64,000 nt of DNA from Lotus japonicus. Taxonomy: Eukaryota > Streptophyta > Magnoliopsida > Fabales > Fabaceae. Shown here one piece after another: positions 1-64,000 of the stretch. The position numbers and the translations under genes are program-made. The stretch spans positions 65,086,732 to 65,150,731 of the forward strand of contig NC_080044.1 in assembly GCF_012489685.1 (NCBI RefSeq), in the 5' to 3' direction. The notes under the pieces were generated by a model. That model was not told the origin of the DNA and did no database searches. It saw only the letters and a list, made by a program, of their open reading frames with translations. The number at the start of each line of letters is the position of its first letter. Position 1 is the stretch's first letter.

Positions 1-3000
1 AAAAAATTCACTTGGTTTAGGCCCAACAACCAAGCTCAAAGCAGAATTGACCGGTTCCTAATATCAGTTGATTGGAATGATCTGTGGCCGAATTGCTCCC
101 AGTTGGTTTTAGACCGTGATGTTTCAGACCATTGTCCCTTAATTCTGCGTCAGGGGTGTGATAATTGGGGACCCAAGCCTTTTAGAGTCCTGAATTGTTG
201 GCTGGGGGATTCTCGTTTGCCTCACATGGTGTCGGATTTTTGGGGTGAATTTCAGGCTCAAGGGCGGGGTGTGGTGGTTCTGAAGGAGAAGCTTAAGGGC
301 TTGAAACTGAAACTGAAAGATTGGAATTCGAATGTTTTTGGTAATCAGAATACTAGAAGAGTCTTGCTTGCTGAACAGATAAATTCCTTGGACTCTAAAC
401 AAGTGGACGTTGGCTTGACAGAGGCTGAAGGCGCAAGGTATATTGAACTCACCAATGAGTTTTGGAAGGTCCTTCGCTTAAACGAATCACTGTTGTGTCA
501 GAAAGCTAGGTCCAAGTGGATTGCTGAGGGGGATCAGAATTCTAAGTTTTTTCATGCTTCCATCAACTGGAAAAGGAATTCAAACTCCATTGTGGGGTTA
601 CTTATTGATGGTGCGTGGGATGAGAGTCCAGTCAATATTAAAGCGGAGGTACAACAATTTTTTACAGATAGATTTAAAGCTTCTCGCGGGTCTAGGCCAA
701 GGTTGGATGGGGTACAATTTAGCTCTCTTTCTGCGGATGATAATTCGTTTCTGTTGGCGGAATTCTCTGAGGATGAATTGAAAGAGGCGGTTTGGAGCTG
801 TGGTGGGGATAAAAGCCCAGGTCCTGATGGGTTTAATTTCAAGTTCATTCAGAAGTTCTGGAATATTCTGAAGGCTGATTTCTTCAATATGGTGATGGAA
901 TTTTGGAGATGTGGGGTGTGGCCCAAGGGCTGTAATGCATCATTTATAACCCTCATCCCTAAGGTAAATTCTCCTCAGAGTCTTAATGAATTCAGACCTA
1001 TATATTTGATTGGTTGTATGTATAAGGTTATGTCGATGTTGTTAGCGATCCGGTTGAAATCAGTTATTGGAAAGCTTATTGATCAACGACAGTTTGCTTT
1101 TATTGGTGGTCGTTCAATGCTGGATAGTGTGGTTGTGGTTAATGAGATTGTACATGAAGCGAAAGTCAGGAAAAAGCCAACAATTATTTTTAAAGTAGAT
1201 TATGAAAAGGCATATGACTCTGTGGATTAGGAATTTCTGTTTTATATGATGGATAAAATGAATTTCCATCCTCGTTGGGTTCATTGGATTAAGAGTTGCT
1301 TGGAGTCAACTTCTGTGTCTATATTGGTTAATGGCAGTCCAACTAGCGAGTTCAGAATGGAGAAGGGTTTGAGACAAGGAGATCCTTTAGCTCCTTTTCT
1401 ATTTTTGATTGTTGCTGAGGTCCTGAATAAGTTGTTTATGAATTCTGTTCAGTTGGGGATGTTCCAAAGCTATAAGGTTGGGGTTGGGGATGCCTGTGAG
1501 GTTTCATTATTACAATTTGCTGATGATACCATTTTTCTGGGGGAAGCTTCTGTCCAAAACGTGTTGGTCATTAAGGCTATTCTTTGCTGTTTTGAGCTAG
1601 TTTCAGGTCTTAAAGTTAATTTCTTTAAGAGTAAGCTTGCATCCGTGGCAGTTGATGATTCCTCTGCACTCCGGTTCGCCTCAATTTTAAATTGTCGGAC
1701 GATGACAATCCCATTTGTTTATCTAGGCATCCCAGTGGGGGGCAGGCCCGATCGCCTTGAAACATGGGAACCAGTCATTAAAAAATTCAAGAGCAGATTG
1801 TCAGCTTGGAGGGGAAAATTTGTTTCCTTTGGAGGTCGGCTGTGCCTTATAAATAGCGTTTTATCTGCTTTACCTCTCTTCTTTTTATCTTTTTTCAGGA
1901 TGCATGTCTGTGTGCTGAAAATTTGTTCAGGGCTTATGAGGAGCTTTCTTTGGGGTGGAGATGGCGAGGACCGGAAAATAGCTTGGGTAAAATGGTCGAC
2001 ATTTTGCTTGCCAAAGGAGTGTGGAGGACTGGGAGTAAAGGACCTTGTTTTGTTCAATAGAGCGCTTCTTGGTTAGTGGATGTGGCGCTGGCGTAAGGAG
2101 CCCTCTTCTCTTTGGTGTAGGGTTATTCAAGCAAAATATCATGCTGGTTCTTGCACTAAAACTTCAGCCTGGTGGCGTGATGTCCATAACGCATGCTGTG
2201 TGGAGGAGCAAAATTGGTTTGAGGCAGGAAGTCGTAAAACAGTACATGGGGGCGACACAACCAAATTCCGGCATGAGGATTGGTTAGGTGTGGGCTGTCT
2301 TAGAGGAAAATATAACAGGCTGTATAATCTTTCCCAGTTGCGGTGGTCTCGAGTGTGTGAGTGTGGTTATTGGGATGGAGGCATTTGGCGTTGGAGGCTG
2401 ATTTGGAGACGACCTTTGGTGGGGCGTGAATTGGTCTGGCTTCAAGCTCTTCTTTGCGACCTTGAGGCAGTACAACTTTCTGAAGGCTCTAGGGATAATT
2501 GGTCTTGGTTGGCAGCTCCTGATGGCTTGTATTTAGTGAACTCTGCTTATCTATTTTTGCAGGAAAATGATCTCCCTGCATCTGATTCTGTCATGCCTGA
2601 GATTTGGAGATCCTTTGCTCCCTCCAACATCAAGGCTTTCACTTGGAGATTGCTGCTGAACCGGATTGCAAGCTTGGACAATTTATTGAGGCGTAATATA
2701 ATTGATTCCCCTGCTGCAGCAACCTGTAAAATGTGTCAAAGTAACATGGAGTCAAGCTTTCACTTGCTGTTTATGTGTTCCTTTTCAGCGGGAGTTTGGC
2801 AGCGCTGTCTCTTATGGATGGGTCATGGTTTTGTTCCTTTCACTTCGATTCGTGAGCATTTTACTGGCTTTCAATCTGGTTATAGTAATTCTCAGAAGAG
2901 GGGGGTTCGTGCAATTTGGATGGCAGTAGCTTGGCCCCTCTGGATGGCAAGGAATGATGTAATTTTTAGGGACAAACCACCAGACTTGGAGCATCTATTT

Positions 3001-3111
3001 GAACTTATCAAGAGGCGTTCGTGGCAGTGGGTCAAAGCCAATATTTCTGGTTTCCCTCATTCTTTTGCAGTTTGGTCGATGTCCCCTTTAAATTGCATTA
3101 AGGACATTTAA
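1..3111 (+). pseudogene. LINE ORF2: endonuclease C-terminus, reverse transcriptase, zf-RVT; two nonsense codons
   Basis: One continuous frame (frame 1) encodes the end of an apurinic-type endonuclease (SRIDRFL near 40-60, SDHCPL at about 124-141). A reverse transcriptase follows, with SPGPDGF near 820, GLRQGDPLAP near 1370 and the catalytic FADD at about 1518-1529. A zf-RVT region lies at about 2600-2830 with CKMC and HLLFMC. The protein copies element RNA into DNA at a nicked target. Two in-frame TAG codons, at 1228-1230 and 2074-2076, break it, and I see no frameshift. Each looks like a single-base change, so the copy is probably fairly young. It ends with TAA at 3109-3111. Confidence 0.9.
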
Positions 3112-3598
3112 GGTCACTTGGTGGAGATGTGGATTTTAACTCCTTTTCATGGATCTGTTTGTATCTGGTGGCCACAGACTTATAACTTGTTGCTGGATCA
3201 TATTTGGAGGTTGAGCTGTATATTCAAAGGAATTCTTGGAGGCTCCTTGCGTGTGCACTGTTGCTGTTTTGAAGGTGTCTCCTAGGCGTAGTTACTGTGG
3301 GTTGTTCATTGGAAATTCTGTTTTGGCTTTAGAGTGTGAGTACTCTTTTTCCTTACTAGGTTTTCCCAATGGGGTTTTTCCTAGTAAGGTTTTAATGAGG
3401 CTTCCTCTCTAAAATCAGTTTCCAATGGACTCGGGTGGGTTTGTGGGGTATGTAGGATCTCTGTATTGTAACTATTATAAAGTTACATTTAGTTTACTCT
3501 TTCTTTCTTTCTTTCAGCTTTCCCTTTTTCTTTTGTATTGGGTTGAAGTACCGCTTGTACTTCTCTTTAATATAGTTCCAATTGCTTATAAAAAAAAA
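1..3598 (+). mobile_element. LINE (non-LTR) retrotransposon, 5' end outside window
   Basis: Coding region (1-3111), a 3' untranslated part and a short A-run at 3590-3598 give the usual 3' end of a plant L1-type LINE. The 3' UTR holds a GT-rich block at about 3329-3408 (actctttttccttactagg, then a related inverted copy) that recurs in the minus-strand LINE at 58889-60150. The 5' end is cut by the window edge, so neither element length nor target duplication can be judged. Confidence 0.9.
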
Positions 3599-3661
3599 AT
3601 GACATGATTAGTAATGTGATGGAAAAACAGAGAAAGATAAAAAGAGAAAATGTGTGGAAAT

Positions 3662-5229
3662 CAGTGTTTTAAGACTCGGCTCGGACCGATCGGTTGACCG
3701 GGACTCGGTGACCTGACCGGTCCGAGCCACACTTCAGACCGGTTAAGCAAGCCACTCGGCTGGAACCGCTTCAAACCGGCCGGTTTAATGATCAAACCGG
3801 TGACTCGGCCGGTTTTTTGATTGAACCGACGAGTCACCTTTTTTTTTTTTGGTCAATGCCAGCCCCCTTTTTCATGTTTTTTTAATTTTTTTTAAGTTGG
3901 TTGACGTTGGGCCATATGTGGAAGCCCGTTTATCTAATTATTAAACATATTGGGCCATTCAAATTGTTTTTTTTTAATCCAGTTATAAACATTTGAGTAA
4001 AATACACTCACCCCTCTCAAGATTTGCAAGAATGACACTCCACCCCATTCTTTTTAAAAATCTACACTCCACCCCATTTTTTATAAAGGCAAATTTTAGT
4101 GACGAAAACAAATTCCTCACTACTAAAAACTAATTACTAATTAGTAAAAATTTAAATAAATTTAATGCATATACACTATCATACATTAATTTATGAAAAT
4201 AATTTTACTGAATTAAATTTAAAAAAACCATTCACTCTGTCTGTTAAGTCCACGTCCCATCTATCTCCAAATCATATTTCTCACCACAAACGGCCACCAC
4301 CAAGCCTTTACTCCCTTTAACACGGCTCCACTGTCCCACAATGTGAAACCCCATGGCACCTCCATGCCTCAAAGTTTTGTTGCAACCTGAACCCCAGAAC
4401 GTGAATCGCACATCCCTAAAGCCACTTGTTCAACTACTTCTTGTGAATTTCACCCCTTGAAGTTGTGAGCGAACGCTCTGTTGGTCTTAGATATTGTTGG
4501 ATTTTGTTAAAAACGATGCTCCACCGCCTCGTTGGGCTCTAATAACCTCAGATCCACTTCATATTTTCATAATTTTGTTTCTCTATTTTCTTCACCCATT
4601 TGTGTTGCTTTTTTGGCCTACAACCCAATTTTGAAAATTGGAGGTATAAAGAGATTATTTTGATTAAATTTGAATTATTACCAAATATGAAAACACAAGC
4701 ATGTTTCACTATGTTCGAGATATGGTTTGTAAATCGGGCAGGTGTGCTATTGCATAATTTGCATTATGAATTCACGGAGGAAAAACGCGATTGAGAGAAT
4801 GAGGAGGATTGTGATGTTTTCATTTTTAAATTTATTGGATTATATTGATTTTTTTTTTGAAATTATTGATTAACAATTTAAATAATAACTAATTATTAAT
4901 GAAAAATATTTTTCGTCACTAAATTTGCCTCTATATAAAATGGGGTGGGATGTAACTTGATATTATGTTCAAAATGCTGCCAGGAGGGTTCGAACACAAG
5001 CCATGGAGAAAATATGGAGGAAACCTAACCACTGCACCATCACTATGTTATTGATTGGAGATGGATTTTATTAATTATATATTAAATATATATTGCATTG
5101 GACATTTTTTATGATTTTTAAATATACACCGAGTCAAGCAATCGAACCAGTGACCCACTGGTCCGACCAGTGACTCAGTGACTGAATACCCCGACCGAGT
5201 CGATGACCGAGCCGAGTTTTAAAACACTG
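3662..5229. mobile_element. Non-autonomous hAT-type DNA transposon with 8-bp TSD
   Basis: The ends are inverted repeats of about 23 bp starting CAGTGTTTTAA, with one mismatch (3662-3684 and 5207-5229). The element is flanked by a perfect 8-bp direct repeat gtggaaat at 3654-3661 and 5230-5237. An 8-bp duplication and a CAGTG terminus fit the hAT superfamily. The subterminal parts are rich in short cgg/ccg motifs such as accgg and gactcgg. No transposase ORF is visible in its 1568 bp, so it would depend on an enzyme made elsewhere. Confidence 0.85.
4063..4955. repeat. Nested inverted-repeat element inside the hAT copy
   Basis: The sequence at about 4063-4103 (ctccaccccatttt, then aggcaaattttagtgacg) is repeated in inverted orientation at about 4911-4955. 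The arms are about 40 bp and imperfect. This suggests a second transposon that inserted into the larger element. No clear target duplication was found, so the limits are approximate. Confidence 0.55.
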
Positions 5230-5237
5230 GTGGAAAT

Positions 5238-6120
5238 AGATGAAAAGGAAAACAAAGTTTGAATAATTGGAGATACTTTTCCTCTCGATATCATATGTCT
5301 CTTTATTTCTTATGAAATTTTCTTTTACGGATAAGTACTTCTTCACACGTGAAAATACACTTAGATAGGAAAAAATGAAATGTGAGAGAGAAATAAGAGA
5401 GATATGAAGAAAAATGAAGTGAAAATGAGATGGAATAAAAAGAGAGATGTGAATGAATGAATCAAAACTCTTGTTTCTCCGGTGCAAACTTGGTTTTAGA
5501 ATCTCCAACATCATCAGAGTCATCTCCTCCAATAACATCATTATTTCCTCTCAATCGTAACTCATTTTTCTAATCAAACTTATTGTGTTAGCTTTTCCAT
5601 TTGGGTTAATATAAATGAAAAATACATGTATTAACGCATTGACATAGAAGTAAAATATTCGCACATTGACTCACACGTGAGTTGGTTTTAGAATCCTTCA
5701 ACATCACAACCACTTCCTCCAATAACATCACACCTCTTTCATTTCCAATCATGACTCATATTTCTTTTCAAAATTACTCTCTATTTACTTTCTCATTTGC
5801 GCCAATGCAAACGGAATATATATATCTCCACATATTATATTATTAGAGAAGTAGGATTTTGACTTGGTGACTAAAACGTGGGTTGACGTAGAGTTAAATG
5901 GAAATCCAAATATACATTTAATTACCAATTATCTTGGTACAAATTTACAAATAAACCAAACTCTCTTCTCATTATTAGTAATTCTAGAAGTGGTGGTGGA
6001 GACAATTCTTATCTAAACTCGATATGCTCCTATGTGATATTGAAATACTGCTACGAGGTTTTGATACTTTGACATCCTATATTCATTATCTTCCTCTTCT
6101 CAAATCAACCAATTGCACGT
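5238..6120. other. Intergenic, AT-rich; old local duplication
   Basis: No gene is visible. A stretch at about 5482-5565 (ttagaatctccaacatc, then ctcctccaataacatca) recurs in diverged form at about 5687-5765, roughly 205 bp away. The open frame on the minus strand at 5134-5541 is low-complexity and runs into the hAT end, so I do not call it a gene. Confidence 0.5.
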
Positions 6121-6128
6121 ATTGTCAT

Positions 6129-7150
6129 CAGGGTCGGTCCCGACATTTTGGAGGCCCTGGGCAAATAATAAAAATGGACCCCTAATAAAGAGAAATATCT
6201 CTTGGAGATACAACTGCGAGAAATTTCATCAAAATCATTATGTTGGTTCGTTTGACAACGCGACCTTTTGCATTAATTAACAAATAACATGTCAAAAGCC
6301 AAAATGTGGGATTCGAACCCGGTACATAAAAGTAACATAAATAGTTACTAACCACCAGACCGGCTAAAATCATTAATAACATCTTGAACATTAATTATTA
6401 GGTTTAAATACTCTGGAGGTCCCTAAAATTGTCTGCCGTACGAAAATAAGTCCCTGAAATTTTTTTTCCCGATTCCGAATCCCTGAAATTACTTTTTTAA
6501 TCAAAATAAGTCCCTACTCGTGTTTCCAGCCTATGACTCAATTTTTGCTGAGTCATTTATTCCACGTGGCTTTTCTATTTTTTTAAATACACATATTTAA
6601 AAAAAAATTAAACATTTAAATTTAAAATTAAAATGTTATTAACCTAATTAACCCTAAATCTAATTAACCCTAAATCCCTAAAAAGATTTTAATTTTAATT
6701 TTAAATGTTTAAATTTAAAATTAAAATCTTATTAACCTAATTAACCCTAAATCTAATTAACCCTAAATCCCTAAATCTAATTAACCCTAAAAAGATTTTA
6801 AATTAAAATTAAAATATTTTATTTTATTTTTTTAATCCATGTGTATTTAAAAAAAAATAGAAAAGCCACGTGGAATAAATGACTTCGCAAAAATTGTGCC
6901 ACATAGGCTGGAAACACGAGTAGGGACTTATTCTGATTAATTTTTTTTTTCAGGGATTCGGAATCGGAAAAAAAAATTTCAGGGACTTATTTTCGTACGG
7001 GAGACAATTTCAGGGACCTCCAGAGTATTTAAGCCTAATATAACTAAATTTTTTTTTTGGAAAAGTTTAATGTGAATTTTTTTTGGGGACCCCTTCTTTT
7101 TGGAGGCCTTGGGCTGTGGGTCTGCTTGCACAGGCCCATGGCCGACCCTG
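6129..7150. mobile_element. Second non-autonomous hAT-type element, 8-bp TSD with one mismatch
   Basis: The ends are cagggtcgg at 6129-6137 and its inverse ccgaccctg at 7142-7150. They are flanked by attgtcat (6121-6128) and attgccat (7151-7158), an 8-bp target duplication with one substitution. Subterminal blocks (ggaggccctgggc near 6150, ggaggccttgggc near 7100) are also related. There is no transposase. Most of its interior is the fold-back element at 6401-7035. Confidence 0.8.
6401..7035. mobile_element. Fold-back (long inverted repeat) element nested in the hAT copy
   Basis: The arms 6401 to about 6610 and about 6830-7035 are inverted copies of each other over roughly 200 bp with few mismatches. 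They share ggaggtccct, gattccgaatccctgaaa, aagtccctactcgtgtttcc and catttattccacgtggct. The spacer is AT-rich with repeated aattaaccctaaat. Flanks are tta and taa, so a 2-bp TA duplication is possible but not decisive. A transcript through it would fold into a long hairpin. Confidence 0.8.
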
Positions 7151-7158
7151 ATTGCCAT

Positions 7159-7479
7159 CCCCAAAGACGCTAACATACATATTTGTGTATGATCTTTCCG
7201 GAATTCAAGTAGAATATCTCTCTGTAAGTGTGATGGTGATTGCCTAGGTGCACAGTGATGTAGTGGTTGAGCACAATGAAGTGCGACAAGAGAGATACAT
7301 GTAAGAGGCACAATAATGCTAATCAACACAAAATTAGAGAGAGAATTTTAATGTCTAATAAGAGCAAATGAGTTTTTTGCAACTGTCCATTATTTACACT
7401 ACAATCAAACTTACTTATAAGAGTCGACAAATCAATTGTGAAGGTGGTTAATCGTTTGAGAGTCTCTCATCTAGGTGAC
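7159..7479. other. Intergenic, nothing recognised
   Basis: No coding potential, RNA gene or repeat boundary was recognised between the hAT-type element and the 5' LTR. Confidence 0.4.
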
Positions 7480-10400
7480 TGTAAGACCCGGATTTGCAGA
7501 ACTGGATTTAAAGTTTAATTTCCGACTCACGCGTAGAATCAGTGTAAGCGTGACAGGAGTTTACAGTTTGGGAAAGTTCAATGAAGAAGAAAGTTCAGGA
7601 ATTGCTTGAGGATGGTACCATAGTTGTTTTAGGAATTAGTGCGAGTCGTCTGCACACCCGCCTTATGGTGAGAGTGTCCAGAATAGGCTAATTCCGCTCT
7701 TAAAGCAGTGTTTAAGCGAAATTCTAAATCCTTGGAAAAATAAGAAGTTCTCTTTATTTTTCCTTCGACCAGTGTTTCATTTCGGAACCCTGGACTGTAC
7801 GCACGATAAGATTCACTTCTCGGAAGTCCGACGACTCTAATTTCTTTTCTTCAAAAACCCTAAATTCAATCACTGAATGAAGACTTTTTCTATTTGGAGC
7901 TTTTAACGAAGTTTCCATCCGCGTTGCCAGATTTCTTCCGACGTTTCCAATCTTTCTTCAAAACGAAGTTTTGTCATCCGACTTTCACAGCAAAAAGTAG
8001 TTTTTCGGGGCAAATTAACTTATACCGCTTTTGGATCGTTTTTCTCAAATTCAAGAGACTTGTTTTGAGTTCTGGAATTCTGTCGCCAGAATCTCGCTTA
8101 TAATTCACCGATGAACGTGCTGCAAAAATCGGAATCGCGAAATATTCATTTTCCCGCGATTTCACTCTCCTATAAATAGTAAAAAAATCAAAATATCCCA
8201 CCATTCCCCCATTTGAGGCCGCGGGTTTGAGGGAGCAAGGGGAGGAGAAGAACTTTGTCGTTTCTCGACCGATCTTCGAGCAGTTTGTCTCTATTTCACG
8301 GCATCGAGGTAACTTGCTTGATTCTTACCTTTGATCATTCTTTTTGTCGCGTTTCTTTAGCTATTTCTGTGCTCAAAGTTTCGAGCTTTTCGTAAAACTG
8401 TCTGATTTTCCTAATTTTTCTGTTGATATACCTTCCATACTTGCCCAACAAACTAGAACACTCGCCGTTGTTCGCCGATTTCGATCGAGTTGTCAAAGAT
8501 CTGAAAAACTGTGTAAAAACCCTTTTGCGCACATATTGAAACTTTAATGTTGAAAAGTCACAATCCGACTTAGTGCCTTTAGGATTAGTTGCTACAAATG
8601 TCGTTGTGAACGTTCCCATCAAATTTGTTTTCCGAAGTTTTAACTTTGAGTTTTTTAGCTTTAATTTTGGACCAAAATGCCCCTAGCTAGTCGTATTTTG
8701 ACCCGGTCGTTCTAAATTTTTTCCGACAGTTTCTTTACCTTAGTTTTACCCTAAAACTACATAGGAATTAATTTAGATCGAAGAAAAAGCGCCGGAACCA
8801 TTTTTCTCTTAGGGCCGTGAGCATGTTTTGGGGGGGGGGGGGAGGTTTTCGTTTTTCGATAACTCGTCTTCTCGTGTTCGACTGTTGTACTCTGAAGCTT
8901 TAAATGCTTTGTCTATCGTTAATTAGTTGTGTATGATCGAGCTAATCGATTTTGTATGGATTTCTGCTTTGTTTTCTCCGAGGTTCAGTTGAAGGAACTT
9001 TGGGTTCTACGAAGCAACTTTGTGAGGAGGACTTATATCGCGAGGCTGGAACAACTCGAGGTTAGGGCAACTTACCTATTAGCTAATATCGCATGATAGG
9101 CGTCGATAAATTCTACTTGTATATTACTTTGATATTGGATATGATGATGAATTATTGCTATGTTGTTTTCATAACATGTGTTGTTGATGTTGTATTAAAT
9201 TATGCGCCTTGACGCGATTTCGGAGCGAAGAATCACTGAACTGATTCCTTTTGATCTTTCGGGTTGGATGGACAACCCTAGGCAAGTCCAAACCCGAGGT
9301 TTGAGACCGAGCCATCGTTTGTATACTTAGACTTTCCCCGGGGGTTACATTTGGTGGGATTTTTGGCAAACTTAGAATGAATAGAATCTTGGAAACTAAA
9401 GACCTTAGAGAACTTAGTCTTCAAGAATTAAACTCATAACCTAACTAATTCAATTTAAAACGTTTTCATTAACGAATAAACCATAGGGAACCTAAAGGGG
9501 AAAATGATTGCGAAAGACGGGGAAATGTTGACAAGTCTTGAAGTTACTGGGAATTGGCGGACGCCACGAAGGAGGTTGTCGAGTACTTTGATACTCTTGA
9601 TGTTGGGGTTTATGTCGTCTTGTTCGACATTAAACACTTGGGTTTTTTTTACATTGGGATCTTCTTTAAGCTAAACACTTGCGTTGTGAGGACGATTCGA
9701 TGTTTGGTTAACCATATTGCATCATGCATACATTCGAGGTTTGTACGATCGAAAGATTGGGCCTCGGTGAAGTTGGGACGGCTTCACGAAGGTTGGGACG
9801 ACCTTCATCGAAGAACACATAGATGTATCTTCGGCATAGCGGGCGGAGTGGTACAACCTAGGGTGGTTGGGACTGATCTGACTATGCATGGGTTTGTAAG
9901 CGACACCCGAGCAGAGTTGTCGACACTAGGCCTGTGTCGGGCAGACTCGTGGTGCCCATCCCAAAAAACTATCCAGATCATATTGAATTGCATTTCACGC
10001 ATACATTCACCCTGACTGGAATTGTGTGATGTTTGCATTACTGAATTATTGTTAGAGCCGATAACATGCTAGGAATATATTTATATATATATAATAACAT
10101 ATATATATATATCCCCCAATCACATGTTGTTTGTATATCTACTCTATTATGTGAGTTGACCCTAGCGCCTTGGCTTTGGTTTCATGTTTGTGTTTGGGCG
10201 GTCGGCCTGCTGCCATATGTCGACGGCGGATTGGGTTTCGATGGTCTCTCCCTCGGGGGGGATCAGGTTTGAGTTGGTTGACCGACATGCCCCCACCGCT
10301 TGGGTGATCGATCTTGTGGGTCATCGGGCGACGTACCGGGGAAGGGTCATGGAGGACCGTACTGACGAGCGTGGACGTCTGACGAAGGGAGTACTACGAC

Positions 10401-10979
10401 GCATGGAGCTGAGCTTCAACTTGCCGACTTCAGTTCACTGTGGACTTGGACTCTGACTCTGACACTGATGTCGACTACTACGTCGGGAGCGACGAGGAGG
10501 AGGAGGAGGAGCTTTGAGCGGTACTGGGAAGGTAGGTTTAGGAAGGCGTCATATTTTGTGTAGAGTTTTGATTCGTTTTGCTTTTGGGACATGGTAGGTT
10601 CCCGACGCATGGCTTTTTGTGTGGTTCTCTTACTGAGGGACCACAGTGAGTCAGTCGGACCATAGGGGTCTTTGCTTAGGCCATTTTGAGGCCGACTTTC
10701 TCCTAGTGGACTGTAATTATAACTTTCTCACTCACATTTCTGGTTCTGTACATATTTGCCTACGGGCACACTACTTTGGAGTCACTGCGAGTGCGCATGA
10801 CGTGGGAGTGCAGCTGAGGCTGTACATGTTTATATTTGATGTACATCGGTTAGTTTAGTTTTCTGGGTTATGTCTTTATTTTTCTATCGCTTTTATTAAA
10901 AAGAAAAAAAAATACCTGCTTTCCGCGTAAAGTTTATTTTTGAGTTACTAAAGTGACACCTGGAAATCGGGGTGTTACA
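7480..10979 (+). repeat. 5' LTR of Ty3/gypsy element (about 3.5 kb)
   Basis: It starts tgtaagacccgg and ends cggggtgttaca, so it has TG...CA ends that are short inverted repeats. It is followed directly by the primer-binding site. It holds a TATA-like tataaata at 8171-8178, a run of 13 G at 8830-8842 and a TA microsatellite at about 10074-10112. Open frames inside it are short and unlike any known protein. No second copy is present downstream, so its limits rest on the terminal motifs and the PBS rather than on an LTR pair. Confidence 0.75.
8171..8178 (+). promoter_or_regulatory. TATA box candidate in 5' LTR
   Basis: tataaata follows a C-rich ctctcc and lies about 2.8 kb before the LTR end. 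That is consistent with U3/R promoter placement in a long plant LTR. It is called from the motif only. Confidence 0.4.
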
Positions 10980-10982
10980 TTG

Positions 10983-10994
10983 TGGTATCAGAGC
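10983..10994 (+). promoter_or_regulatory. Primer-binding site (initiator tRNA-Met type)
   Basis: tggtatcagagc is the standard plant LTR-element PBS, complementary to the 3' end of initiator tRNA-Met. It starts 4 bp after the LTR end. Confidence 0.9.
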
Positions 10995-11188
10995 TTAGTC
11001 GAGTCTTTTGGGAGTCTTTGGGGAATAGGTCTTCTGTGCTAGGTTGTGTGACTCTGCAAAGAGTAAAAAATTGATTGTCTGTAGAGCGATTTTCGCTCTA
11101 GTTGTTTGCGTTACTACTTAATCATAGTGAACGGTTTGCCTAATACTACCTTATGGTTAGTACTAATTGGACGTTTGACGAGACATAG

Positions 11189-12104
11189 GATGGTGGACCC
11201 TAACCGGATGGCGGAGGCAATAGCTACAATGATCGAGGCAATGATGAACCAGGCTGCGGAAGACGCTTACATGCGCGCTGAAGAGGCTGCACGTGAGCAT
11301 CACCAACGACTGATGGCGACGGCAATGTATCAACAAAGAGGAATGAACCGAACAGGAGATGGGGGACCAATGAGGTCAGGATTCCAAGGCTACAACGGAA
11401 GGGAGAGCTACCATCAGTGGAAACCGTATCAGCGTCCCGAGGGAAGAGACCTTATCTCAGGAGTGTACAAACCAACGACTGCTGCTACTGGAGGGAAGCT
11501 AGTTGGTGACAAAGATGTGACATGTTTCCGTTGCGGAAAGTTTGGGCATTTTGCTAACAAGTGCTCAGTGATTGGACCGAGATGCTTCAAGTGTAACCGA
11601 GAGGGACATCTAGCTGTGAACTGCAAGGCACTCCAAGGGGGACCTTCTGACAGTAAGATGAAAGGGAATGATGCTACCGGAGGAACAGGAAACAAGACTT
11701 CGGGCAAAATAGTGACGTGTTACAGGTGCAAGAAGGTGGGGCACTACACTAACAAGTGTCCAGACGGGGGACCTCTATGCTTCAACTGTGGGGAAATCGG
11801 GCACTATGCCAATAGGTGCAAGATCAAGGGAAGGCTATGCTTCAATTGCAACCAACCGGAACACTTCTCCAGAGATTGCAAGGCACCCAAGGGCGAATCA
11901 TCAGGGAATGCTGGGAAAGGAAAACAACTTGCTGCAGAGGAAAGGGTTCATACCAGGGAGGGTGCAAGAGCTGAGGAGTTGAACGAGGAAGAACGTGGGG
12001 ACGATGGTAATATTTTAACTGTTCTCTTATTCCAGAATAACTTACTCCTTTATCTTCGAAGCGAGTGTAACGCGCCTAACTTGTATTTACTACTTAGACG
12101 TTGA
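11189..12104 (+). pseudogene. gypsy gag relic with five CCHC zinc knuckles, capsid region missing
   Basis: From the ATG at 11189 the frame gives an Ala/Met/Gln-rich N-terminus, then a linker, then five CX2CX4HX4C knuckles between 11523 and about 11880 (CFRCGKFGH, CFKCNREGH, CYRCKKVGH, CFNCGEIGH, CFNCNQPEH). Gag packages element RNA. The roughly 200-residue capsid domain that normally precedes the knuckles is absent, which suggests an internal deletion. After about 11990 the frame leaves gag-like sequence, and I see no aspartic-protease DTG/DSG motif before the RT. Confidence 0.8.
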
Positions 12105-12423
12105 TCTTATGATTATTATCCCTAGTAGGACCTTATTCGAAGTTGCTCGTGATTTAACTATAGAAGTTACACGAGGTCTAGAATAGCGCGCTAAGCTAGG
12201 AAGTTGTTTTACCGATGCGTCGATAAGGAAGCTGGGATCTCAGGGAAATTCCTTATGGGTACGATACGTAGGATTTTAGGGCGTTTAGTTCTGAAGCGGA
12301 GTCATCAAGGATCTAGAGGGTAGGAGAGACTCAGATGTGCATGGTATTCCAAAGATTCGAGATTTTTGCTGATGTTGTTCTGAAGAGGTACCTGGACTAC
12401 CGCCAGTACGCGACGTAGAGTTC
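12105..12423 (+). other. Decayed gag-pol junction of gypsy element
   Basis: Protease would be expected here, but no active-site motif is found in any frame. Sequence like the N-terminal lead of gypsy RT reappears at about 12360-12423, one base out of frame with the main RT frame. A one-base deletion near 12378-12384 would explain this. Confidence 0.6.
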
Positions 12424-14004
12424 GTGATCGACATTGTACCCGGAACCGGACCGATCTCGATCGCACCTTACCGTATGGCACCTGCAGAGCCAGTAGAGTT
12501 GAAGTCTCAGTTAGAGGATCTTTCGGCAAAGGGATTCATTCAACCAAGTGTCTCACCGTGGGGAGCGCCAGTGCTTTTAGTCAAGAAGAAAGACGGAAAG
12601 TCTAGATTGTGTGTGGACTATCGACAACTCAACAAGGCAACGGTCAAGAACAGATACCCATTACCGAGGATAGATGATTTGATGGATCAACTACGAGGGG
12701 CTGCTATATTCTCCAAGATAGACTTGAAGTCAGGCTATCATCAAATCAGAGTGAAGACTGAGGATATACCGAAGACTGCTTTCAGAACTCGCTACGGACA
12801 CTACGAGTACCTAGTGATGTCGTTTGGGGTGACGAATGCACCTACTGTTTTCATGGACTACATGAACCGCATCTTTCATGAGTTCTTGGATCGGTTTGTA
12901 GTGATGTTTATTGACGACATTCTGATCTATTCGAAGGACGCCAAGGAACATGAAGAACATTTGCGCCAAGTTTTACAAGTGTTGCGAGAGAAAAAGCTGT
13001 ACGCGAACCCTTCCAAGTGTGAATTCTGGCTTGAGGAAGTCAACTTCTTAGGCCATGTTATCTCAAAGGAAGGTATAGTTGTGGATCCAGCGAAAGTGGA
13101 GACTGTTTTGGCTTGGGAACAACCGAAGACAGTGACAGAAATCAGAAGTTTCGTGGGTTTAGCTGGATATTATAGACGCTTCATTGAGGGATTTTCCAAG
13201 ATTGTTGGACCTTTGACTCAACTTACGAGGAAGGATCAACCTTTTGCATGGACTGAAGCGTGTGAGACAAGTTTTCAGACCATGAAGGAACGTTTGACGA
13301 CGTCACCTGTGCTTATTTTGCCACAACCGGAGGAACCTTATGAGGTCTACTGTGATGCTTCACATCAAGGCTTGGGAGGTGTACTGATGCAACATCGGAA
13401 AGTGGTGGCTTATGCTTTGAGACAGTTGAAGACTCACGAGAAGAACTACCCGACGCACGATTTGGAGTTAGCTGCCATTGTGTTTTCGCTCAAAATCTGG
13501 AGGCATTACCTCTATGGTTGTACTTTCACGATATTTAGCGATCACAAGAGTCTTAAATACTTGTTCGATCAGAAGGAGCTGAACATGAGACAACGAAGAT
13601 GGATGGAGTTCATCAAGGACTACGAGTTTACGCTGCAATATCACCCTGGGAAGGCAAATGTAGTTGCTGATGCTTTGAGTAGGAAGATGCATGTCTCGTC
13701 AATGATGATTAAAGAGCTGGAGTTGCTGGAGCAATTTCGAGATATGAGTTTGGGTGTGACACCGTCTGAGGGAATGTTGAAGTTCGGTATGATCAGAATC
13801 GTCAGTGGACTGATGGAAGAGATTAGAGAGAAACAATTGCAAGATGCGTTTCTGCTAGAGAAGAGAAACTTAGTGATTCAAGGGAAAGACCCAGAGTTCA
13901 AGATAGGGACTGACAACATCCTACGATGCAAGGACATAGTTTGTGTACCTAACAACCCAGAATTGAGGAGACTGATCATGGATGAAGGACACAAGAGCAA
14001 GTGA
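12424..14004 (+). pseudogene. gypsy reverse transcriptase - RNase H
   Basis: The RT part holds [16 protein letters not shown] near 12590, the [13 protein letters not shown] block near 12714 and catalytic FIDD at 12907-12918. The RNase H part has YCDAS near 13350 and ends with the family's VADALSRK near 13655-13685. Together they make double-stranded element DNA. The frame ends at TGA 14002-14004, inside the conserved linker to integrase, while recognisable sequence carries on downstream in the same frame. It is therefore a premature stop. Start 12424 is only where the open frame begins, not a true initiation site. Confidence 0.92.
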
Positions 14005-15131
14005 AGCATTCATCCTGGAATGACAAAGATGTATCAAGACTTGAAACTGAACTTCTGGTGGCCGGGAATGAAGAAACAAGGGCCGAGTATGTAGCTGCAT
14101 GTTTGACTTGTCAGAAGGCTAAAGTAGAGCATCAGAGACCTGCTGGTATGATACAGAGTTTAGACGTGCCAGAATGGAAATGGGATAACATCTCCATGGA
14201 TTTTGTGGTGGCATTGCCAAGAACACAGAAGAGATACAACTCGATTTGGGTAATCGTGGACCGTTTAACCAAGTTAGCGCATTTTCTACCAGTGAGAACT
14301 ACTTACAACGTGGAAAAGTTGGCTGAGATTTATGTGGCTGAGATTGTGAGACTACACGGAGTTCCGACGAGTATTGTGTCTGATCGTGATCCGAAGTTTA
14401 CATCGCACTTTTGGGGAGCTCTTCATGATGCGTTAGGAACCAAGCTGAGATTGAGTTCGGCGTATCATCCACAAACTGACGAGCAAACAGAGAGAACTAT
14501 TCAGTCGTTAGAGGATCTACTGCGTGCTTGTGTGTTAGACAACAGAGGAAGCTGGGATGATCTCCTGCCATTGATCGAATTCACATACAACAATAGTTTT
14601 CATGCGAGCATTGGGATGGCACCGTATGAAGCTTTGTATGGTCGAAAGTGTAGGACACCGTTGTGTTGGTATCAAGATGGGGAGAGTTTGTTGATTGGGC
14701 CAGAACTTCTGCAACAGACGACTGAGAAGGTTAAGCAGATCAGAGAGAAGATGAGAGCTTCGCAGAGCAGACAGAAGAGTTATGCCGATCAGCGGCGCAG
14801 AACCCTAGAGTTTGAAGAGGGCGACCATGTGTTTTTACGAGTTACTCAAACTACTGGAGTTGGCCGGGCTATTAAGTCAAGGAAGCTCACGCCAAAGTTT
14901 ATTGGACCTTACCAGATAACTCGCCGTGTTGGGCCAGTTGCGTATCAGATTGCGCTACCACCGTTTCTTTCCAACATTCACGATGTATTTCATGTGTCGC
15001 AGTTGAGGAAGTACATTTCAGACCTGATTCATGTAATCGAGCCAGACAACGTTGAACTGAAGGATGATTTGACTTTTGAGGCACCGCCGGTCAGCATTGG
15101 GGACAGAAGACATAGCTTTGTGCTTCGTTAG
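14005..15131 (+). pseudogene. gypsy integrase, 3'-truncated
   Basis: A zinc-binding linker (CLTCQKAK) starts near 14099, after a frameshift at about 14066-14083. Catalytic core motifs SMDFV (near 14196), VSDRDPKF (near 14379) and a QTER Glu (near 14484) follow. A C-terminal KLTPKFIGPY domain lies near 14880 and a chromodomain-like lead VFHVSQLRKY near 14990. Similarity stops near 15105. The rest of the chromodomain, the polypurine tract and the 3' LTR are missing. The element cannot be complete. Confidence 0.9.
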
Positions 15132-15695
15132 TTGGTTAGAAAACTGGAAGTCATCTTCAGATTTTGATTATAATTTCATCATAGCTGGCTAACTTAACCG
15201 ATATTAGTCAAGTAGTCATTTAGATCGACCAAAATGGTATCGAGTCGTGCTTGTATGAACTTACTAGAAAAGTGTCAATTAACATACGAATTTGGTTTTC
15301 AGTTTGAAAGTCTGTTTGAGACATTAGAATTCAAAGTCATATATTCCAACACCCCAAACGTGAAAGAGGCTTTGAACCTCCATTAGATGAAAACAATTTC
15401 AAACTAAAAACCAAACAACACTTAGCGTCTTATTTGACAAAAGAAATAACATTATTCAATGACGTGTTTCACATTCCAAATTTCCATTTTGATGTGAGCC
15501 ACACACACAAGGTCCTCCGTGTCCACCTTGTAAAACATCAACAAAACACACACACAAAAATGCCTTGTGTGATGTTCATGTTATGGCACTACCAAAACAA
15601 CACCATACACTGATCCTTCTTCTTCACCTCCTCTTAATCACTTTCCCTTTTCTTCCATTCTTCCTGCAACTGCAACCAACTTGAATACTCACAAA
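15132..15695 (+). promoter_or_regulatory. Upstream region and 5' UTR of the PHT4-type gene
   Basis: This is the only sequence between the truncated gypsy element and the transporter start, so the core promoter and leader should lie here. It has CA-rich stretches (15500-15560) and a CT-rich leader (15615-15665). I found no convincing TATA box. Confidence 0.45.
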
Positions 15696-18600
15696 ATGGC
15701 CAACTTCACTCTCAGGCCAAATAACTCATGCTTCTTCACCCAAACTCACCGACCACACTCACACACCCCTCTTATCCAAACCTCTTTTCAACGCTTTCAC
15801 TTCCACCTCTCAGCACCTTCCAACCTCAGACTCAGAACTGTATGCAAGAGCACTCAGCAAAATGTGGAAGAAGCACAGAGAGTGTCAGAAGCCAAGGCCA
15901 AAGCTCTCACTGACCTTGATGACCTGCAGAATTTGTCAGGTAACTGGCCACCTTGGAAGAATCTTCCTTCTAGATACAAAATCATCGGCACCACATCGTT
16001 GGCCTTTGTTATCTGCAACATGGACAAGGTTGTTGCTTTCTTCCTTTTTTCAAGTTTTACTTTCCTTTCTTACAACCCCAGAAGCAGAAACTGGTTTTCC
16101 ATCTCAATTTAGTGCTAAAGGAAAAAGCTTTATTCAAATGGAATCACTTCTGAATTGGGTTTCTGGTGGGGCTTGGTTTTAATGAACTTTATTAGATGTT
16201 TCTGATTATTTAAGAAAGTACTGATTTTTAATTTAAATATTATTTTTTTGTGTGTTTAACTTAAGAGCATTGTTGGCATTCTCATTGATTTGATTTGGTG
16301 CAGGTGAACTTGAGTATTGCTATAATTCCAATGTCTCATCAATTTGGGTGGAACTCATCAACTGCAGGGTTGGTTCAGTCCTCATTCTTCTGGGGTTATG
16401 CATTGAGTCAGCTGCCTGGGGGTTGGCTAGCCAAGATATTTGGGGGCAGGTTAGTTACTAGTGCAGACTATAGAAGTTTTTTATATCCTTGACCTTGTTG
16501 CTCTTTGCTAAAGATTTCTGAATTTTTATGTCTAGAATTTTGAAGGATGGGGCCCCAATTACAAACATACCAAATGTATTTATAAATAAAGTAGAAATTT
16601 AATTGCATGGGCCTGCTTGTTTGGAAATTATTCTACAATTGATTCTCTAGGAAAAATCAAATCTAGTGAGTAGCTTCTGAGTGCTAGAATTGATTATGGG
16701 GAAAGAGAAGATGTGGAAAATGAGTGTGGAACTCATTAGAATAAAGCATAAATTAAGCTGGTCGCTTTAACTTGATCAATATAGTGTTTATATAGGGCAG
16801 AGCAATCTCACCCTAAGCTAGCTTGTGGGGGAGAGTTAGGCGTAAACCAAATTCTAAGATGGTATATCAGAGTCTATCCTAGATCCATTTATTGGAGACC
16901 ACCCATATATGGACCACTCACAAATATTCATTCCTGCAAATTTCACGCTTTATGTCCAGCCTTGAGCATGAGGAGGTATGTTGAGAAGTTCTACATGGAC
17001 TAGAGATATGACCAAATAAGTGTTTATAGAGAGTAGAGCAATCCTAACTCCTAAGCTAGTTATTGGTGTAGACTTAGGCCTAACACAAATTCTAAGATGA
17101 TATCGGTAAAAGAATAGTGCCTTTATTCCTGCTTTATGTCTAAGTTTACTTTCATGTTTCTTTAATTCGTTACTCCCTCCGTCCCTTATAATAGGGGTCG
17201 GAGGGAGTATTTTCTACTCAGAAAATTTTATCTTGTCTACATTTATATTCTGGAAGGAACAGAGAAATTTGTTTTGGAACGCCAAATTTTAGCATATTTT
17301 CTTCTACAAAATAGTACTTTTCGTCTTTGATCCACCGCTTTGACAATCATCCACTTCGTACACCTTTCCTACTCTATAAATATGATGCATACATCTCACG
17401 TTTAAAAGTCAGGATGATTATTAATTTTTTTAAATTTTGGTCTTGAATGAAATTCAGGTGTCATTTAGTAAGTAAAATCTGGAACTGGAACCCTTTATGA
17501 AATTCAGGTATCTGTAAAACAAAAACAAAAAAATTAATTTTTTTAATGCACTTTTCCTCACATTTTGCTACCTGATCAAATTATACTTATGTTCCAAGGA
17601 AAGATGCAAGATTAAACTGAGATATCTAAAAGATGCCATTTGTCCTACCTACTATATTATTTACAAATCATCAGCTAAACATTCTTTATTCTATCATCTA
17701 TAACTTCCTTTTATAAAATGAGAGTCAATTGAGTAACTCATGTTCAAGTCTTAAAGAAAGAGATGGTAATTAGACAAACATTTCGTTCAGAGTTGGTACT
17801 ACATACTTTAGTCTCAGTTTTGGGCTTATGATGATGCAATGTTATCTTTCTGTTTCAGAAAAGTTCTTCAAGTTGGAGTATTGATATGGTCTGTGGCTAC
17901 AGCTTGTGTTCCTTTTCTTGCTGGATATATGCCTGGTTTAGCATTGTCAAGAATTTTGGTCAGTAAATTTATTGTCTTTTTTCCTAATGCAGAACTTTTC
18001 CCTTACTTTTCAGATTTAATGTCTGCTCATGTCTGAATCCTTAATTAAGATCACAGGATGTCATGATTTTATTGTGTTTCCACCGGATGTTCTATCAACT
18101 GTAGTTAGTGTATATGTCGTGTTTCTTACTTTTTTTATGTGTACTTATTTCTATTTAACTCAACCTGGTTTGCATTCAACATGCTTTTCAACATTATTAA
18201 GCACTTCCCTTCTGTTGCATATCTAGGTTGGGATAGGCGAAGGTGTTTCACCATCTGCTGCTACTGATCTCATTGCCAGGCATGTAAACATCCAAATACG
18301 TATTTGGTTCAAATTGATGCTCTGTTGATTTGTATGCTTATTATGTAATTTGATTATTTACTTATCTTCTGCTTACTTTTTAATGAGTATATTGATTTTT
18401 AGATTATTTTCCTTTTAACTATAATTACTTGACACTTTTAGTTTCTCACCTAAAACAAGTTTTGTGGCAAAAAAAGAGACAGAACACTAAGAAATTGTTT
18501 GGATGTGGACAAATCTTTTAACCATTTCACTCACCTATCCACACAACTCAATCCCAAAATTTGTAAAACCATATTGCTTTAGTTGTTTAGGGTCAGTTCC

Positions 18601-21600
18601 AAAGTACCACACCATTTTTTCATCATTAAGGCTGTTTTTTTATCAATTTTTTTAGAAAAGTCTAACTTCTGATGAAATACTTGCTTCCTACCTCCGCCAA
18701 CTACATGCGGAATTACAACTTACACTTAAAGCTTGTGTACGTGTTTTTAGATTTGATTATAGATCTTGGTCTTTTAAGTTGTAAGCAAATAAAGTAGTTT
18801 TGAGTGCCAGTTGTAATATTTTTCTCCCTTTTGATTGGTAAGCTTCATCGCCGTGTGCAGGTTAATACCATTGGAGGAGCGCTCGCGGGCAGTAGCATTT
18901 GTGTTTGGGGGCTTGAGTGTTGGAAGTGTTTTGGGGTATGCATTCTCCAGTATGCAGTTGGATATAAATGGAAATAAGAATAACACAGGATTTTATTGTT
19001 TTTTCATTATCAACCCTCACTTTTAACGCTGAGATATCTGTCAGGCTTCTTTTTGCTCCTCCCTTGATCCAAAATCTTGGTTGGGAATCAGTATTCTATG
19101 CATTTGGTCTTTTGGGGATTGCGTGGTAAGTAGAAATAGTTTTTCTTTTTCCCATATCTACTAGTTCATAGCATTGAAGTTCTTCGGATAAACATAATGA
19201 GCTGCAAATAAGGCAGTTTGATTAAAATTATAACATGTGTTATTGCCATGAATTTCGAAGGTTTTTGGGGTTTCAAGTTATTGATGGAGGTGAAACACAA
19301 TTTACTGCAGAATCTCTTTCATGTGAGTACTTGATCTATTTTAGTTTATGATGGTTTCTTAATTTGAACTAAAACAGTTTGTTACTGAGTGAATGATGAT
19401 AAATTACACCCTTCTCGTTGGAAAAGTTTTACAATCTTTTAGGCTTCATGGAATGCTGGAGTTTAAATTTTATAAGTTCATATCTAGTTTATCATCCAAT
19501 CTATTGCAAACATTTTGTTTTTGTTAGAAAACACTTTGGACCTCCTCCTCATTTCCTGCCTGCTTAAACTGGCTTGTTTGAGGGTGTCACCTTTGTTTTC
19601 ATCTCCACCACAACTGCTGCAAAATGATCGTTGACGCACCACCTCATAGCCTTGTATGTAACGTTTACACATCTTGTGGTTCGGTGCTTACCATAATACT
19701 CTATCTATAAGTCATAATCTAGAAGTTTTTCTTGTCTCTTTATATAGGTCACTTTAGAAATCTATGAAGCATTTTGGTGTTTGGTGCTCTATAGATCTCT
19801 TTTATAGGTCTCTTCATACTTGTTTGCTGCTAGCATTTAGTTTTAAACGATTGGATTTGCTGCTAGACCAATCTGGGTTTCCTTTTTTTGCTGATATAGG
19901 ATTTTCGTGTGCCTGCCTTGAGTTTATTCTATTCTAGAGTCGGTCCTTCAAGTGAGTCATCAAGTAAATCATCAAGTTGGTATTAAAGCTCCTGATCTGG
20001 GACTCTACTTCTACTTTCGTGCTGAAATGTCAACCCTAGGTTGCTTTCATTGCAGCCGTCTTGGGTTGTTTGACTTGTTTATCTTTCGGAACCTTCATTG
20101 TGCCTATTTTGAAGGGCTTCCACTTAGAACGCCATTGACCACAGCACCATCAGCTGCTGCTTTTTTGAGTAGTGACTATACCCAAAAGTTACTCTCCTTG
20201 AGTGTTAGGATATATTAGGGGTGCCTATATAAATAGGCTTAGGCCTAGTAGAATAGTTATGTTGTTGATAGTTATGTGATAATGAAACTCTTCTCTATTC
20301 CCCTATTCTCTCTGATATTCTTCCTCTTTCTCCCTCTCTGATTCTTGGTCGTAACATTGAGAATGGTCAGAACCCATAATTTCACAGCCATCGGTCCACT
20401 CACATGCACTTACAGCAAAAGTCGTCTTGTCAGCATATAAGTGGACTAGTCCTCATGGTCATATAAGCCTGCATATTCATAAAAAAAACTGTCTTTTCTG
20501 TTCAGTTCAAGGCTTTCATTATTTGTTTACTTATTTTGAGCCGTATAGTTCAATTGGTTGTTTTCTACTTCTGACTTTGATTGTCTCACAGCATCCCGAG
20601 GCACCATGACAAGATCGTGGAAAACATCTCTAAAAGAATTGAATGGCTCATTGAAGGTATGGGTAAAAAAAAAATTGAACTTCTTTTGTGTCTTCTTCAA
20701 GGGGAGTGGAATTCCAAAATGGAACTTTGTTTTGTGTCTTGTTCTTAATATGCAGGATGTTCCATGGAAAGCCTTTTTCCAAAGCCGTGCTGTGTGGGCA
20801 ATGATATATGCTCATTTCTGCGGTAGCTGGGGTCACTATACCTGTCTTTCATGGCTTCCCACATATTTTAGGTACCTTTCAGCATTTAATGCTTTGCATG
20901 TTTCTACTTTTTGCTATCTTTTGTTGCAGCCCGGTTATCAGGAGGTTCATTGAGATTTTTCGCACTAATAATTTGATTCTTTGTTTTTTTGAGTTAAACA
21001 CATACTTATCGAGCATATTTCAAGATAAAGAAATTTAATTTAATTAAATTATCATATCACGGATATGAAATAAAGGTGCTGGTTTCAACTTACATACACA
21101 TAAACTGGAACCAAACTTACTTTTATTGCATTTTAGAATTTTATATTCTGAGTAAATTTGAAATTTGTTTGACGACGTTATGTAGAGCCCTATTGCTTTT
21201 GGATGATATGATACTATATTTTTCTGCTGATCATGTTAATATTTATTAATTTCGGAAATAAGAAGCTAAAATAATTATAAATAATTTATAAATAAGGTTT
21301 GGCCATTAGATCATGTGAATCAAGAATAATAAATTCTATAGTTCTCTCACTTAAAGTTCCACGGGTGCGTTCTGGATTCCTGAAGTTGTGAAGTTCTTTC
21401 TATTTTCTCCTTCAATGCTTAGAAAGAACTGATACCAGTAACGAATTTTCTCGTATCAAAACAGTTTTGATTTAAGACCTTTTTGCACTTAGGTGATAGT
21501 TTTGACATATTTATGCATCATTCAAACCTCCTTGTGGTTTGCATCCGCTGCCTGAGCCATGGAAACCTCTACAGTGCCTTGAAAAGACCCAAGTTTTCTT

Positions 21601-23986
21601 TATTATGGCTCATCATTACTTAGTAGAGACTCTGCATAATAATGGTCACTGACAGTCATTTGACTAAAGCTAAGTTATGAAAAAAATTGTGTGAGGGATT
21701 AGACAGTTTTGTGTTTTACATGATCATCAATTAAGATTTATTTTTAAATTTGTTCAGAACTTTTAATTCTAGCATTATTTACGGTTTTGACCCAATGGAG
21801 AATCTAATTCGTCCATCTTTTGATATGTAGTGAGGCGCTGAACCTAAATCTGACAGAAGCGGCTTGGGTACGATTAATATTCTTTTTTCTTTCTTGTTTT
21901 ACTTTTAGCTGATCCAGTTTCTTCATACTTCAGAAGGAAAATGAACTACTTTTATTCTTTACGTTTGGTTTTGACTGATAGGATGTGCAGTAAGCTATTT
22001 TCAACGATAAAAATAAACTCGAGACTCAATACATTGATGTTAGTTCAAAATGGATTACACATCCATCATCCATTTTAGTAGTTGTTGTAAACAAGTGGTG
22101 TTACATGCTTCAAAACTCATTACATTGATAAAAGATAAAAAAAATTACATATAATTCGTTCGGCATATTTTAGCCTTCATACTAATAGTTGGGCGTGTGT
22201 TCAAAGGATTTTATTAAAGACCCTTCCTTAATATGATATGACATTGCTTTTTCAATAAATATGAAAGAAAATCATTTTAAAACATTGCATAAAATTATTC
22301 TTTTGAGAGGAAGCAGGCCCAAGTCACATACATACCTAAAAATTGAGTTCCTAACCATTTCAGGTGTCTATTCTTCCGCCAATGGCTTCAGTATTTGTGA
22401 CTAGTATTGCAGCACAGTTAGCTGACAGCTTGATTTCAAGAGGAGTTGAAACCACTACGGTATGAGAGGCATTGGAGCATCCTCAAATCACTTATTGTTA
22501 TATATTATATGAATAATCACCACGCATGATATAGTTGACATCATTTTGTCCAAAGGAGTTGATTTCATGTTTTGTAGCCACGATTAATGCTAAATTTTGC
22601 ATCTAAGTTGGATTGGATGTAGACACAGTAGCTTGACTTTTATTCTGAATTTCTTGGTTGCCTGAATTTGTCTTAAATATTTATATCCATAGGTTCGAAA
22701 GATCTGCCAGTCAATTGGATTTTTGTCGCCTGCACTCTGCATGACTCTTTCCTCGCTAGACCTAGGGTTACCACCTTGGGAGGTTGTGGGCATTCTAACA
22801 GCTGGTTTAGCTCTCTCAAGCTTCGCCCTGTCAGGTACTAAGATAATCCTTTAAATATACTTTATATGCTTTTCTTGGCCTTGACTTTCTGTGTATTTAT
22901 CTGCTTTGGCAGGACTTTATTGTACCCATCAAGACATATCACCAGAATATGCAAGTGTACTTCTGGTATATTTTCTTACACTTCTTAAACTCTTATATCA
23001 TACAATGTAGGTTCTAAGAAGGCATTTTGGCAAAGTATCCTGAAAAACAATATATCCCTGATTCTCAAGATATTTTTGTATACCCTTCATTAATTTTGAG
23101 CAGTCTGAAAAGACGTCGTGAAGAAGGATGCATGATTTTCTTATCAAATTCGACAGTTGTTCTCTGCATTTACAAAATTGCATTAGTTTAGTTTTTCTAA
23201 TTCAAGAAATTCATTCTTTCAGCTAGCCATTTCATGTTGAGGCGGGCCTTATATATAATGAGTTATAGTTTGTAATTAACTTGTAGATGGACTTTTGCTC
23301 CACATTGAAGAGTATCAGATATTCCCAATTAAAAATAAAGAACCTCCTTCGCCTATGTTATCTAGGACTACAAAGAAAAGGCTACTTTCTCCTAGATTAA
23401 AGTTCCATATGAATGTGGACCAAAGAGCACTTATTGGAGCTTATCTACTGCTTTTTTATGGTAGATAAGCCCCAATAAGTCCTTTTTGGTCCACATCCAA
23501 ACGGGAACTAAATCATTTTCCTTTTAATGCTGAGAGGTTGGATCCGTATACATGGTTAAAAGCCTTCTTATACTTGTTTTTAATTGTATCTGTCTAACTT
23601 CGATGCAGAGTAAAGTGAGCCATATCCAAAATTATTAGATACACGTGTAGCCTTCACATGCTTATTTTTGGTTGTATCTGACTTTCTTTTTTATTCTGTT
23701 TCTCTTAGGGTATAACTAATACTGTTGGGGCAGTACCTGGAATTGTAGGTGTAGCCCTCACCGGCTATCTTCTTGATTCAACTCATTCTTGGAGTGTAAG
23801 TTGCTGCTAATGTTTTTTTTCCCTAATTGTTTGGCGCACATATAATTCTGTATTTGATTTATTTTTCATCTCTATACCATGTAGATGTCACTGTTTGCTC
23901 CATCAATCTTCTTCTATTTGACCGGTACCGTTGTATGGTTAGTGTTCGCGAGCAGCAAGCCTCAAAGTTTTTCTGAGCAAGACTGA
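15696..23986 (+). CDS. PHT4;5: Plastid PHT4-family anion/phosphate transporter (MFS), 15 exons, 515 aa
   Basis: Exons: 15696-16028, 16304-16449, 17859-17958, 18227-18279, 18861-18935, 19045-19125, 19261-19322, 20592-20656, 20756-20871, 21831-21867, 22364-22459, 22693-22834, 22913-22965, 23709-23795, 23885-23986. Phases agree throughout. The first 55 or so residues are Ser/Thr/His-rich and without acids, as in a chloroplast transit peptide. An MFS body with about 12 membrane spans follows (CNMDKVNLSIAIIPMS, SSFFWGYALSQLPGGW, GIGEGVSPSAATDLIAR, HFCGSWGHYTCLSWLPTYF, GLYCTHQDISPEYASVL). PHT4 proteins move phosphate or organic anions across plastid membranes. Sequence blocks favour the PHT4;5 (ANTR6) subclade over PHT4;1-4, from memory of the family. 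The length matches that family. The intron after exon 4 has a GC donor. Start: the first ATG in the open frame, ahead of the transit peptide. Confidence 0.9.
16614..16745. repeat. Palindromic MITE-like sequence in PHT4 intron 2
   Basis: It holds ttgtttggaaatt, acaattgattct, gtagcttctgag and agaattgattatg. The same word set recurs at 25202-25325 and about 26880-27160 in the heparanase introns. It appears to be one family of short non-coding elements. Ends are not sharp in this copy. Confidence 0.4.
16775..17110. repeat. LTR-element relic, two partial copies, in PHT4 intron 2
   Basis: Two similar blocks at about 16781-16880 and 17009-17105 share gtgtttata, agagcaatc, cctaagctag and caaattctaagatg. 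They end next to PBS-like ggtatatcagag or gatatcgg. The pattern resembles the end of a legume copia LTR followed by a primer-binding site, present twice and decayed. Confidence 0.5.
17171..17209. mobile_element. Stowaway-type MITE remnant
   Basis: tactccctccgtccc and its inverse ggagggagta lie only 39 bp end to end. This is the terminal motif of Stowaway MITEs with nearly all of the interior lost. Confidence 0.65.
19905..20202. other. Possible retroelement fragment in PHT4 intron 7
   Basis: A non-coding stretch begins with repeated atcaagt words and a PBS-like tggtattaaagc near 19978. An open frame at 19952-20218 is not related to the transporter. It may be the 5' internal part of an old LTR element. 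It hosts the solo LTR that follows. Confidence 0.3.
20203..20356 (+). mobile_element. Short solo LTR (154 bp) with 5-bp TSD, PHT4 intron 7
   Basis: It starts tgttaggatatatt and ends cgtaaca, with tgtta/taaca inverted ends. It is flanked by a perfect ttgag on both sides (20198-20202 and 20357-20361). A TATA-like tatataaata lies near 20225 and a CT-rich tail near 20290-20340. The size and form suggest a small copia or TRIM-type LTR left after recombination. Confidence 0.75.
23401..23509. mobile_element. Hairpin MITE in PHT4 intron 13
   Basis: The arms 23401-23449 and 23461-23509 are near-perfect inverted repeats (agttcc, tgtggaccaaa, ttattgg, gcttatctac), separated by an 11-bp loop. taaa stands on both sides of the core, suggesting a Tourist/PIF-like TAA duplication. 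Confidence 0.7.
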
Positions 23987-24862
23987 CTCGTGTTTGGATC
24001 ATTCATTACCCTCAACACAGCCTAGAAAGTCAAAATTTAAGAAAACCTTCATGCTAAACTGATTTTTGAAGAGTATATACAAATCAGGTCATTTTAGTAT
24101 AAAGAAATGATAGCATAGGTACATTACTGGATGTATATTCTTTTTTTTTTCTTTTACTTTAGCTTATTATAGCAGTTGTATATTTTTCTATAGATGATGC
24201 TGGTTGGTCACCAAAAAATGTAGTGACGTGTTGTAAATCTTGGAAAGTCAACAATTTATTGTAGTTTTCCTTTCCTACCAACTTTTGGTGCCTTTGATCA
24301 TTCAATTTCAAGTTTCAACCATACAAGACCTTTTGAAGTCATTTACATCTCACCAAACTTCCATGCAATGGTTTCTGTTTTTCATCTGTTGCCATTTACT
24401 GAAGCATTATTTATGATCAACTTGTCATGGATAACGTACACATACATGCCCCTGACTTATCTCTCAGGCTCTGGTTTTATGATAAAGGATCAAGGAATGT
24501 CCTTGAGATTCCCGTTCTATTGAATTTATTATTTTGGGAATCTTCTTTTGAATGCATTGTTGCAGCTGAATGTCGACATGCAATCAAACATTAGCATTAA
24601 ATGTACAGAGAAAATGACTCATTACCAATGGCAAGAAATTGAACGGTAACTTTCAATTTATATATAAAATTTGAAAATTGTCACAATGGCATTGGGAAAC
24701 AAGCAACACCAATCAAAATCTAGTGCATGACCCCCAAAAAAAATCATGAGAAACTATCAACAAGAAATTGAAATAGACATTTCCCCCGTATTCTATCCCT
24801 TATTTTAAAAAACACTAAGTGAAACCGATTCTCGGTTTCGCCTAGTGCCACTGAGCTTGCTC
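23987..24862. other. Convergent 3' intergenic region
   Basis: It lies between the stop codons of the transporter (+) and the glycosidase (-) and contains both 3' UTRs. It has AT-rich, poly-T (24140-24150) and poly-A (24731-24741) stretches suitable for polyadenylation in both directions. No other gene was seen. Confidence 0.5.
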
Positions 24863-27800
24863 CTAACTGCAAGCTGTAAGCACAACGTCTGGAATATGAG
24901 CAAACACAATAGATTGCGGGCGGACTACTATTGGTTTTGACGGGTCTATATATAGAGGAACCAAGGGGGGGATTTCACCAGCTGAGTTTACAGTTAGAAT
25001 GTTTCCATTTAGTAGCATGATTTGGCTATGTAAGTCCCCATCCTTTGGTGTCAAATGGTACTCTCTTCTGAATAGTCCACCCCCACGATGGTAAGGATGC
25101 TTAGGAAATGTTAAGGCCACTTCAGCTTGAACAGTTGTGCTGTTGTCCAAATTGAGCAATAGTATTGTGATTCCATTCTGCAAGAGAGTATCAAATTAGT
25201 TGCATGTTTAAAATCCTTCTACAATTGATTTTGAAGCCAAAAACAATTCAGGGAAGAAACTTTTGTAAGTAGCTTTTAGATTTCAGAATTGATTTTGATG
25301 AAAGAGAGGCTGATTCAAACATGCTACATATCTTACAAATAATTTATATACTAGATAATTATGCGTAGGAAATTTCACTCACTGATTCCTTTGCACAGTG
25401 TGTATAAGCTCTTATCTTCTTTGTCCCATAGAAGGTAGTAGACAGAACACGCCGCCCCATAAGTCGGTGCCACAGAAGAGCACTGCAAGGAAGAAAGCAC
25501 ATAACCACAGAAATGTTATGAAATAGTTTTATCAATCCACTTCAAATGGGACCCCCTTATTAAAACGTTCTGTTCTTATTACACATAGGTTCCTATACAA
25601 TGTGCCAAGCAATTAATGAAGCAAACATCACACACATGGGAGCACAAAATCTGATGTATCAGCTCAGGAAGAATATAATAATGATGCTGAACCGAATCAG
25701 CATAATGAGATATTGGTGAAATTTTATGATATTACTGAGATTACAGCATATATCCAAGATGATAACCGCTGCACCAGTATCTCAATAATATGTCACAAAA
25801 TCTCATCAATATCTGCACCAGTATCTTAGCAATTTCACAAAACCTAGTCAATGTGTACATGGTTGATTCCCGTTCTTCGAATACAGTACCTATAGTAGTC
25901 CGGATTCGGCACGAATGTAGCAGTATTCAGTAAACCATAGTTTCCTCCAATCAAACTCTGTCTGCAGTATGTAGTGGTGCCATATGTAGCTGACATGCCA
26001 AGCTGATCCAAATACCTGTATGTCAAATGATAACATTTTAGACAGAACACTTGTAAGGAATGAATACTTATATATTGACAAATTACACTGACCAGAAGCT
26101 ATAGACAAATGAATCTGACACAAGATGATGGCCACTATTGTAAGCCCCTCCTGCCTCACCAACCCATGCTTGTGCTGAGGTTGCTGAACTTTGAAGTATT
26201 TTTTTGAGGCTGCTGAATGTGCTAGCCACTCCATCAAGATAGGAAGGGTCCAGAATCTTTTCAGTTAGTTTGTCCTCAACTCCTGTAAGAAAGTAGCACT
26301 CAGTTATAATCAAATTCTTGGAAACCGTTTGGTTGCAAACCAAATAGCACTTGTTGGAGCTTATTTAGTGATTTTGGAACATAAGAGGTTTTTATCTATT
26401 TATTGGAAGATACCTGCTCCAAGGTTATAAATGTGGTGTGTAGCCACATCGAAAGTTTTACCAGAGTGGCTTAAAAATTCCTTGAACCAATTTGCATCAA
26501 AGAAGCCCCCAGGTGCAATGACTAGTGGCTTAGGCTTAATCTCTCTGTATACATTTTGAACTATGTTTCTTAAAGCAGCTATGTCAGAAGCATATTGACT
26601 TGCAGTAACACTTGTTCCGATTCCATTTCCACACAATTCATTGCCTGCACACAAAAAATGCTCCTTGTAGTTAGTCCAATTACACAAGCTCTCAAGGAAG
26701 AGAGATTCACTATGGCTTATACAACAGCATAGTTAATTCTATAGAGCAAAATTTGCTGTTTTTCTTTCTTTTAACAGAAGTTACTTGGTAACTGCAAATA
26801 TTCATATCAAAAGTTAAATTTGGGGAAGAATGTTTATCATTTTCAAGTGAACTCGTGCCTTGATAGATGGCTATATAGATGTTTGGGGAACCATAGAATC
26901 AATTCTCATTGACCAGAATCACTTTTAGGTGTATAGATAATTGACAATCAATTCTACAGAGAAGCTAGAGATAGTAGCTTCTGCGGTAGACATAATCAAT
27001 TTTGAGATTTCATAACTAAGTTTCACAAAATTAGCTGAAGCCACTTTTCCCATAAACCTATCCAAACACAAATGAGTTCACTTTCAACTCACTTTACCAT
27101 AATCAATTCTAACAAACTCAATTTTATCCAAAATCAATTCTGACAATGTTGATCTGAACAAGCAGGTATTATGCCAGTAGCAGTTACTAGGCATGTGTAA
27201 TGAGGGCTGCATGCACTTACCAAGTTCCCAGCCATGAATTGTGTACTTCTTTCTTGCAGTGTAACTTATAAAAGATTCAGCATTGTTGTAGTTCCAAGGC
27301 CCAACAGCAGAACTGGAATTTACTACATGTTTTCCAGCAAGAGCATTTAATCCAAAGATAACCTTAGCCCTGAAATATACCTATCATTAATGTTAAACTT
27401 GTTACAAACAAAGTTGCCAACTCAACAAGATGAATATGTCTAGTCCTAAAACACAAGCACAAGCACACACAGGTAACAACTCAAAAGGGAGAACTGATTT
27501 TTACCCTGCTTTACTGAAAAAGCTGTTCAGCTCATCCCATCTACGCATCGGTAAGCACCCTTGAGTGAAACCAAACATTTCACTTGGGTTCCAAATAAAA
27601 GGAGTACAGGGTTGCCTATTATCTTCAGTCCCATATATGACCTTATCTTGCAAAGTGCCACCTAATCTAATTTTCAAGGGTGAAAAGGCTGCAAAACATT
27701 CAGAGACAAAAAGATACCTTAATAAACTCCCAAAACAATCATGAATTGTCCAAAAAAAGTAGTGAAAAATGAAGTAACTTCATGTAAAAATAACAACAAT

Positions 27801-28417
27801 GTGAAGAACATGCTCTTACCTTTTACTGCATTTAACAAAATTTTGTTGTTGAGGTCCTGCAAAAGATGAAAATTGTAAGATACAACAACATAATCTCCCC
27901 AAACAATGAGTAGACAATGACATAATCTAAAAAAAGAAAATAAAATCTGATTTTACAGATATTACTTTGCAGCTGAGCTAAAAGTCTAAGACACAATAAA
28001 CGCATGCTAAATAGATTCCAGCATCATTCAAAGAAATATAAGAACATCATCATGCAGACTGAGGCTTTTTTACAGATTTAGAAACTAAAAAAATTCCAAA
28101 AAAAAGCAGCAAAAAAATACAACTTTTTTACAGATTTAGAAACAGAATAATTTCAAAAAAAAAAAAAGCAACAATACCAGATTAAGCAGAGAAGCATGAC
28201 CCCAACTACATTTTCCATAGTCACATTTCTGAGGTGGCCACCAATCCAGAGTGGCGCAGACAAAATCATTATCAATCTTTCCAATAGCATGTTTCCCATG
28301 AACAAGAACAATACCTTTCACAGCTTCATCTCCTCTTCCATACAGAGCACTCACTCCATTGAAGCTTACAAAACACACCCATAAACACAGACCCAGAAGC
28401 CTCATTTGAAAACCCAT
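24863..28417 (-). CDS. Heparanase-like protein, GH79 glycosidase, 9 exons, 523 aa
   Basis: Exons (5' to 3'): 28417-28178, 27856-27820, 27688-27505, 27369-27221, 26644-26414, 26282-26093, 26015-25890, 25482-25383, 25177-24863. All are in phase. The family cleaves glucuronosyl linkages in cell-wall or secreted glycans. The N-terminus has a hydrophobic signal peptide (about residues 1-25), then [17 protein letters not shown] typical of plant members. The acid/base Glu is E206 in GNELCG and the nucleophile is E323 in [12 protein letters not shown]. Both are intact, so the enzyme should be active. Length fits the Arabidopsis GUS/heparanase-like group, nearest to heparanase-like 3 by remembered motifs. 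ATG at 28417 was chosen; a second in-frame ATG at 28405 would also keep the signal peptide. Confidence 0.92.
25202..25325. repeat. MITE-like palindrome in heparanase intron 8
   Basis: The ends gcatgttt and aaacatgc are inverted. The interior has acaattgattttgaa and cagaattgattttg, facing a related copy in intron 4 and one in the transporter's intron 2. Confidence 0.5.
26880..27160. repeat. MITE-like element in heparanase intron 4
   Basis: Repeated aatcaattct words occur near both ends, with tagtagcttctg in the middle and complementary gaagccactttt. It is the same word set as the elements at 16614 and 25202. The boundaries are approximate. Confidence 0.45.
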
Positions 28418-30194
28418 TTCCAGAATCACTCAAAGTGAAGATCTTTGTGGTTTTTCACAAATGGGTAGCCATGAAGGTGAAGGGTTGAAACTTGAGAGGT
28501 TTTATGACTGCAAGTGTTTGTGTAAAGAGTGTGAAAAGTGAAAAGTTTCTTAGAAGCTATGTTTGTCTGCAGAAAATGCTTCCTTGTTGGTGGAAAAGGC
28601 ACTTTATTTTCATGTGTGCATTGCAGAGATTTGCAGGCAGAAACTTTGGTACTTATAAACGTGAGAATGACAGACACTGAGACACCCCTTCATAGACCCA
28701 CATTTTCAGGTTATGTAGTAAGAACTTTTTTAATTAAGGTAATTAATTAATCGCTAATAAGGAATTTAATCATGAAATCATGTTTTGGATACCTAATGCT
28801 GTGAGAAAATAATGCATTCATTAGCATTAGAAAATTTTGGAACAAATTTGTGACTCTTGGATCTCCAATAGATTTATTCATTTTTTATAACATATTTTAT
28901 TTTTCTTTGACAGATAAGAAAGTAACAGTTTTTTGGGTGTAGAGTCTTTGTATCTTATTTGAAATTCAATTGATCCACAGTTTTTTTCTATTTTTTCTGT
29001 TGAAATAACAGGCATAAATGATTTTTTTTTACCATTTTTAGTACCATAAAAAATAAATTGATGAGAACTTTCCTATCCTCCTCCCCTTTTATATATACTA
29101 GTAGTAGATTTTATTGATCAGTAATAGTAATGACTAAATTTTAATTTTGCAAGGAACAAATCTGAATTTTGGGAAATAATCGTTCTATTTTTAATCAAAT
29201 TTATTGATTTAACAAGTAATAAATTTTATTGTATACTTCAAAAATTGGACTTTTTCTTGATTTATTTTTCAATCAAATTGATACATCCCATCATTCAATT
29301 AGTATCACTGCCACGATATGAAGAGGGATGTTTTTGTTTTGAGGAAAAGTTAGAAAGAGATTACTTTTTTTCTCAATAAGGTGGAACAAAATCTCTCATA
29401 ATTTTTCATTTCTTAATTAATTTCATTGTCTATACTATTAACTTTTTTAATAAGAAAATTGCTGAGAATATTAATAATAGAGCTTTAGGTAGAATAATAA
29501 CGTGATGTTTGTCGCAGGTGGGGTAAGGATACATATGCTTTCCTGTATGAAAGTACAAAGCTGCCTAATTAGTCAACAAAAAGCTTCTCTTTTTTCAACC
29601 CGGCAAAACATCACATAACGTGTATTTGCATTATTATTAAATTAAACTTGAATGAAGTGTATTCATGTTGAAGATAATGCCCCAAACGCTCAAATGAGAA
29701 AACAAACATATACAACATGAGAGATGGAAGATAATGCAATATAAGTCAATTAGATTTTCAAAATGTAGAAAAAATATATTTTTGTTTAATATAATTGATT
29801 ACCTCATCTTTTACTAGTTCCTCCCAAGGAAAGGAAATACGGCTAGTAATCTCTATTAAGGAGGGTTAATACAATTAGGTTAGAGAGTCAAGGAAAAAAC
29901 AATAAAATTGTAGAGTAGTACTTAATTTTCTGATTTCATTAGTTGAAAAGAAAATATAATTTGTAGAATCAATCATACCAAAAAAAATTCATGGTGTAAT
30001 TTATATTTTCAATGTAAAAAAAATACAATTAAACTAATTAGGAACAAAATAACTGAATATATGAACCCAATATCTATGTTAGGAAGAAAATAACAACAAT
30101 TAACTGAATAAAATAAACTAGATGTTGTCTAGAATTAAAATAAAGAAATAAAACAAGTTAGACATAATTCTAAAATACTAGATATGATCCTAAA
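28418..30194. other. Upstream region of the heparanase-like gene and AT-rich intergenic DNA
   Basis: The first 300 bp should hold the minus-strand promoter and leader; a TATA-like gtttataagt on the minus strand is at 28651-28660. Beyond about 28750 it is very AT-rich, with no coding potential or recognised repeat. Confidence 0.4.
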
Positions 30195-30553
30195 TTACTT
30201 GAGTTAGGGCTCCAGCAGGTTGGGATCTTGGTTATCAGGAGGTAGTTTGTTTTTTGGATTGCTCAAACATGGTGGACGTGTTCCACTCCGAGGTTGATGT
30301 TAACAGTTATTGGGCAAAGGAAACAATCTTGGGGCGGGTAAAGCGCATGCTCACTTGGAGCTAGACAATCAAGATTGATCTTATTCTGAAGGATAAGAAT
30401 ATTGCAGCAAACTACATGGTGAAGCAAGCTTCGCCTGAGAGATCCCCGAGGCGTATTTGACATTCTCTACCCCCTGCCATCATTGAGTTTCTTTGCAAAG
30501 ATGTTTTCTGTTAGTTAGTTGTCCTTTTAGCCTTCCTCTTGTAAAAAAAAAAA
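30195..30553 (+). mobile_element. 5'-truncated LINE, RNase H tail with poly(A)
   Basis: Frames at about 30210-30490 encode the end of a plant LINE RNase H domain (GYQEVVCFLDCSNMVD, then YWAKE, then NIAANYMVKQASP). They are broken by stop codons. A run of A at 30542-30552 marks the 3' end. A short 3'-end fragment is typical of abortive LINE insertion. Confidence 0.7.
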
Positions 30554-30825
30554 TAGATAAAATATATTTAAATTATCTAGACATAATTGGACAACAAATT
30601 AGGCTTGTTCATGGATTTTTTTAGATCTATCACAATGTTGGTTGGATATTGATTTGTTGTCGTCAAAATATGGTGTAAGGATTTAATTTATATGTGCTTC
30701 GTCAGAATAAAATTTTTACACATGTATCAAACTACGTTTTCTTATTTTTCATTTATAATATTTTAAATTCAAATTTAATTATGACATAACATTTTTTGTG
30801 GATTCTAATTAGATAATTGCGTAAA

Positions 30826-30968
30826 GTTTCCAAAAGATAACTCAAGTGGTAAGAGGTAGGGACATAAAAGTTGGGTGTGATGAAGAGTGAAGGGTCCCGG
30901 ATTCAAACCCGGATGAGAGACTAATTTACTAAAATTTCTAACAGCTAACATTTGCCTATTAAAAAAAA
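30826..30968 (+). mobile_element. tRNA-derived SINE with 11-bp TSD
   Basis: A box-like aactcaagtggtaagag (30839-30855) and B box-like ggattcaaacccgg (about 30898-30911) are spaced like a Pol III promoter. An A-run ends the element at about 30961-30969. It is flanked by aattgcgtaaa at 30815-30825 and 30968-30978. The A-tail overlaps the right copy by a base, so its edge may shift by one or two bases. Confidence 0.75.
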
Positions 30969-30978
30969 ATTGCGTAAA

Positions 30979-33900
30979 ACTTTTTTACCCCGTTTATCAA
31001 TACATAGTGATTAAACTCAAACTAACGTGGTTGAATGAAAATCAATGGGTTTAAATTTAACAGTTACAATTTGATTATATGGGTGACAGCATCATTTTTT
31101 GACAGCTCTAAATCCAAATTAGTATTGGCTACTCGTGTCTTGCATTTAATTTCGTTTTAATTATACATAATTTTGATTTTACAGTCTTGTCATGAGGCAG
31201 AGATGGTGATGGGGTTGTAGATACGATTGTCAGGCTTGAATTATCTTTATATAGTAATCAATTTTGTTTGTACCTATATTGGAGTGATTACGAACATCGA
31301 TCAAATAAGCTTCGAAATATTCTTGTGGGCTGTTACTGGTGTAAGATAGTGAGTAGCTGGTAATGATATGGACTTGGGATGGACTAGGTGAGGACGGCTT
31401 AACTTGATGGGTTCTGCGTGTAACCACTTGCATTGCATGCCATCTTTGAGGTTGACATTGCTATCAAGCTTTGTTGTCTTATATATGTTAGCATTTTTAT
31501 AGCTTAAATAAAATGCATGTTTGGTTCATATAATCATATTAATCTAAAACATCAACTTTTTATAATTATATATATTTTGTTTTATTATTTTTATGGCTGA
31601 GATTCCTGGTGAAAATATGTTTTTAATATGTTATTTTCTTGTTTGATGTTGGAATATCTAAATTATGGTAAGATTAATTCTCGTCTTTTTCATCCACAAA
31701 ATGCAAACATGAGATATTATTAAGAGAAAATTAAACAGGTGTCACTTAAACTAACTACTGAACTACTCATTGGTGATCTTAATTTAGTACTGCAAACCCA
31801 AACACTTTAATCATTGTGCTTAATTATTTTAGTACATTTCCTTTCTTCTAATACTACCATGTATTTCTTTTGTTACATGCGAAAATACTATCACAATGTA
31901 TATAGACTCTAGTTTTCTTTATGATTTTTTTTTCCCTATTTCCCAACGTATTAAGGGGTTGACTAAACGTCTGTTGCCCAGCAGCCCCAGCTGATATTCA
32001 TTTAACAATTAAGATCGAGAACTAAATTAAAAAAATGTAGTAAAACACAATAATTCCTTGTTTTAAATTTGTCTTTTGGTGTACATGCATGCACATGTTA
32101 CTAGGTGGCTACATATGATTTGCAATTTGAATGCAACTAAAAATATTTCAAATGATTCCGCAAAATACAAAATTGTGTATTTAAATTGAATTATATTTTT
32201 TTTTTGAAATGTAAATATTTTATTACAACCACCTTAGTTATTGCATTATTGTCAACTGCCAAAGGGATTTTAATTAAAAACAAAACTCACCTTAATTTGA
32301 TATGTTTGTTACAGTTTTTAACTCCACAATATTTTAAGGTTAAGAACTGTCACAAAAATGTATGTTTAAATGATGTTCACATAAAATAGATGTCTTTCAT
32401 TATTTTCCGATAAAATATCGGCAATACTAATGTCCCAGATACATAAGTCCTCAAATGGTGCCGTGCCCACCAACTGTTTGTTGTTTTGCAGGACCGGTGT
32501 ATACATGTAATCAATAATGTGGAATTTTATTTGTTTGTCTATATCACTCCTAATGACTAATGAGGTAATCCTGTTAGGACTACTACTACTGTGAACCGTA
32601 AAGTTTTTCCTTCAAATATTCAATGTATGCATGTAGTTGCATTATCTAGCTTAACTCTAAAATCTTTTATTAACTACGGAATGGTCCACCTTCAAGGGTT
32701 CTAGATTAATCATGTACAAGTACAAAGCATGTCAACTATAGATGCCAAGAAAACCAGTCATTATCTACTCCATTATCATTAATTTGAAGTCTCAAACATT
32801 AATTAGTTGAGCTGCTACAATGGAAAAAATAAAAATCCATGTGGGCATGTGAGCATGTGGACTTAAGGGCTTTCTATCTCTTATCTATAAAACTAGGATT
32901 GATTGATTGATGGATAGAATTGGTTAATTGGGTCCAGATTTGTTGTTGCCCACTACATTGTGTTTGTGTGTTCCAAAATTGACACTTTGCTGATTATGGT
33001 GAATAGGAGCAAACCCTACTCAACTAAACACAGCCAATGTTTATTTCTTAGATTAGATAAGAAGGTCCCATTGTTTGGTGAAGAATTAGTTCATTCTGAG
33101 TTAGCTAACCTTGAAAGCAACAATTCAAATATATATGCATGGTCCTTTTGCCTTTACCTTCTTCTGCTGTCACCCACTGCACCATATCCATATTCATATA
33201 ATAGATAATATATAACAGCAACATATATAATGTTGTATGTGAAATGTATTTTAGTACATTGCTGTGTTTTGGGACCCATCATTTCCATTTTCTATTGGAT
33301 TAGCTTTTTTAATCTTTTGACCAAAAAGGGAAAACTTAATTTGGGGGAGCCCACTAGCTAGATTTATATATATACCTGCCCAATAACCAACTCACTAATT
33401 AGTATTTTTATGTTCAAGAAGAGTAAACAAGTATAGGTCTCAATTTTGTTTGGTACCAAAAATGGAACTTTACTTCGAAGGAAAAATCTGTCAGTTTAAA
33501 ATGCATGTTGAGCAGTTGAGGCCCACTTGGGTCAATGACATCTGCAGTAGTTTTATGTTTGAAGTTAACTTCACTTGTTTGACACACACACACATATATA
33601 TATTAACTTTACTTACAGGCATATTATATCATGGTACAGTGTTTATCATCTCATCCCTTAAGTATGAAGTCAAGAGTTTGATCTTCACCCATGAAAATTG
33701 AACATATTTTATATATGGTCATTCATTTAATTACAATTGGCAACAACAATGAATAATCAAGTCTAAAAAATAAACAAGATGGTTATAAATTATCATTAAA
33801 ATTAATTTGATGAAAACATTTAAATTAAAATTTGGAAAAGAAATTATTTCATGAAGTCATTTATGCAATGTTATGAACATTTTTTTTGGGGGTGTCAATC

Positions 33901-35898
33901 TTAGCCAATATAAACTGAAGCCTTGGATTTGGAGGGAAATCCCCGGCCGTAGGCTTCTTCTGCGTCATGACAAATGGACAATGTGGGTTTGGGACACTAA
34001 AAGCTTTCTTCATCTACTGGTCCGAAGTCCAAATCCAATAATTTCTAGCTATTAGTAAAATAAAAAATTAATGGATGACCAAAAAAATAATAATTAATGG
34101 GATCGAGATGCTCAGTTAAGGCCTAAGGGAATCGTCCAACAAGGAAACAAAAATGTCTAACAAAGTTATCACAAAATGCGTATTAGATTACACACGAGAT
34201 TGTTCTAGTCTTGACGAGATAGTTTCGCGTTTGAACCCATGTAAATGCACGTCCATATATAAGATACTTGGTCCCGTAATTTACTATGTAATGCATGTTT
34301 GTAAAAAAAATTACAATTGATTCTAAAGTTAAGACTAGTTTTGGATTGTGAGTAACTCTTGAATGTTAAAATTTATTCCGAAAAAAAAAGTGATGGAAGC
34401 ATGATGATGCTTGAACAGATCAATGAACAGGACCTTCAGAGTTGAGAAAGAGATGGGAGTAAAAACAGCCTTGCACGCGGTGTGGAGGAATCATAGCATG
34501 CTTTCATGATCCTCAATATCAGGATCTTGCCCCTAATTGTTACAAGGCAGTGAGTGAAATAGTCTCTAGCAAGATAGTAACAAGTAGGCAAATGGTGCAA
34601 TTATATAATTATATTCACCGCACTTGTCTATAGATTCTTTCTTTGCCAATCAACAAAACTATAAGCCAGTGCACTTTGTCAGTTTTGTTGATTGCTTTCT
34701 CTACATAAATAGTCATTTTTATTTGAGCTATTTTTGAAGATAGTGTACTGGTAATCAAGAAAAAGGACCAGGATATTTCTCATGCATTATGTAATGGAAT
34801 CGCTTGCAAAAGTAGTCATAGTTGATCCATCGCTGAACTTCAATTTATAATTGAACAATAGTGCTCTCATCATGCTCCACGGATGAGAACCGTGGAAATC
34901 ATTAATTCCTTAGATCCTAATTAGAATGAGCACTCTAAAATCAACAACTAATTGCAAGCAACAAATTGACTAATTAACCATATAATTCACTAAAGCAACT
35001 GCTCTCTTATAAGCAACTCAACTTAAATAAGTTGAGATTCAGAATACGTTTATTTTATTGTTTATTGTTTTTCATCTTTTCTCCAACTTCTCAATACAAA
35101 TTGTTCTGACTCAGATCTCTATAGTTCGACTCATTGTCAGTTGGCCACCACAACGCACAATTCATAGAGTTCGTTGATCAAGACAGATGGAGTCAACCCA
35201 ATTTGACGACCATGGGCGACTTGACCCGAATCATACCCCCTAACAGAGATGCTTGATAAATATTTGTATGGAATGATCTAGAACCAATCCTCAAAGTTCG
35301 TTGAAGATGTTTCTAATAGGAGAAGGGTCTAGAACCTCAAACGTGGCTAAGGAAATAGATAAGCACCAACTAAGAAGTCTGTATGTGTTGTCCAACGAGG
35401 TATGAGATGAGAGAGGACGTCCACTTTTACGATACAACAGTCCTTTGTGTCCTACGTTAAGCCCACCAGGGAATGTTGCCGCTACATGACAGTTACTGAC
35501 AATCAACATAATTCTTTAAATAGTGTGTGACACTATTCGTTAGATACGCACAATTTACCTTAACATCACTTGTCATAACTATCTTTGATTTGGATGTCAA
35601 AGTGCCCCCACATGCCCCCCCTACTCGACAACGGAGAACCACCAACTCAACTGCGACAAAGGACGACTAAAGAACCCAACCTTAAGGACAAAAAACAACG
35701 AGTGGACCACCTAAATCTACAATGAAGTTGAGCTGAGACGACATCAACACCATCATTTTGTTGTTTGGATTGATATTTTTTGTAACAAACTATTGAAAAA
35801 AAATATCATCGCTACAAAAAATGTGAAAGTTACTCAAATATATAAAAGTGAGTTTACATTTTACATATTTTAGTACAAATACACTCTTAATATTTTTT
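30979..35898. other. Gene-poor AT-rich intergenic region
   Basis: I see no convincing gene. There is a CA/TA microsatellite at about 33582-33602 and many AT-rich runs. A more GC-balanced patch at about 35100-35770 has small open frames with no recognisable protein. A patch at 33890-34060 looks like a degraded coding fragment that I could not identify. Confidence 0.4.
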
Positions 35899-36275
35899 TT
35901 TTGTTACATTTGGAAAGTTAAAAGAAGCACAAACTAAATAAGAAAATCCTAACATAACAACTCAATTGGGTTAGAAGAAGAGAACTTACAAAACGCAAAA
36001 TGACTTGTATCTTGAGTTACTTGTCTCGCCAAGGCATCAACGATCAATTTGCTCTCACGAGGAACATGAATGATAGAGATCCTCCATTCTCGAGTTAACA
36101 CGCTTCTAATTTTTCGGATTCAATCACACATCCAATAACTTTGAACATCCATCGTGCTTAACATAACATCCACCACATCCTTATAGTCAGACGCACAAAT
36201 AATATCACAATATCTCATAACCCAAGCTAGAGTGAGACCAATAACAACTTACAATCTACTAGCATAAAAAGTATC
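35899..36275 (-). mobile_element. LINE RNase H relic, minus strand
   Basis: Read on the minus strand, about 36275-35985 resembles an RNase H tail (LTLAWVMRY, then YKDVVDVML, then IIHVPRESKLIVDALARQV), with an in-frame stop. A T-run at 35899-35909 on the plus strand would be its poly(A) tail. It is independent of the copy at 30195. Confidence 0.65.
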
Positions 36276-36549
36276 AAGACTTCAAAAAAGCCAAAAATTC
36301 ACTTACCATCATGAAAATACACTCTTAGTATAATTGCACCTTTACAAGGATTCTATATTTTTTTCAAAATAAAAATATTATTTGTTGTAGAGCAAACAAG
36401 TGCTTATATGGGTTGGGTCAAAGCATGACCCATCATATTGGGCTTTACGATCATCTATTTTTTTGTTTATTCAAGCAAAAAAAAAGGGCTTTTTATTTGG
36501 GTGAGGGATCATATCATAGGAAGCTGATTTCTGTGGCCACAGTCGCAAG
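36276..36549 (+). promoter_or_regulatory. Promoter/5' UTR of the CDC26-TTM3 unit
   Basis: It contains ttgggctt at about 36438 (a TGGGCY site II motif, common in cell-cycle and housekeeping promoters). A palindrome tgggtcaaagcatgaccca lies at about 36414-36432, and the 5' leader follows. No TATA box is obvious. The far left part is a LINE relic flank. Confidence 0.45.
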
Positions 36550-36744
36550 ATGCTGAGAAGAAAACCTGCGAAAATCGAAGTCAAGATCGAAGACAAAGAA
36601 GAAATCGAGGAACATCGCCGCCGTAACGCCACCGCCAACGCCGCCGCAGCAACCACCACTGGCGCCGCCACTCTCATTCGTCAGTTCGATCGCGCCGAGG
36701 ATCCCTCTTCCAAAGCGCATCGCATTGGCCTCTCCTCTCCATAA
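36550..36744 (+). CDS. CDC26: Anaphase-promoting complex subunit CDC26, 64 aa
   Basis: The protein starts MLRRKPAKIEVKIEDKEEIE, the signature CDC26 N-terminus, which in other eukaryotes lies in the TPR groove of APC6/CDC16 and stabilises it. The rest is basic and then Ala/Thr-rich and is expected to be disordered. The small size is normal for the family. It is the first ORF of a unit; TTM3 begins 40 bp after its stop with no room for a separate promoter. The reverse-strand open frames here are shadows of the GC-rich codon use. Confidence 0.88.
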   Translation: MLRRKPAKIEVKIEDKEEIEEHRRRNATANAAAATTTGAATLIRQFDRAEDPSSKAHRIGLSSP

Positions 36745-36784
36745 ACCCTTCTCCGTCCGCTCCCTTTCTCTCTCCCCTTCCGAT

Positions 36785-37393
36785 ATGGAGGTCGAGGTCA
36801 AGCTCCGCCTCCCCAACGCCGAAGCTCACCGCCAAGTCACCACCCTGCTCGCCCCCTTCCACGTCACCACCCACCGCCAGCATAATCTCTTCTTCGACGG
36901 CGCCGCCGCCGAGCTCTCCTCAAAGCGCGCCGTTCTCCGGCTCCGATTCTACAACGACGACTCGCGCTGTGTCGTTTCGCTCAAGGCTAAGGCGGTTCTG
37001 GTCGACGGCGTGAGCCGCGTGGAGGAGGATGAGGAGGATCTGGACCCGAAGGTCGGTCGCGATTGTGTGGCGGAGCCGGGGAAGTTGGGGTCGGTGGAGT
37101 CTAGGATTTTGGGGAGGGTGAAGGAGGAGTTTGGGGTTGCGGGTGAAAATGGGTTCGTGGGTTTGGGGGGTTTTCGGAACGTGAGGAATGTGTATGAATG
37201 GAAGGATTTGAAGTTGGAAGTGGATGAAACCATGTTTGATTTTGGAACCTTGTATGAGATTGAGTGTGAGAGTGCTGATCCTGAAGAAGCTAAGCGTCTC
37301 CTTGAGGATCTCTTGAAGGAGAATGGAATTGATTATTCATACTCTGTGGCGTCCAAGTTTGCAATTTTTCGATCTGGGAAACTGCCACAGTGA
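36785..37393 (+). CDS. TTM3: Triphosphate tunnel metalloenzyme 3 (CYTH domain), 202 aa
   Basis: The CYTH/TTM signature ExExK is at residues 2-6 (EVEVK). The tunnel residues follow in order: LRLRFY and VVSLKAKA basic strands, KLEVDET and YEIECES acidic strands that bind metal, and SKFAIF at the end. Arabidopsis TTM3 hydrolyses inorganic tripolyphosphate in the cytosol. The start is placed at 36785 because ExExK must lie at the extreme N-terminus; the open frame upstream to 36725 overlaps CDC26 and is not used. It is intronless and complete, 40 bp downstream of CDC26. The codon GC drops from the 5' to the 3' half. Confidence 0.93.
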   Translation: MEVEVKLRLPNAEAHRQVTTLLAPFHVTTHRQHNLFFDGAAAELSSKRAVLRLRFYNDDSRCVVSLKAKAVLVDGVSRVEEDEEDLDPKVGRDCVAEPGKLGSVESRILGRVKEEFGVAGENGFVGLGGFRNVRNVYEWKDLKLEVDETMFDFGTLYEIECESADPEEAKRLLEDLLKENGIDYSYSVASKFAIFRSGKLPQ

Positions 37394-38629
37394 TTGATGT
37401 TTCAATCTTTCTGAATTGTAATAGTTTTCTGTTCAAATTTCTTGTTTTCGTTTTTATGTATTTGTCTTATGATCTTGTTTAAAATTTATGTCTAAGTTCT
37501 AAATGATTATTGGTCTTTTACATTCTGTATTAAGATCATTTTTTTCCTAGGATGTTGTCTCGTTTGTGATTCATGTGTTCATCTATCACACATATGCAGG
37601 TTTATACCATTACTGCTAGAGTGCTAGGTTCATCAGCTTCATACCCTTTTTTATCTCAATATTTATATTACTAAACTTACTTGCCCATTGGGCCTATGGT
37701 TTTGGTGTTACTGCTATTTCATAATTGCCTATATACCAGATTTTCATAAGAATGTTACTTCAATTGTAAAGGAGACATGAAGTTGATCCATGAGTTATTG
37801 TTGTAAGTTTTCTGAGCATTTACAGAGCATATGAGCCCTGAATGTTGCTTATGGTTTTGACTTTTGATTGATACAATGTTTATGTCATCTTATAGTAAAG
37901 AGAAGACTTCCTCCCTACATGACATTCCCTATTTTCTACTGCTACTGTGTCATCTCTAGACTCTAATAAAGTTTTTTAATATATGGTGATATATCTATTG
38001 CATGCATGTTCAGAATGTATGGGCAACTGCAGCTTATTCAGCTCCTTCTATTGTTTTAACATTGTATTCTTTTGAAAGGCTGTGTTTGTATCCATTATAG
38101 ATTAAAATGAAAGTCTGCTGATGTTGTACTCAACTCAATTCTGATATTCAAACGATTTTTTACAGGCTTATAAGTGATTGATAATGTTCAGGAGTATATG
38201 AAAAAGTCACTCGTGGCTGTTCTTAGTTTTGTGCTCAAACGTATAAGTGTGCTTATGAAGTAGTAATTTCTATCTGTGTTTCAAACATTTTGGATTGAAC
38301 TATGTTTGCCTTTTCTGTTACAAAGTTCAATATTTAGGCTGATTATTGATATTCTTTCGGTTAAAGATTGTCTAGAATAAACTTTGATGGTTAGGTTTCC
38401 CATTTCATTGATTTCCTTATTTTTTGGTACATCAAAAGTTAGGGTAAAGGGATTGTTGCTCCAATTCAAAGTAGGAAAATGTTCAGACTCAAAGAGCACT
38501 TAACAAAGTCTAATTGTTAAAACCATGGTCAAACTAACTCAATTAGGGTTAAAACATCAATGCCACCAGAATGATAGACTAGCAAATGGTTCTCACATTT
38601 AATTACACGATTAATATGTATGGTACTAT
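37394..38629 (+). other. TTM3 3' region and intergenic DNA
   Basis: It is AT-rich with no gene. The first few hundred bases are likely 3' UTR. Sequence around 37600-38300 has the T-rich look of intron or 3' UTR, but no exon could be recognised. Confidence 0.4.
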
Positions 38630-38901
38630 GACCCTGTTTGGAAGAGCTTATTTGAACTTATCTGATAGCACAAGCTCTTATGTCAGTGTTTGGGAGAGCT
38701 TATGCAAATAGCTCATGACCTACCATAAGCTGTTTTGAGCTTATTTTCATAAACTAATCATGATAGCTTATGAAAAAGAGTTTATGCTTATATATAGCTT
38801 ATTTTTCAATTTATTTCAATAAATATTTTAAAATAATTTATGAATAAGCGCTTATGGTATGACCATAAGCGCTTAATTAAGCTGTGTTTCCAAACGGGAC
38901 C
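38630..38901. mobile_element. MITE with gtttgg-type inverted ends
   Basis: The ends gaccctgtttgg and ccaaacgggacc are inverted. The interior repeats agctta/taagct words in both directions (gagcttat, catagctt, ataagcgctta). Flanks are tat on both sides. No coding content. Confidence 0.65.
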
Positions 38902-39124
38902 TATAAGAAATTACACATGTTTGATAGTACTATAAGAAATTCAGACAACTCATTGGTTATCTTATTGCTTATTTTGGACTTTGTGTTTCTCTCTTTGATA
39001 TTGAACTAACTTGAGCGTTAAAGTGTCTTTTGCATGTACCTCATCCACAATACCCATTATGAGCTTTGTCGCGACATCTGCTTGCTCACTACCATACACC
39101 ATCAAGCTTGATAAGAAGTTCATC

Positions 39125-39474
39125 TTGCTCAAGATTTAGGAAGATCAATTGACGCCTTTTGTAGGAATTCCAGGAAGGTCATGGACACTAGCGAACGTAT
39201 CCAACTAAAGGATACGATCAAGCAAATGATTCGAGATGGAAAGCTGAAAAAATATATGAAGAAGGCTCATGATGATGGAGGAAGTCATTTTTTCAAAAGC
39301 AACAAAAGAAGTTTTCATAACTTTCACGATGATATTGTTGGATTTTACAAAAGCAACAAAAAAAGATCTCATAACTTTCACGATGATATTGTAGGATTAG
39401 AGCATTCACGATGGAAGTTGTTTATCTTTTTTTTGGTTACATGTTTATTTGACAATGTTTTTTTCTGGACCTAA
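39125..39474 (+). pseudogene. Ty3-type gag relic with 54-bp tandem repeat
   Basis: MDTSERIQLKDTIKQMI, then GKLKKY (39181 on) resembles the gag segment next to the zinc knuckle in Athila/Tat-type elements (a TxECxxLKxxIxxLIxxGKL pattern). The Cys is changed and no knuckle follows. Two tandem 18-residue units (KSNKRSFHNFHDDIVG and KSNKKRSHNFHDDIVG) at 39291-39344 and 39345-39398 come after. A cellular gene is not excluded, but no start, promoter or partner supports one. Confidence 0.45.
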
Positions 39475-40360
39475 AATATCACATAAGATTTAAGCTACTA
39501 TGAACAACTTTTGTAATTTTTACTCCAATAGAAGTTTCATATATTTTTGTTGTTGGATCACACAATAGATTCCACATATTATTGTATTTTTATGTGTAAT
39601 TCATTTTGGGTTGTATGTTCAACGGTTATATTGTGTTTTTTTTAGGGGGTTATATTGTGGTTAAAAGAGAGAAATAATGCTATTTTAAGATTTGGTTGTT
39701 CATCGAAGCCTTAAATCTTATTTATAGACATTTTTGGAGTGCCACACAGACTTACTTCAATGAGAAGAAAAATATTATCTAGTTACTTACCAATAAATAA
39801 TTCCCAAATTATTAGCATTAAGGATACTCTTATAATAATAATAATTTGAGGATAACTCACACTTTTAGATCCCTTAATATTATTTTTTACATTATGTTTT
39901 AATATTTTGTTATCATAATATCTACATTATAAATGAGCTTAGATAAAAGTCAAATGAATTATATTACAGTTCAACAGTTCATTTTCTAAATAGCTCTTAG
40001 GTTTCAATTCTCAATTTTTATAAATGAATTTTTTTTTACTAACCTCCTCCTAGCATTTAGTGCGCTCTAACCGTGAGACAAAATGTTGAAAATATCTTAT
40101 GTTACATCTTTCATTTCTCTCAATTAGTGTATTTTATTTTACTTAGTTGCTTACAAATACACACTTGCTTGCCAAATGGTGAATAAAGATTAGAGGAATA
40201 TGCAAAAGAGAATATATATTTATGCAAAAATTAAAATTAAAAAAATAGGCTAGCCACACCATCCAAGTGGCCTTGCAATTGCATCAATCATCATTATCTA
40301 AGCTGTTATTCATTTCCATTCTTTGATTCCTTCGTCCTCAGAGGGTCAACAGGGACGGCC
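39475..40360. other. AT-rich intergenic region upstream of TIP1-like gene
   Basis: No gene or repeat boundary was recognised. The last 150 bp probably contain the promoter. Confidence 0.4.
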
Positions 40361-40402
40361 ATGACCCTAACCCTCCCTCTCACCTTCTCACCAAAACCCT
40401 AA
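40361..40402 (+). promoter_or_regulatory. uORF and telo-box in the TIP1-like 5' leader
   Basis: A 13-codon upstream ORF (atg at 40361, taa at 40400-40402) precedes the main start by 69 bp. It overlaps a telo-box-like aaaccctaa at its end, a motif common in plant growth and translation genes. Whether it is within the transcript is not shown by sequence alone. Confidence 0.4.
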
Positions 40403-40471
40403 TCATTCAATCAATCCATCCTCCATTTCCCCCAATTTCCCAATCGAAAGTCAACGCTCTCCGGCGCAACC

Positions 40472-43400
40472 ATGTCATCCGAGATCGAGGTCGTCGACGA
40501 CGACGAGGTGCACCAGTCCCGCGGCAACGACGATCACCAGCAACCGTCATCATCGTCCTCCCCCGCCGAGGAGACACTCCGCAATGACGTCTACACCGCC
40601 GCGGCTTATGGCGATTTGGAGAAGCTACAGAGATTGGTCGAGCATGATGGTTGCCCTGTCTCCGAGCCTGATGGCTTGGGTTACTACGCGCTTCAGTGGG
40701 CTGCTCTCAATAACCGCGCTGCCGCTGCTCAGTACATCATTGAGGTTCTTTGATCGGTTTGTTGAATTGCGCGTTTGCTTGCTTGTTCAAACTTGTATAG
40801 GCACCTTAGCTTAGCTGGTTGCTCATGTGCCTGTTATGGAAATGGAGATTGAATATGTTAATTTATTTATGTTGCAATTCAATGTGTATGAATTCAATTT
40901 TCAAATTTCGGCATGAGAATAAGTATGGAATTATATCTTCTATATATGTATACATACATAATTGGTTGGTGGTTTTGGTGTTAACTGTTAACTAATTCGG
41001 TTTGTGTTGGTTGGGTTTTGCAGCATGGGGGAGATGTAAATGCCACAGATCATACTGGCCAGACAGCTCTACATTGGAGTGCGGTTCGGGGTGCTATCCA
41101 GGTAGCGGAGCTTTTACTCCAAGAGGGTGCTCGAGTGAATGCTGCCGACATGAATGGGTATCAGGTCAGATTGCTGTGATTGTTTTTCCATTTATTCGAG
41201 AGATAAATGGGGTTAGGAATTTTAATTAAGAACGGGAGTGCTGCTAAAAAATTTCAATTTAACTAATCGTAATAAACTTGGATGCAGACAACACATGTTG
41301 CTGCTCAATATGGTCAGACAGCTTACCTTTACCATGTTGTTTCCAAATGGAATGCTGATCCTGATGTTCCTGATAATGATGGGAGAAGCCCCTTGCACTG
41401 GTAATCAATAATTTGCAATTCAACCTTTTTTTTATACTGAAATGAATGTTTTACACTCTGCTCTGCAGTCAATCACCCATTTGCCATGGTGTGACTTCTT
41501 GCATATTTTCACTGGTTTATTATGTCTGTTATTTTCCTCAAGCAGACTGCAAGTGTAGTTGGTTTGGTCAATGGTCATAAAGAAAAAAAGGATATGAAAC
41601 TAAAAGAATACATTGTCTAGGAAGTTGGTCCTAAGTTGCCCAAATTGAAAATGAAAAATTGGAAGCTCTTAATTTTCGTCAGTTTATTAATTTAGTATGA
41701 TTATGTGTGCTATGAACATCATGTGATTTCTATGGGCACATTGTCTGTGTATAATTACCGATATTGAACATTATGATGAATGATCTCTAAATAACATATT
41801 GCTTGTCTTTGTCTAGTTTTGCTTGTTCCTTTATTTTGTTTATGAGGAATCAGGATAATAGCTAATCTTTTACACCGGAGATCTAAACAATGCAATCCTT
41901 CACCAAAACCAGCAACAAGGATAACGATTGTCGGCGGTGGTTGACTGTGGTCTCTATTAGGATATTTAGCAATATCCAACAATAGCATACAATGAAAAAT
42001 ATGGGAAGCTCTTACTTTTTGTCAGATAATTATTTTAATATGATGATGATGTATGCTTTCAACATCATGTTAATTCTATGGGCACATTGTCCTTGCAAAA
42101 TTACCCATAATGAACATCATGAAGGATGATGTTTGACTTAGTATGCCAAGTGGCAGATGGATGATTACATGAAGTATATTACATTTGCACCAATGCTCAT
42201 TGGTCATTGTCTTTTTAATTGGAATTCTCTTAATAACATATTGGTCATGTCTTTTTCTAGTTTTTCTTGTTCATTTTATTGTTTCTGAGGAGTCAGGATT
42301 ATAGCATACAAGGTTACACTATTATCTCCCTGTGAATGTTTTTCTGTAATTGGTTGATTTTATGTATAATGTTAATGATTTAGTTTCTGTTGTGCTATTT
42401 ATCTGTTTTAGTACATCCATTTCCCTTTTAAACTAAAATTTTGAGTGGTTTTGCACTTCTGTTGAAGTGAAATAAGTGTATAACACGTCACTCTTAAAGT
42501 GCATGGATTGATTCTTCGCTTCGGGTTTCACTTCTAGGGCTGCTTACAAAGGTTTTGCCGATAGTATACGCCTTCTCTTATTTCTTGATGCACATAGGGG
42601 ACGCCAGGATAAAGAGGGTATGTTCTAATGCTCTATTGTGAGCTCCTTTTATTTTGCTGAAACTATTCATACACTGATATAAATGAAGAATTGATCTTTG
42701 ATTTTTTAAGCATTTTTATAATTTTTTATTTTCTTCCATTTATTCAGGTTGTACTCCTCTTCATTGGGCTGCTATTAGGGGTAACTTAGAGGCCTGTACT
42801 GTGTTAGTACAGGCTGGCAAAAAGGAAGACTTGATGGTGACTGATAATACTGGCCTTACACCAGCCCAGCTTGCTTCTGATAAGAATCACAGACAAGTTG
42901 CATTTTTCCTTGTAGGTGTTTTAAAACCAACTTGTTTTAATTTATTAGTAATTACATTTGGATGGAAGTTTGACATCCCTCTTTTCAATTTTTCCCTTGT
43001 GGTTTTGGGAACTGGACTGGCAGGTCTTTTTGGAAAGCACATGTTCATTGAATTTGTAGAATAGGTGCTAGGTGGGATTTTACGTTTGATTCCCTTACCA
43101 AAAAATACACTTTAAGTGTTACTGTTAATGTACTAATCCTCTTTGACATTCTTTTTCATTCCAGTATTAGCAATATGAACAGGCTTCTGCCATAATACAT
43201 GTTGACATTTTGATCACTAATAATAATCTTTTTTAATCACTACTGCTACATATTAAATTTTTTTTCAAAAGGTATTGTTTAGATGAGTGAGTGATAAATG
43301 TTGATTGTGCCTTAAAGATTTTTTCTAAAAATTTATTGTTTCCAATCTCTAATCAATACACCTTCCGATCTTAAGAAGATGACTTCTCAAAGCTATTGGT

Positions 43401-46400
43401 ACTAAAGTTATATGGCGTTTTAACTGTTAATCTTTTCGACAAAATCCTACTATTCTGAAAAAAAAAGTAATTGCTGAAAGTGCAAATGCTGAATATGAGA
43501 ATATCTTCTTGCATCTTCAGGTATTTCATAGTTGTTACACAATAAATTCATGCCCATTGTGAAGAGACTCTTAGTTATTTTTTGTGTGGCTATGGTTGTC
43601 TGAGAGTTCGGAGCAAAGTATTTACTTGGTATCTTTTAAGTAATGGTATTGCATCTACTTCTATTATGGATAAGAAGCTTTTTTTCTTGCTAAATTTGTT
43701 TTGTAGGGAAATGCCCGAAGGCTGCTCGACAAACGTTGTGATGGGAACACCCGCCTTGGGAAGATAGCTAAATTAGGACTTGCTCCTGTACTTTGGTTCA
43801 TAATTTTTTTGCTCTTGGTCACCTATATTAATTCAGTCATCTTGGGTATATACCTTGACTTCCATTTCCACTTCCACATATAAAATCAATAGTGTGCGTG
43901 TGAGCACTTGCACATGCATATTTATGCCTATTGTTTAATGGTTACTGTTATTTCTATCTTTTCTGGCACTTTTTCTGCAGCATCAAATATGCCAAAGCTG
44001 ACAGCTGCAGCTGGCCTTCTTGCATGGTTTGGAGTGTTACTTGCAACTGCTGGATTGGTGATGTTTTACAAGTGTAGCAGGTAAGAATATAGACTTCAAA
44101 ACTTTACAGCATCTCACGAATATTCCATAGGCCTATGTATAGGGACGGTCCAGAGCTTATTTCTGCATACTTAATTTGATTATGATTAATTTTTTTGTAG
44201 GTTCAAGAGACCTTTCATAGATTTTCTATATATGTTATGTATAATCTCAATAGGATTTTCTGTGTATTCTCTTTTTATTATGTGGTAGTTATATATGATA
44301 TGAAAGGGTTTTAAAGTTAGTGGATTTTGGTTGGTTTGAACCATGACATTTTTATTATGTAGCCATGTAATCACATAATGGTGTTTGATGAAACTAATCC
44401 TCTTTTCCATGCGAGTCTATGGAGGAATGTTTCCCATGTATTTTAACCTAGCTTTTATGCAAAAGGTTAACAACCTCCAAGTTGTTCGATTATATGCCGA
44501 AGATTATCCACATGCTGTATTTTATGGTACTTTCATGTCTAGTCTAATAATCTCCTTTTCCTTGCTACCCTTAGGATAGCGGTGATATGGTTGTTTTTGG
44601 GTCTCGTGAATTTGACTGAAATATGTTCTCTTCCAAACCACTGCTGCTGGCTTCTTGGTTTATTCTCCAGTTAGATTCTTTTTAGGTGGAAATATTTCTT
44701 GAAATTATGCTTGTAACCGTTTGATGTCTAATGGAACCTTTTCTAAAATTCCTTTCTTATCCTATTTGTTCAAGTTCTCGCATAACAATATTGATGGCGC
44801 TCATTCTCAAGAGATACTGGTTTGTATCTATGATGGTGATTTGTAATAAATGTATGGTGACTGACCTGCAAACGGACATGCATAGCCTATACTATAGTAG
44901 TTCATTGTCCAGATGTTGATTCTGTGAATATTTAATTGTAACTTGTTTCTTAATACTTTACGTTTTCTTTTTAAATGTTTTTGATTTGTTTTATTATGTT
45001 ATTGTGTTTCTTAATCTTTCTCCCTTGGTTTTTTTGTTTTGTTTTTTACAGCAAGGATCCGGGTTATATCAGAGTGAATGCGCATGACACTCAGAATATG
45101 AAAGATGATGTGAGTTTTACTATTTTCCACTGAATCTGTACTTCAATTTCTGCACCATCCCCCACGTGCAAGATTAACTTGATTTTCTTTTGCAGTTTTT
45201 ACCTATGTCAATCTCTTTATTGGTTCTAAATGTATATTACATGTATATGCTAATGACTTCAAAAGATCAAATGGTTTATGACAGGAGCCTCTTTTGAAGA
45301 TTGAGATAAATAATCCTGCTTTGCTGGCTGGAAATTGGTCCCAGCTTTGTGCAACTTGCAAGGTTCTCCCTGCTTTTTTTAGAATGTCTGTCTCCTTGCT
45401 GTGAAGTACACAATGATCAATATCTTGCACACACTGACATACAAATTACATGTCTATCTATCCTTGCTTCAAATTATTTTGTAGACAATTTCATGTTGCA
45501 TTTTCTTTAGATTGTCAGGCCTCTCCGGGCAAAACACTGTTCTACCTGTGATCGTTGTGTGGAACAATTTGATCATCATTGTCCTTGGGTATCCAATTGC
45601 ATCGGCAAGGTAATTCTGGGTTAATTTTCAATTTACACGCTTTTGCATTTGGATTCAATTGAATATATTATTAAGCTTTCTATTCTGTCATTTACTTCAA
45701 TGAGAAATAAGTCTTGGGAAAAATAGATTAGTCTCAGACATTTGGTTAGTTGACCTCTGGGTTCTTCCCCTCTGATTTCCTTTGCAAATATTATTCTTTT
45801 TATGCTCTTCATGAACTTCAAGTTTATTGGGACATGGCTTTTGTTGTTGTTTTTGTATGAACTTCAAGTGTGTAGCACACCATTCATCAATAGTTGCATT
45901 AATGCAACTTTTAGTACCATAGACAAGTGCTTATTAGGTGATACAATTGTCATTGGAATTTATATGGTGCAGGCGGTTTAGATTGGTCAGTCTTGACTGA
46001 GTGGAGGTACTAGTGACTGTTTAGTTTGCTTCTGCAATATAGCTGTCCATAAAATATATAGCTGTTTAAGATAAAAATTTGAATTTTTTATTACAATATC
46101 TAGTGTGAGAGCATATCCTGTTTCCTGTCTCACCTTTTTACTAGAGTGAACACGGTGGTTGCTAATTCTATCTCACTACATCCCCTTCTCTATATCCTTT
46201 AATTTTGAAAACGCGATTTCATTTTTTCTTATTGATTGGATCAACATGATCTTTTCTTCTTGGTAGACAAATTTGATCTGATTTGTTACACTTTATGATT
46301 GCAGAAGAACAAATGGGATTTCTTTGCTTTTCTTGTTCTTGAAGTTTCGGCAATGCTGTTTACTGGTGGAGTTTGTCTTACAAGTATGTGTATGTTGAGA

Positions 46401-47180
46401 TAAAGAGCTGAGTTGTCAATTTCTCTGCAGTTCAAATTGCTGATAGAAACTAAATTTGAGTGCAGGAGTATTAACTGATCCAGTTGCTCCTTCTTCGTTT
46501 GGGGCATGGATTCATTATGTTGGTAAGAATCACGTTGGTGCAATATCGTTTCTCATTGCTGATTTTTTCCTCTTCTTTGGCGTGTTTGCTTTGACAGTTG
46601 TTCAGGCTAGTCAGGTATGTTGTTTTAGCCTCATTTACTGGTTTTGGCGCAAAAGAAATTTTCTCTCCTCTGTTGTTCTGACACATTTTCTTTCCCTGCT
46701 TTTTTTTTCTTACGCCAGATTGCACGCAATATCACAACAAATGAAATGGCGAATGTGATGCGGTATAGCTACCTCAGAGGTCCAGGTGGTAGATTCAGAA
46801 ATCCATACGATCATGGTATCAAGAAAAACTGTTCTGATTTCTTGATCAATGGATACAATGAAGACGTGGAGGTGGTTGAAGAATTAGGTCAGTCGGAGGA
46901 GGGTGTTGGAATGATGCACATGACAAGGAACTCAAACTTAGCAAATGGAGACTCACATTCGCATTCTGAACATGCAACGGGCACTGGGAATGGTCATCAT
47001 ATTATTAATGTGAATTCCAATAATAGCAACTCCAAAACACATCATGGTCATGTTAATGGTCATGTTCATTCTTCAAATTGTAGTCATGCTAACCAAGGCA
47101 AAACCAGAAATGACAGCACTCCTGTGGGCTTAGGTCTTGGCCTTGGACGGAACTCTAGATCTGTTGCACCCTCATCATGA
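40472..47180 (+). CDS. TIP1: Ankyrin-repeat DHHC protein S-acyltransferase (TIP1 type), 13 exons, 644 aa
   Basis: Exons: 40472-40744, 41024-41164, 41288-41400, 42538-42617, 42748-42911, 43707-43845, 43981-44080, 45052-45109, 45285-45362, 45511-45609, 46305-46383, 46466-46614, 46719-47180. All are in phase. It transfers palmitate to cysteines of target proteins on Golgi or plasma membranes; Arabidopsis TIP1 controls cell size and root-hair tip growth. About six ankyrin repeats (residues 35-255, TALHWSA, PLHWAA twice) precede two membrane spans (about 282-302, 310-335). The Cys-rich domain follows with DHHC at 403-406, then two more spans (421-441, 467-489). The C-terminal tail is Asn/His/Ser-rich. 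The catalytic DHHCPW motif is intact. Arabidopsis TIP1 is about 620 aa. Confidence 0.95.
41658..42305 (+). repeat. Old tandem duplication in TIP1 intron 3
   Basis: Blocks at about 41658-41862 and 42003-42305 share ggaagctctta, tctatgggcacattgtc, aataacatattg and gaggaatcaggat or gaggagtcaggat, about 345 bp apart. They have many differences and an insertion in the second copy. Confidence 0.6.
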
Positions 47181-49777
47181 TATTTACATGTCTGGTTGTA
47201 CCTAACTGTAATGTATCATAGATATGTCTGGGTTAGTTTACGTAATTCAATTTATTGTGGCTCTTTTTGTGCAATCTTACGTTAAATTTTAGTCAGCTTC
47301 TCTTCTCTTCTCTATTTTCCCCACTTTTTATATATTTTGAGTCGATTTCCATTTTTGTAGCTAATAAGCCTCGGAATCACCATAAAATACATGTATATTT
47401 AGAAAATAGTTCTGTTCAAATACTTTCACATTGGCTCATGCTTATTTTTAAGTTACATATAGTTGATGATTTGATCCTTGACATACATTACACATCAAGA
47501 ATTTCATGTTTAAAGAGATAATAAGTTGAAGAAAGCAAATAAGAGAATTATATTATTATCTCTAATATACGAGATAAAATAAGTGATAATACTCTGATAT
47601 ATTTTTGTCCTCACATGAGAAGAAAACAAGACACATAGTTATATTTTATTAAAGTTGTATATTCACTTCTGTACCTATGTCTCAACTATTATATTATAAG
47701 GATAACAAATTCATTTGAAATAAATGCAATTTTTTCTTTCACTTTTCTCTCCTAAAGGAAAGAAAATTTTGGCCAAAAGAAATGATTATAACCTTTTACT
47801 TTCCATCCAAGTAATATATATTTTTTACTCCTTTTCATTTTCTTTTTCTCAATAGCTATCATGGATAAAGATTGATTACAAGTTTAACCACAGATATGTT
47901 AGTAGCAGTTCAAATTAAATTATCATTATCAAAATACAATGGATGTATTAGCTATAAAATATTTGTAATGCATGTTGCTGGTTCAACAAGTTATAGATTA
48001 CTTGAGCTAAGTGGAAAAACTTGCTGAATCACTGACTAATAATCATAATCATTTCTACAATAAAATAAAAAGAAATTCAGTTGACTATGATTTCTTTTTT
48101 TTTTCTTTGGTCAATTACTATGATTTATAGCATAATGAAATTTGACAATATGAGGCCACTTTTGCTTTTCCTTTTTCTTTTGGTCTGAATAGCCTTTGCT
48201 TAATTTGAGGATTTTTTTTTTGCCTACGGTCCTAGCCCAGGCCTAGTTAATAGAAAAGGGTTAGCATGATTTGCATGGCCTGTTTTTCTGTTGTTTTCTT
48301 GTCTTAAAAAGTGGAGTAGTAGTTTATTTTAACAATTAAAAATTACATAAATACAATTTCTGAAAAATCGAAATAAAATGCATACAACTTCACAGTGTTC
48401 TCTGCTATTAACAATTTTGCATATTTAATTATCCATACACTATTTTGCTATTAACTAATTTAGCATTATCTACTTTATTTATTTCTCTTATTATTATCCA
48501 TACACTATTATTTTCCAATCCATATAGAAAATGACAAGTTGTAAGGATCTTGACAATAATTTGATTATATATGGATATAGATATTGTTAGGTTCTACTTG
48601 TGATGATTCTACATAAAACAGTGGTCGAGGATTCCGCTGGATTTAATTTTTTTAATTTAAAATAAATAAAAAAAGACTGAAGAAGAACTAGTTGTATTTA
48701 TTTATTTATTTATGTAGATTGATTAGAGATGAAAATGATGTTTACTTGAAAAGATAAAATAGACAAACAAAAACGACAGCGTATAGCAACAATGAAAGAG
48801 AAGCCATTTCCATAACGATCCAACAGAACAGAGAAAAGCGGAAGGGGCGAACGCGGGACCCGCATGGAAGAGAAGACCCCACACTTCTCTCTACTGTTGT
48901 TCTTATCCCAATTCCATTCCATTGCATTCATCATCACTGCCACGTGTCACTCATCAGGTGGCTTCACTCTCCTTCTTCTTCTTCTTGTTTCTTCTTCTTC
49001 TTCCATCATCATCACTCTTCTCTCACACACCACCTTCATTCATTGCTTCTCTCTCCTCCACTTTCTCTCTCTAAAACTCACAGTTTCCATTTCCATGGCG
49101 CCAGTTCCGATTCTCCTCCGCTCACGATCACGGTGAAGACATCACCGCCATTCATTTCACTCACCAGTCACCACCTCCTTTCCATTTCTAGAATTTCAGA
49201 GAAAACTGTAAAGCTCTCTGATCATCAAACCTAACCAATCACACGTTTCGTTTTTTGTTTGATTCATCTGCACTTTTTGTTCTTCTCTCACGCTTTTTGA
49301 TTATTAAATAAATAAAGCTGAAAAATGAAAATATCTCATGAAAGAGAGTCTCACTCTCTGTTTAAGCTTCAAAAAAATCAATATAAATGAATCAAAAATG
49401 GAAAGTTTCATGGAAGGAATCATCGTTATCGTTTGCAGTAGTTTGATTAGAGGAGTGGTTATTCAGTTAGGGATTTGCAGGTTGCGTAGATTCTGCTTAT
49501 GGTGTTTGAGTTTCTCTCTTGTAAGTGAACCTGCTATAGTGATTGTAGCGTGTAAATCAAGTGTGATGAAATCATAGTTGAATTTTTATGAGTTTCTCTT
49601 GTTCTATCTGTTTGATCAATATGATGTGATTAATATAGTTAGATTGACATATTTGTTTATTTTTGTTTAATTTAGTTATTATTACTTGATGCAGTTAAGT
49701 ATAAAGGGATTTTGTTCTGAAATGGAAACTTGAATTTCTTTGGCACATTCCATGCATGCATTTGGTGATCATAAAAA
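47181..49777. other. Intergenic region and leader of the LRR gene
   Basis: It is AT-rich to about 48880, with a tattta microsatellite at 48696-48714. A pyrimidine-rich stretch with cttcttctt repeats (about 48965-49110) is typical of a plant 5' UTR. A possible leader intron could start at the ttgtaagtg near 49518 and end at the tgatgcag near 49695. The small open frames here are low-complexity, and I do not call them genes. Confidence 0.4.
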
Positions 49778-52700
49778 ATGGGGGGTATATGTTCTAGGAA
49801 GAGAAATCAGCAAGTTATCGAAGATGATTTTCGCAGAGGAGTCTCGGGTAGGTATTGTAGGAGTGGCAGCTCGAAATGGTTAGGAGCAAGAAGTTTGCGG
49901 TCTATGGCGAATCATTCTCCTGGAGGGGGTACCTGCCCCTCCCTCATGGATTTATGCATAAATAAGATACGTGAGGTACTTGTTTTCTTTGGACTGATTA
50001 ATTGTTTTTTGTTGTTTGGGGTATTGTTGTCATTCGGTACTTGATCCTTATGTTTTAAGTTGTAATAACAGGATTTTCATAAATATAATTCCTTTTCGAT
50101 TCTTCCAAGAGATATAAGCCAGCAAATCTTCAATGAATTGGTGGATTCTCATTGCCTAACAGAGGCGTCTCTCAATGCATTTCGAGATTGTGCTCTTCAG
50201 GTACAGTATTAGTGGTTTTGTGGAATTGTAAGTGTTGATTAGGTTTAAGTACTTGCAAGTTCTAGTTACAAAGATGACTTTGCTTATGTTGTTTGTACTT
50301 TGATGGCAGGATGTTTACTTGGGTGAATATCCTGGGGTGAATGATGCTTGGATGGATGTCATCTCGTCGCAAGGGTCTTCTTTACTTTCAGTTGATATCT
50401 CTGGTTCTGACGTGACAGACAATGGATTGCGACTCTTAAAGGATTGCTCCAATCTTCAAGCATTGGCTCTCAATTATTGTGACCAGTTTTCAGAACATGG
50501 GCTGAAATACATTAGTGGTAGAGTACTAGAGTTACTCATTTTCTCTGTGATTTGAATTTTTAACCCGAATGCGTTAGTTATTTCGTGAACATGGTAAAAT
50601 CATACTAATTATTCAAATGAGATGAGACTTTGTCCTGAGATTGATGATATTGAATGCCTACCTGGCACTCTATGTGTATCTACCCTGTCAACCATGTATA
50701 CTTGTTTTGTCTTTCTCTTACACATGAAACAACGGAATCTGTTGTCATGAAGATTTTGGTATATCTTACATTACAAAATTGGAGAAACTCATTCATGTTG
50801 AAACGGAATTCACCTTTATCAGAGAAATTTCTTGAAGGCTGGTTTTATTTATGTGAATTTTCTCGTTGTCATTTTTATTTTTGTCTCATTGGCCATGACA
50901 GCGTGTGGCATACCGTTCAGAGTTATTCTTAGGGATCAATTATTATTACTTTTCCTTGTAGTAGTTTTAATTTAAATAAGGAAATTTAATTTTGAAATGA
51001 AACCCTCTCATTGGACATTATGTAATATTGGCGATATGTACATTCAATAGAACAAAAATATTATTTGTTCCGATATCAAATGGATTAGGAATTTATGATT
51101 AACTTGCTTTAGGTTTAAAAGTTCTATTTGATTAACATAAAAATTAATGCAATTTTTTTGCATAGGTCTTTCAAACTTAACTTCATTGAGCATCAGGAAG
51201 AGCAGCGCTGTCACACCTGATGGAATGCGTGCTTTCTCTAACTTACTTAATTTGGAGAAGTTGGACCTTGAGAGGTGTTCAGAGATCCATGGTGGATTTG
51301 TTCATCTTAAAGGTTTCTATTCTTGATATCTTGATCAATTACATATAAAAAGATAACTTGTTCGCTATGTTATGTTTGCATTGTTAAAAATCTTGTGATC
51401 TGAAAAAAAATTAGCTGTTCATTAATATACAGTTAGGTATCAGGTATGAGTAATTGGCTGGAGTAATTGGCTAGAAGATGAATATGGTTGTCATTCTATA
51501 TAACTTCGCGGAATTTCCTTTTGTGTTTCATGCCTGACTCTCCAAGCACTATAGATACTTATTTCATTCGCTATTCATGGTAAAGTTCATATGCATATGA
51601 TGAGTTTTCCACGTTCTTTGAATCAGTAACTCCTGTTAAGCATTATAAAGTGCTTAAAGACAAACTATTCTAAAAGATATTGTAAGATGAATTATCATCA
51701 CTATTGGTGCTGTAGTTAGTGCTTAATGGGAATGATGAGTTCTACTTTCCTTCAATGAACCTTGTGCAAAAATGTTAAGGGGGAAAAGGGTCCAAGATCA
51801 GGGCATGCCAATGAAGGATACAAAATAATGACTTACCAATGGAGGACCATGAATTAGAATTGATCCTCGGAAGGAGTCAAGGCCTTTCGATCCTACCAGT
51901 GGAGAAAACCTTCATTGGCTTTATGGTTTCTTCAAGGAAACTTATTATTTAGATATTATCAGATGCTGCCCTTCTTAGAGGGCCCTTTTATTAAAACTTG
52001 ATTTCAGCGTTACTGTGCTATAGATTTAGTTTACTTTGACTTCTGTTTGAATACAGCTCTGAAAAAGCTTGAGTCTCTTAATGTTGGATGCTGTAAATGT
52101 GTTATGGATTCAGACATGAAGGCTATTTCAGGTATTGATCACAAGGCTTAGTGTTTTTATGACTATATCTGCTTTAGATTGTTGTCAGTTCTTTCTGCTT
52201 TTACTTTAGAGGCTAAAAGCTAGGCCTTCTTCTGTTTGACTTGACTGTTAGCGTGTAATGTTTCAGGGCTTATGAATTTAAAGGAGTTACAAATTTCCAA
52301 CAGCAGTATTACTGATATTGGGATCACGTATTTAAGAGGTATTTTCCATGATAATAATTGTCATAATCATAACGTGACTATAGTCCAGAGCTGTTTTTAC
52401 TATTTCATGCACATCAGAACATGTCTAGTTGTGTTCAATGTCCACTCTCAAATGAAAATATGCTTTTCTTTTTTATAATCAAAATGGAGTTTTAGTTTAT
52501 TGAATAAGTTGTAAAAGCATTATAGCAGTTTGCTAATGCTTATATGTATTATGATTTCTGTTCTCAATGTGGTCTCTCTCTCTTTACAGGTTTGCAGAAG
52601 CTTTCCACATTAAATGTTGAAGGATGCAATATTACTGCTGCATGTTTAGAGTCTATTTCTGGTAATAAAATATTCTTATTTTATTCTTTGAATTGTCATT

Positions 52701-55700
52701 TCATTATTTTTCCTTATTCTCAAAGTGTTTGTGTACTGCATGAGCTTTCGGCAAATTTATTTGGGAAATTAAGGATTTGACATGCCTAACATCCAATCAA
52801 ATTAAGCTAGAGCAGTAAAGACAATGTCTGAACTTGGAAACTCGTATTTGCTTATTACTGTTCCAAAATTTTCTTGGTTAGTTCGTTAATCATATAGTTC
52901 TTTTTTGGCGCAGCCTTAGCTGCCTTGGCATGCTTAAATCTCAACAGATGTGGTCTCTCTGATGATGGATTTGAGAAATTTTCTGGTAACTTTGACTCTC
53001 ATACATCATGACCAAATTTGACGGCTTCCCATGTCAATGTCTATAGGCAACAATACTTGCTTTTATATTGTGCACTCCCCTTTCCTGCAGGTCTTACAAG
53101 CTTGAAGAGATTAAGTCTGGCGTTTAACAAGATCACAGATGAATGCTTAGTTCATCTTAAAGGTGCTTCAAACTTGACTTTCACAGTTTTTCTTTGGTTT
53201 TATCTCTTCTATTTCTTTTCCCTTTTTCAAATGCCAAACACATTGAAGATGGATCTTTCCTTTTTGTTTTTTGGCAGGTTTGACAAATCTGGAGTATTTG
53301 AATCTGGATTCTTGTAAGATAGGTGATGAAGGGCTTGCTAAATTGACAGGTTTACAACTAGATTTCCCATTACCTCTTTTATAGATTTGAATGTGCATTG
53401 CATTGCTTGAAGTTTATATAGACTTGTACTTTTTCAATGTTATATTGATCTGTGCTTGGAGATACATGGGATGAGGCTATATACCTTGATGCAACGTGAT
53501 TCAAATTCTCCTATTTTGTGAGACCATAGAAGTTGGGTGGAACTTGGCATAAACCAATCGGAAAACATGGTTTAAATTCGGATCTATTAAATTTTAATCA
53601 GAATTTAAGCAAGAATTTGGCCTTGACCTTGTGTTTGCTATACATTATGCTTGGTCTGACGGTTATAATTCAGCTTTTTCTTGTCAAAATTTCCCTTAAT
53701 TGACTTAATTTGTCCTGTCATAATGTTCTTTTAAAGGGGGAGAAGGTTCTTATTCTTCTGAATATTTCTTCTTTCAGGCCTCATTCTCTTGAAGAGCTTA
53801 GTATTGTCTGACACTGAAGTTGGAAACAGCGGGCTTCGTTATATATCAGGTTGAGGGATACAATCCTATGGTTATCTATTAAGAATTTGAACTCAATAAT
53901 TAATATGAATTTGATGGCAGATGAGTTCAACATTAGTATGTGTCTAAAATTGTTGGTATATGTTTCACTGCGACATAATCATTTAAGTGCCAGTACTATG
54001 TTGACTAGGTATTTTTTGCTTCACCATATTTTTCAGCACCTTGTTATTTTCACATTTTGTCAGCTTCTAGTTAGTAAATTGACATTGCATGCTTTAATCT
54101 ACAGTTATTGCTTTAAACTTGAGACTCAATCTTGGAATGTGATAATAGACAGTTGTCTGATACGTTGAAAGATTTCTGTATTACCAATTTGCCCCTGCAG
54201 TGCTAAGATGCGGTTGCTACATGTGACCTTTTAATTTGATTCAAAACATCTTGTTGTTATGGCTTTACAATTTCTTTCCTCGAGCACTATCTATATATGA
54301 AACTTTTCTCACACACACATCTGATTATGTCATGTTAGCGATCCTTACAGCGAGTGCTCCAAATGCATGTGTTGATTTTATGATTCTTGCTTTTTCCAGG
54401 TTTGAACAAACTGGAAGATTTAAATCTGTCATTTACCTCAGTAACAGATAATGGCCTGAAAAGGCTGGCAGGATTGACTAATCTAAAATCACTTAATCTG
54501 GATGCCCGACAGATTACGGATGCTGGACTTGCAAATCTTACTAGTAAGCACTTCCTTGTGTACTCATATACCAGCCATGTGTTTCTTATATTTGATTTCA
54601 CCTGTAATGTCAATGCTTTTGTTGCATGAACGATTTTGTATGTGTTTGTTATGGAGGGCAGTGCCTAGTGTTGAGGAAACATCAATATTAATCAATAATT
54701 CATTAAACATGGCCCAAACTTCTTTGACTGAATATTATGGTTTGTTATTTTTCTTTGTAAAATGTTAGGTACCAGAGAATTGTAATGGGAAAGAAAAAAA
54801 CTGAATGCTATTAAGGCACTGAATCCTCTGGTATGAACCCAGAAGCAGTGTTTAGGGAAATACAAGAAGGAAAATAACAAGATAACTTGAGCAATTCGAG
54901 AGTGCTCAATCTCTCCCAATCCAGACTAATTTCTGCCTACCTCACTCTCTCTCCAAAACTAACATATATTCCCTAGGTTGATACCCTATGGTCCCCCCCT
55001 TCACCCATGTGGGTGTTGCCACCTCATTAGTCGGTTATCTTGGGATCCAAGCTTCTAGAAGGTGGATCTTCAGGTACAGCTGTCCCTTGCTTGGGCCTCC
55101 TCTCATATACTTTGCCAAATCTGGGCCTTGAGTGTGGGTTTGCAACATAAAATATTTTGCAAAATTGAGTTTTGAGATTGGAAATCTTTAGTAAAAGGTT
55201 TAAGATAGTTGAGAGAACCACTGCTAGAACATTTTCCTATCGTGTCTTTTCTGAATGATTTCATCTATATTGAGTCACCTTACCAAACCTTAACCTCTCC
55301 CACTTTTGTATCACTTGTGATTTGCACATTTATTTTCTTGTCTTTCTCTCATTTTCCCTCTTTTCTCCATATGCTCCATATTTTCTGGGTGGGATCATCT
55401 AATATATTCTGCTAATGGTTGAATATTTTTTCTATTATGCTTTTCTTTTTATTAATCGATGTAAGAAAATCAGCAAAAAACCTATGTACGCAAGATGTGC
55501 TAAAATATGACATTTGTATTACCTACGGAATATTTGTCACACTCGATAGAAAATAAATAAGCTATTGTATTGTGTTGGATCAAGTCCTTTCCACCAAACT
55601 AACGGTTATATCTGTTAGTAAGGTCACAACTCTTTCTACTTAAGCCCATCCAAAAGCGCCGTGGTTGAATCCAGCTCTGACCATAAGCCTTGGCTAGGCA

Positions 55701-58367
55701 GGCTGGTATGCCGGTACCCAACAACCCCCTTTCGAGAACCTAGCGTGGAGAGTTTATAGTATACCTTCAGCGTGCCCCCCAGTATGATTCAACTCTGACC
55801 CACTTGGCCTACAACTATGAAACCCCCTTCCAGAACTTGCAGCCAGTAGTTTGAGCCTTGCCTTTTGGGAATCTACTCACGACCTTGGCTCTGATATTAA
55901 TTGTTGGACTGAGCATTTACCATCAGGCCAAAAGCTATAGTAGTTAGCTAAAGCATAACACTTCTACTTAAACCTATCGCTAGCTCTACACTTTGATTTG
56001 ATTCCGGTCCTTCCAGACCTTGCCATGGCAGTACGCCAACCACAACATATTGCCAGTTGCAACCATTAGATTTTTTGTTTGGATTTGTTTGGTTGAAATT
56101 AAATTTTATATTTTGGCACTATGTACAGCCGTGGACATAGTAAACTTCATACAAAACTGTACTAAACTGGTATACTGCTTCGAGCTGACCAATATCATGT
56201 CCCTTTTATGAGGTGCCGGCTCTAAGATATATTGTATTTTCTCCTCTTTCATTGCCCATATTAATATTTTATTAACTTCCGTGGGAACTGTAACTAATTT
56301 TGCTTCTGTTAATAGCTTCAATTCTAGCTGTCTGATGGCTCTTATCTTGTGTAGGTCTGAGTGGATTGATAACACTTGATCTCTTTGGAGCACGTATTTC
56401 AGACTCTGGAACTGCATATTTACGATGTATGTATATCCCAATTTTAGCATTGTTGATTTCCTTCATTCGTTTTGGCATAACCATAGATTACTTGAGATTT
56501 AGGATGCCTGATTGCAAATTACAACTTAGTAACTTGTAAAATATGGGAGATTATAGGGTGGGGCATTTTTTTAGTGTTCCACCGGTGATTCACTGATTGT
56601 AGCCGTTGTAATGATTTTTTAATTGAAGATCCTGAGGTAGTAACAGTGTAACACCGGTGGACCACTTAAAAACTGGTCCATCCTATAACTTCGTGTAAAA
56701 TATAATTAAGTTATTTAAGTAGTCTACATTTGAAATGGGAATGTATGAGTATTCGAAATTCATAAGTTACATCCACACACCACCACAAAACCCGAAGCCT
56801 AAGGTAATGGATGTGTGTGTTCTTTTAGCTTATATACACAATGTGGGACTTCTTTGAGTCACACTTGGTATTCTCTAATAATGAGTAACAATCAGATTCT
56901 CAGCATTTTCCCATGGCCTTATTCGGGGATATTTGATGTTTATAATACGGGTTTGGGGCTGCGTATGATATGCTATGAAAATGGTATAATTGTTCAAGAG
57001 AATAATACATCCACATGCGGTGTTATGCTTCTGATCCTTATTATATATTTATTTTAAATGCATTTATCGTATATGAGAAATCTAGAAGTGCTGAACTGGT
57101 CAAACCAGTCTTTATTAAAGGTTAACCAAACAAGTGGTGCCAAGCTAAAGTATCTTCTACATGTGGTTTCTGTTTCAATGCTTATATTGGAATTTTTTCT
57201 GCTTGTTGACAATAATGATCATCTTATCTTACACGCTCCTTTCTGGAATTGATGTATAAATCTAATGGAAACTCTTGTGAGTTTATCTAGTTTCATTAAC
57301 TTTCCTTTTAGCCATCACAATGTTATCATTTAACTTAATGAAATCAGCAACAAACTCTGGTTCTTTTATACTTATGGACTGAATGAATCCATGTTTCTTT
57401 TATTTTTGTATGCCTATACTTCGAGAGTAAACAATATAATGGCCCGAACCAAAAGCAATAATAAATGGAGGTAGTACTACATGTGGTTTCTGTTTCAATG
57501 CTTATATTGGAATTTTTTCTGCTTGTTGACAATAATGATCATCTTATCTTACACGCTCCTTTCTGGAATTGATGTATAAATCTAATGGAAACTCTTGTGA
57601 GTTTATCAAGTTTCATTAACTTTCCTTTTAGCCATCACAATGTTATCATTTAACTTAATGAAATCAGCAACAAACTCTGGTTCTTTTATACTTATGGACT
57701 GAATGAATCCATGTTTCTTTTATTTTTGTATGCCTATACTTCGAGAGTAAACAATATAATGGCCCGAACCAAAAGCAATAATAAATGGAGGTAGTACTAC
57801 TGAGAAATCCCATTACACACCAGCTTTTTTTTCTCATTTCATTTAGAATATTAAACAAAACTAAAGCTGATTGAAATAATTGCAAAATAGGGGTCTGCAT
57901 TGGCTCAAGTCTTATTTCCTTTTTTTTCCTTCTTATCATACAGCCTTCAAGAAACTGCAATCCCTTGAAATATGCGGTGGAGGAATAAGTGATGCAGGTG
58001 TTAAAAACATAAGAGAAATTGTCTCCCTGACCCAGCTAAACCTGTCCCAGAATGGCAACTTGACAGATAGAACTTTGGAATTGATATCTGGTATTTTCTG
58101 CTAGTCTTCATTACATCATATCTTCCTTGCGGCTACTTCTCTTCAACATCAATGAACTCTGTTTATCTTTATCTGAATACAGGCATGACTGCACTGAGGT
58201 CGCTGAATGTTTCAAATTGTCGCATAACCAACGAGGGACTGCGCCATTTGAAGCCATTAAAGAACTTACGCTCTCTTACCTTGGAATCGTGCAAGGTTAC
58301 TGCTTCTGAAATTAAGAAGCTTCAGTCAGCTGAGCTTCCAAATTTGCTAAGCTTTCGGCCAGAATAG
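49778..58367 (+). CDS. Leucine-rich-repeat protein with N-terminal MGGxC lipidation site, 15 exons, 578 aa
   Basis: Exons: 49778-49975, 50072-50200, 50310-50517, 51166-51312, 52057-52131, 52267-52338, 52590-52661, 52914-52985, 53091-53162, 53278-53349, 53778-53849, 54400-54543, 56355-56426, 57944-58090, 58183-58367. After MGGICSRKR (myristoylation/palmitoylation-like) comes a basic linker. A conserved LPRDISQQIFNELV helix follows, resembling an F-box-like start but without a clear F-box. About 17 LRRs of 24 residues (GLTNLxxLNLDxxxITDxGLxxL) run to the C-terminus. Cysteine-containing LRRs of this kind often bind proteins. It closely resembles the uncharacterised Arabidopsis protein I recall as At1g15740. 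No function is established, so no symbol is given. Confidence 0.92.
54780..56010. repeat. Retroelement-like sequence in LRR intron 12
   Basis: The sequence at about 55560-55990 includes ccggtacccaacaaccccc and ccttggctctgatatta. The latter is the inverse of a PBS-like tatcagagcc, suggesting a minus-strand LTR relic. The limits are unclear. Confidence 0.35.
57161..57800 (+). repeat. 320-bp tandem direct duplication in LRR intron 13
   Basis: 57161-57480 and 57481-57800 are direct copies. They start atgtggtttctgtttcaatg and end ggaggtagtactac. I find one difference in the stretch compared (tctag or tcaag near 57288 and 57608). Both lie between exons 13 and 14, so coding is unaffected. Confidence 0.9.
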
Positions 58368-58888
58368 ACCAGGAGAACAAGAGAGTTCTGATCTTTTGCC
58401 TAGTGAACAATTCTCTGTACATATTAGCTACTGTTTTGGATAATTATAATAATAAGTAATATAAGATATGGGGTGATTCTAGAAAATGTAGACATAATAT
58501 TAGGCATGGTAGAATGTAAATATGCTTTATGCTTTATTTTGCATGGTTGTGATTGTATCCCCCTGTCTGAGAATAATTGTACATAAATCTTTTTTTACTT
58601 TCTCTCTTAGATGTAGATGTCTAGTGGGGCTATCTATGTTGTCCGTGCATTATGGAATAACTTTACATTCTGATGCATGTAATTCAGACGTTTAAACTTT
58701 AAATCAGAGTGACGGCGTCATTGTGGTAGTATCATGAAGTAAATTTTCAGTTGTATTAGACCGAGAACAGAGTTGTGTATGTTGACTGGTTTTATTGTGC
58801 ATATACAGAAGTCTCCGCACAGATATAATTTCAACTGAAATGACCCTTCTCAAGAAATTATTCCTCATGTTCAATTTTCCTACACTTC
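58368..58888. other. LRR gene 3' UTR and flank
   Basis: It is AT-rich with T-rich polyadenylation-like stretches near 58560-58600. No further gene before the LINE. Confidence 0.4.
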
Positions 58889-60150
58889 TTTTTTTTTTGA
58901 CAGCAAAATAAACTTTATTGGATAAGAGATTGAAAAGCACCATGAGAACAAGCCTCTCATGAGAGCTAAAAATCAAACCACATAAAAAACTACTTTTGGG
59001 GAAGCACACTTGGGACAGAGCCTCATTAAAACCTTTATTAGGAAAACCCAGTGGGAAAAAACCTAGTAAAGGAAAAAGAGTACTCAAATCATCAAGTGAA
59101 TAAAACCCCCTAAAAAAACCATTACACCCACCATTGAACTGACACAAAGACAAACCCTTATCTACCAAAAAACAATTACGTGGCCCAATCTGTTATAAAG
59201 CTTAAGACAATCCTTCAACATACAGTAGAAGCAAACCAGCTCCCCATTAGTCACCAATTCAATAAGTTTCAACGAACCCTCGAAACCAAACCACACCAAC
59301 CAAGCATATAACAAGTTCATAGGTGAAAACCCACAGAGAACAAAATCACATGTCCGCAACCCCCATCCACCACAAATAAATCTCGAGGAAACAAACCAAG
59401 TGACCTTCATCAGTCACAAAAACACAACCTTCCCCATAAACATCATTGCAACTCAGGATGATTTAATTTGATCTGATTCTTAAGTCTTTGAATCATCATC
59501 TCTTCATCACCATTGTAAACCACCCCCACCTGTTTCCCAACCTTCCATGTCTGTCGAGCCCTTGAATCCAGGTCCATAAAATCAAACTCATCGTCAGAAC
59601 ACATTAAATCCACTGCCGCCTGTTGTTTTGACTTGTTCTTGCTTCCCCTCGGTCTTCCTCTCTTTGCTTTAGGCTTGACCACTTTTCGACCTCCCCCAGC
59701 AGCACCGGGCCCTCCTACCCTTTTTCGCCCTCTTCGTTGTTTTATTTTAGCCAAAATTTCATCATCTGAATACACACTCTCCACCACATCGGGTGCCACG
59801 AATGTTGCTTTATCTTTCTCGCCCTCTTCAACATCCACACATGTGATTAATTTTTTGTGGTGCCCTCCTTGACCCCTTTTACGAGCTAGTGCCTTCACTT
59901 CTCTAAAACTTCTCTTGGTATTATTTGATTTTATTTCCTCCTGCTGAATACTGCCACACACGACATCCCCTGGGCCCTTTCCATCCGTTAAAAGTTTTAA
60001 TCCCAGTCCACTACTAGAAGCCTTTTTTTGTGGATTAATCCAAACATTGCTTTGTCCAGCTGGCCAAACAAATCCTTCACCCCAATTAAAGCAAGCATTA
60101 TAATGGGGAATTAGATTTCCCACCCACTGGTTTAGAATTGCCACCCTAGC
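58889..60150 (-). mobile_element. LINE derivative: ORF1 end joined to 3' UTR, ORF2 absent
   Basis: A T-run at 58889-58898 (poly(A) on the minus strand) precedes a 3' UTR. On the minus strand this UTR carries gagtactctttttcctt, actagg and aaggttttaatgaggc, matching the 3' UTR of the LINE at 1-3598. Only an ORF1-like frame (59443-60144) is upstream. No endonuclease or RT is present in 1.26 kb. The 5' end is approximate. Confidence 0.75.
59443..60144 (-). pseudogene. LINE ORF1 C-terminal part with AT-hook-like motifs
   Basis: The 233-residue open frame has a basic centre with RRGRKR and KAKRGRPRGSKNKS (an AT-hook core RGRP). It has a C-terminal TWKVGKQVGVVYNGDEE block, like the end of plant LINE ORF1 proteins, which bind element RNA. 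The frame runs open upstream of the first ATG, and no zinc knuckle is seen, so the N-terminus is missing. A host AT-hook protein is a weaker alternative, because the LINE 3' UTR follows it directly. Confidence 0.6.
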
Positions 60151-60177
60151 CTTTTTAAAAAAATGCCGGGAATACCC

Positions 60178-60505
60178 TCCGGGACTTAAACCTCCATACC
60201 AGTCCAGAGGTTGATGTTCTGGACTAGTCTGAGAGTTAAAAGTTCGGATTCTTTAGTTACAGTTAAAATAACATGACTATAGTCCAATTGCAGCAAATAT
60301 AACATGACTTTAAAATTGAAAAGTTACATAATCCAATTTAAACAAAATTACAATACATAATCCAAGTTAAGCATTGGAAAAGTAAAGCAAAATAACAATA
60401 CATAATCTAAGTTCAGCATTTCAAAAGTTAGACAAATAGTCCTTAATATAGAATTAGTAAAGAACTAATATTAATCTTCTGTTATGTTTGTGAAGCTTCC
60501 AGATG
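60178..60505 (-). other. MULE-OTU-like 3' tail fused to the HROB-like gene
   Basis: Downstream of the interrupted last exon, the sequence resembles the 3' end of the MULE-OTU element at 62765-63123. The coding tail shares 21 of 24 bases including the stop (60471-60494 against 63100-63123). A flank word gtctgagagttaaaa (about 60227) is close to gtccgagagttgaaaa (about 62880), at a similar distance from the stop. AT-rich sequence lies between. Confidence 0.45.
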
Positions 60506-60510
60506 GAGGT

Positions 60511-61716
60511 TGTAAGATCAAGTTTTGATCTAGTAGTACAACTCTATGTTTTGATGATTACAAGTTAACCTTTTGATATGAACAATTGTGGTACTCTAAC
60601 GTGTTTTTCTGAGTGTGCTATTTACAGGCTCTGACCTCAACTCAATCTCACACAAATCAGAAGCACTGTGTTAAAGAGCGACCCAAGCAACGCTTTCGCA
60701 TTCACCATGTTCAGTATGAACAGTGAAAAAGCTTCAGAAGTTCTGAAGTTATACAAACTCTGATGTGGACTCAGTCACTAGAAGTTCTGAAGATCCAGAA
60801 AGTCTGATAACCAAGAAACACTGAAGGCTCAGATATTCTGATGGTGTAGAAGACTCTGAAGATCCAGAAGCTGATTAGTGAAATTCTGATGTCCAGAAGC
60901 AAGATACTCTGAAGACCATGTTCTTCCCTCTGAGTTCAGAATCAGAAGAAACAATGGTCAGAGGATCTGGGCTTTCCCTCTGACTCTGATCAACCGGCTT
61001 CACAAGTTCCAATATGAAGCATTCCCCTGATCAGATGTCTCCTAGGTTTAAAGGTCAAGTCGCTATCCAAGTACAAAAGCAACTGTACCTTCCTGACGAC
61101 CTACCTAACAGTCTCAGACATAGCAGAAGCTGGATTTTCCAGAACTGCCCTCCAACGGTAGCATTTTCCATGCAACGCTCAACCCTAATCCTTGGAGTAT
61201 ATAAAGAGGCTGAAGACTGAAAGAAGCGGCTAGAAGCATTCACATACGCGCAAGACATATTCAAATTCTTCTAAGCTTTCTTTCATCTGAAATTCATTGA
61301 GTTTACTATTAGCTTTTTAGAAGAAAATCCCTTGTAAACAATTCTTTGATAAACAGTTTGTTTAGTTCCTTTAGGAGATCAAGGTTGATCGGATCCTAGA
61401 GAAGACTAAGAGAGTGAATCTTAGTGTGAGCTAAGTCAGTGTAATTGTTAGTCACTTGTAGGTTTCAAGTGCAGTTGTAACTCTTACCTGATTAGTGGAT
61501 TGCCTTCATTCTAAGAAGGAAGAAATCACCTTAACGGGTGGACTGGAGTAGCTTGAGTGATTTATCAAGTGAACCAGGATAAAATCCTTGTGTGCTTTTC
61601 TATCTCTTATCTTTAGCACTTAAGTTCTCGAAAGATTTGTCAAAATCTTTAAGGTGGAAGCTTTATCTTGAAAACGTTATTCAAACCCCCCCTTTCTACC
61701 GTTTTTCATACCTTCA
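60511..61716 (+). mobile_element. Solo copia-type LTR (1206 bp) in the last HROB-like exon
   Basis: It starts tgtaagatcaagttttgatc and ends ttcataccttca. It is flanked by a perfect gaggt at 60506-60510 and 61717-61721. Inside are tatataaa (61198-61205), repeated gaagttctga or agatccagaag words and a C-run near 61685-61692. There is no internal region or second LTR, so the element was lost by LTR-LTR recombination. It lies on the plus strand, antisense to the gene it interrupts. Confidence 0.9.
61198..61205 (+). promoter_or_regulatory. TATA box of the solo LTR
   Basis: tatataaa in a typical copia LTR position, followed by a pyrimidine-rich leader. Transcription from here would run rightward, antisense to the HROB-like exons. 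Confidence 0.5.
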
Positions 61717-62521
61717 GAGGTGCACTGTCCTTTGGAAATACCTGTATAATGAAAACAGATTCAAATGCTTTGTTGTAGATGTGGAAAAGATTCAAATGCT
61801 TTATTTTAGATGTGGAAGAAGATTATCATACCTTGACTACATTGGACAAGGTTATATTCAGATAACAATTAGACTTTCTAGGAGAGAACACAGCGACCTG
61901 AAAGCAAAGTGAAGAAACGATGTGATGTCCAAGTTGTCCAAAGAAGCTTAAAATGTTAAAGTTGCCTATAGATTAACCTTTTGGAGAAGCAGAACAGATC
62001 CAACAGTTATGTCTTTCGCAAATACGCTTTCAGTGAAGACCTTGTGATGGATACTAGCGCCAACAGTGCCCGTAGGGTCCTGAATCTCAATCTCAGATGT
62101 CATGAGAGAAACATGAATATAACATTTCACTGAAATATAAGGAGGAATAAGGAAATACCTTGAGTGTAACTGTTGCATCTCCAAACCCATTGGGATTGCA
62201 GGATTTGATAACACCGATGACGTGATCTACTCTTTCATGATGGTGAGTGATTGCGCCCAGAGGAGTGGCAGATCCGTTTAATTGCAGGGCTGAAAGCCAA
62301 GCATTGGATTGGAAATCGGGATCGGTGTCGTGGCCGTCTTGGAGGACTTGCCTAACGAATTGTTGGGTTGAAATGTTTGGTTTGTCGTCGGTGGATCTGC
62401 GGTGAATCATGGCGGCCTGGACGGCGCCAGCTGGGCCGGGAATGAGAGGACGAGAGCTGGAGGCAAGGTTGTCTTGGCGTTTGCAAGGGCGGATGAAGGT
62501 TGATGGTGGATCTTGTTCCAT
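61706..62521 (-). CDS. HROB: HROB-like homologous-recombination OB-fold protein, last exon cut by an LTR, 188 aa as it stands
   Basis: Exons (5' to 3'): 62521-62159, 62079-61978, 61897-61832, then 61741 into the LTR to TGA at 61708-61706. The family (human HROB/MCM8IP) brings the MCM8-MCM9 helicase to recombination sites. The protein shows IPGPAGAVQAA near residues 27-37, a family-typical motif. An OB-fold follows (about 95-180: HVIGVIKSCN, DPTGTVGASIHHKVF, GSVLLLQK, VAVFSPRKSNCYLNITLSNVVKVF). An in-frame TAA lies 12 nt before the ATG, so the N-terminus is fixed; a leader intron could end at the tgcag near 62541. The LTR replaces the last 11 codons by 3 (LKV) and a stop. The OB-fold looks whole. 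Function may survive. Confidence 0.8.
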
Positions 62522-62764
62522 TTCTTTTGGTTATTTCCTGCAACAAGGGAAGAAGGGAAGTAATGTAATGGTGTAGGATGCCTTTGGTGCATAGGGGACT
62601 AATATAGGAAGTAAAGGGATTTATGGTGTAGGATGAATGAGTAATGGGGTTGGTGGTGAAGATTAATGGTGGTCAGTGTTGGTTGTGTAGGCAGTGATGG
62701 TGGTTGAGATTGTAATTGATGGTGGTCAGAGTTGGTTGTGTAGGCATTCTGCTGCTTGGTAAGG
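62522..62764. other. HROB-like upstream region with GGTGG-rich repeats
   Basis: On the plus strand, gatggtggtcagtgttggttgtgtaggca-like units occur twice (about 62661-62694 and 62717-62747), amid tggtgg repeats. This is probably promoter or leader of the minus-strand gene. No other gene was seen. Confidence 0.4.
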
Positions 62765-62845
62765 GTGATCCAGGACTATAAGTTTCGGATCAATCCAGGA
62801 CTTTAAGTTTCGGATCAATCCAGGACTATAAGTTCCGGACTGATT
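62765..62845. repeat. 25-bp tandem repeat, three units
   Basis: ccaggact units begin at 62770, 62795 and 62820, each followed by taagttYcggaYcaat with one or two changes. They lie at the 3' end of the MULE-OTU element and may be its subterminal repeats. Confidence 0.75.
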
Positions 62846-63099
62846 CATAATTAAATTTACCACCCCCCCTTTTAAGACGTCCGAGAGTTGAAAACCCAGA
62901 TTAATATGAAACTTCAAGATTCGTACCTCTCAAACCAGATACTGTCACAAACAGAAACGTGAAAATGCAGTGACAATAATATGGGACAAACAGACCTCGT
63001 TACAATACTGGAGCATTGTCTTAATACATGTAGGAAAATATTCTTGCTAATAATATGGTTACAGACATGGTTACAACATTACAAACATGAATCATATTA

Positions 63100-63423
63100 T
63101 CAATCTTCTGTTATGTCTGTTAAATCAAAGTTGGTAATAACACGAGGACCAATCCAAACAGTGTGTTCAGCCATAAATCTATCCAAACGCTCTTTATACG
63201 GTTTACACCATTCGGACTCGGGTTCTTCAACGTTGTATTCCCATTGGGGAGCAATTGGCGGCATAGGATGTCCAGACACCAACTTCAGCTACATTTAAGA
63301 GTATAATAGTAAAATTAGATATATTTCAATATAAATTGTTTAACGTGACAAGAGAGTGTATTAATAAAAAAGAAGATATGTATTTAATTGAGGATATACC
63401 TGTACAAAGTGATTGGTCACGTG
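63100..63423 (-). pseudogene. C-terminal end of an OTU-type cysteine protease domain (MULE-OTU protein)
   Basis: Exons 63423-63400 and 63289-63100, separated by a GT-AG intron (donor caggtatat, acceptor tgtag). They read HVTNHFVQ, then LKLVSGHPMPPIAPQWE, then PYKERLDRF. In plant proteins that join a MULE transposase to an OTU domain, NHFVQxxLxxGHPMPPIxxQW carries the catalytic His region near the C-terminus. The rest of the OTU domain is missing. It sits directly against the transposase fragment, one base out of frame. Confidence 0.6.
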
Positions 63424-64000
63424 GTGAACCTTGGATGATCCTTACACATATCACACATGTCGCTCCATTCCTCCTGAAATTGTGTAGCTGTTTCCGCATA
63501 TACCACTTCATTCCACTTTTGCATCACTAAGGCTTTAAAATCCTTGGTGTCAACCCACAATTTGCACTTTGCCTCAACATTCTTGTTTATGTGGAATAGG
63601 CATAGTAAATGGGTAGCCTCAGGAAAAATATTCCGAACAGCACTGAGTAAAGCCAATTCCCTATCAGTCACAATCACTCCAGGTAATCGGGCAGGGTCAG
63701 CAAGTAGAGATTTCATGCACTCCAAGGCCCAAACATAGTCAGGTGTGCGCTCACGAGTCATGTAGCAAAATGCAATGGAGTAAGTCAGACCAGTAGAAGT
63801 GAGGCCAACCATTTCAAGCAATGGAATTTGAAATTTGTTTGTCTTGTATGTGCAATCCATGATTACCACGTGAGGGAATGTGTTGAAGAGTTTAATAGCA
63901 TTAGGATGAGCCCAGAAATGTTCCATAATGACACCCGAATCTTCTTCATGTCTTTCAAAGTGAACATAGTTGGCTTCTGCCAACTTCTTCAGCAAATATT
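63417..64000 (-). pseudogene. MULE (Mutator-like) transposase fragment
   Basis: The MULE transposase domain shows a first catalytic Asp in VVIMDCTYKTNKF (about 63855) and a second in VIVTDRELAL (about 63670). A conserved HLLCLFHINKNV follows (about 63600). The third catalytic acid and the SWIM zinc finger, expected downstream, are missing because the frame stops at 63419-63417 next to the OTU fragment. The 5' part lies beyond the window. The transposase cuts and moves the element; this copy should be inactive. Confidence 0.85.

Follow-up and report, generated by a model that had tools for sequence, protein, structure and literature searches.

Several described systems come close to the locus reported here. 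MULEs with captured, conserved host genes are already known: in portions of the sources on Kaonashi (KI/KIU) and other ULP1-MULEs, a MULE lineage with many copies carries a captured host gene whose conservation has been read as a sign of use (PMC13317346, PMC2528002). Pack-MULEs capture genomic exons together with their introns and are usually small and non-autonomous, according to an excerpt of PMC9168764. MuDR carries a further gene, mudrB, next to that of its transposase, with a possible helper role in transposition, and the same excerpt describes MURB as needed for insertion (PMC9168764). It also calls the route by which cut-and-paste MULEs reach high copy number unclear, for Abermu, and gives gap repair as one idea (PMC9168764). 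Human HROB (MCM8IP, C17orf53) is presented in sections of two further sources: the region before its OB fold contacts MCM8 and the OB fold contacts MCM9 (PMC11055865), the N-terminal third of MCM8IP binds RPA1 via acidic motifs, and loss of MCM8IP impairs long-tract gene conversion (PMC7290032).

Here we describe a 64,000-nt stretch of Lotus japonicus DNA (the window; positions past its end are given as extended positions) in which a Copia LTR lies inside an HROB gene that itself lies inside a MULE, a nested anatomy we regard as practically certain. What appears to be new is HROB as the cargo: in the open-licence literature, neither HROB nor DUF4539 was found described as part of a MULE, and PMC6446971 makes no mention of OTU or OB-fold. 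As far as the partial sources describe it, the Kaonashi cargo is a ULP1 protease carried in reversed orientation by a non-TIR element, whereas the Lotus cargo is an OB-fold repair factor encoded on the transposase's strand of an element with inverted-repeat ends (PMC13317346, PMC2528002). No ULP1 match was found among the ORFs scanned in the Lotus element, a scan that covered part of the frames. As in Pack-MULEs, the captured exons come with introns, and introns 1-3 of the transposon HROB stand at the host positions (intron 3 is missing from the subfamily C and D loci examined); unlike these elements, which are usually small and non-autonomous, Lotus subfamily A has a transposase frame open for 892 codons beside HROB. 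The likeness to MuDR lies in the second gene beside the transposase, and the difference, by description, in the homology of the Lotus second gene to a host repair factor. The cargo resembles HROB itself in its match to the whole Pfam HROB profile, its OB-fold model and its place in a clade adjoining the Lotus host HROB, and it retains the LIPGPAG region and the OB fold. Compared with host HROB, it is missing the acidic stretch at the N-terminus as well as the region that follows the OB fold, and it ends in a different C-terminal peptide. Lotus transposons are reportedly the subject of a study by Holligan et al. in 2006.

The MULE lies on the minus strand and extends from 60106 to the window end at 64000 and on to extended position 68758. 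It is flanked by a target-site duplication, ATTATAATG, perfect over 9 bp (left copy 60097-60105, right copy extended 68759-68767) and within the 7-12 bp characteristic of MULEs. The GGGAATTAGATTTCCCACC-type inverted repeats at both ends agree at 94% across 51 bp, a span that takes in the palindromic duplication, with 45 of 60 bases identical at the best offset. A plant mobile domain gene (PF10536, about 65.6-67.9 kb extended, past the window end), the MULE transposase gene and HROB are all encoded within it on the minus strand. The MULE transposase domain PF10551 was found on the window ORF (E 2.2e-26) in an exon spanning 63417-64000 and on to extended 64523; the transposase also matches AFT, with a sub-threshold match to FAR1, and the last exon of its gene (63100-63288, minus strand) ends ...ITNFDLTDITED-stop. 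This gene is interrupted in the window by an internal deletion that cuts at about 63423 and joins the transposase exon to the end of a SWIM/OTU-like part; L043, a longer relative, has a transposase gene that continues into that part. Pfam returned 0 SWIM or OTU families at E 0.1 for the C-terminal transposase exon (L050:4247-5416), and the label SWIM/OTU-like is our assumption, made from sequence motifs and from the source names of homologues (P0112 and P0116, 'OTU domain-containing').

Coding pieces on the same strand flank the MULE at 59443-60105 and at extended 68858-70471. The right flank matches RRM_1 and DUF4283, the left flank has no Pfam match, and the two are possibly one gene split by the MULE. 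To the left of the element, a 70-bp stretch (59019-59086) matches the opposite strand at 3337-3402 with 88% identity. Elsewhere in the window, a 300-bp direct repeat with 100% identity and 320-bp spacing (57157-57776) seems to lie within an intron of a gene whose product, judged by eye, is leucine-rich-repeat-like; it reflects either tandem duplication in the recent past or an effect of the assembly. Two nested inverted-repeat pairs at 6396-7040, one of 93 nt (96%) and the other of 99 nt (77%), are perhaps a small inverted-repeat element.

The cargo HROB gene, also on the minus strand, comprises exon 1 (62159-62521), exon 2 (61978-62079, with the start placed by annotated homologues and the host gene), exon 3 (61832-61897) and an exon 4 that now spans 61706-61741 and ends LKV-stop inside the LTR. 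The spliced protein of 188 aa has the C-terminus VFPKDSAP-LKV, with its stop at 61706, and matches Pfam HROB (PF15072) over profile positions 1-85 of 85 (E 1e-27). A preliminary description of the locus had read three intact exons upstream of an LTR that splits the final exon and exchanges 11 residues for LKV and a stop. We find that the exon 1-3 frame on the minus strand indeed reads through, and that the displaced codons, PSGSFTNITED-stop, lie stranded on the minus strand at 60471-60510, an ending that homologues share. The frame normally runs past the LTR site, as that description implied: annotated Lotus homologues have the same type of tail, and the site is empty in 29/29 sibling copies.

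An AlphaFold2 model of the homologue P0001 has an OB fold at residues 97-179 (block means 92-97), and its last 16 residues score 74 and 45. Foldseek matched the HROB model to OB proteins including RPA1, Teb1 and POT1; normalised to query length, the TM-scores among the matches listed are 0.31-0.42. A sequence search for a close solved structure gave chance-level matches only (E 0.15 and 0.76). As modelled, the LTR leaves the OB fold whole and removes a tail of predicted disorder. Because the transposase is deleted and the HROB tail lost, the window copy is expected to be without function. Because the gene is MULE cargo and a separate host-type HROB exists, loss of the tail would be expected to matter little to the plant.

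The LTR occupies 60511-61716 on the plus strand (1,206 bp, with TG...CA ends, TGTAAGATCA...CATACCTTCA), and we call it solo since a GAGGT duplication abuts both of its ends (60506-60510 and 61717-61721). The duplication is perfect, as first described, and the 5 bp are present once in each of the 29 siblings read. A TATATAA box-like site of putative function lies on the plus strand at 61198-61204, in agreement with the proposal that the LTR promoter points antisense to HROB. The suggestion that the LTR supplies a poly(A) site fared less well: AATAAA is absent from the minus strand of 60201-61716. Plant poly(A) signals are degenerate, and the missing AATAAA is therefore weak evidence against an LTR poly(A) site.

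There is no second copy of the LTR within the window. In the assembly, its first 199 bp have at least 40 matches at 100% (best 40 of 694 candidates), and of eight family members fetched, seven align from end to end at 98-99%, and the alignment of the eighth covers 638 bp. Three of the eight have ttggtatcagagc directly after the LTR and three have the purine tract caaaaagggggaga directly before it, sequences that we take to be of the primer-site and purine-tract types. One of the eight, L001, is bordered on each side by a 5-bp repeat and looks like a further solo LTR. One relative has integrase upstream of RVT_2, the Copia order (three pieces in a 4-kb stretch, the third a sub-threshold match), and the LTR family is a Copia retrotransposon. 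Its domain order, an LTR of about 1.2 kb and several LTR pairs spaced 10.4-10.9 kb apart resemble Sirevirus-type Copia elements, to which the family may belong. A 61-bp query across the LTR/HROB junction matches in full at the window alone among the best 40 of 255 candidates. Since HROB is MULE cargo and the sibling copies lack the LTR, the LTR is an ordinary nested insertion, routine in itself.

Copies of the HROB stretch of the window are numerous, with at least 40 matches (best 40 of 333 candidates, window included) that extend through the introns; 39 of them stand at 98-100% and the remaining one at 92%. As a sibling set we used the 29 other copies that best match the window. The HROB frame is intact with GT-AG introns in 26 of the 29; two have an altered acceptor and one an early stop. 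The element ends exactly at the equivalent of 60106 in 27 siblings, with differing flanks, and of the other two one is off by a base and one rearranged. The OTU-like piece upstream of HROB is kept in 25/29, and other element parts adjoin HROB in the remaining four. A short derivative (L042 6796-9601) fuses the start of the mobile-domain gene to the SWIM/OTU-like part and keeps HROB.

A Sesbania HROB query identified one Lotus locus at 77% (C4:83447412-83447798; L044/L051), a full host-type HROB gene that ends WTEEQLDELLAFD, together with at least 128 further exon-1 matches at 56-63%, including the window and one partial match (best 129 of 581 candidates). The non-host rows were counted by hand; stops occur in 7 of the 128, one of the seven from reading through an intron. 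A single-copy gene is ruled out by the matches to the HROB stretch and by these exon-1 loci. Among 161 HROB-domain proteins fetched, the cargo tail is present in 14, all from Lotus. Two host end motifs, as we wrote the patterns, match 48/161 and 19/161 of the proteins, and neither matches any of the 14 with the tail. One predicted Lotus japonicus protein (P0061) joins the first exon of the MULE transposase to HROB exon 2 (compare L049 2549-2812), either a read-through splice or an annotation artefact.

We distinguish four subfamilies, each represented by one locus (A, L050; B, L019; C, L048; D, L049). HROB follows the transposase/OTU-like gene on the same strand in all four loci, and in subfamily C the latter gene is a remnant. 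In L048, L049 and L050, a mobile-domain gene, identified by likeness, is encoded opposite to HROB and downstream of it; in the window it lies upstream of HROB on the same strand, and the element has therefore been rearranged. For the best 150 of 460 OTU-like loci, we looked for an HROB exon 1 on the same strand no more than 3 kb downstream. Among the HROB matches listed, such an exon accompanies at least 33 of the 36 A-like loci, 34 of the 41 B-like ones and 16 of the 73 others. Of the 67/150 loci without HROB among the matches listed, 57 belong to the 73-locus third class; as HROB was taken from the matches listed, such misses do not show that HROB is absent.

The four transposon HROBs group together in a tree of 22 rows (100/99); the Lotus host HROB is their sister (98/95), and Sesbania falls outside both (84/81). 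HROB was probably captured once, with introns, from a host gene of the Lotus lineage, and we favour one capture because the transposon genes share derived ends and fall in a single clade. With one sequence per subfamily and some dS near or above 1, dN/dS (Nei-Gojobori) is 0.20-0.43 for HROB between the four subfamilies (upper bootstrap bounds 0.30-0.66), 0.28-0.38 for the transposase exon over three pairs (A, B, D), 0.31-0.67 for the OTU-like piece and tail, and 0.28-0.45 between transposon and host HROB. This last range leaves room for some of the constraint to be older than the capture, should there have been several captures. The dS values of HROB and the OTU-like piece broadly rise together (C-D, 0.36 and 0.43; A-D, 1.10 and 1.20), and the B-C pair lies off the trend (0.53 vs 1.06). 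Among the 29 recent B copies we count 26 nonsynonymous variants at 451 sites, 13 synonymous at 140, 8 intron variants at 245 and one stop, and no clear constraint is seen at this level.

The C-termini of the transposases (NVFIDLGED in A, FDLTDITED in B, SYVDITSD in C and DYVDITTD in D) and of the HROB proteins (ETFTDITED, GSFTNITED, HDFIDITED and HDFIDITEE, in the same order) are alike. A loose tail pattern ends 21 of the 120 listed transposase homologues, among them soybean YVDLNED, chickpea CISLNED and Erythranthe CIDLADD; a stricter pattern ends 2/120, and many of the models appear truncated or fused. Over the last seven residues, a span picked like the patterns after the tails had been seen, BLOSUM62 scores between five transposase tails and those of the four Lotus transposon HROBs are 17-31; against the transposase tails, 72 other HROB tails reach no more than 7, and the tail of the Lotus host protein scores -3 to -4. 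By these scores, the cargo HROB tail resembles the transposase's own C-terminal peptide, and it is this HROB tail that the LTR removes in the window copy. Duplication of transposase 3'-end DNA was rejected as the sole source of the tail: the likeness continues past the stop codon in B and is mainly one of peptide in A, C and D (by eye). A SUMO-interacting motif was also rejected, the consensus not being strictly matched.

These comparisons make it likely that HROB is a selected cargo of the MULE. Under the reading that goes with the preliminary description, the solo LTR would instead interrupt the last exon of an HROB-like recombination gene belonging to the plant itself, a new allele that might alter host repair. 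The local anatomy does match that description; against it, the gene sits inside a MULE as one of at least 128 non-host exon-1 loci, the element ends and the siblings refute it, and the host-type HROB is located elsewhere, on C4. We give this reading hardly any credence.

Passive hitch-hiking in the style of Pack-MULEs, in which a piece of HROB captured by chance spreads unused with its element, would fit the variation among the 29 recent copies and the 57 of 73 third-class OTU-like loci that lack HROB among the matches listed, and capture of gene pieces is frequent in MULEs according to parts of two sources (PMC2528002, PMC13317346). Chance carriage would not, however, lead one to expect HROB dN/dS between subfamilies to be similar to or below that of the transposase parts, or the HROB frame, splice sites and tail to be retained in 26/29 copies, and we consider it unlikely. 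The cargo might also be directed at the host, with the trimmed HROB competing for MCM8-9, or with likeness to a host gene shielding the element from silencing (camouflage). The retained LIPGPAG region and OB fold, together with the lack of the host end motifs (matched in 0/14 tail-bearing proteins), are compatible with such a role, and camouflage via captured genes is discussed in a portion of PMC13317346. Camouflage depends on likeness of DNA, though, and alone would not keep dN below dS; a host-directed cargo appears quite improbable to us. A cargo selected for its use to the MULE is the reading we retain.

A profile search for HROB-domain proteins gave 402 matches from 7,993 candidates scored, with many from Tanacetum and Artemisia and several from Vigna among the 120 listed. 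At least seven Tanacetum coccineum HROB proteins (P0214, P0215, P0217, P0224, P0236, P0241 and P0265) bear the source name 'transposase, MuDR, MULE transposase domain protein'. In P0214, the one of the seven scanned, Pfam detects the HROB domain alone and no MULE domain; no MULE domain was found by Pfam in P0228 or P0041. The Lotus, Anthemideae and Phaseoleae HROB groups form separate clades in a 35-row tree (100/99, 100/99 and 100/100), each placed with relatives from its own family. Vigna and Phaseolus have fast-evolving extra HROB proteins (P0037, P0048, P0056, P0076, P0231, P0233, P0251, P0266 and P0278), and the six Vigna/Phaseolus extras in the tree form one clade adjoining Cajanus. As judged from this tree, HROB-domain proteins multiplied separately in Anthemideae and Phaseoleae. 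Carriage by a MULE is established for Lotus alone; source names hint at it in Anthemideae, and in Phaseoleae we observe multiplication alone.

The overall explanation that we favour, with moderate confidence, is one of nested mobile elements with a selected HROB cargo and a possible gap-repair role. A MULE with a mobile domain gene, a SWIM/OTU-like transposase and HROB inserted in another reading frame, creating the 9-bp duplication. The window copy suffered the internal deletion through its transposase gene before or after a Copia retrotransposon entered exon 4 of the cargo HROB, and LTR-LTR recombination would have produced the solo LTR, leaving the cargo protein cut just after the OB fold. 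The cargo HROB may engage MCM8-9 for repair synthesis, excision gaps would be refilled from a sister copy, and copy number would rise. The shared tail might bring HROB and the transposase to one partner, for which RPA is the natural first candidate. Taken on its own, the role of the cargo in MCM8-9-dependent refilling of excision gaps is a tentative proposal for a protein that keeps the LIPGPAG region and the OB fold. In its widest form, the proposal would have plant MULEs recruiting HROB more than once as an accessory for MCM8-9 gap refilling that turns cut-and-paste into net copy gain, with HROB and the transposase in Lotus sharing a partner via the common C-terminal peptide that the LTR has deleted here; this we hold to be doubtful. 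Because P0214 has no MULE domain and linkage was counted among the matches listed, we treat the selected cargo, the gap-repair role and the repeated recruitment with caution.

The finding of a MULE cargo whose human counterpart promotes long-tract gene conversion makes the gap-repair idea testable. In the Lotus annotation, many proteins with an HROB domain that are called 'uncharacterized' come from transposon genes, and the multiplied HROB proteins of Tanacetum, Artemisia, Vigna and Phaseolus merit the same check.
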